This document shows, one piece after another, positions 1-64,000 of a stretch of DNA of 64,000 bases. Origin of the DNA: Plasmodiophora brassicae. Taxonomy: Eukaryota > Endomyxa > Phytomyxea > Plasmodiophorida > Plasmodiophoridae. The position numbers were made by a program, and so were the translations under genes. The DNA lies in assembly GCA_039704465.1 (NCBI GenBank), contig JASFAU010000010.1, positions 1 through 64,000 of the forward strand, written 5' to 3'. Numbering within the stretch: position 1 is the first letter of the stretch; each line of letters begins with the position of its first letter. The notes below the pieces were generated by a model. It searched no databases and was not told the origin of the DNA. It worked only from the letters and a program-made list of their open reading frames with translations.

Positions 1-20
1 ACCTAAAACCTAAAAACCCC
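1..20. repeat. Telomere-like terminal units
   Basis: The first bases hold two CCTAAAA-type units followed by CCCC; on the other strand this reads TTTTAGG-like. That is the form expected at the left end of a chromosome whose telomere repeat is TTTTAGG(G). Only two units are visible, so this may be a degenerate or clipped telomere edge. Confidence 0.45.
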
Positions 21-497
21 GACTGAAGGATTGCGCCGTTCGCTCAGAGCTCGACGAGCAATCTCAAGCAAAAACGGTTGCCGGCGGCGACGTTTGTTCC
101 GCTGGCGATCAGAATCGGCAGCTGCGCGACGACGCTGGTATTCGCGCACATGCTCAAAGAAGATATTCACGTCCCGAAGCATCACCGCCCGGATGCTCTG
201 GTGAGTCGCTACTCGATCCCAGACTGCGTGGTCGACTCATTCACAGACGCACACCAATGACGCCGCGACTCACGCACTTCCGAAAACGATACTTATGTTG
301 TGAAAATCGCAATGTGGCCAGTCTGGAGCAGAATGCCCCGAATTGACCCACAGTGGTAGCAATTCCTGCAGAGTCACCAAACACACCGTACGTGTGACCG
401 AATGAAGGGATCTCTATAACTGTATGACAGGTTGACCGACCACCATTCTGGAGGCCGCGTTGCCCAATTGACCCCGATTTGACCCCGATGGGTTCCC
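21..497. other. Subtelomeric spacer, no gene recognised
   Basis: No open frame here has domain content or a convincing start. The stretch leads directly into the 169-bp satellite and I see no other repeated structure in it. Confidence 0.5.
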
Positions 498-498
498 T

Positions 499-1862
499 GT
501 GCGACCAACTGTCAACAGCCGCGTCTCGAATCGACAGGCAACCGGCACACGTACTGAAAGGGCGTTGGAAATGCTGTCCGATGCTCCTGGTTTCAGAGCA
601 ATATGGAATTTCCCGACGGCGAACAGCACGCAGATGCACAGCAGTTCTCAGCGGACGCCGTCACCGCCGCCGACCAACTGTCAACAGCCGCGTCTCGAAT
701 CGACAGGCAACCGGCACACGTACTGAAAGGGCGTTGGAAATGCTGTCCGATGCTCCTGGTTTCAGAGCAATATGGAATTTCCCGAAGGCGAACAGCACGC
801 AGATGCACAGCAGTTCTCAGCGGACGCCGTCACCGCCGCCGACCAACTGTCAACAGCCGCGTCTCGAATCGACAGGCAACCGGCACACGTACTGAAAGGG
901 CGTTGGAAATGCTGTCCGATGCTCCTGGTTTCAGAGCAATATGGAATTTCCCGACGGCGAACAGCACGCAGATGCACAGCAGTTCTCAGCGGACGCCGTC
1001 ACCGCCGCCGACCAACTGTCAACAGCCGCGTCTCGAATCGACAGGCAACCGGCACACGTACTGAAAGGTCAGGAGAAATGCTATCAGGTGCACCTGGTTT
1101 CAGAGCAATATGGAATTTCCCGACGGCGAACAGCACGCAGATGCACAGCAGTTCTCAGCGGACGCCGTCACCGCCGCCGACCAACTGTCAACAGCCGCGT
1201 CTCGAATCGACAGGCAACCGGCACACGTACTGAAAGGGCGTTGGAAATGCTGTCCGATGCTCCTGGTTTCAGAGCAATATGGAATTTCCCGACGGCGAAC
1301 AGCACGCAGATGCACAGCAGTTCTCAGCGGACGCCGTCACCGCCGCCGACCAACTGTCAACAGCCGCGTCTCGAATCGACAGGCAACCGGCACACGTACT
1401 GAAAGGTCAGGAGAAATGCTATCAGGTGCACCTGGTTTCAGAGCAATATGGAATTTCCCGACGGCGAACAGCACGCAGATGCACAGCAGTTCTCAGCGGA
1501 CGCCGTCACCGCCGCCGACCAACTGTCAACAGCCGCGTCTCGAATCGACAGGCAACCGGCACACGTACTGAAAGGGCGTTGGAAATGCTGTCCGATGCTC
1601 CTGGTTTCAGAGCAATATGGAATTTCCCGAAGGCGAACAGCACGCAGATGCACAGCAGTTCTCAGCGGACGCCGTCACCGCCGCCGACCAACTGTCAACA
1701 GCCGCGTCTCGAATCGACAGGCAACCGGCACACGTACTGAAAGGTCAGGAGAAATGCTATCAGGTGCACCTGGTTTCAGAAAGAAATGGACTTTCCCGAC
1801 GGCGAACAGCACGCAGATGCACAGCAGTTCTCAGCGGACGCCGTCACCGCCGCCGACCAACG
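499..1862 (+). repeat. 169-bp subtelomeric tandem satellite, about 8 units
   Basis: The same 169-bp unit recurs at a constant spacing; the shared ATGGAATTTCCCGA-type segment starts near 603, 772, 941, 1110, 1279, 1448 and 1617. Two unit types alternate in a roughly 31-bp window after CGTACTGAAAGG: type A reads GCGTTGGAAATGC and type B reads TCAGGAGAAATGC. The order is A A A B A B A B, which means a 338-bp AB higher-order repeat has been amplified at the distal end. Units 2 and 7 share a C-to-A change (CCCGAAGGCG). Because 169 is not a multiple of 3, the frame changes every unit, so the open frames across it are not a repeated protein. Confidence 0.95.
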
Positions 1863-2706
1863 TACACTAGATCTCCAGTGCGATCGGAGGGCGCTGACGA
1901 TGCAAAGGCAACATAGAAATCACAGGATGAACAGCACGCATGCCTGGACAAGTTAAAGTAGCGTCGCCTGGGTAACAGTGTATGGCAACCAACACGGCCA
2001 TAAAGAAGGTACATCTTAGGGAACGAGGCCGGTCGGCTGGGTGCGGTTGTGCAGCTTCAGGGCCAAATCACCAGCAGCGCAGGAGGGTCACTGGGCACGG
2101 ATGGCATGAACACCTGGACACCGAATTCCGAGCGGGTACATCAGGACGGCGCCGTAAACCGACGCAATGCATGACGACGTCCGCACGCACGCCAGACGTG
2201 GAGGTAGTACAAACGGAAACGCGGTTCACCTGTCAGGGACCTTAGCCATGAGTCACACCGGCTAAACGAAGTGCTGCTGGCGCCGACGCATCGTGCCCAG
2301 ACCCTGACTGGAAATGCGGAAGGGCTGAAGCGGGCGCTCTAGCCATGGTTGATCATCAGGGCGCAGGTTTGCTGGAGAACGAGACGCAGGCGATGCCATC
2401 CATGATTCGCAGGCAGTGCCAAAAGAGTCCATACGCGGCATTTTGCGCACTCCCACGGAGTTCAGTTCTGACTTAGTGAAATCAGCAAATCTGCCCAAGC
2501 GGGCTACATTCTCGGTGATACGAGAAGAACGGTGGCACATGTGCCAAATTAAACAGCCCAGCTGCCTCTGATTTTTCCTGCTCTTTCCAACGGTACCGTT
2601 GTGCTCAGCTGATGGTGGTCCAAACTCGCAAACAACCCCTTGTAACAGTCCGCACTGCGGACTTTGGCGCCTGCGGACTGCAGTCTGTAGAGCGGGGCTC
2701 TATTAC

Positions 2707-2738
2707 TAGGCCACGGGAGCAGCTGCTCCCGTGGCCTA
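2707..2738. repeat. Perfect 32-bp palindrome
   Basis: The 16-base left half (starting TAGGCCACGG) is exactly the reverse complement of the right half, with no loop. It could form a cruciform or a 16-bp hairpin. It lies outside any recognised gene. Confidence 0.9.
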
Positions 2739-2835
2739 AAGTCTGCGGTTTACGCAGGTGCCAAGCCGCCAAGTCGAGGTTCTATTCGCTGAAGTGTTCG
2801 CGGAAGTGGCCAGTGGGCAGTGGACACTTGGCAAC

Positions 2836-3032
2836 GTGGCCGCCCGAACGAAAAGCTGTACCCGCACCCGTGGCCGCCGCCCGAACGAAAAGCTGTACCC
2901 GTACCCGTGGCCGCCCGAACGAAAAGCTGTACCCGCAGGCTACCCACCCGCAGACCCTTCCAGCACCCGTACCCGTACCCACCCGCGGGTAGGCCGGGTA
3001 AGCGCCTCGGGTACGGGTATCGGGTACCCGAT
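2836..3032 (+). repeat. Short tandem repeats rich in TACCCG
   Basis: About three copies of a roughly 35-bp unit containing GAACGAAAAGCTGTACCCG lie between 2845 and 2936. They are followed by irregular TACCCG/GGGTA runs to about 3032. This is low-complexity subtelomeric DNA, and no gene is supported. Confidence 0.7.
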
Positions 3033-3360
3033 GTCATGCACTGCTGTAGAGTGTAGACGATGGAGCAGTGCAGCATGCCCTGTCGCAGCCAGAGATACCA
3101 AGAATAGCAGTTAGGAGAGCCTAAGAGTCCGTACGGCATGCGGGAAGGCCGGACAGAGAGGGGGAGAAGGATCAGGAGATCTGGGAACGAGGACGCTGAG
3201 GTTCTCTATACACGATCCTACAACCAGAGGACATCACCGACGACGCTGCAGCATGCAGCGTATCCCAGACGGACGAACAGGGCGCCTCTCGCCCTGACCT
3301 GCAGGCACCAGCTGCGGCTGGGCTGGCAGGGACGCCGGCTGCGACGACATCCACGCAGCG

Positions 3361-3536
3361 TGTGACGTCCCAACGGTGATGGTATATCAGCCGTGTAGTA
3401 TAATCGTCTGTCTCCCCGACCTGCAGCTCCCACGGACGCCGTGCGGACTCCGTGCGCACTCCGTGCATGTCCGTCATTCTTAGGGCGGCCTAGCCGGATC
3501 ACAGCTATTCTTGTCTTATAGCTTGGAGCCGGCACA
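3361..3536 (-). repeat. 3' LTR of the chromovirus
   Basis: This 176-bp block recurs without visible change at 8440-8615 and 10238-10413. In element orientation it begins TGTGCCGG and ends GACGTCACA, the canonical TG...CA. Confidence 0.93.
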
Positions 3537-3550
3537 TTCCCCTCCTTCAA
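3537..3550 (-). other. Polypurine tract
   Basis: In element orientation the bases directly before the 3' LTR read TGAAGGAGGGGAA and are followed at once by TGTG. This is the expected plus-strand priming site and it fixes the inner LTR boundary. Confidence 0.85.
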
Positions 3551-3734
3551 AGAAATGCTCCTCCTTGCAGGTGTCTTCAGTGGTGGTGTATCCTAATCAT
3601 GTCTTCTCCTTAATATAGTCTAATTAACATAATTAAGTCTCAATCTTCGTAGAACACAGTTTTGGCTTCTGTCGTCACATGGCCGTCGGCATTAAAATAA
3701 CCCAGCGCGCATCCGGGAAAAAAGCATGACTAGC

Positions 3735-6700
3735 CTACTGGACTCCTTCCGCCTTAAGTAACTCCTTAACCTCATCAGCAAGGTGATGTTTCTCCTTCCT
3801 CATCCTGGCGGCATGTGCCTTCACCAGCTTCGGTACATCCATCGCCAACCTGCAGATTGGCTCCCATGAATCCTCCGCTTCAGAGAAACCCTTCCATCCG
3901 ATCAACAATTCCAATTCCCCTGTCTCCGGACTGTGCCTGCAGTCCTTGAAGACTTCAATGGCGAAACGCTCATTGTCATAATCCATCTGTCGCTTCAGTT
4001 CCTCAGTGGCATTCACTTTGCCATGTTCATAGAGGCGAACGCGGTCCCCGTGAACGGTTCAGTGTCCGTCTCATTGAACATATTCCTCACCTCGTAGGTG
4101 TAGTTCTCGTGGCTATCAGTTATTTGATATAGGCCCCGCCACTTCATAAAGAGCTTCTTGCCCGGAACCTTACCCGGTTCAGGCAATCCGATGAGTACAT
4201 AGTCACCGATCTGAAAGTTCGGTGCAGTTGCTCGTCGGTACGCGTCGCTCCTCTTCCTGTGTACGGCTCGGATTTTCTTCGATTGCTGCACTGCTCCCTT
4301 GTGCATTTCATTCAGCGACGTCTGCAATTGCATGACTAGCTCCTGAATATGCTCCTTTGAGAGTGTAGCTTCCCCATACTTCTCATCCCCTGGCCTCTTG
4401 AACACTTGCTTCAGCGGGTTGTCTGGTTGACGTCCCATCATCACTGTCACTGGCGCATTCCCGTTGGTACGCGCCTGCGACCGTGATTGATCGTGTGTTC
4501 AATGTTGTGGTTCAACCATGGCCAATCGTATTTGTCCCACTGCAATTCAGACAGAAGTGCTCTGACTAGTTGCAAGTAGTTCCTGTTGATCACCTCAATT
4601 GATCCATTACTGTAATGCCCATAGGCAACAGTCGGGTGATGAGCAAATCCACATCGACGCGCCAGTTCCTTCACAACGTTTGCCAGAAAGCAAGACGCCA
4701 TGTCTGACACCATCAACTCAAACGTTCCGAAGATAGCCCTCCATTCGAGCAGTGCCTCTACAGTGGTTTCCGCATTGGGTGTATGGTCAGGAGTAATCTT
4801 GACCATGCCAGACAGATCATCCCTGATTATCAGATTCCATTGCAGATCATGTCTTCCGCCCTTCTGAGCCGCCATCATGTATAGCCAATCCAAGTGAATC
4901 ACCTGATTCGGCCTAACACCATGAACAGCTGTTCCCAATGGCCTGGGAATCCTAACCCCGCCCCTTGTCGGTAGACAGTTCAAACACGCGTTGCAGAACG
5001 TCCTCATGTCCTCATCGCAGTGTGCCCAATGGCAGAACTCCCCAACTTCCTCAACGAGGCCTTCAGTCCTAGATGCCCACTGTTTCCGCCCGCATGAGCA
5101 ATAGCGCATAGCTGCAGCTTCAGCTCGTTGCATTCGTCTGGTATGATCACCTGTCCCTTCCCTGTGACGAAGAGATCATCACCATTCTTCGGTCGTTTCG
5201 TTCCTCTGAGCCATTTCCTCTGAGCCTTACGGATTTCGTCCACGGTCGGCCATTGGAATTCCTTCCTTTGTAACGGCCGTACCCGATATCCGTCCTCAAT
5301 TTGAAGCGTTATCCTCCTGATCGTGCGTACCTCTAGGTGCTGGTCATCAGGCCCACCGTCCGGTGCACCCCACCGCGTCATAAGATCCGACCACACATTG
5401 TCCTCCCCGCAATGTGTTCAATGACGTAGTTGACCCTCTGTATGTCCAGTGCCCATCGTTGCAGTTTCTGCGCCGTTGGCTTTGACACGTCCGTTGGTGA
5501 GAATATCCTCACGAGATTCCTATGATCGGTAAACAAACGAAACTGCTCGTTGGTTGTAACGAGATAGTCCAGTTTGTCAATCCCATCCTTGATCGCGAAC
5601 CCTTCCTTCTCCACCGTGGACCAGTTCCGCTCTGGGCCCGCGAACTTGTGTCCGACGAAACCCAGCGGTTCATGTCGCTGCCCATGCACTGGTTTACCCA
5701 AGTCCTCAGGCGGAATCTGTGTGACTACCGCCGCGCTGTTAACCTCATTTGCATCTGAGAATAGGCATTGGATCCGGTCCTTTCGCGGGTACGCTAGTTG
5801 GACCGTGTCCGCCACTGCCATCTTCAGTTTCTCGAATGCCAGCGCATGTTCGGGTGACCATCCATATTTGCACAATCGCACCCTCCTGGCAATGGCTTTC
5901 GTCCTGCCAGGTTGGTCCTTCATTGCATCCTCGTATATCCTCTGTAACAGGTGTACCTTCCTGTTGTACTCAGGGATGGACCTACTCATCCACTGAGTTG
6001 CCATAAGGAATTGTTGCAAGTCCCTTGCCGTCCTCGGCTGTGGTATCGCCATTAAAGCCTCAATCCTAGCAGGATCGTGCCTTACCCCTTCTGGCGTGAA
6101 TATCCTTCCACAAAACCGAACCTCTGTTGTGAAGAGCTCACACTTCTCCACGTTGAACTTGATGCTGTGCCGTTCGGCTAGCATCAGAGTCCGTTCAACG
6201 TTCGGAACCAATCATCCTCCCTTTGGGCATGCCCCATTAGATCATCGATCCATATGATTAGTTTGTGGAACATAAGTTCCCCGAACACCTCAAACATCCT
6301 CCCTTGATACTGAGGGGCGGAGTTCATTCCCCCCTGCATCGACCTCGTTGGCTTATACACCCCCTTATCTGTCATGAAGGAGAAGATCTCCTGACACGCT
6401 TCATCCAGCGGCATCATCCAGAAGCCTTTGAACGCGTCTAGCTTAAACCAGAACCTCGAGCCTGCCAGGTTCCTCAGTATCGCCTCCTGATGTGGCATAG
6501 GCCACGCCACGGCGACACATTTGGCATTAACAGCTCTGAGATCAACACAGAACCGCTTTCCGCCCCCTGGCTTCGTCACCACCACCACCGGTGAAGCCCA
6601 CTTCGCGTTGTAGTTTTCAACGACTAGGCCATACTTCTTCAATTGGGCGACGAATTCCTCCATGAAAGCACTGTCCTCCATACTGTACTTTCTGGCTCGG

Positions 6701-7557
6701 CACCTGTAAGGTTCCGCATCCGGTTTCAGCTCCGTGACAAATGGTGTAACCCTGGCTGGACCATCAGGTCCAATGCTCATACGCCAAACGTCCCTATATC
6801 TTCTGACGAGTTTCCGAAGCGATTTCCCCATCGCTTGCGGTAGGCCATTCCTCAATGCGCGCTCGACCATCCCGTCCATCTCCTTTCCAGGGAGTCTGTG
6901 GAATCGGTTCCGATCCTCACATCCTCTGTTTCCTCTTCCTCCCCTTCCCAGAGGTGGCATCTCGTTTGCCATATTGTGCACTTCATCCATGACGTCATTC
7001 CCCTTCTTCGGCGTGCTCTTAATGAGTACGTCCAGGGCCTTCTTTGGGTGGATACCCAAGTCGTCCAACAGCCTCTCCCCTAGGATTATTTCCTTTTCAG
7101 GAATGTCCCATACAAGGCATCGGCGCCGGCGAGTGATCAGTTCGCCTGCCGTCGTCGTCAGTCCCAGATCCAGTATCATCACATGGTAGGCTGTGTGCTT
7201 CGTTTCTCTGTCTACCAGACAGAACGTTTCCGGCTTCTGGAGGTTCTCCATTGTTAACAATGGGTCCCGCTCCATTAGCTCGCGCGCTATGGTCAATGGC
7301 ATCAGAACGTCAACCGATGTCGCTCCACTGTCCAGAACCCCAACGTAGTCTTCCTCATGTCCGTTTACACGAACGACTACTTGGTCCCCTGTCCTCTGCG
7401 CCCCCTCCGACACTCTTCCTACCACTGGAAGCCATGGGTACTCTGACAAGTCGTCATCTTTATCAGATTTGGCCTTACGGGTCCATCCCTTCCCGTTGGC
7501 CCCTTGCGGCGATCCTTCAGCAGGTCTGCGACCTGCTTCTTGGTAGGCTTCTTCGGG
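3735..7557 (-). pseudogene. pol: Chromovirus pol (PR-RT-RH-IN-chromodomain), frameshifted
   Basis: Pol reads from high to low coordinates in several overlapping frames. 7557-6184 holds the retropepsin motif DSGAT and most of RT, including the FCVDLRAVN block and the IDDL catalytic box. 6211-5378 holds the RT thumb and an RNase H (LFSDANEV, LFTDHRNL). 5396-5004 starts the integrase zinc-binding region. 5133-4447 holds the rest of the zinc finger and the catalytic core, with Asp in LDWLY, Asp in VSDMA and Glu in SIEVINR. 4450-4013 is the integrase C-terminus. 4016-3735 is a chromodomain with IGWKGFSEAEDSWEP. At least five frame changes separate these blocks. They could be real decay or single-base sequencing indels, since the LTRs are identical. 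Confidence 0.9.
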
Positions 7558-8392
7558 CAACGAAACGCTGGATGTCCAACCTCGTCACAGTTGAAACATC
7601 GCAGGTCCTTCCGGTGTCGTTTCGTGTCCCGGCCTCCATCGCCCCCCTCATCCGTCTGCGCCCCTCGCTTCCTCGGGGTGGGTTTGACCTTTCCCTTCCC
7701 CTTGCCATCCTCACGTCCCGGCTCCATGTACAACATCGTCTCCTCATACGATGCAGCTCGTTCCTTCAGCACCCGATAGAATTCCAAAGGGTCCTTCTGG
7801 AGATCGGTCTGGCGCTTCATGACGAGGGTCCGCATGAGCGCTTGTAAACCGGATGGGCGCACAGCACCCAGTAGGTACTTGACCAGGTTCTTCCGTCCCT
7901 CGCGGGACGTGAAGAGGTCCTGCCACCCGTTGCGCGCGACCAATTCCTCGTACTGCTGCACGAGGTTCACGACCCTTGCAGCTGGTGTGGTGATGGTCAG
8001 CTTCATCGCCAGCTTCCGCATCTCCCGGTCGATGTTCGCGTCCGTCGAGCGATCCTGCTCCAGATGCCTCTTCATCCAGTCCATCAGGTCGCTCTCCGTC
8101 ACCCCCTCGGCGTCCGTGCCGAGTTCCCACTGCAGATCGCCCTGAGCAGACCGGGGTCGATCATACTCCTCACTGACCGTGGGATCTGGCCCTTGGCATT
8201 CGGATCGTCCCGGAAGTGATTCCGATACGTCTTCAGCTCGGCCATGAACGTCGTGACGGCCTTGCGGTCCATGCTCTTCAAGGTCGGCGCCTTGTTCATC
8301 TGCAGGACGATCGTTGAGCCTTGCACGCTCTGTCCTTGTTGTCGATCATCGACGTCATCTTCCAGCAGCATCTCCTGCGCGGTGGCCACCAT
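7419..8392 (-). pseudogene. gag: Chromovirus gag, copy 1, one frameshift
   Basis: The first good ATG (MVATAQEM) is at 8392, just inside the 5' LTR. The product is helical and basic, and ends with a zinc knuckle CFNCDEVGHPAFRC, a standard CX2CX4HX4C nucleocapsid motif. Near 8128 copy 1 has CACTGC where copy 2 has CACTTGC; this one-base difference breaks the frame in copy 1. The C-terminus overlaps the start of the pol frame by about 140 nt, which fits gag-pol expression by frameshift, although no slippery site was identified. Confidence 0.85.
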
Positions 8393-8439
8393 CGCGTCCT
8401 TCTTTGAAACCTTCCCCGAAAGGATGTTCAAGAGATCTC

Positions 8440-8615
8440 TGTGACGTCCCAACGGTGATGGTATATCAGCCGTGTAGTATAATCGTCTGTCTCCCCGACC
8501 TGCAGCTCCCACGGACGCCGTGCGGACTCCGTGCGCACTCCGTGCATGTCCGTCATTCTTAGGGCGGCCTAGCCGGATCACAGCTATTCTTGTCTTATAG
8601 CTTGGAGCCGGCACA
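8440..8615 (-). repeat. 5' LTR of the chromovirus
   Basis: This matches 3361-3536 base for base by eye. The sequence just inside it, in element orientation, is GAGATCTCTTGAACATCC, which lacks the TGG expected opposite a tRNA CCA end. Confidence 0.93.
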
Positions 8616-9383
8616 AGCGATTAGCATCGCTGCGTGGAATTCCGATGGTCTGGACGTCGCAAAGCTCCAGGCCACGGCCGCATTCTTCAGGGATCGTCGC
8701 CTAACGGCGGCGGTCTTTGTAGAAACTTATGTTCACTTCGAAACATCACTGACGAACGTCCTTGCAGATTATAATGTCCGACATGTCGCCGGTGGGCGCT
8801 CCGCCGGTGAACTTCGCGGTCACGGCGGCATCAGTATCATGGTACCGTCCACTGTCGCCTTGCAAGAGGTCGCCCGCGAACGCAACCGAAGCGGCCCGAG
8901 GTGGGCAATCCGGCGCGTTGGCGAGGATCTACTCGTCGCTGGCGTCTACATTCGCCCCAGCCGGTCACTACCCGACGTCTTCGAGTACGAGGTGACGCTT
9001 GTAGACCGGACCGCCCAATGCCCTGGCGAACGCCATCGGGGGACACTGCTCGGCCCAATGGGTCCCGCTCCATTAGCTCGCGCGCTATGGTCAATGGCAT
9101 CAGAACGTCAACCGATGTCGCTCCACTGTCCAGAACCCCAACGTAGTCTTCCTCATGTCCGTTTACACGAACGACTACTTGGTCCCCTGTCCTCTGCGCC
9201 CCCTCCGACACTCTTCCTACCACTGGAAGCCATGGGTACTCTGACAAGTCGTCATCTTTATCAGATTTGGCCTTACGGGGTCCATCCCTTCCCGTTGGCC
9301 CCTTGCGGCGATCCTTCAGCAGGTCTGCGACCTGCTTCTTGGTAGGCTTCTTCGGGCAACGAAACGCTGGATGTCCAACCTCG

Positions 9384-10190
9384 TCACAGTTGAAACATCG
9401 CAGGTCCTTCCGGTGTCGTTTCGTGTCCCGGCCTCCATCGCCCCCTCATCCGTCTGCGCCCCTCGCTTCCTCGGGGTGGTTTGACCTTTCCCTTCCCCTT
9501 GCCATCCTCACGTCCCGGCTCCATGTACAACATCGTCTCCTCATACGATGCAGCTCGTTCCTTCAGCACCCGATAGAATTCCAAAGGGTCCTTCTGGAGA
9601 TCGGTCTGGCGCTTCATGACGAGGGTCCGCATGAGCGCTTGTAAACCGGATGGGCGCACAGCACCCAGTAGGTACTTGACCAGGTTCTTCCGTCCCTCGC
9701 GGGACGTGAAGAGGTCCTGCCACCCGTTGCGCGCGACCAATTCCTCGTACTGCTGCACGAGGTTCACGACCCTTGCAGCTGGTGTGGTGATGGTCAGCTT
9801 CATCGCCAGCTTCCGCATCTCCCGGTCGATGTTCGCGTCCGTCGAGCGATCCTGCTCCAGATGCCTCTTCATCCAGTCCATCAGGTCGCTCTCCGTCACC
9901 CCCTCGGCGTCCGTGCCGAGTTCCCACTTGCAGATCGCCCTGAGCAGACCGGGGTCGATCATACTCCTCACTGACCGTGGGATCTGGCCCTTGGCATTCG
10001 GATCGTCCCGGAAGTGATTCCGATACGTCTTCAGCTCGGCCATGAACGTCGTGACGGCCTTGCGGTCCATGCTCTTCAAGGTCGGCGCCTTGTTCATCTG
10101 CAGGACGATCGTTGAGCCTTGCACGCTCTGTCCTTGTTGTCGATCATCGACGTCATCTTCCAGCAGCATCTCCTGCGCGGTGGCCACCAT
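9384..10190 (-). pseudogene. gag: Chromovirus gag, copy 2, frameshifted near the 3' end
   Basis: It has the same start (MVATAQEM) as copy 1. The central capsid-like region is intact. A one-base loss in the G-run near 9476 shifts the frame before the zinc knuckle. Comparison with copy 1 shows that both lesions are homopolymer-length differences. Confidence 0.8.
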
Positions 10191-10237
10191 CGCGTCCTTC
10201 TTTGAAACCTTCCCCGAAAGGATGTTCAAGAGATCTC

Positions 10238-10413
10238 TGTGACGTCCCAACGGTGATGGTATATCAGCCGTGTAGTATAATCGTCTGTCTCCCCGACCTG
10301 CAGCTCCCACGGACGCCGTGCGGACTCCGTGCGCACTCCGTGCATGTCCGTCATTCTTAGGGCGGCCTAGCCGGATCACAGCTATTCTTGTCTTATAGCT
10401 TGGAGCCGGCACA
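10238..10413 (-). repeat. Extra LTR within the tandem duplication
   Basis: This is a third identical 176-bp LTR, followed by the same LINE flank (AGCGATTAGC) as the LTR at 8440-8615. That shows it was copied by the duplication and did not arise from a new insertion. Confidence 0.9.
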
Positions 10414-11989
10414 AGCGATTAGCATCGCTGCGTGGAATTCCGATGGTCTGGACGTCGCAAAGCTCCAGGCCACGGCCGCATTTCTTCAGGGATCGTCGCC
10501 TAACGGCGGCGGTCTTTGTAGAAACTTATGTTCACTTCGAAACATCACTGACGAACGTCCTTGCAGATTATAATGTCCGACATGTCGCCGGTGGGCGCTC
10601 CGCCGGTGAACTTCGCGGTCACGGCGGCATCAGTATCATGGTACCGTCCACTGTCGCCTTGCAAGAGGTCGCCCGCGAACGCAACCGAAGCGGCCCGAGG
10701 TGGGCAATCCGGCGCGTTGGCGAGGATCTACTCGTCGCTGGCGTCTACATTCGCCCCAGCCGGTCACTACCCGACGTCTTCGAGTACGAGGTGACGCTTG
10801 TAGACCGGACCGCCCAATGCCCTGGCGAACGCCATCGGGGGACACTGCTCGGCCCGGGAACGTGTCGTCGTTGTCGGCGATTTCAACGCTCGACTCGGCG
10901 ACATCTCGGGCGACAGCACGTCGTTCCCTAGGAAGCCCCACGTTCTGGCGCTGGCCGCACGATGCTCGCTGTCACTGCTCAACTACCCGCTGCGCGGCGA
11001 TCCCAGCCGATGGACATTCGTGGTGCCCAACGGCAGCGGACGCTCCGTCGCCGATCTCGCCCTGGCTCGTGGCCTCGACGCCGCCGCCACCTTGAGTGTG
11101 GTCGGTGCGCTGGTCAGCACCGCGCATCGGATGCTGGTCATCGCGAGCGACCATGCCGTACTGGAGCGCATCGACCCGAGCCGTTATTCGTGGGCACGTC
11201 GGATGCTCGCCGATCCTGACGATCGTCCCGCCCTCACTGTCCTGCTTTCTCCGGCCTACAACTATCTTCGGGCCCTATGGATGGACGCCGCGCTGGACCT
11301 AGACGACATGCGCGACCAGCCAGTCGACAGCCTGTACCGCCATACTACTGCCGTTCTCCGTGCCGTCCTCGAGGACATCGCCTGCTGACCCAGCTCCAGA
11401 TCGAAGCGGGGCCATTCGGCATCGATGCGCCCCGTCTGGAAGGCACTGCAGCGGTGCGACCTCCGCTTCTACCTGCACTCCATGCGCAGCGTCTTCTCGG
11501 CGACGTCGCAGCTCAAGCCGAGCCAACGCCCGTCCATCGAGGAGTTCACTGACCATTGGAAAGCGGTCTTCGAGAAGGCGGGCGTGGACGACGGCCCGCG
11601 CCTGCGTTCCCCACGCCTCTCCAGCGACCTGGACGACGAGGAGCGCCAGGTGTTCGACCCCGCTGTCGTCAGCGCCGTCATCCGGCGCCATGAGTGGATG
11701 AAAGGGGTCGGCCCGGACAACATACCGATGGACCTCCTGAAATGTGACCCGATTGCCGCCTGCCCCTGGATCTCCTGCATGTTCACATGCCTGTACACCG
11801 TGCAGCTCGTGCCGTCCGAGTGGCGTTCGGCGCTCGTCGTCCCCGTTCCGAAGCGCAACACCGACCCCGCTGACCCGTCCAACTGGCGAGGCATCGCGCT
11901 GAAATCCCACCCTGCGGAAGGCCTACGAGACATGCCTCGTCACGTACATGCACCTGAAAGGGTGGCTCCAGATGCACTTCCAGCTGCAG

Positions 11990-12500
11990 TTCGGGTTTCG
12001 GCGAGGTATCGGTGTCCCTGAAGCCGTGTAGGTGGCCGACGAGCTCACATCCCACTGGGCGTCACAACGCAAGCCGTTTATCGAGGTCCTCCTCGACATG
12101 AGGAAGGCGTACGATAGCGCCCGCCGCATCCACGTCTACAACAAGCTACAGAGGCGCGGTGTGCCGGCCCATGTCATCGCCCTGCTGCAAGCCTTGTTCG
12201 ACGGCTGCCACTTCATTATCGCCCTGGACGGGCAGCTCTCCGAGCGGATCGCCGCGCTCGTCGGCCTCTTCCAGGGCGCCATTGGCAGCCGTCGAACAAG
12301 GCTTGCAGCAGGGCGATGACATGGCACACCGCGCCTCTGTAGCTTGTTGTAGACGTGGATGCGGCGGGCGCTATCGTTCGCCTTCCTCATGTCGAGGAGG
12401 ACCTCGATCAGCGGCTTGCGTTGTGACGCCCAGTGGGATGTGAGCTCGTCGGCCACCCACACGGCTTCAGGGACACCGATGCCTCGCCGAAACCCGAAAT
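11990..12500. repeat. Fold-back: LINE segment and its inverted copy
   Basis: The LINE stretch about 11990-12212 is repeated in inverse orientation at about 12281-12500, with a loop near 70 bp. On the minus strand the right arm re-encodes FGFRRGIGVPEAV and LLDMRKANDS. A few substitutions separate the arms. The fold-back truncates the LINE before RT motif C. Confidence 0.9.
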
Positions 12501-12575
12501 GGCATGTCGTCAAACATGGGGCACTCGTCACCGAAACGCGACACGACCGGACGCTGGTACGAAGCGCCGTGTCGT

Positions 12576-15442
12576 TTAATCGCTGCATGGGCGATAATGT
12601 CGCCAGATGACGCCAGGATAATCGGCCGATTCGCCCCGGATTCGCCTGCCGATGGGATCCAGGATCCGAGCGGCGCCGTCTTCGCAGGTTAACGGCGGTC
12701 GATCGTCACGACCAGACGTTCCCAGTTGCATCGCCGATACCCATCCGGGATCGACTCCACAAACGACGACACGAGCCCGATCCCATAGCTCCTTCGACGC
12801 CGTCTTCGTCAGCATGTCCAGCGCCGCTTTCGCCATGTTGGTGTGCGGGTGCTGACTTGTGTTCACGCGCGATGATTGCCCTTCCTTCGACGTCACATTC
12901 ACCACCGTCCCCTGGGCGCTGGACAATGCCCCGGCCAGACCGTTCAGCAAGAGGAATGGGACGAACGCATTGACGAGGAGGACTTCGAGGCATTCGCCTG
13001 GGTCGATCCCGCCCAACAGAGTCGACGTCCACGTCGTTTGCGAACGCAGGTCGCCGATCGTATCACCGGTTCGCGGATCGACCGCCCCGAGAACGGGGAA
13101 CAGATCGTCGCCTTGCTTGACGGCCGTCGATCGCTCGGCAGGAAGCAGTGCCTGCGACATGGGAACGACGACGACGTCGTGCACCATGGGACTTCGCAGG
13201 CGTTTCAGGCGTTCCTCCTCCTGCACCAAGGCAGCGTAGAATTCGTCCGGGCGACGAATGGTCTGCGCAGCGTTGTTGATCAGGGCAGAAACGTTCGGGT
13301 ACCGCTGGGCGAAGTGCCTGACGAGCGCTCGCACCCGAGCAAGATCCCTGAAATCGCACCCGTAGACGTGGACACGCTCGCTGCCGTACTTGGCGAGCTT
13401 GGCGGCCAGGATATGCGGGAAGCGCGTCGTCGCGACAATAAGCGGCGCGCCCGAACCCAGCAGACGCTGGACGATGGCGAAGCCGATCTTGATCCGGGCG
13501 CCGGTGACGATGACCACCCCCGGCAGGCCGGTGAAATCGGTCGATTCGGCACGTTTCGCCGCGTTCACCTGCGAGCAGACCTGGCAGATGGCAACCTGCC
13601 AGCCGTCGTGATCGCATCGTTTCCGGCACATGTAGCAGGGCCGGCGCCGGCCAGATCCATTCCCGGCGCCCGTCTGGTGCAGGCGGTCCAAGAGCCGATC
13701 GCGCAGCCGATCGACCAGGTCCAGAGCTTCCTGTTGGCGCGTTCGTCCTGGTCGGCGGTGACCGACGCCATGCGCGTTTGCGCCAGAAGGTCACGAAGCT
13801 GGTCGACCGCTGTCGGAGGGGAATCTGGGCGAGGTTCCTTCGTCGCCTGATCCGGGGCCTTCTCTGGCGCTGTGCCGGGGAATTGCACCGGCTGACGACG
13901 CAGATACGCGAAGCACGCCGGGTCGTTCTTTAGGACGTCCCATTCGCCGATCACCCCGAAACCGATGCAGGCCTGATCCTCGATGAGTAGGCGCGAGTAG
14001 TGCATGGACGCCGGTCGGGCAGGCGTGTACCTGGCGAACAGGAACAGATGACGTGCGGACACGCTCAGTTCAACCCGATGTATCGACGATCTGGGGCGCA
14101 CGGCGCCCTGTTCGACCGCAGCGACCGAGTCGACGTACCCGGGCGCTCGCGCCGATGCAATCGCAATGTGCACGGCACGATTGCGTTGGCTGAATATCGT
14201 ACGAACCTGATCATCGTCGATGTTAAACTGGACGAACGCGACGAACGTTTGCGCTGGATCGGGAGAAACCGGACGTTTCCGCGCCCCTCTGTAAACGCTC
14301 CTGAACCTGTCGGTGGACTCGCTGAAGAACGCCTGCGCATCCAGAGAAGTAATCGCCAGGGCCTGTTGCCCAGCTGGGAACTGGCCCAGACGTGAGACGC
14401 CGACGCCTATAACGGTCGCGTGACTGGCGCTGGCTCTCTCGATCGGAGACTTGCAGCGTTCCATCGACGTGATCGTGACCGCCTGCCAGAAACGCTGGCG
14501 GATCGTGGCAGAAGCGTACCAATCAGATGACCTCTCGATACTCCAGCCATGAACCAGAACTTGGTCGCCAACGTTGAGGACGCCTTGCAGCAGGTAGCCG
14601 ATCAGGATCAGCCCGTCCTCGAGTGGATTGCCCCGCCAACAGTCGACCGCGAACACGACGTCGCCGTCGTTGGGGTCGTCCGGCATCGGCAGCGATGACA
14701 GATGGGGCAACAGGTCGGACGGGTGGCAGAAGGTCAGGGGCGCGGGGAGCATGGCGAGAAGGGTTTCGTCGGCGGCTCCAGACGAGACCGCGATCGATGG
14801 TGTCAACCCCGCCCCGTAGACTTCGTACATCAACCTGTTCAGCTCCGGGAGGCGATCGTTGAACTCGCCGCGGTCGCCACTGACGACGACGACGGTTGCC
14901 ACTGGCGATAAGCCCATGAGCGCGGCCGATCGCGATCGCGATCGCTTCTTCCCGGGTGTGTCATGCAAAACCAGGGAGGTTCCAGGGAGCGGCCAGTACG
15001 AGTCGATGGTGGAGCGGTGCTGGGAACGCTCGGCCATGGTCCTGTCGACGATCCAGGTACACTGGGCCACGGCGGCAGCCGCCGGTTCGCATCGGACGGC
15101 GGCGTCGAGTCGGGCCAGGACCCGCCCAGGAACCCGATGCCGAACGTACCCGCCGACCAGGGCCGACTTGCCCGACCCGGCTGGGCCGACGAAGATGATG
15201 GCCCTGGAGACGTCGGGCGGCGATGGCGCTCGGGGCCAGTTCACGACACGACGGGACATGTACCCGACACCGTACGACCATCGATGATAACGATCGTAGA
15301 GGTGGAAGAGGACATGCGCGTACGGGAGCGCGTCGCTGTCGGCCGGCCCGATCGCATCTCGAACAGCGTCCCAGGCGACGCCGCTGAGCAGATCCCGGGA
15401 CCGCAGCAGGTCGAACAGGAGATCGCCCGTCATGACCGACAT
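12576..15442 (-). CDS. Fusion of a divergent eEF1A-like GTPase and a short-chain dehydrogenase
   Basis: Two exons, 15442-13795 and 13747-12576, are joined over a 47-nt GT-AG intron and encode 939 aa. The N-terminal half aligns by eye with eEF1A. It has a P-loop GPAGSGKS (residues 86-93), a switch-I region TMAERSQHRSTID, and DTPGK where eEF1A has DAPGH. Domains II and III end with LLIEDQACIGFGVI, like the LGRFAVRDM..VAVGVI end of eEF1A. The guanine-specificity NKxD is missing (SSGAAD). A short coiled coil and a CxxC pair (CYMC..CQVC) lead into an SDR with TGARIKIG at about 631, a NNAAQT motif, and TxxxK where YxxxK is usual. The SDR half has no ATG of its own before the zinc ribbon, which supports one fused product. 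A two-gene reading remains possible. Cellular role is unknown; loss of NKxD argues against normal GTP use. Confidence 0.75.
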
Positions 15443-16014
15443 GGGAGCGGCGCGGCACCCTGATCAACTGCAAGATCAGCGATCAGGCCGATCAACGGCA
15501 CCGGCGGGCCCTCGAACGATCAAAAAATAGGCGCCGCGCACCCACCATTCCTCATTGCCCCCAGAGAGAACTCCACAGCAGGAGCCTTAACCTACCTGTG
15601 GTCATGGTAGACACGGAAGGGATCTTAGCGGACAACCGGGAGGACGAAATGTGGGCGTCGTCGTAATGCCTTTGATGTATAATTCCCGAGTGATGCCGTC
15701 GCCCAGGTTATCTCGGCATGGCCAATATTTATGTGCTCGTGACTCTGGGCTCTGATGCGTCTTCGGCTACAACAATCCCTACCAGGCCAATACCCGGCCG
15801 GACAAAGAAGTAAAATTTCTAATTGCGGAGCGAATGGTTTTCATTCTTACGAGGACCTGGAAGAAGGCTGTATGACCTTGATGTTCAAACTCGATTCGTC
15901 AAGGAACCGTTTAGGATAAACAGATCGTTTCCGATCGCTTTGGAAAATGCTCCTGTGTGTTTATAAAGACAATTGACAGCTGGGTCGAGCCTTCGTGGAG
16001 AATTGCTATACAGA
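15443..16014. other. Intergenic region upstream of the GTPase-SDR gene
   Basis: No coding frame or RNA gene is recognised. It should contain the promoter of the minus-strand GTPase-SDR gene and the 3' end of the gene ending at 16015. Confidence 0.5.
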
Positions 16015-18021
16015 TTAATCGTCCTTGCCACTGCCCGATCCGGCCTGCAGCGTCGCGAAATTGCGTTTCCGATCGCGCTGCTGTCGCGGAGGTGGAACAA
16101 GGCCCAGGTCTATAACCAGTGTCCGCAAGATCCAGGAGTGACGGTTCACCGATGCGCCTCGCATGCCGAAGGCCCCAGTGTTGCCCCGTTTCTCTAGAAT
16201 GGCATTGACAAGGACGCCTTCCGCAGCTAGGAAGTACCGGTAACAGCTAGCCTGCCACACTTTCAAGTCATCCTGGCTGATAGGCTTGGATGGTAGCTCC
16301 ATGTCGGCTGGTTTGAAAGTGGTGCTGTACTGGCTGGCCCAGAACCTGGCAGCACGCAAATGGCGCCTCGCTGTGTAGGTAAGGTTGCTCCAATCCCATA
16401 GGGAGAGGTAATCGAGGGAACGTGTGTACGCTATCGTTGCGGCCCAGGCGGATGAGATTGCGGCAGGCAACAACGGCGGGGCAGGCTTCACTTCCGATGT
16501 GCTGGGCCAAGGGATCCGGTCGACGACGTCGGCCGGCCAACTAGCATCGGCAGCACATGTGCTTGCGGCGAATGATGTCGTGCGCTTGTCTTCAACGAGC
16601 CCCAAGCGTTTAACCAGTGCTCGCAAACGCCAAGAATGACGGTTCACGGATGCACCGCACATGCCGAGGGCCCCAGTGCTGCCCTGTTTCTCTAGAACGG
16701 CCCTGACGACGACGCCCTCGGCAGCTTGGAAGTAACGATGACAGCTGGCCTGCCAGACATCGATATCATCATCGCTGGTAGGCTTGGGTGGCAGCTCCGT
16801 GTCGGTTATCTTAAAAGTGGTGCGGTAGTGCCAGGCCCAGAACCTGGCAGCATTCAAGTGGCGACGGGCCGTGCAGGTAAGATTGCTCCAATCCCATAAT
16901 GAAGTGTCATCTAGGGAACGCGTGTACGCGATCGTTGCAGCACAGGCCGATGGTATTGCGGCAGGCAACGATGGTACGGTCTCCTCTGCCTTACTATTGG
17001 GCCATGGGAATGTGGTGCAGATGCCGGTACAAAGCACAATCGATTCATCATCACTACCAGGTCTGCAAACTCCAGCGGCCTGAGTCTCGGCGATGCCGGT
17101 ACAAAGTACAGACGTCGATGCATCATCAGTACTAGGTCTGGAAACGTCAGTGGCCTGATTCTCGGACAGAGATACTCGGCGGCTTGGAGGGGAATGAGAT
17201 GCCGTCGATGTCCTGCTGCTGGATGCGTCAACTTTCTTCAGAAGCCGACTCGGGATGGAAGCATGGCTGCTGGACCGTGCAGCACTCGGGCAAGTTTGAG
17301 ACCAAGTGGTCAGCGTCATCGGAGGATCGGGTGAGACGGGCTCCATGACAGTGTCCATCCTAACCAGGTATTCGAGAGAAGATTGGCGTGTCACCTGGGA
17401 CGTACCACGTGTGCGACAATCGACAAGCGTGCAGGTCCGGTCGACGACACTTTCAAGACGAAGGTTTCGGAAGCAGAATTTTCCAGTGTCTTGAACCAAC
17501 AGCATTCCTAATGCCTCAATCGTGAACGGACGCGTGAAGAACGATGAGAAATGCGATCGCCCGGCCTCGCAGATCCAGATCGACTGCCGCATCGGGCTTT
17601 GGATCCATGGACGGACGGCCTCCGGGATCTGGCCCTGTCTGAGGCTCTCCACGAGCGCGTCGGCCTCCCTGATGATGTCCATCAAATCCAGGTTCACGAA
17701 TGCAAATGCGAGACTGTCAGGGATAGCCATGTGTCGGTCCTCGGGCGACTCCAGAGTGTCACTATTCAGGCACGATGCTGCGGCGCGAATCAAATCATAT
17801 GTTAATCCATCCGCCAGAGTCACCATCATGCTTGTAACCCGCCCCACTAGAGGACACTCGAACCAATGAGTCAGGCCGGCCGCGGCTAGCACAGCGTTGG
17901 CATGGTCGGCCTGCTGGCGCGTCATCATTGGCGGCATATCCAACGGATACACTGGAAGATTCACAGCCAGCGCATAACGCGTGGTATATGCGAGCAGGAA
18001 CACAGCGAGTGCCACAGTCAT
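16015..18021 (-). CDS. Predicted secreted protein with a duplicated C-terminal domain
   Basis: A single exon encodes 668 aa. The frame is open further upstream to 18387, but the ATG at 18021 is chosen because it begins a clear signal peptide (MTVALAVFLLAYTTRYALA). After an N-terminal region of about 280 residues comes a Ser/Thr-rich linker with a short repeat (LCTGIAETQ, LCTGICTT). Two copies of a domain of about 140 residues follow, near residues 350-490 and 520-660. Each has AATIAYTRSLD, LWDWSNLT, TARRHL, ARFWA, VWQASC.RYF.AAEGV and GASVNRHSW. I do not recognise the domain. Being secreted and lineage-specific, it is a candidate host-interaction protein, but that is inference. Confidence 0.72.
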   Translation of the reverse strand: MTVALAVFLLAYTTRYALAVNLPVYPLDMPPMMTRQQADHANAVLAAAGLTHWFECPLVGRVTSMMVTLADGLTYDLIRAAASCLNSDTLESPEDRHMAIPDSLAFAFVNLDLMDIIREADALVESLRQGQIPEAVRPWIQSPMRQSIWICEAGRSHFSSFFTRPFTIEALGMLLVQDTGKFCFRNLRLESVVDRTCTLVDCRTRGTSQVTRQSSLEYLVRMDTVMEPVSPDPPMTLTTWSQTCPSAARSSSHASIPSRLLKKVDASSSRTSTASHSPPSRRVSLSENQATDVSRPSTDDASTSVLCTGIAETQAAGVCRPGSDDESIVLCTGICTTFPWPNSKAEETVPSLPAAIPSACAATIAYTRSLDDTSLWDWSNLTCTARRHLNAARFWAWHYRTTFKITDTELPPKPTSDDDIDVWQASCHRYFQAAEGVVVRAVLEKQGSTGALGMCGASVNRHSWRLRALVKRLGLVEDKRTTSFAASTCAADASWPADVVDRIPWPSTSEVKPAPPLLPAAISSAWAATIAYTRSLDYLSLWDWSNLTYTARRHLRAARFWASQYSTTFKPADMELPSKPISQDDLKVWQASCYRYFLAAEGVLVNAILEKRGNTGAFGMRGASVNRHSWILRTLVIDLGLVPPPRQQRDRKRNFATLQAGSGSGKDD

Positions 18022-18501
18022 TGGGCAACAGTCGACTTCGACGGATTTGCGGGCGCACAGCAGCGGCCAGCGCGGTAGGGCCTCAAACGGCTCTCTTTGA
18101 CGCCTTGATACCTGCCCAATTCCCGCCAACCCACTTCGTGCCCAAGCCAGTTTTGCCCGAGAGGGGAGTGGCGTGCAAAGCTCCAACGTTGGGCGCGCAG
18201 CATGTCGGCGTTTCGTCAAAGTACTCGCCACGAGCGATTGCCTTCCCATTCGTTGTAGTGTGGACGCTGACGTCAGGACATGCCGTGACATTTGATGTGA
18301 TCGCTTTAGTGTTCGCAATTGCGATGGCACGGCATCAGCACCATACCTCACAATCACAGACGCGACGATTGCAGATTCGCGCTTCAACCTGGTCGCGCTG
18401 CGCAGGCACCTCTGGATTCGGACAGCGCCTATTATCGATCACGTCTCAAAGACATGAGAACAATTACCATTTGCTGTCAAAAGTCAAGCCGCAAAACTCG
18501 T
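18022..18501. other. Intergenic region between the secreted protein and the myosin-PTEN gene
   Basis: Nothing is recognised. The minus-strand frame of the secreted protein remains open to 18387 but has no signal or domain there. The stretch holds the 3' flank of the myosin gene and the promoter of the secreted-protein gene. Confidence 0.45.
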
Positions 18502-21500
18502 TCATTTACGAAGGCCTATGCCAGACCTCATGGACGGCGACTTCATTGGTCGGCTCAGTTGCGAGTGCACTAGGCTGCCATCATCTGATGCCGCATCTGG
18601 AACGGGCTGGGGATGTGCACTTGAGGATCTGTCGATCGCCGGCGCTGCTGCTGATGCAACTGTTGGCTGTGATGACGAGAAGTTCATGACGAGTTCAACC
18701 CCGGCGGGGAACTTGCTGTGATCGGCGTCTTTGTAAGCCTTGTCCATGTCGGCCTTGACGAATCGCAGGCAGTCGCCAACGAATGCAGCATGTAGGCAGA
18801 CGTAGACAAGAACTTTCGCCAGCTTTCCCTTCTTCTCTCGCGACAGCACTTCCACCTTGATATCGCCGGTTAGGACGCAGACCTTCCGGAGGCGCCACGT
18901 GCAGGTCGTCGCTGTTCGTGTCATCATCCGGATCCACTTCTGCCGTACTTTGCCGTCATCCTGCTGCACGGCAATCATCAGCCAGATCTCGTTATCCTCG
19001 GGCACCATCGTCCTGTCGATGTTGTTCAACACTACGCCGATCAGGCAGACGTTTCGGCGCAGATCGTGGGTGCGACCCCCAGAGAGATACTCTTCATCTG
19101 TTCATAATTGTGCACCATGTCAGTGCGGGCGAACGCATTGTATCACAACATGCCTTACAATAGTGCACATATCGCGTTTGCGACGGGGTCATTGACGATT
19201 CGTTCTCGAGGTCGGGCCGACGCGTCCAGAACAAGCGCAGGGCGGCGTCGGCCGTGGACGCGACGCCGCTATCGAGGAGGTAGGCAGCAGCCATCATGCT
19301 GGATCGTCCTTTGCCGGCCTTGCTATGTATCAAGGCTAGCGACGATTTCGTCGACAACCACTGGCGCATGGAGTCGCAGTAGTCGATCATCATCTGGAAC
19401 GGGCAGGGAGCGTGCCCGGAGAACGGGAACTGGACGATCTGGTCGCCCGGCACCTGTGAAATGTCGTAGTCGACCTCTGCGTATGCATGAGGTGCGTCAG
19501 GTGGGGATATAAGCACGTTCCGCTCGAATGGGACGCACCTAGGCACAGGTTGTAGATTCGGTACCGGACGTGCTGGGGCTGCAAGTGATCCGCCAGGAGC
19601 CGCGCCATGATCTGTCGGATGTCGTTCGTTGTGAACACGAGGATGATGACGCGGTCGGTGACCTGGATGGTGTCGAGTCCTGGCACGGACGACCACGATA
19701 CAGTGGGCGGCACAAGCGAGGCCGACGCGGGCCTTGGGCTCTGTACCGCATGGGACGTCGTCTTGCTCCCGGCGACGTCCTTCAAGCATTGCTTATGATG
19801 CAGGGTCGCTTGCAGTGCGGCCTGCAACGTCAGGCAGGAACGTGACAGGTTTCGTGCTCGTCGGCCAGCCGCGTAGGACGACAGAGCGCCTTGCAGGACG
19901 CCGAGTGATGCATAGTACCGTTTCTGCCGCAAGCGCGCCAGGTACGCCTTCGTGCCGGCCTGCACTGCGATACAGTGTCGAGCGATGGCCAGGTCGCGTG
20001 CCGACTCTAACGCCCGGTAAACGTCGTCCTTGAGGAACACCATGGTTCGTCCCAGGTGGAAGGCGGCCTGGCCCCGCAGCGACTCCACAAGATCAACCTT
20101 GTCCTCCAAGATCGTGCCAACAATCGATTCGGTGGTGGCGGACGCATTCCCGAGAGGCCGGTATCTATACGCGAACGTGTCGTGCGGGATACGTATAGGG
20201 TATCCCGCCTGTCGCACTCGAACCATCTCCAGCACGCCTAACAAACGCTAAGGGAACCTGGGTCGACAGCGGACGTTGCAACCTCAGCTGTACCTGCGTT
20301 GGACAGCTGTTCGAACACCATGGGCGATTGGAACTCGTCGGGCAGCTGTCGCTGGTTGGGTTTGATGCATCGGACGAACTGCGGCGACGTGTCGTTGAGC
20401 ATGGTCACCAGATGTTGCACCTGGGCGCGGAAATGTCCCGCCTGAAACTTGCCCTTCTTGGTGCTCTTTTTCCTCGTCTGCAAGCTGTTCGCGTCCTCCT
20501 CGGTGATCTCCTGCGGAGCGGCTGACGAATTGACGATCGTGCCGACCTGCTCGGACGTGGCCATCTCCAGCAGATCGTGCAAGTCGTCGCTGATGCGGTC
20601 CTTGTTCTTGCTGAGGAATTCGCCCACATTGTACTGGACGTCGCCAGCGTAATGCGAGATGGTCAGATGCAGGGGACGCTTCCGGCTGTCATCCTTGAAG
20701 ACGGACGACGTGGCATGGGCCTTGCAGACCTTTTCGAAGAAGGCCTGGGTGGACCCTTGTGGGATCAGGCACTCGTCGTCGAGCATGGAGAATACGCCGG
20801 ACGGCGCCGAATCGATGACGGCCAGCGTGGGCGAACAGTCCGGGAAGGTGATGGTCTCCCAGGGCACGCCCTCTCTCTCGTACACGGCCTGCTCGGCGAC
20901 GGACAGGACCCGCTCAATGAAGATCGACTGCAGCCGCTCGTTGCAGTAGTTGATGCAGATCTGCTCGAACCCGTTGTACTCGTCGAATCGTTCGAACCCC
21001 TGTGGGTAAATGTCAGGTGGGCGGTAACGCGATAGCATTATAACAGGCACTGACAAAGATGTCGAGAATGCCGATAGTGTGCGTCGTTCCGCGTGCGTTG
21101 CTTGGGCGAGCTGAGAATGACGAGTTGCTGGGGGCGGTGGACGAATCAGGCTGGAGGGCCTGGTTCATACGGGCGATCAGCCATCGGAACAGTCTGGCGT
21201 ACATCTCCTTGGCGAGCGCGTTGCGCGCCGAATCGGCCTTGTCCACGTCCACAGGCACATAGACGCGGTGTGCATCCTGCCCGATGCGACGCCCGATCAG
21301 AGCATCGCGTGTCGCTTCGTCCTCTGTGCACCGCCACAATCAGCCGACGCACCGATCGTCACCATGCGGACAGGTCGTGTCCATACCGAATGTGGACAGC
21401 TTCAGGAACCAAGTCAGATGGGTACCTGTCTGCAGGACCGCATGCCCTTCGTCGTCACTGGCGAACTCGAGGTTGCCGAGGTGCAGGATGGCGGCAAGGA

Positions 21501-22617
21501 CGTTGAGGACAGCCTGGCGCTCCCCGCCCGACATGCCCAACTGTTCCATGGCGTCGACGATCTCCTGCAGGTCACCAACGTGCGCCTGTGCTGGGCCGGC
21601 CGACCCTGCGTCCTGCCCGGGCTGTCCGCCCAGGAACTTGTACGCAGCTGGCCTCGGCACGAGTCCATACGTCGACCGGAGCGTCGCCTCGGGTTGTCCA
21701 CCGAGCAACGCGTAGAAGATGTGAAAGTTCCGTTCGCCGCTGCTGTGCGATACGATGCGGGACGTTTCCAGCATGAAGTACGACATGGACGCGTCCTGCA
21801 TCTCGCCCGACCCGGCCGACATGTGGATCTGCAGGTACTTCCCGAACCGGGAACTGTTGTCGTTCCGGAGCGTGCGCGCGTTGCCGAATGCCTCCAGCAC
21901 CGGGTTGCACTCGACGACCCGCTTCTGGATGCGGGCCGCAACTGGGCACGTTTCCATCCTCAGCATGCGCGCAGGCGCGGAAACGATGGACGACGGCGAC
22001 GGCCTACCTTCGTGCTCGGTGACGTTCGTGGCAGCGGCATTGGCCGACAGGACGGCCAGGAATTGCAGGGCGTACTTGGCGGCTTCCGTCTTCCCGCTGC
22101 CGGAGTCGCCACAGATGATGAGCGACTGAGCGGTGCCATCCCGTCGCATCCGCTGGTAGCACTGGGCCGTCGTGCCAAAGATGTGTGGCGTGCTGGACCC
22201 CGACAGGTACGTGTCGACGGCAGGGCCCTCGTACATGCCGTCGATGAGCCGGAACGGGTTCACCGATAGCAGCGTAGAGCCGGCGGCCGTGTACACCTGC
22301 GCGTGATGGAACCGCTGGCGCAGCGTCGCCAGCAGTGATGGGGCATTGACGCGGTCGAGCAGGGTCAGGTCGGTGACGTCGTGGAGAGGCCCCGTGTCCG
22401 CCCCGACCGATATCAGCGACGACATGGGCACGGCACGTGTCGGCGCATTGTCAGTGGCGTTGCCGCCGTCGTCATGGACAACGGCGACGTCAACGAGGTC
22501 GGACGGGGACCCGACAGGTGGATTGGCGGTAGGGCCCAGAACGCGCGCCTTCACGTACACGTGCTGCGGATCTGGGGCCCAGTACATGGACGGGCTGGAT
22601 GGCGCGCCGCCGGCCAT
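18502..22617 (-). CDS. Myosin motor fused to a PTEN-like pseudophosphatase and C2 domain
   Basis: Six exons (22617-21387, 21323-21055, 20999-20294, 20237-19539, 19476-19135, 19097-18502), all with GT-AG introns that keep frame, encode 1280 aa. The motor has P-loop GDSGSGKT (170-177), switch I NDNSSRFGK, relay GFERFDEYNGFEQ, FVRCIKPN, and the converter start GVLEMVRVRQAGYPIRIP. One IQ-like stretch lies near 820. Residues from about 920 match PTEN: YRIYNLC, an FPF..HAP stretch, a QWL helix, then HSKAGKGRS (1019-1027) where PTEN has HCKAGKGRT, and TRYVHY. The nucleophilic Cys is Ser1020, so phosphatase activity is not expected. The last part matches the PTEN C2 domain (GDIKVEVL, FVKADMDKAYKDAD). 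The likely role is a membrane or phosphoinositide-binding motor. The start is the first ATG; a longer N-terminus is not needed. Confidence 0.9.
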
Positions 22618-22887
22618 GACCCGCGCTATGCTCGACAACGGGGTGCTCTAGAGGTACCAGTGCCGGCGATCGACCATCGCGTTAAGGCTCGACTACCATT
22701 ATAATACAGGTGGGGCGGGCACGCTGTGCGATTCAACCGTGCCACTGTCGAGTCTGTTGACGACGTTGCGCGTGTCGGTGAGGACGCATACCCACACAAC
22801 TTGTGAATGGCCCGAGCAGGTAGAGGGCATGCAGGGGTGGGTGCCCGTGTGCGCCCGGATCTGGCGCGCCGCCGCACCGTTGTCATT

Positions 22888-23374
22888 ATGACTGCCTGCC
22901 ACAACGTGCACAGCGTAAGCCACCCGCCTCGAACCGGGCGGCAGCTGGTTCGCGGACGGTGGTGGGAGCCCACCTGATCCGCGGGGGAGACGTTCCCGCT
23001 GACAGGGGCGCGCCATGGTCGCGGCTTGCGCCCGAATGCAACTGGGCATGGAGATGTGCCTGAGCTGGTTGCTGGACATGGTGACCGTCAAGAGGCCTCC
23101 CAGCAAACCAATGGACAGCATGGCGGGCCCGGACCGGCTCGACGACGACCAGGTCGGGCGGGCCAAGGTCCCCAGCGTCGTCGGCGAACCGGACGTCTTC
23201 GACGACGACATCGTGCTAGACATCGCGTACGATGACGACGACCTGTACCATGACGAGGGTGCGCCGACCCAGGTCGACTTTGACTGGAACTGCCTGAAGG
23301 CGCCGGCACCGACCCGAATTGAGCCGGGCGCCGCCCCGCCCGTACAGGCGCCCGGTCCGGGCCACGACGACTAG
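22888..23374 (+). CDS. Small acidic protein, function unknown
   Basis: The main exon is open from ATG at 23015 to TAG at 23374 (119 aa) with GC-rich third positions and a favourable GCGCCATGG start. The C-terminal two thirds is very acidic (FDDDIV, AYDDDD, YHDE). A 91-nt intron with GTAAGC donor and CTGACAG acceptor would add a small first exon (22888-22914) in frame, but this is optional. No domain is recognised. It is divergently placed against the myosin-PTEN gene about 270 bp away. A minus-strand frame in the same place has weaker codon use and was not chosen. Confidence 0.45.
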
Positions 23375-23435
23375 TCGCAACGGACGATCCAACATGTGGC
23401 ACGTTTAACAATCGGGGTATCGTGTCGGCCGCGCG

Positions 23436-24143
23436 CTAGACGAACAGGGACAGTGGCTGATCGAACCCGTCTCGGTTGCCCATGACGATGGACGATTCGG
23501 CGACGGCGGTCCGGGCGGCGGATGGATCCAGGCGCAGGGCGGCGTCAATGGCGTCCATGGGCGCGGCCATTGCAATGTCAGCCGCGCATCGTCTGCCGGT
23601 CATGTGGCAACGGGTGACGATCGCAGCCGACAAACCCGTCAGGAAGTTCCCGGGCGGCAGGACCGGTGCACGGCCCACATGATAGACGGCGTCGTGCCGG
23701 CCGTCATGCGTCAGGACCGAGCACTTCGGCAGGCAGGTACGGACGACGACGTCGTGGGCGGTATCGGGGACGATGCGAGCGACGACGGCATCGAGGTCGG
23801 ATGGATCGATGCGGTCCGGGGTAGGGCACATGACCAGGCAGGCGTCGTTGGCAGGGTCATCGACAATGACGATGTCGGACGGGCTGAACTGGTGCGACCT
23901 GGGCACCAGACGCGAATACGGACCGACGGTGGCGACCAGGCCAACGCAGACGATGACGCGGCCAGCGCCTTTCGACGTCGACATATCCTGCACGACGACC
24001 ACGGTGGCGGTGTCAGCAACGTGCGGGCGAGCAGAATGCCATCGGCGCAGACGTACGACAACAGCGGGCGGCGGCCAGCGATGGCGTTTGGAGGCGAACA
24101 GGTCATTGCGCCGATCGGGGCACGGGTCCAGGTTGAGTTCCAT
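23436..24143 (-). CDS. Hypothetical protein
   Basis: An open frame of 235 aa starts at the first ATG (MELNLDPC) at 24143; upstream the frame opens only with GTG. It has good GC3 codon use and alternating hydrophobic strands and helices (ATVVVVQDM, GRVIVCVGLVA, SPSDIVIVDDP, HDVVVRTCLPK). PPGNFLTGLSAAI faintly recalls the C-terminal motif of PfkB sugar kinases, but the GAGD residues are absent, so no function is claimed. An intron could still be hidden in it. Confidence 0.45.
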   Translation of the reverse strand: MELNLDPCPDRRNDLFASKRHRWPPPAVVVRLRRWHSARPHVADTATVVVVQDMSTSKGAGRVIVCVGLVATVGPYSRLVPRSHQFSPSDIVIVDDPANDACLVMCPTPDRIDPSDLDAVVARIVPDTAHDVVVRTCLPKCSVLTHDGRHDAVYHVGRAPVLPPGNFLTGLSAAIVTRCHMTGRRCAADIAMAAPMDAIDAALRLDPSAARTAVAESSIVMGNRDGFDQPLSLFV

Positions 24144-24634
24144 GGCCGCCGTACACTGCCTGACGCCACGCGCTCTGCCGACGCGTTGCGCACTCCAACG
24201 GCAACGGCCGGCGCACGGCGGCACTTCCGGCTGACCCTCCCGGCCCACAGCTATAGGCGAAGGTGTTTACACCCAGTACCGACTGGCCTGGCGTTCCTGG
24301 CACTCGCATGTCGAATCAGCTACCTAGTTGATGAACAGGCGGCCATCCCCCAATCGGGCTCAGTTGCTTCCGCTTGCTCGTCCGATCGTGGCGCAACGCG
24401 ATGGCGACCTGCTTTCTCGGCCGCCTCTGCTGAACGTACGTCAGCGTCAGCGTTCTCCCATGCCCGGACCCTGGGATCCCGGTTGAGTGCTCGGCGACAG
24501 GGCGGGTGAGTCAGCGATGGAGAGGTGGGCAGCAGCGGCCCCGGGCGGAGTTGGCGCCGATTTGCGGACCGTGTGGTGGCAGTCGATACCCGCCCGCTGT
24601 CTGTCGCCGCCCGGCGCTCTGCCGTACCATCATC
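24144..24634. other. Divergent intergenic region
   Basis: This is about 490 bp between the hypothetical minus-strand gene and the UEV gene. Both strands carry short open frames without features. It probably holds both promoters. Confidence 0.4.
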
Positions 24635-25173
24635 ATGACAGACAACTACGTCGTCCCGCGCAACTTCAAGCTGCTCGAGGAGCTCGAGAGCGGCGAGAAA
24701 GGCATCTCCAGCGGCAAGCACGCCGGATGGGTGTCGTACGGGGTCGACGGTAGCCGGCGCGCGCGATGTCACCCCTGTCCTGTCTCGCGTGCGCTGACTA
24801 TGTGTGTTGTCGCCGTTCGCTAGGTGATGACATTCTGCTGACGAACTGGAACGCGACCATCATCCTTGGCGAGCGCATATACTCCCTGAAGGTATTGGCG
24901 GGCGGCAGGATTCTGCCTGGAGACGACGGGCCTTGACCTGTGCGGCAGGTGGTTGCCGGCCCGAACTACCCGATGAAGCCGCCCGAGGTGCGCTTCGTCA
25001 CCAAGATTGCCCTGCCGCAGTACGTCGACGCCAAGGGCATGGTCACATCACAGCTACCGGCGATCGCCCGCTGGAAACCCAGCATGGGCATTGCCGACGT
25101 GCTCTGCTCGCTCCGGGAGGCCATGGCAGGGACATCGAGGATTCCGCAGCCGCCGCCTGATGCCACCTTCTGA
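24635..25173 (+). CDS. UBE2V: Ubiquitin-conjugating enzyme variant (Mms2/UEV1 type)
   Basis: Three exons (24635-24749, 24824-24891, 24949-25173) encode 135 aa. The opening VPRNFKLLEELESGEKGI, the central RIYSLKV, the PNYPMKPPEVRFVTKI loop and the final IPQPPPDATF are typical of the Mms2/UEV1 family. Both introns (74 and 57 nt) are GT-AG and fall where the family sequence continues without a gap. Like other UEVs it lacks the E2 catalytic Cys. In known systems UEVs pair with Ubc13 to build K63-linked ubiquitin chains in DNA-damage tolerance and signalling. Length matches the family. Confidence 0.95.
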
Positions 25174-25266
25174 CATGTATCATACACACAGGGATCCGTC
25201 CACAGCAGACCGATCACAGTTGATGTGTACAGATTATGGTGAACGTCGGCGGGGGCCTGCGTCGGA

Positions 25267-26050
25267 TCAGGCCTGCTCTGCTGGGCGCTGGTCGTAGTAC
25301 TCCTTGTTGCGTTTCATGGCGGGCGATGGGATCGCGGCGATGACGTTCGGCGCCTCCATCGTGGCCGTATCGCCGATCAGGTCGTCCTTGAATTGCAGGA
25401 ACCCGGCCAGGTCCACCGTCAGGCACACCGCCAACAACGCGCTGAACACCGACACCGACGTTAATGACGCCTGCCACCCAGGTCACTACCCCGTCAGCGA
25501 TGCCACAATGACGCGGAGGGCAATCACGCACGAGAACGTTGGTCGCCCAGATGACGCAGGCGTTGACGGCCACCGTGATTAAGAACGCCGTCGACGCCAC
25601 CAGAGCACCGAACGCGATCGACGGGTCCATTGTTATCCTGCATCGTACCACGGATTGGGGCTCGATCACGTCGTCGGGCGCAGACCGCGACGTACCATGG
25701 GACATTGACCAGCAGGACGATGGAGGAGAAGGCGGACCCTGCTGGAAGCATTGGCGACTTGACGCAACTGGTAAACAGGAAACGTACAGGTTAGGACGGT
25801 AAGGCAGTACCAGATGAGCTGGAACTGGGCGGTCGGCGCATCTGATCCAACCTTGCTGGCAGCAACGCCGATCGCTGTACAGACGCGTGCCAGGTCAGAG
25901 GCGTTTGCAGAGAATCAGTACCGTCACCGACTGACAGATAACAAGAGCGACAGCGATCCCTTGGGTTACGGTCCACGCCAGTCGCAGCTGGTTGATTCGA
26001 GTCCACTGAATGTCGCTGACAGCGTTCGCCAAGCCAGACAGTTGCACCAT
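25267..26050 (-). CDS. Four-TM membrane protein
   Basis: Five exons (26050-25936, 25874-25788, 25738-25696, 25637-25532, 25470-25267) encode 184 aa. Introns are 49-61 nt with donors GTCAGT, GTACGT, GTACGT and GTGCGT. The product has four hydrophobic segments: AWTVTQGIAVALVISIGVAA, LIWYCLTVLTWSAFSSIVLL, SIAFGALVASTAFLITVAV and VSVFSALLAVCLTVDLAGF. A short charged cytosolic tail ends DQRPAEQA. The layout resembles MARVEL-like or tetraspan proteins, but no signature proves a family. The tail ends 93 bp from the UEV stop, in convergent orientation. Confidence 0.8.
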
Positions 26051-26365
26051 GTTGCCTCAAGAAAACGGGTGCCTGCCCTCGACGTTGAATGACGACCTGT
26101 GCCGGGTCAGCGACTTGTGACTTGTGAGGAGGTTCCTCTTCGACCCGCCATCCGGCGCGGACGCCTTGACAATGTAACGAGAGGGCCCCTCCATTCGACC
26201 CTCATTGCGACCGAATGCTACACTGCCGCACTCCAAGGTTGCCCTTTACTGCCCGAGCCAACGAGGTCTAGCGGCCCCATCTACAATCCGCGTTATACAG
26301 TTCTAGTGCTCTTTATGCTGACAGCAATACAGTGAACATGGGCCCGTTAATTTCAAGAGCACGAA

Positions 26366-27446
26366 TCAGTTCAGGAGATCAGTGATGACGCCGGCGCCAA
26401 CAGTCTTGCCGCCTTCGCGGAGCGCGAACCGCATGCCTTTCTCCATGGCCACCGGTTCCAGCAGGTCGATCTGGAAGTTGGCGTTGTCGCCGGGCATAAC
26501 CATTGGCGTGTCTTCCGGCAGTGTGATCGTCCCGGTCACGTCCGCTGTTCGAAGGAACAGCTGCGGCTTGTAATTCGTCACAAACGGCGTGTGCCGTCCG
26601 CCTTCCTCTTTCGTCAGCACGTAGACTTCCGCCTTAATCGACGATGATGCTTTGCAGGTGCCCGGTTTTGCCATGACTTGGCCACGGTTGACTTCTTCGC
26701 GCTTCGTACCACGAAGCAAGATGCCGACATTGTCGCCGGCCTGTACTCGCGGAGTCAGGCACTAATGTGGTAGCGTAAACGACCTGCTGGATTACCTGGC
26801 CGAATTCCATATCCTTATGGAACATTTGTACACCGGTGCACGTCGTTTTCATGGTCGGCTTGCCGAGACCGATGATCTCAACCTAGGCATAACGACAATA
26901 AGCTCACAGCGTTGGAGACAAATAGTTATGCGCTTACTTCGTCGCCAGTCTTGATTTTACCGGTTGCGATGCGGCCCGTGCAGACTGTACCACGGCCGGC
27001 GATGGAGAAGACGCCCTCGATGGGCATCAGGAAGTTCTTATCTGTCTCGCGAACAGGTTCGGGAATATACTCGTCAACGGTCTCCATGAGCTTGATGATG
27101 GACTGCCGACCGAGGGGGGTATCCTCGTTGTTCAGGGCGGCTAGGGCCGATCCCCGAATGATGGGGATCTCTGATCCTGGGTATTTGTACGAGTCGAGCA
27201 GTTCGCGGATCTCCATCTCGACCAATTCCAGCAATTCGTCGTCCTGAAGCAGGTCGCACTTGTTCAGGTAGACGACCAAGCTGGGGATGCCGACCTGTCG
27301 CGCCAGGAGAATGTGCTCGCGGGTCTGTAAAACGTCTCGCCTTCAGCTAATAACTCGTGTGCGGCAATCTGTGCATGTGGCCTACTTGGGGCATAGGCCC
27401 ATCAGGAGCGGATACGACAAGAATGCCGCCTTCCATCTGGGCGGCA

Positions 27447-27478
<32 letters not shown>

Positions 27479-27882
27479 TCCGGGGCAGTCGACATGGGCA
27501 TAGTGGCGGTTTACAGTCTCGTATTCGACGTGCGCTGAGTTGATCGTAATTCCACGGGCGCGCTCTTCAGGCGCTTTGTCAATCTCAGCGTACGATTTGT
27601 ACGCGCCGACGCCCTGCACCTCCGACATCACCTTCGTCAATGCCGCCGTCAGGCTGGTCTTGCCATGGTCGACGTGTCCAATCGTTCCAATGCTGCGACG
27701 CGCGATCACAAATCAGATCCAAGAACGGTAGTGTCGCACGGGGGATCCCTGATAGCGGGACGCCCCCGCGAACAAACAATGTAACTGCTAGCGTACTTGA
27801 GGTGAGGCTTGGCGCGCGCATACGTCGACAAATGCCTGATACTGGAGGCGAACCGCCCCAGGGCGCACATGGGTCGGACCAT
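26366..27882 (-). CDS. TUFM: Mitochondrial elongation factor Tu
   Basis: Five exons (27882-27797, 27692-27386, 27324-26938, 26882-26796, 26740-26366) encode 413 aa. The first exon is a basic presequence ([18 protein letters not shown]) joined over a 104-nt intron to the EF-Tu start [19 protein letters not shown]-domain motifs are [13 protein letters not shown] and NKCD. Domains II and III follow ([32 protein letters not shown]). It delivers aminoacyl-tRNA to the mitochondrial ribosome. The ATG at 27882 is preferred; one at 27870 would also leave a usable presequence. Confidence 0.96.
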
Positions 27883-28432
27883 GATGGGATGCAGTTGGAG
27901 GGTAGCGTACGACACGGGCGCGATCCCCAACGCCAAATGAGGAGCGGTGCGACGCGGCGCCCCGCACGGACTCCGCCTTGTCGGTGCCGCCCGCTACTGG
28001 TACATACCCAACCTGCTCTATGTCCCGGCAACTGCAGCAAGGGTCGTATCGGGCGGTCGTTTCCGTGTGGTCATGTCGAGTACGGCGGGCCCCCCTTGCC
28101 CATCTCGAAGGTAGGTTGCGCACATCTGGTTCGCCAACCGAACCGATATTGACGCGGCAGTCGCGCAGAGCAGGACACACCGACGGAGGCACAAAGGCAG
28201 ATACGAACTACGGCCAAATCGACGCAGGTTTCCGAAGTTTACCAAACGAACGGTGACACACTCGTACCCGAACCAAGTCGCGCTCAAGAGCTGATCTACA
28301 ATGGTCCCGATCCAGGGCTCGCGTAAGCCGAATTCCCAACGTAGCAGGTAGAGAACGCGCTGCTGGGTTTAAAGAAATGGCGTTGTAATTGACGGTGACG
28401 ATATAGGCTTGTTGGCGTTGAAACGGGTTTGT
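27883..28432. other. Intergenic region upstream of TUFM
   Basis: No gene is recognised among the overlapping short frames. It contains the promoter of the TUFM gene and the 3' flank of MBF1. Confidence 0.45.
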
Positions 28433-28990
28433 TTAGGTAGAAGAAGCGTCCTTAACAAGTTTCTTTTTCGGGATCTTGGGAAGAATAGTGCCCAGGACAC
28501 GGTTGAGCTTGGCGATAATCTGCCCGTTCGGTATGGCGCGCCCGGTTTCGTAGTCAGTAATAACAGTCTGCTTCTCGTTGATCAGTTGCGCCAGCTGCTT
28601 CTGAGTCAGGTTCTTCGCTTGCCGCGCCTTCAGCAACGCTATCTGAGAGAACGAATGGATTACAGCTGAACCTCACATATATCCATAACAATGGGTATAC
28701 CTTGAAATCCTGAGTAATCGCCTTGTGATGAAAGTCCTCCGTCTCTTCTTCCAGCTTCTTGGCATTTGATGCACCAGTGACACGATTTGCTCCTATTGAA
28801 TCCGGAAGTCAGACAGATCTATGCCTACAACGCTGCCATTCGACCGACCGGCGGCGAACTTCTTGACAGTCTCGACCTGGGCGCCGGAGCGCATCGCGGA
28901 ATTGACGTCATCACGCTGGGCAGCCTTCTTGCCAGCGCCGCCGGCGCGCGTCTTGCGCAGGACAACAGCGTTCCAGTCCTGATGCTCCAT
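28433..28990 (-). CDS. MBF1: Multiprotein bridging factor 1
   Basis: Three exons (28990-28849, 28792-28701, 28642-28433) encode 147 aa, the usual MBF1 length. The N-terminus carries DWNAVVLRK, then KKFAAG and a [11 protein letters not shown] helix. The C-terminal Cro/XRE-type helix-turn-helix has [19 protein letters not shown] and YETGRAIPN. Introns are 56 and 58 nt. MBF1 is a nuclear transcriptional coactivator that links activators to TBP, and also binds ribosomes in some organisms. Confidence 0.96.
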
Positions 28991-29746
28991 GGATCTGTGG
29001 CCGGTCGCGTCCCGAGCCAACACCAGGACAAGTGGAAGTCCGTGAGATTGGGAGTGGCCCGTGGAACTTTCCGACTTGCCACCCTCCTCCAGAAGTTGGG
29101 CCAGCTGGGCCGTCGTTTCTTGTTCAGTGTCGCTCGACACGCTAAACTTCGCCCGGTAGGTCGTCTACCAGTACACCATCGCTCATCAGACAGACCCCCA
29201 CGTAGCGAAACGGTCACTAAATATCCGCATTCATCGCCAGCACCCACCAGTCGCCTCCTTGCAGCCACCGGTCATCAAAATCGTTCATATTCACCATCCT
29301 TGCGTGCCCTAGCCCTGCAGCGGTTTCGCTGTGCACATCATCTTGAATGCCGATCCGTGCGATACCGAATATTCCGCTTTCGTGCACGCCGCACAGAACC
29401 GACCAGGAATCAATGCACTCGTTTACAGAGACAACGGCAGCGTAAGCCGCGTCGTCCGCTGAGCAGGCCGTTGAGGAAACGTTATGTTTCATATGAATGG
29501 ACCATCGTTCCACAACCATCCTGCACAGGACGCCTCTGGACAGGTCCAACCCAAGACGTTTCCAAACCAACAACAGCAGGTAGCTCAAGTAACTACAATG
29601 TGGTGTACACCACATCGCTGCCTTGCATGTACAAATCCTAACACTGGTATGCTCTTTAACGTTTATCATTTTCCACATATCACACGCCCGCACTTGTACA
29701 TGGACACTTCCAGTCCTCATGCCATACACATATACGGCTATTCACA
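28991..29746. other. Intergenic region with an 18-bp palindrome
   Basis: No gene is recognised on either strand. A perfect palindrome ATGTGGTGTACACCACAT lies at 29598-29615. The region is less GC-rich than its neighbours. Confidence 0.5.
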
Positions 29747-30482
29747 TCAGGACCCGACAAGATGATGACCTGTCCAGCATTCGTCCGCATCGACGTTCGT
29801 CGCTTTACGGGTGCTGCCGGCGCACTCAGAGTCGCTCTCGTACTGGCTCTCGTCATCGCTGGTAAAGATTTCGATCTCAAGCACGCTTGGGTCATCAGCG
29901 CCCAGCGTCTCATCGATTTCCACCTCCAGGTCGCTGAATTCGCTATCGTGAATCGTGGCGACGCCACCGACCAGCGATACTTCACTTCCACGCCTATTAC
30001 ACCGATCAGCTGAAGCACATCGGTGAGTCCGACAACTTGTACCTGCTCAACGCAATGCTGAGCTGCCTTCTCCTGACGACGTAGAATCTGTCCGAGTATC
30101 GCAGGCCTTGTGCAGTACCGCCAATGCAAGCGCCGTACAGGACGGCGAGCACGTCGCGCCGAATGCGACATGTGTGGATGAGCCAGTCCTCGGCTACCGT
30201 CAATGTGATCAGTAGCACGAGCATGGTCAGCCAGTGGTGCAGATGCACGTGAAGGCGCCCAACCGTGAAACGAACGGAGACGGACACGCCACCCAGGTAT
30301 CGCTCGATGCGATTACGCTCACCAGCGGATGGCGCCGAGAGAAGATCGTAAACTGCGAACGAGGCGATGGCACCGAGCAGGCCCGGCAGCCCGAACAGGA
30401 TCAGCGCGATGGCGGGACCAATGATACCATAGGTGACCCAGTGGCGGTGCCGATGGTGGAACAAGGCCAGCAGAATGCGCAT
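29747..30482 (-). CDS. Polytopic membrane protein with acidic tail
   Basis: Two exons (30482-30043 and 29993-29747) are joined over a 49-nt intron and encode 228 aa. The N-terminal half has hydrophobic segments YGIIGPAIALILFGLPGLLG, WLTMLVLLITLTVAEDWL and VLAVLYGACIGG. A His-rich motif HVHLHHW stands just before the second segment. The second exon encodes a soluble acidic tail (FSDLEVEIDE, EIEIFTSDDES). The HxHxHHW cluster could bind a metal, but I do not recognise a family. Confidence 0.68.
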
Positions 30483-32660
30483 TCAGGCCTCGAGCGGGGC
30501 GGTAGGGAACAGGCGGTCGCGGCTCGACAGGCGAGGCGCCTGCCAACGCCGCCAGGCGACTGTTCTGGAACAAAGGGAACGCGCTGGGCCGCTTGGCTGG
30601 ACCCGGCACAACCACTGACGACGACGTCAAGGTCTCCTGGGTGGGTGCCGAAATTAGAATGACGACGGGCGCGCGAGACTGCGAGTGCGAGCGTTGCGCT
30701 ATCAATAGCGCCCGCTGCTGGATTAATCCGGCGTGACGTGTTGCGTCACGCAAAGTGCCACACGCTACCAGGATGGAGAGATGCGGACCTTGAAGCCCAC
30801 CAGATCGTGAAGCGACCCGGTCGCTTAGCACGATTTGTAACAAGCACATCGTGCGACCAACGACTCGGAGTCAACGGTACTGTTGCCGTCACCTACCGCG
30901 ATCTAGACGCCGCGTTGGCGGAAGCCGGGAGGGATCGCACCAGTGGGGTGACTGTCTATCCAGATGCGGCATCTGTCCTCGGACCCCGTATCGACCCTGG
31001 ATGGTTACCCGCTGCGACACGTAGGCGTTGACGACGCGGCATTCCGATTCGACCAGGGACACACAGGTAGCCTTAACCTTGCGTAATCCGACCGTGGTAC
31101 TGCGTACGTGGGGCTGTGCACTTAGTAGAGACCGACGACAACGTTGCCAAGCGATTGCGAATCGTCACACGATGTTCGGGCATCGTCGTTGATGGCTCGC
31201 CCCCACCTCGCCACCGGAGGTGTCTCATGTACTGGATGAAGATTACTTCTATCGTTTGGGAACGGAACCAGGTGCGTAGGTATTCGGATCTGCTGATCCG
31301 CAACGGCATGCGGTTCGGAGAGGTACAGCGCCTGATCCGATGGGAAATGAAGCACTGACACACACGTCTACCCTATACAGAACGTCACTCGGCGAGCGTG
31401 CAGCAAAGCGTTCTTTTATTGGTACGCAGGTCTGCTTCGACGCCGTGGCCAACCGTCCTACAATGAAACGTGTCAGAAAGGATTGCGATATCAATCGGAA
31501 CGAGACTGATCCAGAAAAAGGGTCAGCAAGATTCCAAACGATTGTCATCAAATACAAATTCCAGTCCACTACTCATGAATTGAAAATCATTCCCGAATCG
31601 CTTCAGCACACCAATTGGACGTACCGAGCCATATGTGGATGGGCATTCGTCAAGCCACAGCAAAACCCTGGGTGAAACACAAATTAGCAATCCACATCAG
31701 ACATCTAAGGAAGAATTCGAGCAACATAGTTTGCACTTCAATATCTGTAATTCGTCATCATATGCAGATCGCACCGAAAGAGAATATCGTGCGCGCCCGT
31801 GTCAGTGCATGGACGGATTCGTCCGCACATGCACTGACACGGCTTGTGACTCTCTCGGCAACATTGAAATCGTTTCAACATGGCGCGTATTGCAGCGCTC
31901 AGTAGAACGAAAGTTGTAATGATTTGTTGTGGTTCATCATCGAGAGTTCAATCGTTATCGACGTTCAACAATGCACAGCAAAATATTGCAATAACGGTAC
32001 GTACAGGTCGGGCAGTACCGATGTATGGGTTTGGTGGCAAGGCGTACGAGCAGGCGACAGCACGCGCACGCTTGGACGTTTGATTGTCAATGCCGCCACG
32101 GTGTCCGTGACGGAGTGCTCCGCGTCGAGAGTCGAGACACGGTGGCGCTCTAATATTTCGGTCCGACCTCGCCTGTTTTCGCCGATCACGGTGTCCTGCG
32201 TGGCTGCGCGTGTGCTGCTTGCCGTCCGTGACACCCGGGGCCCGACAGGAATCAACAGGTAACCACGGATGGTCGCATGACATTGCTATGTCCAACTGGC
32301 CGCCAACATTGCGGACGAGAAAATGGCGGTGGCTATACGCGTCCGTGCGCACTAGTAACGGTTCGCACACCGTTCAACAAGCGTGCGCCTACGATCCATA
32401 TGTTGTTGTGCACCGATTCAGTGCAGGCGCTGTCGCTCCTATCCCCGTAGGTCAGTTCCGCCGCCGGCTCGTCTTGGGCGCCCGCCGCGTGTGCATATCG
32501 AGATTGCGCGACTGACAATAAGTCCAAAAATAGCGGACGCCGCAGCATGCCCGCACGCACTTCCTGGGCAGTGCCTCGCAGTTCTTGATTTCGCCGCGAG
32601 GTCGCCAATCGCTCCGGCCACTGCCCTAGACGCACGCCAGGTGCCGCTGCCCCTAAACGA
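30483..32660. other. Gene-poor region, lower GC
   Basis: This is about 2.2 kb with no convincing gene. Open frames are short, often overlap on both strands, use AT-rich codons between 31300 and 31980, and show no domain. It contains a strong hairpin at 31797-31842. A short repeat of GCGTGACG and its complement lies near 30730. It includes the promoters of the flanking divergent genes (ending 30482, starting 32661). Confidence 0.5.
31797..31842. repeat. Perfect 15-bp stem with 16-nt loop
   Basis: The arms CCGTGTCAGTGCATG and CATGCACTGACACGG are exact reverse complements, separated by 16 bases. A transcript from either strand would form a stable stem-loop. No adjacent gene explains it. Confidence 0.85.
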
Positions 32661-33539
32661 ATGTCGGCCGGCATGCCGAACAGCGGCGCCGTACCGCCCG
32701 GCATCGATCTCTCCGGCGCCGCCTTTGCCAACGACATGCCGTTCGGCGCCCCCCATGTCTATCAGGATCCCGTTGTCGGCATGGCGCTGGCCATCCTGAA
32801 CTACATGCGCAGTGATGGCGTCCTCGACGCCGGCCTGCACGCATCCGCTCAGCACCTGCTCCGACACACCGACCACGCGGCCCGCGCCTTCGTCTCGATC
32901 GCCGACCCGTCCATGCGCGTACGCTGGCTGCTCGACTGCATCCGAACATCGGCCGCGCCTGCGCCATCGCCTGCCATCCCCGTACAGCATGCCCCGTATC
33001 CGGATTTCGTCTTCAACACCAACGCCATGGTGCCCTCGCCGCTCGTGGCCTCGACGCTGCAGGCACCGTTCACGTTGCAGCGTCCGAAACCGGTTGTAAC
33101 AGCGTCCGGTCTGCGCCTGACCCCAAAGACGGGCGTTGTTGTCGGCGCCGGCGGCAGCAGCTGCCATCACTGCAAGAACAGGAGGCCCGCCTCCCAGCTT
33201 CGCCTATGTGCGAACCGTATCCGGTCGATGTCCGCCTCGTCGAAGAAGCCCATCTGCAGGAAGAAGTTCTGCGAGCGGTGCCTGGAGAAGTTCGCGTACG
33301 ACATCCGGATGGACACCTCGAGCCGTTGGGAGTGCCCGGCCTGCACCGGCACCTGCGTATGTGCCGTCTGCAAACGCAAATCGTCGCCGCCGCACGCGGA
33401 TCAAGATGGTGCCGCCGTCGCGAGCACGCACGCGTTCGGCGTGACGAACCACGCCGCTGGTGTCCCGTTCACGTCCGCCTTCTGGGACACCGACCATATG
33501 CATGAGCTGTCCCCTGCGGGAGCCCTCCAGCTCCCATGA
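32661..33539 (+). CDS. CDCA7-like zf-4CXXC_R1 zinc-finger protein
   Basis: A single exon encodes 292 aa. The N-terminal 160 residues are Ala/Pro-rich. The C-terminal domain, from SSCHHCKNRR to CAVCKRK, has the spacing of zf-4CXXC_R1: a CHHC pair, two single Cys, FCERCLEKF, WECPACTGTC and VCAVC, 11 cysteines in all as in CDCA7. In animals and plants CDCA7 works with the HELLS/DDM1 remodeller in chromatin and DNA-methylation upkeep. An insertion of about ten residues between the second and fourth Cys groups differs from typical CDCA7, so hemimethyl-CpG recognition cannot be assumed. A second ATG four codons in is equally possible. Confidence 0.82.
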   Translation: MSAGMPNSGAVPPGIDLSGAAFANDMPFGAPHVYQDPVVGMALAILNYMRSDGVLDAGLHASAQHLLRHTDHAARAFVSIADPSMRVRWLLDCIRTSAAPAPSPAIPVQHAPYPDFVFNTNAMVPSPLVASTLQAPFTLQRPKPVVTASGLRLTPKTGVVVGAGGSSCHHCKNRRPASQLRLCANRIRSMSASSKKPICRKKFCERCLEKFAYDIRMDTSSRWECPACTGTCVCAVCKRKSSPPHADQDGAAVASTHAFGVTNHAAGVPFTSAFWDTDHMHELSPAGALQLP

Positions 33540-33587
33540 ACCACCCGAAGGAGTCGTCGTACGTGCACATGTATACATGTACTAGTA

Positions 33588-34349
33588 CTATTGCTGCTGC
33601 GCGTCGGGGCTGTCGGTCTCGTGATCGTTGCTGCTGCGCACCCGGGCGACATGGCCGCCGTCCCTGGCCCAGCAGTCGGCCAGGTCGCGATCCCGGGGCG
33701 TCACCCGGATAAAGTCCAGCGACCTGAGGTGCGGGAACGCGTGGATCGTCGCCAGGCGATAGTGCTTGCGGGACTCGCACGGGTTGCCGAACAGGGTCAG
33801 CTTCTGCAGGCACGGCGCCTGGCGCGACAGCTGGTCGAGGACGGGGCCCAGCCTGCCGATCCGGTTGGCGTGCAGGTAGACGACGCGCAGGTTGACGAAC
33901 GGGGCCAGCTGCCCCGGGGCGATCTCCTCGATCGCGTTATGCGACAGGTCCAGCCAGGATATGTCGGCGACGCTGTCGACGAGCCGGACCGCCTGCCCGG
34001 GCAGGCCGTCCAGCGACCCGATCTGGTTGTACGACAGCTTGATGGCCGTCGTGCGCAGGTGCAACGTCAATCGGGGCGACCCGCCCGGGTCGGCGACAGG
34101 TGCCCCGGCCGTGTCAACGGGGCCGCCCACGGGCGCGGGCGCTTCCCCGTCGACAGTGACGCCGGCGTCGCTCCCGATTGGCGTCTGGCGAGCCGCAGCG
34201 GGATCCGGGCTGGGCGACACCGCCGGCAGCAGGTGCCGCGCGCCCTTCGTCGCCTCATGCGTTTCCAGGTCGGCAATCGAGTGCAGGTCCTGGAACGAGT
34301 AGTCGAGCGGCGGGCCCGACGTCGTCGCACGGTTGCCCACCGAGTTCAT
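33588..34349 (-). CDS. LRRC51: LRRC51-like leucine-rich-repeat protein
   Basis: A single exon encodes 253 aa from an ATG at 34349. After a Pro/Ala-rich N-terminus come LRRs: IKLSYNQIGSLDGL, ISWLDLSHNAIEEIAP and LRVVYLHANRIGRLG. The capping part LQKLTLFGNPCESRKHYR, then FPHLRSLDFIRVTPRDR, matches the LRRC51 (LRTOMT1) pattern in order and wording. LRRC51 homologues are common in flagellated eukaryotes and are linked to cilia, so a zoospore-flagellum role is plausible (inference). The gene ends 48 bp from the convergent CDCA7-like gene. Confidence 0.85.
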   Translation of the reverse strand: MNSVGNRATTSGPPLDYSFQDLHSIADLETHEATKGARHLLPAVSPSPDPAAARQTPIGSDAGVTVDGEAPAPVGGPVDTAGAPVADPGGSPRLTLHLRTTAIKLSYNQIGSLDGLPGQAVRLVDSVADISWLDLSHNAIEEIAPGQLAPFVNLRVVYLHANRIGRLGPVLDQLSRQAPCLQKLTLFGNPCESRKHYRLATIHAFPHLRSLDFIRVTPRDRDLADCWARDGGHVARVRSSNDHETDSPDAQQQ

Positions 34350-34534
34350 GCGCCCCGCTGACAGACGACGACCCGCGCGCCGACAGATATTGATCGCAAT
34401 TGCAGACGACAGGGGGGGGTGGCGCGTGCCCCCTGATACGGCACCGTCTCCCGAAACGCGAACGCGACACGGGTCCTACGCGACCAATACGTGTAGTACT
34501 GTGCAAACGAGAAAGCGGGAGCTTAGGGTTGCCA

Positions 34535-35508
34535 TCAGGGTGCCTTCATGCGCAGCGACGATCCGGCCAGGCCCGCCTGTGCAATGGTGGCCGCTGGATC
34601 CGACAATGGCCTGGGTGGGAACCCGCCCAGCAGGTCGAACGTGGCGGGCGCCCCGGTCAGCCTGTACACCCCAGGGTCAGCGCACGCGACGACGGGCAGG
34701 CGTCAACGATCGCAGGCGTACTGCATGACGTGCTGGAACAGGTCGAGGACCGTATGCCGGGCGGCATTGACCTGGATGCGATGCCGGGACCCGTCCAGGG
34801 CGGCGACCTGCACGGTACTGACGGGCTCACCCGCCACCAGCGATAACGGCGCCGCTCGCGCCGCGCTACACGCAGGGCCCCCGCATCAGTACGTCCTCCT
34901 CTCGCCATGGGCGACTGCCTGCAGCAACAACGACGCCAACCTGAAGGTGGAGGCGGCGGACGGCTGTGCGGACCGGAGCGAGAATCCCTGGCCCTGGAAC
35001 GCCTGGAACGCAGGGACGTAATCCTCGGACGTCTTGCTGACCAGGTTGACGCCAACGTCCTGCGCCGCGCCCGATGCCTGTCGCACCTGGGGCTCGAGCT
35101 CCTCGGGCACGCGCTGCGCCAGCAGGTCGGCCATGAAGCGCTGGTTGTCGGGGCGCGCCGCATCGCGGAACGGCCCGTCGGTGCCGTCCGGGTTCGTGAC
35201 GATGAACCCGTTCCTGTAGACGGTAATGGTCACCAGCGGATGCGCGACCGGGCCCATACCCGTCTGCGCCTGCCGGTAGCCGGCCGCCACGATCGCCGAC
35301 GTGTCGATCGGGGCGTCGCCCCGCACCGGTCGCAGGACCGCCGTGCCACTGTTCGCGACGCGCGCGCGCCCGGGTCAGTCCAGCGACGAGCGGCGCCCGG
35401 TGACGCTGCTGACCTCTGGTGGCCGCCCTGTGAGAACTCCTCCACGCGGCGCGCATCGGCGTTCGACGCCCGCAGATCGTCGATGGAGTGGACGCCGCCG
35501 CGCGACAT
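34535..35508 (-). CDS. NSFL1C: p47/NSFL1C-like p97 cofactor (SEP-UBX)
   Basis: Four exons (35508-35414, 35348-34941, 34865-34722, 34661-34535) encode 257 aa. It opens with SRGGVHSIDDL and a FSQGGHQSGTAVLRP stretch like the Shp1/p47 linker. A SEP domain follows (VTITVYRNGFIV, GPFRDAARPDN, PEELEPQV). The C-terminal UBX domain starts VSTVQVAALDGSRHRI and ends AQAGLAGSSLRMKAP, with the p97-binding loop GFPPRP. There is no N-terminal UBA domain. p47 proteins recruit p97/Cdc48 to membrane fusion and protein quality control. Introns are 60, 75 and 65 nt. Confidence 0.92.
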
Positions 35509-35696
35509 GGCGACCGACGACAGCGCGCGAAACTCCGAACACACTTTGCTCTGACCGCCGCACGCCGCGTGTCACCCACCGGCCACAAAGGCGCCGCCTG
35601 ACCCGGCCCCGTCTGCCCCGCACCGTTCGTCGAATGCGCGCGCCGGCAGTACGACGAAACCACAGCGTTTACTACGTGTAAAGGGCAAACCGATCG

Positions 35697-38600
35697 TCAG
35701 TAGTCGTCGTCGTCGTCGTCGTCGCTGACATCGGTGAACCCGTCGCCATCGCTGCCGCCGGCGTCCTCCTCGCTGGATTCAACGTAGACGACGCGGGCGG
35801 ACGCTGCGGCACGACGAGTCTTCGTTGCAGGTTTCGCAGGTGCAGGCGGCGCCGCGACGCCACTCTTCGCGAGCTTCACGTCGTCGTCGTCGTCGCTGGA
35901 TACGGCTGCCGCACGGCGACCCTTCGCCGCCGGTCTGGCGGGTGGAGCGACAACGTCGTTCTTCACGTACTTGGCGTTCTCGTCGCCGGGGCCGGCATCG
36001 GGCATGCTGGCGCCGGCAGCGGGGCGGCCTCGAGGCTTGGCCGGATGCTTAGGAGGGCGGGGCGCACTCGACAGCTGCTTCGACAGGCGGGGCACGTTGG
36101 GGGCTGCCGCGCCCGTCTGCCCATCAGCGCCATCGTCCTCGTCGATCGTGAACGGGTCGTCAAACGAGGAGCCGCCGCCCTCAGACAGCAGCAGCATCTT
36201 GGACTTCTTGTGGGCAGGCGATGGCGCCGACTTCTTCGGCGCAACCGACCGTTTCGCCGCCCCGGGCCGGTCCTTGGCGGCGGCAACCCGTTCCGCCAGT
36301 GGCTTCTTCTTCAGGATGACAATGTCGTCATCGCTGTCCGACAATTCGTCCGATTCGGAATCGACCGCAGTCGCCTTTCGTGCTGCTGCTGCTGCTGCTG
36401 CTGCCGTTGACGACTTGGGCTTGGCAGACGCTGCCGTTGACGACTTGGGCTTGGCAGATGCTGCCGTTGACGACTTGGGCTTGGCAGATGACGACGTCGT
36501 GGCGGGCTTGCGTGTCGATGGGGCGGGATCCAGAAGTTTCGGCTTGGTTTCCACAAAGTCCAGCTCGTCGAATGCTGCAGACAGGATGCGATCCGTGTCA
36601 TTTCCGGTCGTGTTCGGCAACGCGATGCGGTTCTCTTTCGAACCTTCATCGGCGGCATCACCATCGGCGACGGTCATGACGACGTCAGGGACCGGGTCGG
36701 TCTCAACCGCCAGCGTCGAGCAATCGCGGGCGCGGCATGCGCTAGCCTCCATCAGCGCCACGTGAGGGTTCGACCGGCCCGTCTTGCGCATCAGCGTCGC
36801 GTCCGCTTGCCTCTGCTCCTTCTCCTCCTGGGCTTCATGTGCGTCCAGCGCTGCCACGAACCGGTCGAGGTCGCCGCGCCACATATCTTGCCAGGTCACC
36901 TTCTGCAGCTTGCCAATCTCAGCACGGCAGGCCGCCAGCGACTGCTCGAGTTCGGCCGCCGCCTCCATGGTCAACGACAGGAGCGGCATGGTGAGCAGGT
37001 AGGAATACGACTTCTTGTCGTCATTGTCATCGCCGTCGCCGTCGTCAATGATGGATGGCGACACCTGCTTGACTATCAGCGTCGAGTCGTGCTTCACGCC
37101 CGGAAGTTTGTCGAATTTCATGCGCGTCAGCGTGTCCTCGATCTCGGCGCGTGGGACGTTGCGAATCGCGATCGTGTCATTGCATACGCCCCTGATGAAC
37201 CGGCACTTGTTGTCCAGACGCCGGCACTGCCGCTCGAGGACCGACAGCAGATGTTTCTTCCGCAGAAGGTACAGCTGCTGGCGGGCACGAGCATGCTCCA
37301 GCAGGATGTCCTGGACCCGGGCGTATTGCCCGATCTGACCAGCCTCGTTGAACAGCGTCATGTTCGTTGTCGAGATCGAATGCGTCAACTTGAAGATGCG
37401 CAGGAGTTCGTTCGTGTCGGCGGCACGTAGAGCCTGCCCAGCTGGTTCGTCCGACAGCTGGATGGTGAAATCCACACGATTATCGGTGTGGCGAGCCTCA
37501 AATCCTGCAGGAACATTCAGCTCCTCCGCCCTCGGTACGGTTCGGGAGCACGGGCCGTGCCCTACCTGCAATTTCTTTCTTCTCGTCCATGGCCTCAAAC
37601 ATGGCTTTGTAGCTGTCCGTCGACTTGTGCATTGGCAGCTCCAGGATCTCAATAGAGTTAGCGTTTCTTTTGACGATGCCGGTGACCTCGTACTTGTTGC
37701 ACTGCGAGCTCGCCGACCGTTTCTCGGCGACGCGCCGGATGTCACCGAGGAACCCCTTGTACCAAGGGTGCAGCGACAGAAGGGAATCAGTGCGGCCGCC
37801 GCTGTCGATATAGCATTGGACCCATCGGACAAGATGGCGCGGGTTGTACTGCGGGACCGATGTGGACCACCCGGTCCCAATACCTTCGGCGCCGTTCACA
37901 AGTACCATAGCAATGATCGGCACGTAGAACTTGGGTTCAATCCGCATCCCGTCATCATCGAGGTAGTCGAGCAGTGCGTCGTCCTCGGGCGGGAACAAGG
38001 TTCTCGTCACTGGCGACAATCCCGTGTAGATGTATCGAGGAGAGGCAGCGTCCTTGCCTTGTGCGTGACGCGTGCCGAACTGACCGATGGGGAGAAGCAA
38101 GTTGATCTATGGATAACACAGTCAGCATGACTGTCATGGCGTCTCAAGCGACACGGGTACGTTATTGGAGCCCATGTAATTCTGGGCGAGGTTGATGATC
38201 GTGGCCGTCAGCGAAGCTTCACCATGATGGTAGGCTGAGTGTTCGGCAACGTAACCAGAAAGTTGAGCGACCTTGATTTCGCCCGTCAGTTTACGCTTGA
38301 AACAGGAGTAGAGAATCTTCCGCTGCCCGGGCTTGAGACCGTCGAGGAGCGACGGAATTGACCGGACGTTATCCGACTGCGAGAACAGGACCAACTCACG
38401 GTCAACGAATTCCGTATAGGTGACAGATCCCTTCCGGTAGTCGATATAGGTTCCAGGATCAAGCTCCGCGAGCCAACGCTTGCGATCTTCAACACGCTTC
38501 TTACTGAACGCCTTCTCGATCGCGTCGTCGTTGCCTGCGCCGTTATGGGCAGTGTCCCACTTGAATTTGACGCGGTGCTGATCGATACGAGAGAAGTAGT

Positions 38601-40945
38601 CTTTCGCGTCCTTGCTGGTCGACGTCCCTAAACCTTTGAAGTACTTGATTTTCCATCCTGACGGATTTGCCTTGCGCCATGTTTCGTATTCCGGAATTGT
38701 GTAGAACGGAACCTCTTGCGAGCCCCGACGACATTTTACAATCGGCGTGATCTGCGACAAGGGGTCAGACCAAGGGAAACGAAAGGGAAACGTGGCAACG
38801 AACAAATTGGGATAAGAACGACGGTTGTTGCAATAACGATGGCCAGAACGTATGCAGGAAGTTGATCAGAAGCCCCTACGCCATTTGGTGAGGACGGCAA
38901 TGCGTCGCGGCCAAGGTTGCCTTACCTTGATATGCGAACCGTCGTGATCTTGATCGGTCATCTACGTCCAAGCACAACGTCATAAATGCGGACACGAAAC
39001 GATGATGACAATCGCTTACAATCATAAGATGACCATACCGAAGCTTTGAAACGTCCGCGTAGGTGTGCCCTTGTTGCAAGCCAAGAATCTTCTTGATGTT
39101 GCTGATCTCCTCATTCTTCAGTATCATAGCGCTGGACGCATCGCGGACGTTGAGAAGCTTGCCCTTTAACGGGAAGACGCCGTACGCGTCGCGCCCAACG
39201 ATAGAAAGACCTGACACAGCCAGAGCTTTGGCGGAATCCCCTTCCGTCAGAATAAGGGTGCACTTCGACGAGTTCTTTGTCCCGGCCCAGTTGGCATCGT
39301 CCAACCTGTGATGCGATGAGCAACTGTGGACGAAGCATTATTCATGAACGACTGACTTTGGAATCCCTCCGATCTTGGACTTCTTCGTCCCATCGTTCTT
39401 TTTCAGCTCCTTGGATTCCCGGAATTTGGACCATGACAAGACAGCGTCGCGGACACCAACATCCATCACTGTACGCCGCCCATATCTTAAACCGGCTCCC
39501 GTTTCCATCAGCCCTATCGTCCTACCTTTCTTGACAAAGGCCTCCGGGATGTCGCATTTCGACCCGAATGTCTTTGCATTTGAAGTGAGCGTCTCCTTCG
39601 TCTGTGAATCGAACGCGGGATTCTCGATCAGGGAATTAACGAACACGAACAGGTGGTTTCGGATGTGTGACGGTTTTAGCGTCTTTGGAGCGCCTTTCTT
39701 CTTCGAGATGCCTGCAGAGGAGGAGTCAATCCAATGAAGCCTCCTGCCCACGTGCAATGTCACGTACTCGCAAGAACCATCTTGCAGATCTGATCTGTTA
39801 CATGGTCGACGTGCTTGCCGCCTTTCATTGTCCAGATGGAATTGACGAATGATACCTGTTCAAAGGTGCCATCGCTGACCGCCACCGCGATCTGCCAGCG
39901 GTCGTTGGAAGCGTCAAACACACGATCCTGCTTGTCGGGATGCTCTGGCAAATAGAGACCGACGTAGTCCTTGAACGTCTTCACCGGCAATCGTTCGCCG
40001 TTCAGGTAGACCTTGACTGCCCTGTCCGTGCATCCAGCCAAGTCGTAGACCCGCTTGACAAGCAGATCATAGATGTCGTCGTCAAAGGCGGTCATGCCGA
40101 ATTTGCCGAAATCGGGTTGGAACGTGATACGGGTCCAGTCCTGAGCGCACCTCAGGGACGGTTAATTCGCAAATCCGCCCACGCGTACCTGCTTCGTGAC
40201 AGCAGCCTTGACAGTGGGTTTCGCATGGACGGACATGTTATTCTCGAAAATCTGATAGCGACACGGTCAGCAAACAGGAAGCGGCACGAATCGGGCCACG
40301 GGGGACCTGCGTGAAATACAAGCCAGCATCGCAGTCATTCGTCTCAACAACGAACCGCCTTGAATAGATATTGGTCAGCTTGGCACCGAAACCATTGCGA
40401 CCACCAGTGGTCTTCTTCTCTGCGTCGTCGTAGTTGCTCGACGTCAGCAGGTGCTAAGCGAACCACGAGTCAAAGTGGGATCCAGTGTCGACGATGATCA
40501 TGACTGTTTACGCCAAAGATCAGCTCGGGGACGTATATGTTGTGCTCGCTGTGAATGCGCACGGGAATTGCCTGGCCGTTATTGAAAACCGATATCTGCC
40601 CTTTCTCCCGATCAATGTCAACTTTGATGGTGTCCATGTGTTCAGGATCGCGCTGCTTGTTGTCAGCAGCGTTAACGAGGATCTGGTCATATTGAACGAT
40701 GTGTCAGGACGTCGGAACGCTTGAAAACAAGGTTCTCCTCTAACCTCGTCGAATATTTTATAGAGGGCCGGCACGATGTTGATCGTTCGCCTCTCCATCG
40801 CCGTCCGCGACGCATTCAAAAGCCATATGTTTCTGAGCTCGGCGACCTCAACAGACCCGACATAGGTGTCGGGACGCAGCAGGATATGCTCCAGCTGGGT
40901 CTTCTTCTGGTAGGTCTGCTCGATGGATCGCCCGGAGACGACCAT
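35697..40945 (-). CDS. TOP2: DNA topoisomerase II
   Basis: Thirteen exons (40945-40745, 40682-40512, 40453-40307, 40251-40189, 40140-39768, 39711-39526, 39468-39357, 39305-39020, 38961-38926, 38875-38804, 38751-38161, 38106-37566, 37504-35697) encode 1334 aa. The ATPase domain has KKTQLEHILLRPDTY and GGRNGFGAKL. The TOPRIM has TLILTEGDSAK and MTDQDHDGSHIKG. The cleavage core has DGLKPGQRKIL and the tyrosine region GKDAASPRYIYT. All introns are GT-AG, 48-63 nt, and sit where family sequence is continuous. The C-terminal 330 residues are a charged tail with acidic runs, an SAKPKSSTAA triplet and polyalanine. It relaxes and decatenates nuclear DNA. Confidence 0.97.
36381..36495 (-). repeat. 30-bp triplet repeat and GCT run within TOP2
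   Basis: Three 30-bp units starting GTTGACGACTTGGGC lie at about 36406-36495 and encode SAKPKSSTAA three times. A GCT run beside them encodes polyalanine. Both keep frame and fall in the disordered TOP2 tail. Confidence 0.9.
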
Positions 40946-41264
40946 GGTGGCAGGGGCGCGGCGCTCTCGCCGTCAGAGCCAGTCCCCGACAGATCTGTCG
41001 GCGCTCGCACAACGCCCACCCGGCAACGACTGCTGTCCGGTCGACGTCTGACAGGCGGTGGGCCGTGGCAGTATTTCTCGAGTGACGCGGTGTCCCCCGC
41101 GGGTGCCACTTCCACTTCCACTGACCTTTCTGGGTCAAGTCCGCGACGCGCGCCGCAAACCTCTCGCTGGCAGTCGTGACTCGTGCGGCCTGTGCATCGC
41201 CAACGTCGTCAGCAAAGGCAGCTGGCGGGTATTTACGTAGCGCGGCGGCGGCACGTTCGAGGTC
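40946..41264. promoter_or_regulatory. Shared promoter interval TOP2 / RRM gene
   Basis: This is 319 bp between the divergent starts of TOP2 (minus, 40945) and the RRM gene (plus, 41265). No TATA box stands out. Open frames across it have no domain. A bidirectional promoter is inferred from position only. Confidence 0.45.
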
Positions 41265-42050
41265 ATGCCCGATGGGGGAGAAACGACACGGCACTCTTCG
41301 ATCGTGTCGAGTTCTGGATCGCGCAATGGTAACGGGGACGCCCGGGGGTCGATGGCAGCGCAGGTATCGCCCGCGGATTTGTACGTCATGGGTCTGCCAG
41401 AGTCGTATACGGACGCGGATCTGGTGTCGCTACTTGCGGACGTCGGCCAAGTCGTTCAGATGACCATGCTGCAGGTGCCTGATGATTCCAAGCGGCAGGC
41501 GGCGTTCGTTCGCATGGCGAGCAAGGAACAGGCCCGCTATGCGTACCTGAGCCTGCAGGGCCGGCCTCTATGTGCCGACGGGCATCCATTAGAGATCCAG
41601 CTGGCCTGCGTTGTCAACTTTTTGGATCGTGGCCAACCCCAGGTCCACCAAGACGACCCGTCTGGAGAGGCGGCAATTTTAAACCAGATGGCCGATTTGG
41701 AGCAGGAATTGCAAGGCGCGTTTCAGGCACAGCAGTTCGAACGATGCGGTGAAATCAGGGAGGAGCTGAGGCGTGTGGCAGCGGCGTACCCGGGCAGACG
41801 CCGCGGACCAGGCTCCGCCGTTCTTTACTGCAGCAATTTGCCCTCGGAATATGATGAGACAACGCTGGCTATGATGTTTTCCGCATTCGGTGACGTGCTG
41901 GCCGTATCTATGCCCAAAGATCCCAGGACCAAGACCAGGAAGGGATACGCGTTCATCGATATGGCCGACGCCGACCAAGCAGCGAGGGCTATTGACACAT
42001 TTGATGGGTATCCCGTTGGAAACAAGATCATGCACGTCAAGTTCAAGTAA
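41265..42050 (+). CDS. Two-RRM RNA-binding protein
   Basis: A single exon encodes 261 aa. RRM1 (about 38-115) reads LYVMGLPESYTDADL with a weak RNP1 (RQAAFVRM). A helical linker (EAAILNQMADLEQELQ, FERCGEIREELRR) follows. RRM2 (about 185-261) has a standard RNP2 VLYCSNLP and RNP1 KGYAFIDM. RRM1 lacks the usual aromatic at RNP1. The protein ends right after RRM2. The family is not assigned; a role in mRNA processing is likely. It is divergent from TOP2. Confidence 0.85.
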   Translation: MPDGGETTRHSSIVSSSGSRNGNGDARGSMAAQVSPADLYVMGLPESYTDADLVSLLADVGQVVQMTMLQVPDDSKRQAAFVRMASKEQARYAYLSLQGRPLCADGHPLEIQLACVVNFLDRGQPQVHQDDPSGEAAILNQMADLEQELQGAFQAQQFERCGEIREELRRVAAAYPGRRRGPGSAVLYCSNLPSEYDETTLAMMFSAFGDVLAVSMPKDPRTKTRKGYAFIDMADADQAARAIDTFDGYPVGNKIMHVKFK

Positions 42051-42119
42051 GGGCCCACGAAGCATGCCTGTTTGTCGCCAAATGCTATATATGTGTAGTA
42101 TATATAAATCACTTGACTG

Positions 42120-43481
42120 CTACAGTAGCGGGTTCTCGTAAAACAGTGACCTCTGGTGGTTCGACTGGGCCAGGCGAAGGCGCTCGTCCAGGCGTTCCTT
42201 TTGACGTGGGTTCAACCTCTCCAGGCGTTCATCGAGAGACGGCGCCGTTGCGCGCCCTAATACCTGGTTGTGACGACGGGGACGGGATCCGTGCCGCCCT
42301 CGGGGTACCTCCTCACATTGTATAACACGATGCAGGCCGTTGTTCTCATCGTCGTCGTCGTCTTCCTCGTCACGACAGTACGCGTTCGCTATGGACATGG
42401 CATGGCGCCAGAAGACGTGTCGGACAGCGGCTTGCATTCGCGGGATTCGCCATTGGGCATGAAGGTGGAATTGCAGGTCCCGGTGCGTCAGCAGCGAGCT
42501 GCTCGATCTGAAGTTCGCCATCTTTTCGTCAAAGACGCACCTGGTCAGGATGAGCGGATGCTCGGGCGCCAGTTCATACTGCGGCTTCCTCGGGTACCGC
42601 TCCACGTCCAGCAGCTCGTCGACGATCGATGGCGATTCCAGACGCCGACCAACCAGAAGCAGGATCGCCATCATGCACCGGATCTGGTTGTATAGGAAGC
42701 AACGCGCGTTCACCGTCAACGCCATCATGCGATCGTACGGATGGGCAGCATTGGATCGTCCGGCATCGATGTGGTCTGCGTGCTCATCGACAGGTCCAAC
42801 GCGAACGCCGTCAATCGTCCTGACGAAGTTGTGACAGGACACGACCGACATACGGCAGAAGTTTCTGAAATCGTGTGTCCCGACGAACTTGTTGGCGGCC
42901 ACCTGCATGGCCTCGATATCCATGCCATCGGCGAAGAACAGGTACTGGTATGTCCGTCCTAAGCAATGATGCCGGGCATGGAAGTCATCATCCACGAACG
43001 CGTATCCGGTACAGTAGATATCTGGGGGTAGGACGCGATTCAGAACGGCTTGATAGTCGATCGGCAGGCAGCTATCGTCGGAGGGTGCTCGTAGATCCAA
43101 TGCAACGACGTTCTCCAGAGCGGAGACCCCCTTGTCGGTACGGCCACACCTCGAGAAGCGGGGAATGTCGTTGCGGGAGCGAACCAAGTGCGCCTTTTCC
43201 AATGCGATACGAAGCTGGCCTTCAATCGTGTCATCGACATTGGGCTGAATGGCCAGTCCTCTGTATTTGGCACCGTTGTACGCCAAGCGCAGCGCAACTG
43301 GGCGCGTCGTATACGACGACCAGTCAAACGGACGGTGTGACTTCTTCTTAGGTCGGGCCGGAGCAATCGGCTGCGACGACTCGAGTCGAAGGATGCGTTC
43401 GACGAGTACCTCGATGGGTTGCTGCAGAAGGCGAGCGCGTTCGGTCTCGACGGATACGCGACGATTGTTGCGACGAGTCAT
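42120..43481 (-). CDS. PUS3: tRNA pseudouridine synthase (PUS3/Deg1 type)
   Basis: A single exon encodes 453 aa from an ATG at 43481. TruA-family landmarks are VALRLAYNGAKYRGLAIQ, the catalytic loop SRCGRTDKGVSA with its invariant Asp, FHARHHCLGRTYQY, VGTHDFRNFCR and the C-terminal NQIRCMMAILLLVGR. The FVGTHDFRNFC and long C-terminal extension fit PUS3/Deg1, which modifies U38/U39 of the tRNA anticodon arm. An acidic run (DEEDDDDDE) and a basic tail follow the catalytic core. Confidence 0.93.
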   Translation of the reverse strand: MTRRNNRRVSVETERARLLQQPIEVLVERILRLESSQPIAPARPKKKSHRPFDWSSYTTRPVALRLAYNGAKYRGLAIQPNVDDTIEGQLRIALEKAHLVRSRNDIPRFSRCGRTDKGVSALENVVALDLRAPSDDSCLPIDYQAVLNRVLPPDIYCTGYAFVDDDFHARHHCLGRTYQYLFFADGMDIEAMQVAANKFVGTHDFRNFCRMSVVSCHNFVRTIDGVRVGPVDEHADHIDAGRSNAAHPYDRMMALTVNARCFLYNQIRCMMAILLLVGRRLESPSIVDELLDVERYPRKPQYELAPEHPLILTRCVFDEKMANFRSSSSLLTHRDLQFHLHAQWRIPRMQAAVRHVFWRHAMSIANAYCRDEEDDDDDENNGLHRVIQCEEVPRGRHGSRPRRHNQVLGRATAPSLDERLERLNPRQKERLDERLRLAQSNHQRSLFYENPLL

Positions 43482-44164
43482 CGCGTATGCGGCAGGAAGT
43501 CCGCGACGGCTTCCGCACGGCCACGGCGCCCACGCGCTCTTGCAGACGCACGGTCCAGGATGGGGATCCGTGCGCTGTGTAGAGCACCGTTCAGCTTCGG
43601 CATCTCCAATGAACTGGCAATCTAATTCCGAGTCTTTATGAACGAACTGCTTACTTTGTGTGTTCGCCTTGGTACTCGATAGGCTTCGGCCAATTGCTCC
43701 AAATCACAGCGGGTTCGATCATCCAGCCTGGAGAGTTGGGGCACCGGCTTTCCCTTTCAGGTGCGCGAACCTGGAGGTGCGGTCACCCAGTCACGGGAAC
43801 CTGCAGGTGCGCGCACCTCCAGGTTCGCCAGGGCTCGCGTGAAGCTGGCTCTCGTACGTCACAGAGTCCCGGATTATTAATTTTCAATTTAATTGGCGAA
43901 CGTGGACGTGCGCGCACCTGGAGGTTCCTGTGACTGGGTGGCCGCACCTCCAGGTTCGCGCACCTGAAAGGGAAAGCCGCACCGCACAGCCTTCCCGGTT
44001 TGCCAGGTGCGCGAACCTGGTGGGTACAGTCACAGGAACCTGGGCATGGAGCTGGTGTGCGCACCTGGAGGTTCCTGTGACTGGGTGGGCGCACCTCCAG
44101 GTTCGCGCACATGAAGGGGAACGTCGCAGTCGTCCATTAATTAGGGGTTGGCCTACCTCTCCAT
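43482..44164. other. Divergent intergenic region containing inverted repeats
   Basis: This is 683 bp between PUS3 (minus) and the 7TM gene (plus). Its right half is filled by the repeat cluster 43747-44122. No gene is seen. Confidence 0.6.
43747..44122. repeat. Cluster of 70-bp inverted/direct repeats (MITE-like)
   Basis: A unit of about 69 bp from CTTTCCCTTTCAGG to GTGCGCGCAC at about 43751-43819 returns as its reverse complement at about 43908-43976 with three mismatches. A third partial copy in the latter orientation lies at about 44057-44122. Inside each unit the words AACCTGGAGGTGCG and CGCACCTCCAGGTT are mutually inverted, so the unit can fold on itself. An AT-rich spacer (ATTATTAATTTTCAA) lies between the arms. 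No transposase is present. Confidence 0.85.
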
Positions 44165-45626
44165 ATGGGATTACCGGCCCGGTCCCTCTCAGCCTTCATC
44201 GTCGTCGTCATCTGCGCCGTCGCTAAATCTGTACTGATTGTCCACAACGGCAACGGCACCATTGCATTTACTATACTCTCTGCACATTTCGCCGCTGCTA
44301 ATAGTTCATTCTCGGTCACCGCTCCGCCTCATTTCGTCTCGGCTGCCGACCAGATCGCCAACACATTTCCTGACACAGTCGCGAATCACATCGTCTTTGT
44401 AGACAACTCGGTCAGTCTCGGTTTTGTCAAGCTTGCCCAAGCCTGTCAAGCCGTACACTGTGCCGGCATCGTATCCGCCGGTAAGTTCCGCATTAGTGAG
44501 TTCGCAAGGTCTACTGTATGATTCGCTACTAGATGCCACATACGTACTAACCAATTACCAATTGTCATGGAGCTATCGCCAACACACGACACCGTTTACA
44601 AACGTCCCCATCGTCGGCATCGCCCCCACAGTAATACCGCGTTTGCAAGGTTGCATGGCCTCGGATCCGACAACGACGATTACGATTACGTCTGATTCTG
44701 CACATCCGTTCTCCGCCTTCCTTCTTTTACCGTTCGTCAACGTTGCGTATACGGCAGCGTTCCTGATCAACATTGCTTTGTTCCTGTACGCGCTCAACTT
44801 GCTGATCGCGTTTCTGGTCGATGGACGTGGACGGTTGCGGCGAATGCCGGTGCTGGCAGGGATCGTGCTCGTTGTCCAGATCGTGGCATCGGCGGTTCGC
44901 GCCATGAATTTCTACGATAATGCATTTGCTAAGGGGCAAACTTTCCCGTACTTCTGGTGGCGAACCGGCCAGACAGTCTACATCGGCCTGCATTACCTGA
45001 CGACGGCGACACTGGCGATTGTAATGTACCAGACGTACATGGCGTCGAGGACGGGGGCGAAGATGGGAAACTGCAGGAAATACGCCTTCTCCATCTGCAT
45101 CATTTCGATCTATGCAGCATCGGGATACGATTTCGTATCGACAATCATCAGTGCGTACACCGAGATTGAAGACCGGACCATGGCGGCAGGAGAGGTGCTC
45201 TACATTGTACTGGCATTGCCGATCCTGATCACATTCATCGTGTACGGCAGTCGTGTGTCTGCCCTGCTGACGTCGAACGCGTCCAAATTCGGTCAAGACG
45301 CTTTGATGAAACGCAGACTACGGTTCGCCAGGCGCACATTGGCATCAGGCGTGGTCGGGATCGCTATGACAGCCATTATTATCGTCGACGCTTTCGTTTA
45401 CATATTGTACCCATCTGCTAACCTAATTGGAAGTTATTCGACTTGCATCGGGTTCAACCTGATGACACTCGACGACTTCCTGTACGTAGCAGCGTTCAAT
45501 GCCCCACAGAACGATTCCCTCAACATGGTCGACGTCATCTGGCGGCATTGTCGACATTGCTGTGGTTCTCCAAACCTCCGTGCAGTCGTACCTGTCACGT
45601 CGTCACCAAACCCGCAGAAAGCATGA
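44165..45626 (+). CDS. Seven-TM receptor-like protein with signal peptide and ectodomain
   Basis: Two exons (44165-44480, 44533-45626) with a 52-nt GTAAGT intron encode 469 aa. It starts with a signal peptide (LSAFIVVVICAVAKSV). An ectodomain of about 150 residues follows, with Asn-Gly-Thr sites and a PA-domain-like feel (HIVFVDNSVSLGFVKLAQ, HCAGIVSA, VPIVGIAP). Seven hydrophobic segments run from FLLLPFVNVAYTAAFLINIA to about VYILYPSANLIGSYS, and then a short tail. Topology matches GPCR-like or TMEM-type receptors with an N-terminal PA-like domain. The exact family is not identified. Confidence 0.78.
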
Positions 45627-45918
45627 AACTTGTTCTTCATACAGTACAATAAACCAATGCGTGCCAAGATAAGGGTTAAGCGCTGAACGGCGTCAGTTTC
45701 GATCAGGAATAACGTACCGAAGGTTCACTTGGGGACGCTTGCGCCGGGACTCACGCGGCGCCTTCGGATCGCCTGTAGGGCCTGGGCTTCCGCCAGCGCC
45801 GCTGCAGAGGTGCGCGTCAGCGTCGCCAGGGCGCCGCAGCACCTGTCTCTGGGGTATTCGGGGGTCGTCGGGTTCTCGTGGCTCGTACTGGTCTTGACCA
45901 TGAGGGCGGTCGGTCAAT
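45627..45918. other. Spacer between the 7TM gene and the duplicated block
   Basis: No gene is recognised. It joins the duplicated sequence at 45919. Confidence 0.4.
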
Positions 45919-46311
45919 CCGTAGCCTTGATACGTTGACGCTAGGGATTCAGCCTGAGGAACATCTTCAACCGGCAGCGCCAACTTTCTGCTCCGGAGAC
46001 GCGGCTACCCCGGCTCCACGTCAATCTAACGCTTCACAAGAACGAACGGCCGTGTCCCACACGAAATATACACGGCGCACTGGATTGCAACCGACCTGGC
46101 AGCCTCCCTCGCGACCATCCTGGGGCGCATCCCCACACTGTACGTGCTACGTGACGCAACGGAACGATGGCCAGCATCACGGACGTCGAGGCCGATGATA
46201 TTCTGTGGTCGGCCGACGAGACAGCAATGCGCCCACCTGCCGCTCGCTCATTCTGGAGATAACGGCCAACGAGCACGTCTGCCTGGTCTTGACATTCATT
46301 TGGTGCCACAA

Positions 46312-47103
46312 TTATGTACCGGCAAGCGCAAACCGCTCGACGTAAGGTCTAAGATGCTGGTTGGCCTTGGCTCGGTATAAACCCAGGAGCATGTCCAGAG
46401 CCACCTGCCGCAGGTCACCATGCGTCTCGCCCGTTTTACCGCCCTTGGCGGCCGGTGCAGGACGAGTGACCTGCCGACTATCGCGTTAAAGGACCGGCGG
46501 CGGAACGCAGGGGACGAAGCATACCAATAGGACGCCATACAACGCTCGAGCGTTATCATCAGGGTTCAGCTCAATAGCGGCCGCGTAATACCGTCGGGCG
46601 ACATCCCGCGATTTGGCATCGTTGGCGGATGTCAGGCAAAGTTCCGCATAGGTGCAGTAGGCATCATAGGACGCGGGCTGTAAAAGGAGGACCTCCTCCT
46701 GGGCGAAGCGCGCGTACGAATACTGCCGCATGCGAACGTACATGTCAACCAGCTCCTGCCACGAGTGCACGTCTGACGGCACGTAATCGAGCAGGTTAAG
46801 AAGATGCTGTAGAGCACGTGCCCAGTCCCCCTTCGCCTTATAGATCGAAATCATCGCCTTTCGTGTAGGCAGATCGACTGGGTCCTGCTGCAGCAACGAT
46901 TGCAGGTCGTCCACCGCCTCATCGAACCGACCCGATGCCGATTGCACCATTGCCGCCAGGCGATGAACGCGCCGACTGCCCGGGAATCGATCCGACAGCG
47001 CCTTCAGACACGCGGACGCTGTCGATAGGCGCCCCGCATCCAATGATGCCAGTAGGCGGGCCTGCAGCGCATCCCAAACGTCGTCAGCAGGCAACGACGC
47101 CAT
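46312..47103 (-). CDS. EMC2: ER membrane complex subunit 2
   Basis: Two exons (47103-46525, 46470-46312) over a 54-nt intron encode 245 aa. TPR-like helices follow the EMC2 (TTC35) pattern in order: FPGSRRVHRLAAMV, GRFDEAVDDLQSLLQQDP, TRKAMISIYKAKGDW, WQELVDMYVRMRQYSYARFA, YAELCLTSA and ARRYYAAAIELNPDDNARAL. The start is the ATG of MASLPADDVW. EMC2 is a cytosolic scaffold of the ER membrane protein insertase. In the ancestral layout it would have sat divergent to VPS18, about 380 bp away. Confidence 0.93.
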
Positions 47104-47482
47104 GACCGTGCCGACGATCACGTTTTGCCGTGAACGCCGACGTGGCCGGGGTGGTACGGCACCATCAACCGTGCAACAACCTTTTATCGAGCAGTACGTG
47201 CGTCTTTGCCTGATCAGGCCTCTGATCATGTCGCAGACGACGACGACGACGACTTGTTGTGGTAGCGGGCACGCTGTCTCGGAGCATAACCGACGTTAGT
47301 TGGCGTCTCCGGAACGCCAACAACGGTGCCAGATGCCACGCACGCGCCGAGCGATACCATCTCCCGCGTAAACGTTGGTTGCCGTTGCGTCGCGACGACC
47401 TTGATAACTTCCGCGTCGCGTTCCCGTTGCTGTCGACGAAGCAAACTCCGTGGCGTTCAAGTATTCCCACTGGTGGTTGCCG

Positions 47483-47785
47483 ATGCTGCTCGAGCGATGG
47501 GACGCCGACCTGACCTCGGGTCACTACGGTGGCATGGCTGAACGACAGCGGCATCTCTTGTCGACTGCCGCCTGCTGCCGCTGCCCGACGCCACCGACGG
47601 GGACGGCGAGGGCGACGCGCCCGTCGGCCTGTGTGTCACCCAGTTCCACTTCCTGCTGCTGTACCGAAATCGCCTGGTGGCGTATAATCAACTGACCGGG
47701 TCCACTGTGTACGATATCAGGACGCCTGACAGCGCCGGGCCCATGCGCGGCATTCAGCGGGACGTCCACCTTTGCTCCGTGTTTC
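47483..47785 (+). pseudogene. VPS18: Truncated VPS18 5' fragment
   Basis: It begins with the same first codons as the intact gene (MLLERWDADLTSG), then skips about 1 kb to the exon 5 stretch around VAWLNDSG. It has another small deletion of about 33 bp, and stops at the edge of the inverted repeat. The part VGLCVTQFHFLLLYRNRLVAY is preserved. No RING or helical part is present, so it cannot make VPS18. Confidence 0.9.
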
Positions 47786-48536
47786 GCCCACTATGTACCG
47801 TAAAATTACCTCGGACACCGATCAGCGTCCTGCGGCGAGCGCCGATGGTATCGTTATCGAACACAGTTCGGGAGATCGAGTCTAAGGTCATCAGCACTGG
47901 ACACATCTCGTGGTCCGATTACCGAGAACTTTTAACGCCGATTGCGAAGAAGAAGTGCAGCTTTGCCCACATGCACGCCAGACCTAAGCCACTACGCGTC
48001 CGCTGTTGTCGATACCATTCTCGTCAACATGCAGATCGACGCGATAGAGGGCGACAAGCTCGATGATCTACAATTAGAAACAATTTCTAATTCCGCTCAA
48101 CAGCTCCATCAAGAATGCCCACGATTTTGTCTTGGACGCATGCATGAGCAGCGACAGGCCGAGCACTGCAAGACGGGAATCGGGTTGGCGGCTCACTTCA
48201 AGCAAGGACTGAATGCATCTAGCAATCACATAGAATTGTAGATCATCGAGCTTGTCGTCCTCTATCGCGTCGATCTGCTTGTTCACGAGAATGGTATCGA
48301 CAACAGCGGACGCGTAGTGGCTTAGGTCTGGCGTGCATGTGGGCAAAGCTGCACTTCTTCTTCGCAATCGGCGTTAAAAGTTCTCGGTAATCGGACCACG
48401 AGATGTGTCCAGTGCTGATGACCTTAGACTCGATCTCCCGAACTGTGTTCGATAACGATACCATCGACGCTCGCCGCAGGACGCTGATCCGACAGAATGC
48501 CGGTGTCCGAGGTATTCTACGGTACATAGTGGGCGA
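47785..48536. repeat. Large inverted repeat, arms about 290-303 bp
   Basis: The left arm (47785-48075) begins CGCCCACTATGTACCG, and the right arm (48234-48536) ends with its reverse complement. The arms match along their length with a few substitutions and indels around a 158-bp spacer. It separates the two copies of the EMC2/VPS18 duplication. Confidence 0.9.
48074..48480 (-). pseudogene. Captured gene fragment in the inverted repeat
   Basis: Read on the minus strand through the right arm and spacer, the sequence encodes helical protein-like text: VREIESKVISTGHISWSDY in one frame, then LSHYASAVVDTILVN and FYVIARCIQSLLEVSR in another, ending GIRNCF. The left arm encodes part of the same text on the plus strand. 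It lacks a full start and contains a frame change. The source gene is not recognised and is not elsewhere in the window. Confidence 0.5.
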
Positions 48537-48537
48537 A

Positions 48538-50584
48538 CCGTAGCCTTGATACGTCGACGCCAGGGATTCAGCCTGAGGAACATCTTCACCCGGCAAGCGC
48601 TAACTTCCTGCTCCGGAGACGCGCCTACCCCGGCTCCACGTCAATCTAACGCTTCACAAGAACGAACGGCCGTGTCCCACACGAAATATATACGGCGCAC
48701 TGGATTACAACCGACCTGGCAGCCTTCCTCGCGACCATCCTGGGGCGAATCCCCACACCGTACGTGCTACGTGACGCAATGGAACGATGGCCAGCATCAC
48801 GGACGTCGAGCCCGATGATATTCTGTGGTCGGCCGACGAGACATCAATGCGCCCACCTGCCGCTCGCTCATGCTGGGAATAACGGCCAACGAGCACGTTT
48901 GCCTGGCCTTGACATTCATTTGGTGCTACAATTATGTACCGGCGATGGCCGGGGTGGTACGGCACCATCAACTGTGCAACAACCTCACATCGAGCAGGGC
49001 CTCTGATCATGTCGCAGACGACGACGACGACGACGATTTGTTGTGGTAGAGGGCACGCTGTCTCGGAGCATAACCGACGTTAGTTGGCGTCTCAGGAACG
49101 TCAACAACGGCGCCAGATGCTGCGCACGCGACGAGCAATACCATCCCCCGCGTAAACGTTGGTTGCCGTTGCGTCGCGAACGACCTTGATGACTTCCGCG
49201 TCGCGTTTGCCGTCGCTGTCGACGAAGCAAACTCCGTGGCGTTTAAGTACTCCCGGGGGTGGCTGCCGATGCTGCTCGAGCGATGGGACGCCGACCTGAC
49301 GTCGGGTCAGTCGCCCCGGTCCGCTCTCACGACGCCGTCGGGACGCCGCTCGTCGGTCACATCCGATACGTTGCCGTCCGGCGACGACCAGGTCCGTTCG
49401 CTTCGGGAGCGTCCCAGCATCGCCCGGTGCTGACCCTTTTGCACAGGATGCCCCGATATTCTCGCTGGACCGGCTGAAATGGCAGCCTGCCAAGGCCGAA
49501 GGCGATGTCGTCTCGCTGGCAACCACGGGCAATACCTTGACCTTGCTGACGACCTGTCGCCTGCTCATATCCTGGGACCTGGCTACCGACACCCATAATG
49601 TCGCATCCGGACCGTGCTGTCTTGATTGATGACCAGGCATCTGACGTTGCCACGATGTTTGCACAGGTGATCGTTATCAGTAGGCGTCCGGACCTGCACG
49701 TGCGACATGTTTGGGCGACCTGGCACGCCTGCCCGTCGAAGCACGCCCTGATCAGTGCCGCCGGCGGCCTGCTGCTGTACGCGAACGACGCCCTGAAGAA
49801 GGCTGTACCGTTGAAACCGAATGCCCAGATCACAGCCGCTGCATGGACCTACTCGTCACGATTGTAACCATCGCGCGGTCCCGACACCATCTCGTGTGAT
49901 GTGTAACTCGCCCACACTTGTGTGCAGCGCCGACCTTGTGCTACTCGCATCCGACAATGGCGTGATCCTGGCGGCCGATCTGGCGTCGAGGGACAGGGCC
50001 GTTCGAAGGCTGTGTCAGCTGCCGGAGACCTCGCCCATCTGTACCGTATCCACTCGCGTTGTCTCCTTCTGCCTGCTTACATGGGCTTAACGTCGTCGTA
50101 GGCGCGATTGAGATGGAGGTGTCTCTGCAGCAGGATGGGTCGGACCACTTCCTTGTCATGTGTGCAACACGGACGCGCCTGTACACGTTTGCTGGCGGCG
50201 TGACGCTTGACGCGGCGCTGTCGGGGGAGCCGACCTTCATCGAGCTCCATGGGCAGGCTGCCGTGCAGACGTCGTTGCAATTCTACCGGGAGGACGGGCG
50301 TACTCGGACCGTGGCATGGCTGAACGATAGCGGTATCTATCATGGCAGGCTGCAAGACTCTGCCCTGGTCGATTGTCGTTTGCTGCCGCTGCCCGACGCC
50401 ACCGACGGGGACGGCGACGGCGACGCGCCTGTCGGCCTGTGTGTCACACAGTTCCACTTCCTGCTGCTGTACCGAAATCGCCTGGTGGCGTATAATCAAC
50501 TGACCGGGGCCACCGTATACGACGGCAGGACGCCTGACAGCGCCGGGCCCATGCGCGGCATTCAGCGGGACGTCCACCTTCGTT
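48538..50584. repeat. Segmental duplication, copy 2 (VPS18 kept, EMC2 deleted)
   Basis: Copy 2 joins the EMC2 3' flank (ending GTACCGGC at 48943) directly to the promoter-side word TGGCCGGGGTGG (48946). The EMC2 coding region present in copy 1 (46324-47142) is missing, while VPS18 continues intact. Confidence 0.9.
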
Positions 50585-52607
50585 CCGTCTTTGTGTACTC
50601 GGCAACGGCCATCTGCGAAGTCGTGATTGAGCGCGAGGACCGCGATATCTGGCGAGTCTACCTGGAGAGGCAGGAATTCGCAGAGGTGGGGGTTGCACGT
50701 GCCGTGTTTCTCGCTCGTGTTTGCTGACCGGCTCGCGTAGGCCCTGGAATTCTGTTCGACGCAAGCGCAACGGTACAGCGTGCTGAACGCGCACGGGGAC
50801 CACCTGTTCGAACAGGGGCTCTACAAGCCGGCGGCCGCGATCTTCTCCCAGTCGGACCGGTCGTTCGAGAGCGTCGCGCTGCTGTTTCTTGGCGAGGAGA
50901 AGGCTCGCGATGCGCTCAAGGACTTCCTGCGCCGTCGCCTGGAAGGGTTCGCTCGACGCAGTGCTGGACTGATCCAAGGGCCTGACTGCCAACCTACCTA
51001 GGGTACCTGAATCGGCGCTGACGCAAAGGACGATGATCTGTACGTGGCTGACCGAAATGTACCTGGACGCCCTGAACCAGCAGCGTGATGCGCTTGTCGA
51101 CGACGTCTACGAGGACCTGTGCAGCGAGTTCGTCGACTTTCTGTCCGTGTACCGGAACGATCTGGACCGGCAGACGACGTTTGAGCTCATTTCGAGCCAT
51201 GGCCGTACTGCCGACCTGCTGCAGTACGCGGAGATCGTTGGCGACCACGACTGGGTGCTGCGGTACACGCTCGAGCAGGGCCGGTACCTGGATGCGGTGC
51301 AGCTGATCCGGTCGCTGAACGTCGCCGACTCCATCCTCCCGCTGGTGTACCAGCTGGCGCCGCAGCTCGTCGAGCACGAACCGAACGCGACGATCGACGT
51401 GTTCATCGACCTGTCCGATCGGTTCGATGGCATTCGCCTGCTGCCCGCGCTGCACCGCTGCGAGGCGCCGATCGGCTCGGCCCCGGCTCTGCGGTACCTT
51501 CGTCACATTGTCGAGCATGGCAACCGGGAGCCCGTTCTGCACAACTACATGGTGTCGCTGCTCGTCCAGCTGGACGACGAGACCGACGTCCTGCAGTACC
51601 TTCGGGACCATGGCGAGGACGCCGTATTCGACCAGAAGTTCGCTCTGCGACTCTGCCATCAATACGGGCGCCTTCGTGCCTGCGTCCGACTGTACGAACT
51701 GATGGGCCTCTACCACGAGGCTGTGCGCCTGGCGCTGCACGTCGACCTGGACCTAGCCAAATCCGTGTGTAGCCGGCCGGGTATGCTCCCTGCATCGTTC
51801 TGCTGAGCAAACGTGCTCGTCGTAGGTTGCCTTCTCGTTGTCGTCGTCGTCATCGTCGTCGTTAATATCGCAAGCCGACCTGAAGACGATCTGGGTCGAC
51901 ATTGGCCGTCACGTCCTGCGCGAGCGCATGGAGCACGGGCATGACGACAAGGCGCTTCAGGAAGCGGTGGCCATCATCAAGCAGTGCAGTCCGCACATTC
52001 AAATCGAGGATGTACGTCATCGACCTGCGCCGTCGCGTCTACTGCTGACCATACGTCGCCGTTGCAGATGCTGCCGTTCTTTCCCGACGACCTTCGCATA
52101 GGCGATTTCCGGTCGGAGATGGTCGACTGCCTGTCGTCGTACACGGCCCGCTTGGCGGCGCTTCGTTCGGAATCCGACGCGCTCAGCTCTGCGGCCGCCG
52201 CCCTTCGCGATGATATCGCGCGTCTGCGTCACCGAACCGGTCGCGTCAGCGGCGATGCTGTCTGTCACCTGTGCCAGCAGTCGCTGTTCGCCGATGTCTT
52301 CATGCTGTTCCCGTGCAAGCACCAGCTGCACCAGCGATGCACCGTTGCCGAACTCTATCGCCTGCAGGCGCATCGTCGTCGGCGCCGGTCCGTCATCTTC
52401 GAATCCGACGACGAGGACGACGGTGATGACGAGGTGTTGGACGTCGACAAGGCCCCTGAGGGCGACGTCGGCACCGAGTTCGACCTACAGGGTCGCGCCA
52501 CGTCGGCGTGCGTCCTCTGCGCGGACGACATGATCGTCTCGGTGGACATCCCCCTGGTTGGCAGCGGCGATGCCGACCGCGACCAGGACGACCTATGGCA
52601 TTTGTAA
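49269..52607 (+). CDS. VPS18: VPS18 (HOPS/CORVET subunit with RING)
   Basis: Nine exons (49269-49391, 49447-49599, 49667-49863, 49928-50040, 50102-50685, 50741-50946, 51002-51764, 51826-52011, 52068-52607) encode 954 aa, close to animal VPS18. The N-terminal propeller starts DAPIFSLDRLKW and includes VTQFHFLLLYRNRLVAY. The Pep3/clathrin-repeat solenoid has RDIWRVYLERQEFAEALEF and WLTEMYLDAL. The C-terminal RING begins CHLCQQSLFADVFMLFPCKHQLH and ends CVLCADDMI..DLWHL. It tethers endosomes and vacuoles. The exon 7/8 junction could instead use 51769-51871, skipping a Ser run; the 61-nt intron is preferred on size. Confidence 0.94.
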
Positions 52608-52874
52608 ACTATCACCCGGGCTATGTGGACTACGTATGTAGGTGGAGACGACCAAGGTCTGCTGTGTATGTGGAGGACATGGAGCCTCGGCACGTACCTC
52701 TCGTGCACCCACGAATTCAGGGCAGCATGAGCAGAAGCGCACCGAGGGTGCCGACGGCATTGGTTGCCCACGAGGTCGGCATCCTGGGTGACGACGACTT
52801 GGCAGCTAACGTGCTCGACTGCCCCGGCGTCGGTGTACTCGTCACCGTGACCTGGCAAGGACAAAGTGCTCCGG

Positions 52875-54634
52875 TCAACCATTGACGCATGGCAAGACCT
52901 CAGCGGGCGGTCGACATACGGGCAGGACTGGGTTAATCATGGCCGCGTCCGGCAGCTCCCACATGAGCATCCAGTTCATGTATCCGTTTGTGGCGATGTC
53001 AGCCTGCAAGCCGTAGTCGGCGGTGACGACGTCGGGAACGGCGACCTGCAGCTGAACGGTCGCCTGGCCGGTCAGGACCGCGACCTCGCAGGACATGAGG
53101 GACGCCGGCTTGAGCACGAACAGGCTGAGCCGGAACATGAACAGACGGCAGACGTCGACCCCGTTGTCGAACGCCCACGTCGGGTCCAGGTTGTTCAGCG
53201 ACACCGTCAGCGTCTGCGACGAGGATCCCGCCGGTGCCGGGCATGCCGGCGCCGTGCCGAACCCGTCACATTCGCTGTGCAAATAGGCGGACGCCAGTGC
53301 CAGCGACGTCTGATTCGCCGCGTACCGGTAGACGACCTCCTGCGCACAGCACCCGAGCGACGACTTCAGTTGAACCAGGCCTGCATATCGGTGCGGGTGT
53401 CAGGCGCGCTGGGGCGGCCCGCCGCCATCGGGAAGACTGACCTGCGCTGCAGGTGGCATTGCAAGTGCCATGGCTGCTGTCGAGAGAGACGGCTGTCGGC
53501 ACGTGGCAGGGCAGCGCCTGCAGGGCGGCCTTCTGCTGGAACAGCTTCGTGCCACACAGCGTACCGTCGGTGTCTCGCGCACACGCCAGGTCGGCCTCCT
53601 CGATCGTCCTCTCCAGGGCGTTCTTGATCGGGGTGTACGGCGTGGGGCCCCCATTGTTCAGCCAGGCGTCCAGCGCTTGGTACTGATTGTACGACTGGGC
53701 CATCATGCCGGCAAGAATGCCACCGTAGGACTGGCATTTGTCGGTGCACATGGCCGGCGTCGGGTCGGTCGGCATTGTCGTCGTCGCGCGTCGATTGGCG
53801 CCGATCTGCGCTTGAAGCAGCGCCTGTGCTTCGTTGAACAGCGCGTCGGTGCGCTTCCCCGACATGCACCTGCGTGGGTCATGGACCGGCGGGGGGTCAG
53901 ACACGGCACACGTACGCCGGGACGGTGGCCTACCAGTTGCCCCGGTGACGAGAGCAGAACGCCGCCGACACCACCGAATAGGAGAGCAGGTCGATCACGC
54001 CATACATGTGGGCCGACATGGACGCCATCGAGCAATGTGTCTGAGGTGGGTATCCGACGGCCGCCCCGTCCGCTCCGCTGCAGAGCCCCTGCAGGACCGT
54101 GTCCGTTAGCACGACGGGCGGCGACGACGTCGTCCTGGCCGACGATGATGGGGACCAGAACGCGTCATTGCGCGCAAGGCAGTAGGCGCCGGTGGCGTCC
54201 TTGCGGCAGATCCTGCTCATGTAGGTGCCGACCAGGCCAGGCAGGCGGTCGTCGTAGAAGGCGACGTTGCCGCAGGTCGCGATCATGGCACTGGCTGTGG
54301 ACACGACCCGATCGTGGCAACTGTCGGGGCCAACGCAGAACGTGGCGTTGATGCTGGGCAGCGACGACGGGTCGCAAGCGAACATCGTGTCCTGGAACTT
54401 CAGGAAGGCCTGTTGGCAAGGCGTCCGCCTAGCTTGCAGCAGGTGTCGTCGTCGACCGGCGTATGGACCCTCGGGGCTGTCGTTGCGCGTCGCGTTTGGA
54501 TGCCAACGGTGGGCGACACGGGGACGCCACGATTGGATCAGGTGGAACAATGTGGCATCGTTGGCGGTCACGTGGTCGACCAGGACGACAGCGGCACAGC
54601 ACAGCGAGCCGACTACGACAACGACGAACCTCAT
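52875..54634 (-). CDS. Secreted Cys-rich protein, unknown family
   Basis: Three exons (54634-53934, 53869-53442, 53380-52875) over 64- and 61-nt introns encode 544 aa. It starts with a signal peptide (MRFVVVVVGSLCCAAVVL). Paired-Cys helical segments recur: PCQQAFLKFQDTMFAC, CHDRVVSTASAMIATCGN, MCTDKCQSYGGILAGMM and LGCCAQEVVYRYAANQT. N-glycosylation sites occur (NATRN, NATFC, NATC). The C-terminus is predicted to be beta-rich. There are no membrane segments after the signal, so it is likely exported. Function unknown. It is convergent with VPS18 and divergent from the next secreted gene. Confidence 0.8.
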
Positions 54635-54909
54635 CCAGTTTGCAATCGTGAAGGGTACGCCCGCGCGAAATGAATATCGGTGCCGTGGCCCACCTGCACC
54701 GGCCCCGATGTACGGTACGCTGGAACGACCCAAACGTGGGATCGCGGAGACCCTCACGTCATGCGACGCCTCACGCCTGACGTGCGTCGCGGTCAGCGCT
54801 ATTTCTGTTTCCGCCACAGTGCGACCGGTGACAGTAGCTGCGCTGTTGTTGTCCGCGTGCGCAGTTGCTCTGCGGGTCCGGGGTCCTGCCTGCTCCTGGA
54901 CGATCGACG

Positions 54910-55497
54910 ATGACGTCAGTGCCGGCCGTACTGCTGGTGGCCGGCATTGCTGCCATCGCTAAACCGCTGGTAGATGGGTCTGCGGTGCAGAAGCTAGACG
55001 ATCTCATGAACGAACTTGTACTCGAAATGGCCTCGTGCGACATCGACGATGCCTACCCTGACAGCTGTGGGCGGGCCGGGACGCCCGCTGCCCTGCCGCC
55101 GCGATTCCTATGCACGCATGAACGGGATGAGGTGCCTGCCCCACCGACGCGTTCCGTGTCGCTACCCGGCGCTCCACCTGAGTTCGACGGGCATTCCAGC
55201 CTTATCAAGGAATGGGATGCGCTCTGGCAGGCACTGCGACGCCTGCCTCCGTACCCGCCGCCGACTCGACCCCTGCCTGCACCTCCAGTCGAATCGTCGA
55301 ATGCAGATCAGCAGGTGGACACCGCCGTTACTCGCTGTCGACCGGATCATGGACAGGGGCGGGCATCGTCCGGCCGTACCGTGACGCTGTGGAATTCGTA
55401 CCCGCCGCCGCCTCATAGCAACGCTCGCGTGCTGGTGCACCCGCGCGTTGCCAAACTTCGACGGGATCGCAAGCCGGGTCCTGTCGTTCATCGGTAG
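54910..55497 (+). CDS. Small secreted Pro-rich protein
   Basis: A single exon encodes 195 aa from the ATG at 54910, chosen because it opens a signal peptide (MTSVPAVLLVAGIAAIA). An ATG at 54865 would bury the signal. The mature part has CDIDDAYPDSCG, a Trp-containing helix (LIKEWDALWQALRRLPPY) and Pro-rich stretches. No domain is recognised. It shares a 275-bp divergent promoter interval with the Cys-rich secreted gene. Confidence 0.55.
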   Translation: MTSVPAVLLVAGIAAIAKPLVDGSAVQKLDDLMNELVLEMASCDIDDAYPDSCGRAGTPAALPPRFLCTHERDEVPAPPTRSVSLPGAPPEFDGHSSLIKEWDALWQALRRLPPYPPPTRPLPAPPVESSNADQQVDTAVTRCRPDHGQGRASSGRTVTLWNSYPPPPHSNARVLVHPRVAKLRRDRKPGPVVHR

Positions 55498-55770
55498 GGA
55501 TGGTGGTAACGCCCCTACCAGGCGGCGGTGTCGTCCCAAAGGTTGGCCCCGTTGCCCATCCGCGCTAACCAGACAATACACGTTTACGAGGCATTGCGTA
55601 GGGTGGCAATCATCTGCGCCTCCAGCTGCCCATTGGAGAACGTATTCAGCGAGCCACCAATCAGCAACCACTGATGCGCGCCGTTACCGTCTGCCTTAGC
55701 TTGATCTTGGCGAGGATCTCGGACACGGTCTGCTCCAGAGTCTGCAACGCGCGCCCACACACATACAACG

Positions 55771-56364
55771 TCAATCATCGTCGTCATGGCGCGCGTCAGA
55801 CGCGCGAACACGCACGAGCATTCTCCGGATGCGGCCGCGTTCGAAGGAGCTCTCCTGTCGCATCTGCCGGGTCATCATGGTCTGCAGTGTGGCGATCCTG
55901 CCGAACACCTCGTCCTGGCGGCGCTGCAGGTCGGCCAGCGCGGTCTGCGCCGCCGAGATCATGTCGCGGACGCGCTCGAACTCCTCCACGTCGTCGTCGT
56001 CGAACCCGTGGCCCTCGTCGCCCTCGCCGGTGCCCGTCGTCCGCGCCTGCAGGGCCTCCACGCAGACGCGCAGACGCTGGATCTCGTCGCCGACGACGTC
56101 AATGTCCCGCTGGATGCCCGCGTACACGACGGCCAGGTCTGCGCGAGCAACGACCAGCTCCTGGATCGATCCCGTCGCTGTCGTCGTCGTCGTCGCCGTC
56201 GCACCGGCCTCGTTGGCGGCGGGCGCGCGCACCGACTGGTCGACAATGTCGCGAAGTTCCTGCCGGCACTTGCCCAGGCGGTCCTCCAGCTCGGCCGTCG
56301 TCGGCAGCGCGTTCAGCTGGGCGGCGTACCTGGACGCCGTCGCCGACGACGCGATTCGCACCAT
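55771..56364 (-). CDS. Coiled-coil protein
   Basis: A single exon encodes 197 aa. Heptad-rich helices occupy much of it (TAELEDRLGKCRQELRDIV; RDMISAAQTALADLQRR; EVFGRIATLQTMMTRQM). A Thr-rich linker follows the first helix. It ends with a basic stretch and HDDDD. There is no signal peptide, unlike its neighbours. It could be a tether or cytoskeletal adaptor; no family is recognised. Confidence 0.65.
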   Translation of the reverse strand: MVRIASSATASRYAAQLNALPTTAELEDRLGKCRQELRDIVDQSVRAPAANEAGATATTTTTATGSIQELVVARADLAVVYAGIQRDIDVVGDEIQRLRVCVEALQARTTGTGEGDEGHGFDDDDVEEFERVRDMISAAQTALADLQRRQDEVFGRIATLQTMMTRQMRQESSFERGRIRRMLVRVRASDARHDDDD

Positions 56365-56583
56365 GAGCAGTGGCGCTGCTGGGCACGTTAGGACACGTCA
56401 GGGCACGCGCCATCGAGAACGATCATCGGTCCACACACACACACGCGCTTCCAGATGGTTCACGAGGGTGCAAATATCCCGAACAACGTCGACCGGGGAG
56501 GGTTCCAGACTGGTCAGTGCTGTCACGACGACCACCGCAGGGTTCCGTATCGCCTCGTGGGCCAGGTGTGTGTACTGTGTGGT

Positions 56584-57537
56584 TTACATGTAGCGGGTGG
56601 CGCTGGGCGCCATGTAGGCCGGGGCTGGGTTCGGGTTGCCGCCCAGCACGGGCACGAACTGGGGCGCGATCAGCACCGCCGGCGACGCCGCCGGGATGAT
56701 GCACTCCTGTGGAGCCGATGCCGGCGACGCGACGATCGGGACCAGCACCTGCGGCGGTTGCTGTTGCTGGATGATCAGCGTCGCGTACGAACCGACCGCC
56801 GGGGCATCGGTCGGCACCGGGCGCACCGCCGCCGCCGGTGCTGGACTCGTTGCTGGGCTGGGACCTGCTGGGTACAGTGCCGCTGGGGCAGGCGCCTCGT
56901 CGTCGTCGTCCACTTCGGGACTGTCGTCCGAACCTGGCGTCGGCGCGGGCGTTCCCGGCGCCGTTGTTCGCGTCGCGGGCGCTGCTACGTTGCCAGTCGG
57001 CGGCGGCGTTGTCGTTGTCGAAGCCGGCACCGGAGATGGGGACGCCGTCGCCGGGGCGCGCGTCATGGGCGACGCCACCGCTGACGACGGTGGTGGTGTT
57101 GGTGGCGGTGGTGGAGATGTGACAGGGGCAAACGATGACGGCGCCGGCGAGGGCACCGGTGCGAACGTCGGCGACGTCGTTGCCCATAACGTGGAGCTGT
57201 TCGTTGTGGGAGGCGCCGTCGTGGCTGGTACCGGGTACCGGGTCGACGTCACTGGGCCATGCTCCGGGTACAGGCCGGTGGCCGGCGACGACGACGAGGG
57301 AGCGGACGGCGCCGGGTACAGCGTCGGTTCGACGTAGTCGCCGATGTGGCGGTAGAACGAGCGCGACACCTGCGGGAACGGCGGCGTGTCTGGCACGATC
57401 GGGATCTGCGTTGGCGCCGATGCGTTCGCCAACGTGCTGGCGTTACGGTGGGGGTCGTCAACGGTGGCATTCTGGGCCAGCGCCGGCCAGCCGGCCGACA
57501 TCGCCAGCACGCACAGGCACGTGATCATGGGCGACAT
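56584..57537 (-). CDS. Secreted Pro/Thr/Ser/Ala-rich mucin-like protein
   Basis: A single exon encodes 317 aa from the ATG at 57537, which gives a signal peptide (MITCLCVLAMSAGWPALA) and a mature start QNATV. An upstream in-frame ATG has no signal character. The mature protein is low in complexity, with TTAPPTTNSS, SPPPPPTPPPS and SPSPVPASTTTTPPPTG, and carries N-glycosylation sites near the start. A short conserved-looking C-terminus (VLVPIVASPA) follows a Q run. It is probably a glycosylated wall or surface protein. Confidence 0.7.
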   Translation of the reverse strand: MSPMITCLCVLAMSAGWPALAQNATVDDPHRNASTLANASAPTQIPIVPDTPPFPQVSRSFYRHIGDYVEPTLYPAPSAPSSSSPATGLYPEHGPVTSTRYPVPATTAPPTTNSSTLWATTSPTFAPVPSPAPSSFAPVTSPPPPPTPPPSSAVASPMTRAPATASPSPVPASTTTTPPPTGNVAAPATRTTAPGTPAPTPGSDDSPEVDDDDEAPAPAALYPAGPSPATSPAPAAAVRPVPTDAPAVGSYATLIIQQQQPPQVLVPIVASPASAPQECIIPAASPAVLIAPQFVPVLGGNPNPAPAYMAPSATRYM

Positions 57538-57751
57538 TATGGGAATGAGCGCCTCGGGGACGACGGGTGGAGAGCAGACCGGACGACGGGTGACTCTGAC
57601 TCCAGGTCGGGTCAAGCCAGCCACAGGGCGCCCCCCGATGGAGGAGTTGCGTCAACACGCTGGCCTTGGCGATTGAGTCACACTCAGTCGATACCGTTAT
57701 TTTAGAATCTTATTCCTGTATTGGTTTATCACCTGCTGCTGGGGCAGGGAT

Positions 57752-59886
57752 TTAGACGCGCGCCAGGCCATGCCGAGGCGGCATGGGCCCATCGTACGCC
57801 ATCGGCCCGCCATAGGCGACCGGATTCCCGGCCGCCGCTGGCGCCTGCGTCACACCCAAGGCGAACGCATCGACAGGGATGGCCAGGACGGGGAACGCGA
57901 CGAGCGCGTTCGGATCCGGTACCGATGGGTTCCGCATGGCGGCCAGTGCCAGGTCCCCTGACGACGGGGCAGGGGGTACGACCGGCGGGACCGTCATCAC
58001 GGGTGCCATAGACGATGTCGGTCCCGGGCTGACTGGCGCGACGCTGGTGGATCCGGTTGTAGGCGCCGGCGACGACGCGGGCGCTGGGGTCGGCGATGTG
58101 CTCGACGGAGGCGGTGTCGTAGGTGGCGCTGCTGTCCTGGAATCGACGGACGACCCTGGTGCAGGCGAGGGGGCTGGCGTCGGCGACGGAGATGGGGCAG
58201 ACGCCGACCCAGACGGGTACAGCGCGTGCCGGCCGCTCCGGTACCCTCGAGCCGAGGCGTCCGACGGCGCCCGCCCCGCTGCTGCCGCCGGCGATCGACC
58301 CGTCGCAGGATCCGCCGACGCGCCCGATGTTGTTGGTGCCGGTGACGTTGTCGCCGCTAGCACGTCACCACCCGACGTTGGAGCTGGTGATGGTGCCGGC
58401 GTTGGCGCAGGCGTCGGCGCTGGCGTTGGCGCGGGAGTCGGCGCTGGCGTTGGCGCGGGAGTCGGTGCAGGCGTTGGTGCAGGCGTCGGTGCGGGAGTCG
58501 GTGCGGGCGTTGGTGCAGGCGTCGGCGCGGGAGTCGGTGCAGGCGTGGGCGCGGGAGTCGGTGCGGGCGTAACGGGTGCAACTGAGGCGGCCGACGTCGT
58601 CGGTGCAGGAGATGGCACGGGTGACGCAGGGTCGTTCCGCGCCGCATCGCTTCTGGCATTGGTCGACGGCGACGGCGCTGTGATGCACTCGTTGTTGTCA
58701 GGGACCTGCCTCGGGTTGGCGGGTCCTGGCGAGACGCGATCCGCCGCCGGGATCTGGTCGGGTCGCATGGTGACAATGGGCAGGTGGATGCCGCACCCGT
58801 CCAGGTTGGCCGGTGCCGACGGCAGGGCGCGCAGGTTCGACTCGGCGACCTGCTCGAACCGGGGCCCCAGCGCCTTGTCCCGGATGCAGTTGTCGATCGC
58901 CAGCTGGACGCCCGGGTTCGCGGCCGCCTCGCGCTCCAGCCCGCAGCAGCATTGCCTGGCGACCTCGTTCAGCACCTTGGCGCTCTCGAAGACGGGCGCG
59001 CACGGCGCCGCCTCCGCGCCAGGCGAGGCGTACGCGGGCACCTCCTCGACCGATGACGCTGGTGCTGGGCCGCACCGGTCCTTCACATTGGCAATCGGTG
59101 CCACGCCGGCACCACCAGGGGCGCCCACCGCGAACTGGGCCGCCCACTCGCCAGCGGGCGCGTCCCGGCGACGCCGCGCGTCGCACGTGCCGCACATCCC
59201 GGTGCAGGCCGTCGCGCCGGGCGCGTCAACGCGCACCATGAACGGCGACAACGACACGGTGATCGGCCCGTCCCGCGTCGTGTTGATCTGAAGGTCCAGA
59301 TGCCGCTGCCCTGCATCAGGGGCACACCCCCCGGTCAGCGAATGCGATGCGACGCGACGTATCGTCGTGGCCGTCCTACCCACGTAGTGCAACGCGATCG
59401 GGATCCTCGACGGCGACACGCCGTTGATGTTGTCGCGGACGAAGGCGGGCGCCGCATCGAGCGGCATCGCCTGGCCGAGGACGTGGACCAGGTCCCAGGT
59501 GCCGCCCCTGATCGACCCCGTCCTCATGTTGAACCGGCACAGGCCGTCGTCAACCTGGGCAGCAGAGGGCGACAACGTCAGTGTGGGGCGCGCAGGCCAG
59601 GGGACGAACGGCCCGGGCGCCGGGGGCGTACCTTGATGCGGCACGAGTCCAGGAAGGAGACGGTGCCGTTGTAGTCGGCGGGCGAGCGGTACTCGCACTG
59701 GAGCTCGACCTCGGCCGTGCTGAACATGCGGAACAGGCCCTGGCCGGCGTAGTCGAACGTCTGCCCCTGGCACTGCTGGACGTGGCCGGCGCCCGACGAC
59801 GTGCATTGGCAGGGGGCCGACGCGACGAGCGACGCGCGCATGGCCATGGCGGCCAGGACACCCAGCAGCGGGACGTATCGAGGCAT
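57752..59886 (-). CDS. Secreted VWD/C8-like protein with TPAP repeat tail
   Basis: Three exons (59886-59632, 59554-59380, 59310-57752) encode 662 aa; the second intron (69 nt) keeps frame even if retained. The signal peptide runs [16 protein letters not shown] to VASA. The mature part has CQC..., [13 protein letters not shown] and SCRIK, then [19 protein letters not shown], which follow a von Willebrand D-type order. A C8-like stretch follows ([16 protein letters not shown]). The rest is a Pro/Thr/Ala stalk with about 15 TPAP units. It is the head-to-head paralogue of the gene at 60650. The C-terminus (PPRHGLARV) has no membrane anchor. Confidence 0.8.
58376..58575 (-). repeat. 12-bp minisatellite encoding TPAP units
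   Basis: About 16 near-identical 12-bp units of the GGCGCGGGAGTC / GGTGCAGGCGTT kind encode (TPAP)n on the minus strand. All units keep frame. Length polymorphism between isolates is likely. Confidence 0.9.
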
Positions 59887-60649
59887 ATAGAGACAGCGAC
59901 GGCCGCGCCTAGCGATTAGATTGAATCTATGCGAATGCACGTCTCACGAACAGGGCCAGATCGTTTCTCTGTGTGTCCTCGGCGTGACTCAACGGTACCG
60001 GTTGAGTAAAACGGCGTTGACCCGGCGAGCGCTGACTGGTTTCGTCGTTGACCCGCCGCCGTTCCGTCTCTGGACCGATCACGAACGACGCACCACGTTC
60101 GCAGCAGGCTGTGTGCTTCGTAGCCGGGCGCCTGCGCATGGTCGTACGTTGCGTCTGACGGGTGGCGGAACGAGGATCGCTGCTCGAACGGCAACCGAAA
60201 GCGTCCCCACGCGCCGGTGTGTCTCCTGTACGCCGGGCGACGACCCGGGAGAGGGTTGCCCTCGACAAACGTACAGTAGGAAGCCTGGTCGGCGATCGTG
60301 CTCCTGGGCCCAGGAGCGGAATCTCCGGCCCGGGTCAGATTCGCGCCGAACAACGAACATTTGGAAAACGGGAACGGGGATGCGCGCGCGCGTGCTCGGC
60401 CCATGGGTTGATTCACGCGCCGACGACGAGGTACACGATCCGCGCGTGACCCGCGGGACGCGCTCGCATGACTCACCTGACCCGCGCGCATCGCCTCTCG
60501 CCCTTGTGACGTCTGCACCGCGCGACGCTTCGTCCACTTGTCAATCGGACGTATTTAACGCACGTCGTGTGGCGCGGGCGCGTCCTGTGGCTCATCCCCC
60601 AAACTCTAAACCGTCTCCCTATCTAAACCCGTCCCCGGCGGCAGGCAGC
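59887..60649. promoter_or_regulatory. Divergent promoter region between the two VWD-like genes
   Basis: This is 763 bp between head-to-head paralogues. Both strands carry long open frames (to about 120 aa) because of the GC-rich sequence, but none has a signal or domain. A shared control region is inferred from the layout. Confidence 0.5.
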
Positions 60650-63513
60650 ATGCGCGTCGTCGCCCTATCGATCCTGGCGCTGGTGGTCGCGACCACCGCC
60701 CACAGCGCCGTGCACTGCTCGATCCACGGGTCCACCCATGTCGTCATGTCGGACGGCACCAGCAAGTACCAGCAGCACAGCGGCGGCCTGTTCCGCGCGT
60801 TCGCCACCGCCTACAACGGCATGCGCCTCGAGGTCCAGTGCGAGTTCACCGATCGGACCGCCGCCCCGGGCGCCTCGCCGCAGCAGGTCACGTCGTCGTC
60901 GGCCGTGCTCAGCGAACCCGAGATGACGTCCTGCCGCCTCCGGGTCTACGATGTGGCGCGCGGGTGCGGCGTCGACGTCCGCCACGACGGCACGCTGAAC
61001 CGCGGGTACGGGTCCATCGCCGGCCGGGCCATGCCGCTGGCCGCCATGAACCAGGTGCCCATCGACCCGCACCTCGGCGTCAAGGTCATCCCGTTGACCG
61101 GCAACGCCCTGTCCGTCGAGGCGAACTGGAACGGCACCTTCATTCAGGTACGATGTGTCGCGATGCGCCCCTGTCCCCCCCTCCCCTGACGCGCGTGCCG
61201 CTGGGCAGGTCGTCCTGGGCGAGAAGTACATGCAGGTGCACAGCGCCGTCGTGCCCAGCTGCGTCGGCCTGTGCGGCAACTGCCAGGGCGTGCAGGCGCC
61301 CCCGATGGACATCAGCTCGATGGCGGCGTTCGTCGCGTCGCAGCAGGTCGCCCCCGCGCAGGCCATCCAGCCGCAGGCCCTGTGCGGCACGTCGGGCCTC
61401 GGCCTCGGCGCTTCCCTGTCGACAGGTCGCCTCCCCCGCTCGTCGTCCTCGTCATCGTCGCACCCAACTGACCGTTGGGTGCACACAGGCATCCCACAGC
61501 TGTTCCCGCAGCAACAGCAGGGCGCCGCGATGCTGGGCGCGTACCCGTACCCGGCGTACTCGCCGCCGACGCTGGCCGACCTGTACTACACGGCCCAGTT
61601 CCCGACCGAGGCGCAGCTGCTGATGGCGTTCGAGCAGTGCTCGGCCGGCGACATGGTCCGCCTGCAGTACGACCCGATCTTCAACTCGTTCGTCGAGGAC
61701 TGCATGTACGACAAGTCGCTGGGCGTCGGGTACGTGTGTGTGTGTGCCGCGCGCGCGCCCCCTCCATGCGCTGACCGCCCTGTTGCTCTGCAGGTTCGAT
61801 GCGGCGGCGAAGTCGTCGATGGACGCGTTCGTCACGTTCACCGAGTCGATCCTTCGTAGCGCGCGGGTCGCCCAGGTGCTGGCCGTGTCGCCGTACCTGG
61901 TGCAGGTCTGCGCGGCCTGCATCCCGGTCCAGTGGCCCGACACGATCCAGACGACGCAGATCCTGACGTCGATCACGTCGTCGTCGTCCGGGTCCGCCCG
62001 CGCCTACGAGCGCCTGGCCAGCGGCGGCGTCACGTTCCCGATGCGGTACGCGTCGATCAACAACTACGCCATCGATCCGTTCGTGCAGACGCTGCTGGCG
62101 TCGGCGCTGTCGAGCGCGTCGGCCAGCAGCAGCAGCAGCAGCTGGAACGCTAACATCGTCATGCCGTCGTGGTCGTCGGCCTCGATGCTGACGCTGCCCT
62201 CGCAGCTGGTGTCTGCGCCCCTCGTCGTCGACGGGCAATCGTCGCTGTCGTGGAACACGATGCCGCTGCTGGGCGGCGGCGTCTGCACCACCATCGACCC
62301 GTCTCGCCTGGCGCAGATCGAGATGCTGATCCAGCAGTACGTCGAGGGCGGGCAGGCGACGCAGCTGGCGTCCCTGATCCAGCAGGGGCAGTACTACTCG
62401 GTCTGCCAGGCCCTGGCCTGCGGCATGGGCCAGCGGTCGCCCACGATGGCCAGCTTCGCGTCCTACCTGCCCATGTCGTCGGTGGCGTCGATCTGCCCCA
62501 TCAGCACGGTGCCGTCGTCCATGTTCTACCACAGCTACGGGCAGTACAACGGCAGCAACCTGCCGTACAACGTCTACGGGCAGTCCACCGCCTCGCTGTA
62601 CGACAACTACCTGCAAGGCGCCACGTACGCCCAGCAGATGCTGGGCATGTACGGGTCGTACGGCTCCATGAGCGGGTCCATGTACGGGCAGGGCATCAGC
62701 GGCAACCCCTACTACGGCGGCGGCCAGGCGTTCCCCACCGGCAACGGCATGTGGAACGCTGCCAACGGCAACGTCGCGAATGGCTACTTGAGTGGCCAGG
62801 CCTTCGGCGCCAACAGCATGTCGAATGGCAACGTCGCCAACGGCATGTGGAATGGCAACGCCGCCAACGGCATGTGGAACGGCAACGTCGCCAACGGCAT
62901 GTGGAGCGGCAACGTCGCCAACGGCTACTTCAATGGCCAGGCGTTCGGCGCCAATAGTATGTGGAATGGCAACGTCGCGAATGGCTACCTGAGTGGCCAG
63001 GCCGTCGGCGCCAACGGCATGTGGAACGGCAACGTCGCCAACGGCCAGGCGTACGGCGGCAACATGTTCAACGGGAACCTGGCCGCCAGCCAGTACCTCG
63101 GCGGGCAGGCCCTCAACGGCAACGGCTTCGTGGCCGGGTCGGGCGTCCTGAACGGCGCAGGCCAGGCCGGCATGATGACCGGCAGCAGCGTCCTGAACGG
63201 CGCGTACGCCAATGCGAACATGCTCGGCACGGGCAGCGTCAACACGTTGGCCGGCCAGTTCGGTGGCAACTTCAACGGGCAATTCGCAGGCGGCGCGTTC
63301 AGCATGAACGGCCAGATGTCCGTCACCGGTGGAGCATCACAGCAGCTGCTGAACGAGGCCGAAATGCTGGCCGGCGCGCCGGCCATGTCGCCTGTGCAAG
63401 GCGCAATGGGGACCGGAGGTTCGACCGCCGAGCGCATCCTGGCGCAGCAGGACACGGGCAACACCGTGCAGGCGCTGGGGCAGGCACCGCTCGGCGCCAC
63501 GCTGATGGCCTAA
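60650..63513 (+). CDS. Secreted VWD/C8-like protein with Asn/Gly repeat tail
   Basis: Four exons (60650-61147, 61209-61425, 61489-61729, 61794-63513) over 61-, 63- and 64-nt introns encode 891 aa. Signal peptide MRVVALSILALVVATTAHS. The VWD-like part has HCSIHGSTHVVMSDG, LFRAFATAYNGMRLEVQCEF, SCRLRVYD, then VVPSCVGLCGNC; the C8-like part has FEQCSAGD and FVEDCMYDKSLG. These align in order with the minus-strand paralogue. The second half is Ser/Gln/Tyr-rich and then Asn/Gly-rich with NGMWNGNVAN units. The 63-nt intron keeps frame if retained. It is probably an extracellular or wall component. Confidence 0.82.
62750..63110 (+). repeat. Imperfect NGMWNGNVANG repeats
   Basis: Units of about 30-33 bp built on AATGGCAACGTCGCCAACGG recur some eight to ten times and encode NGNVANG with GMW or GYL spacers. 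A longer unit holding GQAFGAN also repeats. All remain in frame with the host gene. Confidence 0.85.
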
Positions 63514-63621
63514 ACGGCGTCCCCCGGATCACGTAAATAACGATACACAGTTGGTTATAGGACGCCGCGCGCCAGCGCCTCCGTTCATGGCCAGTGTTGT
63601 GTGTACTGGCGGTAGGCAGAG

Positions 63622-63973
63622 TTACGGCTCCTTTGGCGTCACCGCCTCGCCTGTCAGACACGTGCAATGAGAACGCAGGCTGCCTCCTGGGCGATCGCAG
63701 ACCGTAGTAGAATTTCTGCAGGAACGGCGACACGTGGCGCGACGATTGGACCAGGCTGGCCGGGACGGCGATCTTCGTGTCACGCCACGGTTCCAACGCC
63801 TTCAGGACGTGGGACCTGGTCTTGAACCCCAGCAGGGTCTCATGCAGTTCCATCTCGGCCTTGCAGCGAAGCATGTCGATCATGTTGATGTCGTCCACGT
63901 CCCTGAACCGGCGAAACCGCGTCCCGACGTTCTTGACGGCCTGCGGCGTCGACATGTCGCTGATGTCATAACC
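63622..63973 (-). CDS. NDUFA6: NDUFA6-like complex I LYR subunit, partial
   Basis: The window holds the last two exons (63973-63703 and 63650-63622, with a 52-nt intron). The text INMIDMLRCKAEMELHETL, FKTRSHVLKAL and FLQKFYYGEAVTPKEP follows the NDUFA6/B14 pattern (a K.KMELEET stretch, the KQRTHVM helix, and the FLSKFY end). Upstream of 63973 the minus strand shows an AG acceptor after CCGAT, so the LYR-containing N-terminus lies outside the window. NDUFA6 is a mitochondrial complex I accessory subunit that binds acyl carrier protein. The ATG at 63955 is probably internal. Confidence 0.82.
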
Positions 63974-64000
63974 CTATCGGGGGGCGGACGCGTGTCATTC

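Follow-up and report, generated by a model that had tools for sequence, protein, structure and literature searches.

The minus strand of the window (the whole 64,000-nucleotide stretch of Plasmodiophora brassicae DNA that was analysed) contains, between positions 22617 and 18502, a single spliced frame whose product consists of a complete myosin motor followed by an IQ-like lever and a tail made of a PTEN phosphatase domain with C2. The reading that we favour, with a probability of roughly two in three, is that the product is an actin motor that would read membrane lipid through a catalytically dead PTEN-C2 tail, without hydrolysis.

An earlier interpretation of this region, made from the letters alone (the sequence-only reading), had proposed six exons with GT-AG junctions. 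This frame was borne out: it is open through to its sole stop, at the terminus (18502). The five introns are 102, 55, 56, 62 and 61 nt long; four of the five lengths are not divisible by three, and the frame entering the 102-nt intron from exon 1 hits a stop within it. Exon 1 (21426-22617; all features are on the minus strand) carries the start codon, a weak SH3-like N-terminus and the N-terminal half of the motor with the P-loop and switch I. Exon 2 (21055-21323) encodes the NALAK region of the motor and the start of switch II (DIF), and exon 3 (20294-20999) the remainder of switch II (GFE), the HYAG motif and the actin-binding and SH1 regions. Exon 4 (19539-20237) extends from the converter through the lever and a linker into the N-terminal part of the PTEN domain, exon 5 (19159-19476) encodes the core of the phosphatase domain, and exon 6 (18502-19097) the C2 domain (Pfam part 19041-18676) and, after it, some 54 residues that extend the C-terminus. 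Some details of the sequence-only reading had to be corrected: the spliced product has 1259 rather than 1280 amino acids, the Ser at the catalytic position is residue 1007 and not 1020, and the last intron spans 19098-19158, not 19098-19134. A further GT-AG intron, 66 nt long and in frame, is likely at 22007-21942, where the GC content of the three codon positions is atypical (0.50/0.73/0.77 vs 0.61/0.42/0.83 in the motor sequence downstream); splicing it out would delete 22 residues from the insert preceding switch I and yield a product of 1237 amino acids. Third-position GC is 0.71-0.76 from converter to linker in exon 4, the phosphatase and C2 parts have coding-like codon-position GC and the C-terminal approximately 54 codons do not (0.63/0.63/0.48); such periodicity is weak evidence, an upstream control (22700-23300) being about equally periodic in one frame. 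Two ORFs in the neighbourhood gave no Pfam match at E up to 0.01.

The Pfam Myosin_head profile matched residues 82-792 over practically its whole length (2-679 of 679, E 5.5e-175), and at the N-terminus of the motor Myosin_N reached an E of only 0.2. Motifs of the motor ATPase are present: the P-loop GDSGSGKT (residues 170-177, 22087-22110), switch I NDNSSRFG and switch II DIFGFE. The best matches among solved structures were myosins XV and X, and the P-loop has Asp in place of the Glu of myosin XV. The position of the TEDS rule is occupied by His416 rather than by T, E, D or S, so regulation of the motor may be unusual. In the lever, three IQ-like stretches begin at residues 814, 837 and 860, spaced by exactly 23 residues (19789-19965); two were recognized with a pattern of our own and the third by eye, and no Pfam IQ match was found in the protein. 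In trees built solely from the matches listed for the motor and from the myosins of the same genome, the motor formed a long branch that no well-supported group contained, and it did not group firmly with class I myosins.

In the tail, Pfam PTEN_C2 matched residues 1081-1202 (E 2e-12, 47.4 bits, cut-off 27.1), and DSPc scored 20.1 bits on the phosphatase part, below its cut-off of 33.5. Compared with solved structures, the tail from residue 909 matched human PTEN far beyond chance (E 5.1e-22) and, over query positions 2-243, voltage-sensing phosphatases (E 5.5e-19 to 1.2e-17); the match to auxilin was much weaker than that to PTEN (E 1.7e-5), and the auxilin structure 3n0a also appeared among the fold matches of exon 5. 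In the fold search all 30 matches of the C2 model at E up to 0.001 were PTEN or voltage-sensing phosphatases, and the exon-5 model had none at that threshold, its top matches including the C363S crystal forms of voltage-sensing phosphatase (3v0d-3v0h). The models lean toward the PTEN fold because the other 21 rows of the alignment are PTEN proteins. When C2 alone was compared with solved structures by phmmer, no PTEN match was obtained, and the single match, BrxA (E 0.11), looks like chance. C2 has retained a basic loop: the net charge of the loop region, computed on hand-chosen stretches, is +4 vs 1 to 4 in six relatives. The basic motif at the N-terminus of PTEN is missing: judged by eye, the uncharged PPTVSWSSVPGLD stands in place of the KKRRF-type sequences that PTEN loci of the same genome have, L027 and L028 for example, and membrane binding could therefore be weakened. 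No close orthologue was returned among the best word-sharing candidates scored (7996 or 7993 per search).

The PTEN P-loop reads HSKAGKGRSS (19298-19327), with Ser (codon AGC, 19324-19322), as had been claimed, at the position where all 21 aligned relatives have the nucleophile Cys. The proposal of a pseudophosphatase was strengthened by further changes. In FPFSGH (19412-19429) the general-acid position, D92 in the numbering of human PTEN, is Gly; it is Asp in 21/21 relatives. Three more signature positions are altered, namely E/D91, T131 and G132, at which every one of the 21 has D or E, Thr and Gly, respectively. The pocket residues His, both Lys and Arg are kept in the same alignment. All other PTEN proteins returned by the database search (32/32) have HCKAGKGR. 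Within the genome, which has a canonical PTEN at C8:1273 kb, the four canonical loci L026, L027, L028 and L030 retain HCKAGKGRTG and D/E-D-H, and L029 and L031 are strongly degenerate. A weak PTEN match on C20 (L032, E 0.166) lies outside this comparison of motifs, and the genome also contains matches to the PI3K helical domain (class I and others taken together).

Class I myosins consist of a motor, a short IQ lever and a TH1 tail that binds membrane lipids. The plan of the present protein is similar, its putative lipid-binding tail being PTEN-C2 instead of TH1. In auxilin/GAK and tensin the PTEN-C2 unit serves binding rather than catalysis, as is predicted here, but these proteins have no motor. 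Ser likewise replaces Cys in the PTEN-type pocket of the C363S forms of voltage-sensing phosphatase; that change was engineered in an active enzyme, whereas the Ser found here is natural and accompanied by loss of the general acid. The closest parallel comes from formins. An eroded PTEN domain is present in plant class II formins and also, separately, in those of stramenopiles (PMC2386819), the domain of a moss formin binds phosphoinositides, PtdIns(3,5)P2 especially (PMC3817587), and these domains, judged catalytically dead and held to be membrane anchors, probably had multiple origins and were inactivated in different ways (PMC2386819; PMC3817587). PTEN formins resemble the present protein in being proteins of the actin machinery with a PTEN domain judged dead, but they are nucleators, with PTEN N-terminal in the plant ones, and not a motor with PTEN at the C-terminus. 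The plant and prasinophyte domains lost the catalytic Arg and the stramenopile ones the His, both of which are kept here, where Cys and Asp were lost. Pfam detected no FH2 domain in the protein; no PTEN-formin was seen in the genome, and no PTEN match lay less than 70 kb away from a match to FH2.

The sequence-only reading was aware of no myosin class described as having such a tail. This fits our literature searches, among whose listed papers no PTEN-tailed myosin appeared, but sequence data contain a second myosin-PTEN protein, P0094. This protein of 2129 amino acids also has a myosin head followed by a PTEN phosphatase-C2 unit in one chain, with IQ between them. It differs in having RGS and C2 domains inserted, and its motor is only 34% identical to the one described here. 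Because it retains HCKAGKGRTG and DDH, the PTEN of P0094 is probably an active phosphatase. A shared origin of the two PTEN parts was not rejected (p-AU 0.386) in a test tree of 26 of the 42 rows, 16 having been dropped as long-branched or redundant; the first tree, of all 42 rows, was not used, the myosin row being among its long branches and the bootstraps along the path being 27-58. The two motors were sisters in a 30-row tree (support 70/83, not starred), fell into one open fork in a 54-row tree and stood apart, with weak support, in a 130-row FastTree. They have seven rare residues in common, and the present motor shares more with several other rows (maximum 11). The NAG triplet in the SH1 region, found by one regular expression in P0094 alone among the best 120 motor matches, is the one pointer to a shared origin, and amounts to a hint. 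Since the best 120 of 6577 myosins were examined, further PTEN-tailed myosins may exist unseen. A scan of viral contigs with P0094 found no relative. That PTEN-carrying motors are an old, unrecognized myosin lineage, in which a tail of the kind seen in P0094 became a dead lipid reader here, is a tentative idea that we regard as rather unlikely.

We envisage the present protein as an actin motor whose single chain ends in a PTEN-C2 tail that would read lipids. Light chains would bind the IQ-like lever, and the molecule probably acts as a single head, since the linker between the lever and PTEN is too short to accommodate a long coiled coil. With the catalytic residues lost, the tail probably holds on to lipids of the membrane but leaves them unaltered. 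As a predicted membrane-targeting device it would dock on a phosphoinositide-bearing membrane, leaving the lipid unhydrolysed, and the motor would pull the docked membrane along actin or tether actin to it, in a manner that would follow the overall plan of a class I myosin with a pseudophosphatase-C2 in place of TH1. Alternatively, the dead pocket might read a phosphoprotein or trap a substrate, holding a phosphorylated partner protein (a cargo adaptor), with C2 contributing only weak affinity for membranes. Cys-to-Ser trapping mutants lose catalysis and keep the pocket; the retention of His, both Lys and Arg, the C363S forms (identified by title) among the fold matches and the loss of the basic N-terminal motif would all fit such a role. 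We consider it unlikely, as the pair of Lys and the attached basic C2 are features of the lipid type, and lipid is what the PTEN domain of formins, the nearest precedent, binds (PMC3817587).

It is more doubtful still that the tail is inert, kept for C2 alone or as a spacer while the phosphatase part decays. The long branch of its PTEN in the tree (3.43 vs a median of 0.68), the five changed signature positions and the presence in the genome of the two strongly degenerate PTENs, L029 and L031, are compatible with decay, but the frame has neither stop nor frameshift, the codon pattern over the phosphatase and C2 parts is coding-like, and every phosphate-gripping residue of the pocket that was tested is retained.

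The proposed fusion of a myosin to PTEN and C2 is well supported as a single chain. The domain search of the product found Myosin_head and PTEN_C2 together, and exon 4 (20237-19539) runs from the converter through the lever into PTEN in one stop-free frame. The ORF of this exon is also recorded, as P0002, on four public contigs; none exceeds 18.8 kb, so they are distinct from the 1.26-Mb contig studied here, and they may derive from the same isolate. Both parts are known as separate families and the fusion is known here from genomic sequence alone, which would allow a myosin gene and a gene for a separate PTEN-like protein to have been joined by error; we rejected this very improbable explanation, because the upstream gene would lack a stop codon, the same ORF is found on the four contigs and a second myosin-PTEN chain, P0094, exists. 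That the tail is an active PTEN in which a sequencing error turned Cys into Ser (TGC and AGC are one base apart) is hardly credible and was rejected as well, since one miscalled base cannot explain why five signature positions differ, the general-acid Asp (now Gly), E/D91, T131 and G132 among them.

Myosin tails decide cargo. A tail recruited from PTEN, the central PIP3 phosphatase, that had lost the chemistry and kept the residues gripping the lipid would be a natural device connecting the PI3K/PTEN lipid code directly to an actin motor. The parallel with the eroded PTEN of formins, actin proteins of a different kind, suggests that the dead PTEN-C2 unit can be used repeatedly as an address tag for membranes. 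If the tentative lineage of PTEN-carrying motors is real, motors of the P0094 type would haul an active PIP3 phosphatase along actin in some protists, and one architecture would first have erased a membrane signal and later have come to follow it. With its apparently active PTEN, P0094 offers a direct way of testing the idea that a motor can carry a lipid phosphatase.

Conceptual splicing of the gene on the minus strand (22617-18502) yielded a single frame of 1259 codons plus stop from six exons, as the sequence-only reading had proposed, but the product is 1259 rather than 1280 aa long and the serine in the catalytic position is residue 1007, not 1020. All five introns are GT-AG and 55-102 nt long, four of them have lengths that are not multiples of three, and in the 102-nt intron the incoming reading frame hits a stop. 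Such short introns are in keeping with P. brassicae, whose 25.5 Mb genome is reported to contain about four 60-bp introns per gene (PMC4471660); the assembly searched here comprises 25.34 Mb in 21 contigs. A 66-nt, in-frame GT-AG stretch within exon 1 (22007-21942, minus strand) has atypical codon-position GC, and its excision deletes 22 residues from the insert preceding switch I. Taken together, these two features make it likely that the stretch is a further, overlooked intron, in which case the product would have 1237 aa. The neighbouring minus-strand ORF (18021-16018) begins, by eye, with a signal-peptide-like sequence, MTVALAVFLLAYTTRYALA, and had no Pfam match.

The proposed succession of myosin, PTEN fold and PTEN C2 in one chain was borne out. 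Pfam identified a complete Myosin_head (residues 82-792, E 5.5e-175) and PTEN_C2 (residues 1081-1202, E 2e-12), with the phosphatase fold (DSPc) at 20.1 bits, below the cut-off of 33.5. Among solved structures, human PTEN was matched from residue 909 onward (E 5.1e-22) and voltage-sensing phosphatases over phosphatase plus C2 (E 5.5e-19 to 1.2e-17), while the C2 alone gave no PTEN match with phmmer. The predicted structure of exon 6 (C2) is a beta sandwich (pLDDT 67.6), and all 30 of its fold matches with E up to 0.001 were PTEN or voltage-sensing phosphatases. For the exon 5 (phosphatase core) model (pLDDT 78.6) the top fold matches were voltage-sensing phosphatase forms, mostly C363S, and none had E up to 0.001. 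In the alignments behind both models the remaining 21 rows were all PTEN proteins.

Exon 4 (20237-19539, minus strand) carries the converter, the lever and the start of PTEN with no intervening stop. Third-position GC is 0.71-0.76 from the converter through the linker, which counts for little towards a single gene: an upstream control stretch was about equally periodic in one frame, and the gene's final 54 codons lack a coding-like pattern (codon-position GC 0.63/0.63/0.48). The database protein corresponding to the exon-4 ORF, P0002, is on record for four contigs, each of at most 18.8 kb and therefore distinct from the 1.26-Mb contig studied here, which makes it improbable that the converter-PTEN join exists in this assembly only.

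Exon 5 was aligned with 21 PTEN proteins. The replacement of the catalytic Cys by Ser was confirmed, Cys being present in 21/21 relatives, and the general-acid Asp (21/21) is lost as well, being Gly. Ser also replaces the acidic residue preceding this Asp position (D or E in 21/21) and both the Thr and the Gly that follow the catalytic Arg (21/21). All 22 rows retain four phosphate-gripping residues of the pocket: His, two Lys and Arg. Judged from these residues, the PTEN part would be a dead phosphatase. HCKAGKGR was found in all 32 other PTEN proteins from a tail-only search (33 proteins including P0002; 7993 scored). In the same genome, four of seven other PTEN loci examined (L026, L027, L028 and L030) retain HCKAGKGRTG and the acid; L025 reads HCQTGRGRT, and in two PTEN-like genes, L029 (G000:C7, about 159 kb) and L031 (G000:C10, about 472 kb), the active-site motifs are severely degraded. 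This comparison left out L032, an eighth, weak match.

The motor, in contrast to its tail, appears to be live: the myosin ATPase motifs are present, the P-loop having Asp where Glu is usual. At the TEDS-rule position, residue 416 (16 residues upstream of NALAK), the motor has His, which is not acidic and not a residue that is usually phosphorylated. IQ-like stretches begin at 814, 837 and 860, spaced by exactly 23 residues (the first two by pattern, the third by eye); Pfam found no IQ domain in the protein.

At least ten myosin loci are present in the genome, and the other nine had no PTEN match nearby. In motor trees the window motor formed a long branch outside each small well-supported group. 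A full-length search using the tail (7996 candidates scored) returned no orthologue and one PH-kinase-PTEN protein, P0001. A same-genome locus, L026 (5496-7446; G000:C7, about 1.297 Mb), encodes an intact PTEN that is directly preceded, on its own strand, by a kinase-like region (29% to P0001, E 1e-21); this arrangement, with 54% identity of its PTEN part to P0001, makes L026 look like a kinase-PTEN fusion.

Of the 120 best-scoring motor matches out of 6577, one also carries PTEN_C2: P0094 (source lgn), a chain of 2129 aa that comprises a myosin head, IQ, RGS, C2, PTEN and PTEN C2. It shares the myosin-PTEN chain with the window gene, but its motif, HCKAGKGRTG, is intact, and it is probably a motor carrying an active lipid phosphatase. 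A common fusion origin was not rejected for the PTEN part (p-AU 0.386). The two motors were weakly favoured together in one set (support 70/83), placed without resolution in a second and apart in a third, and they showed no excess of shared rare residues. The statement that no myosin class with such a tail has been described thus needs qualifying by P0094; it agrees with searches of open-access literature, where none of the matches listed had a PTEN-tailed myosin in the title or abstract start. Two surveys of myosins across eukaryotes do not use the word 'PTEN' anywhere in their main text (PMC5583752, PMC3942036). As P. brassicae myosins were annotated in PMC5583752, the gene may already be catalogued there as a myosin. 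New tails are described in both surveys as common in protist myosins.

Formins offer a precedent for an actin protein with an eroded PTEN domain, acquired and inactivated separately in plants and stramenopiles in the view of one paper (PMC2386819); for one such formin, from a moss, binding to phosphoinositides is reported, above all to PtdIns(3,5)P2 (PMC3817587). No PTEN-formin was seen when FH2 and PTEN matches of the same genome were compared. Four FH2 copies (G000:C13 at 722, 755 and 758 kb; C17 at 324 kb) have near-identical scores, which suggests recent duplication. The basic loop of the window C2 has a net charge of +4 (1 to 4 in six relatives, hand-chosen stretches). The basic motif at the N-terminus of PTEN, seen in other PTENs of the genome, is absent, which speaks for a weaker or different lipid preference. 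In the proposed mechanism the motor would work with a single head, and its PTEN-C2 tail would bind to phosphoinositide membrane and leave the lipid unhydrolysed.
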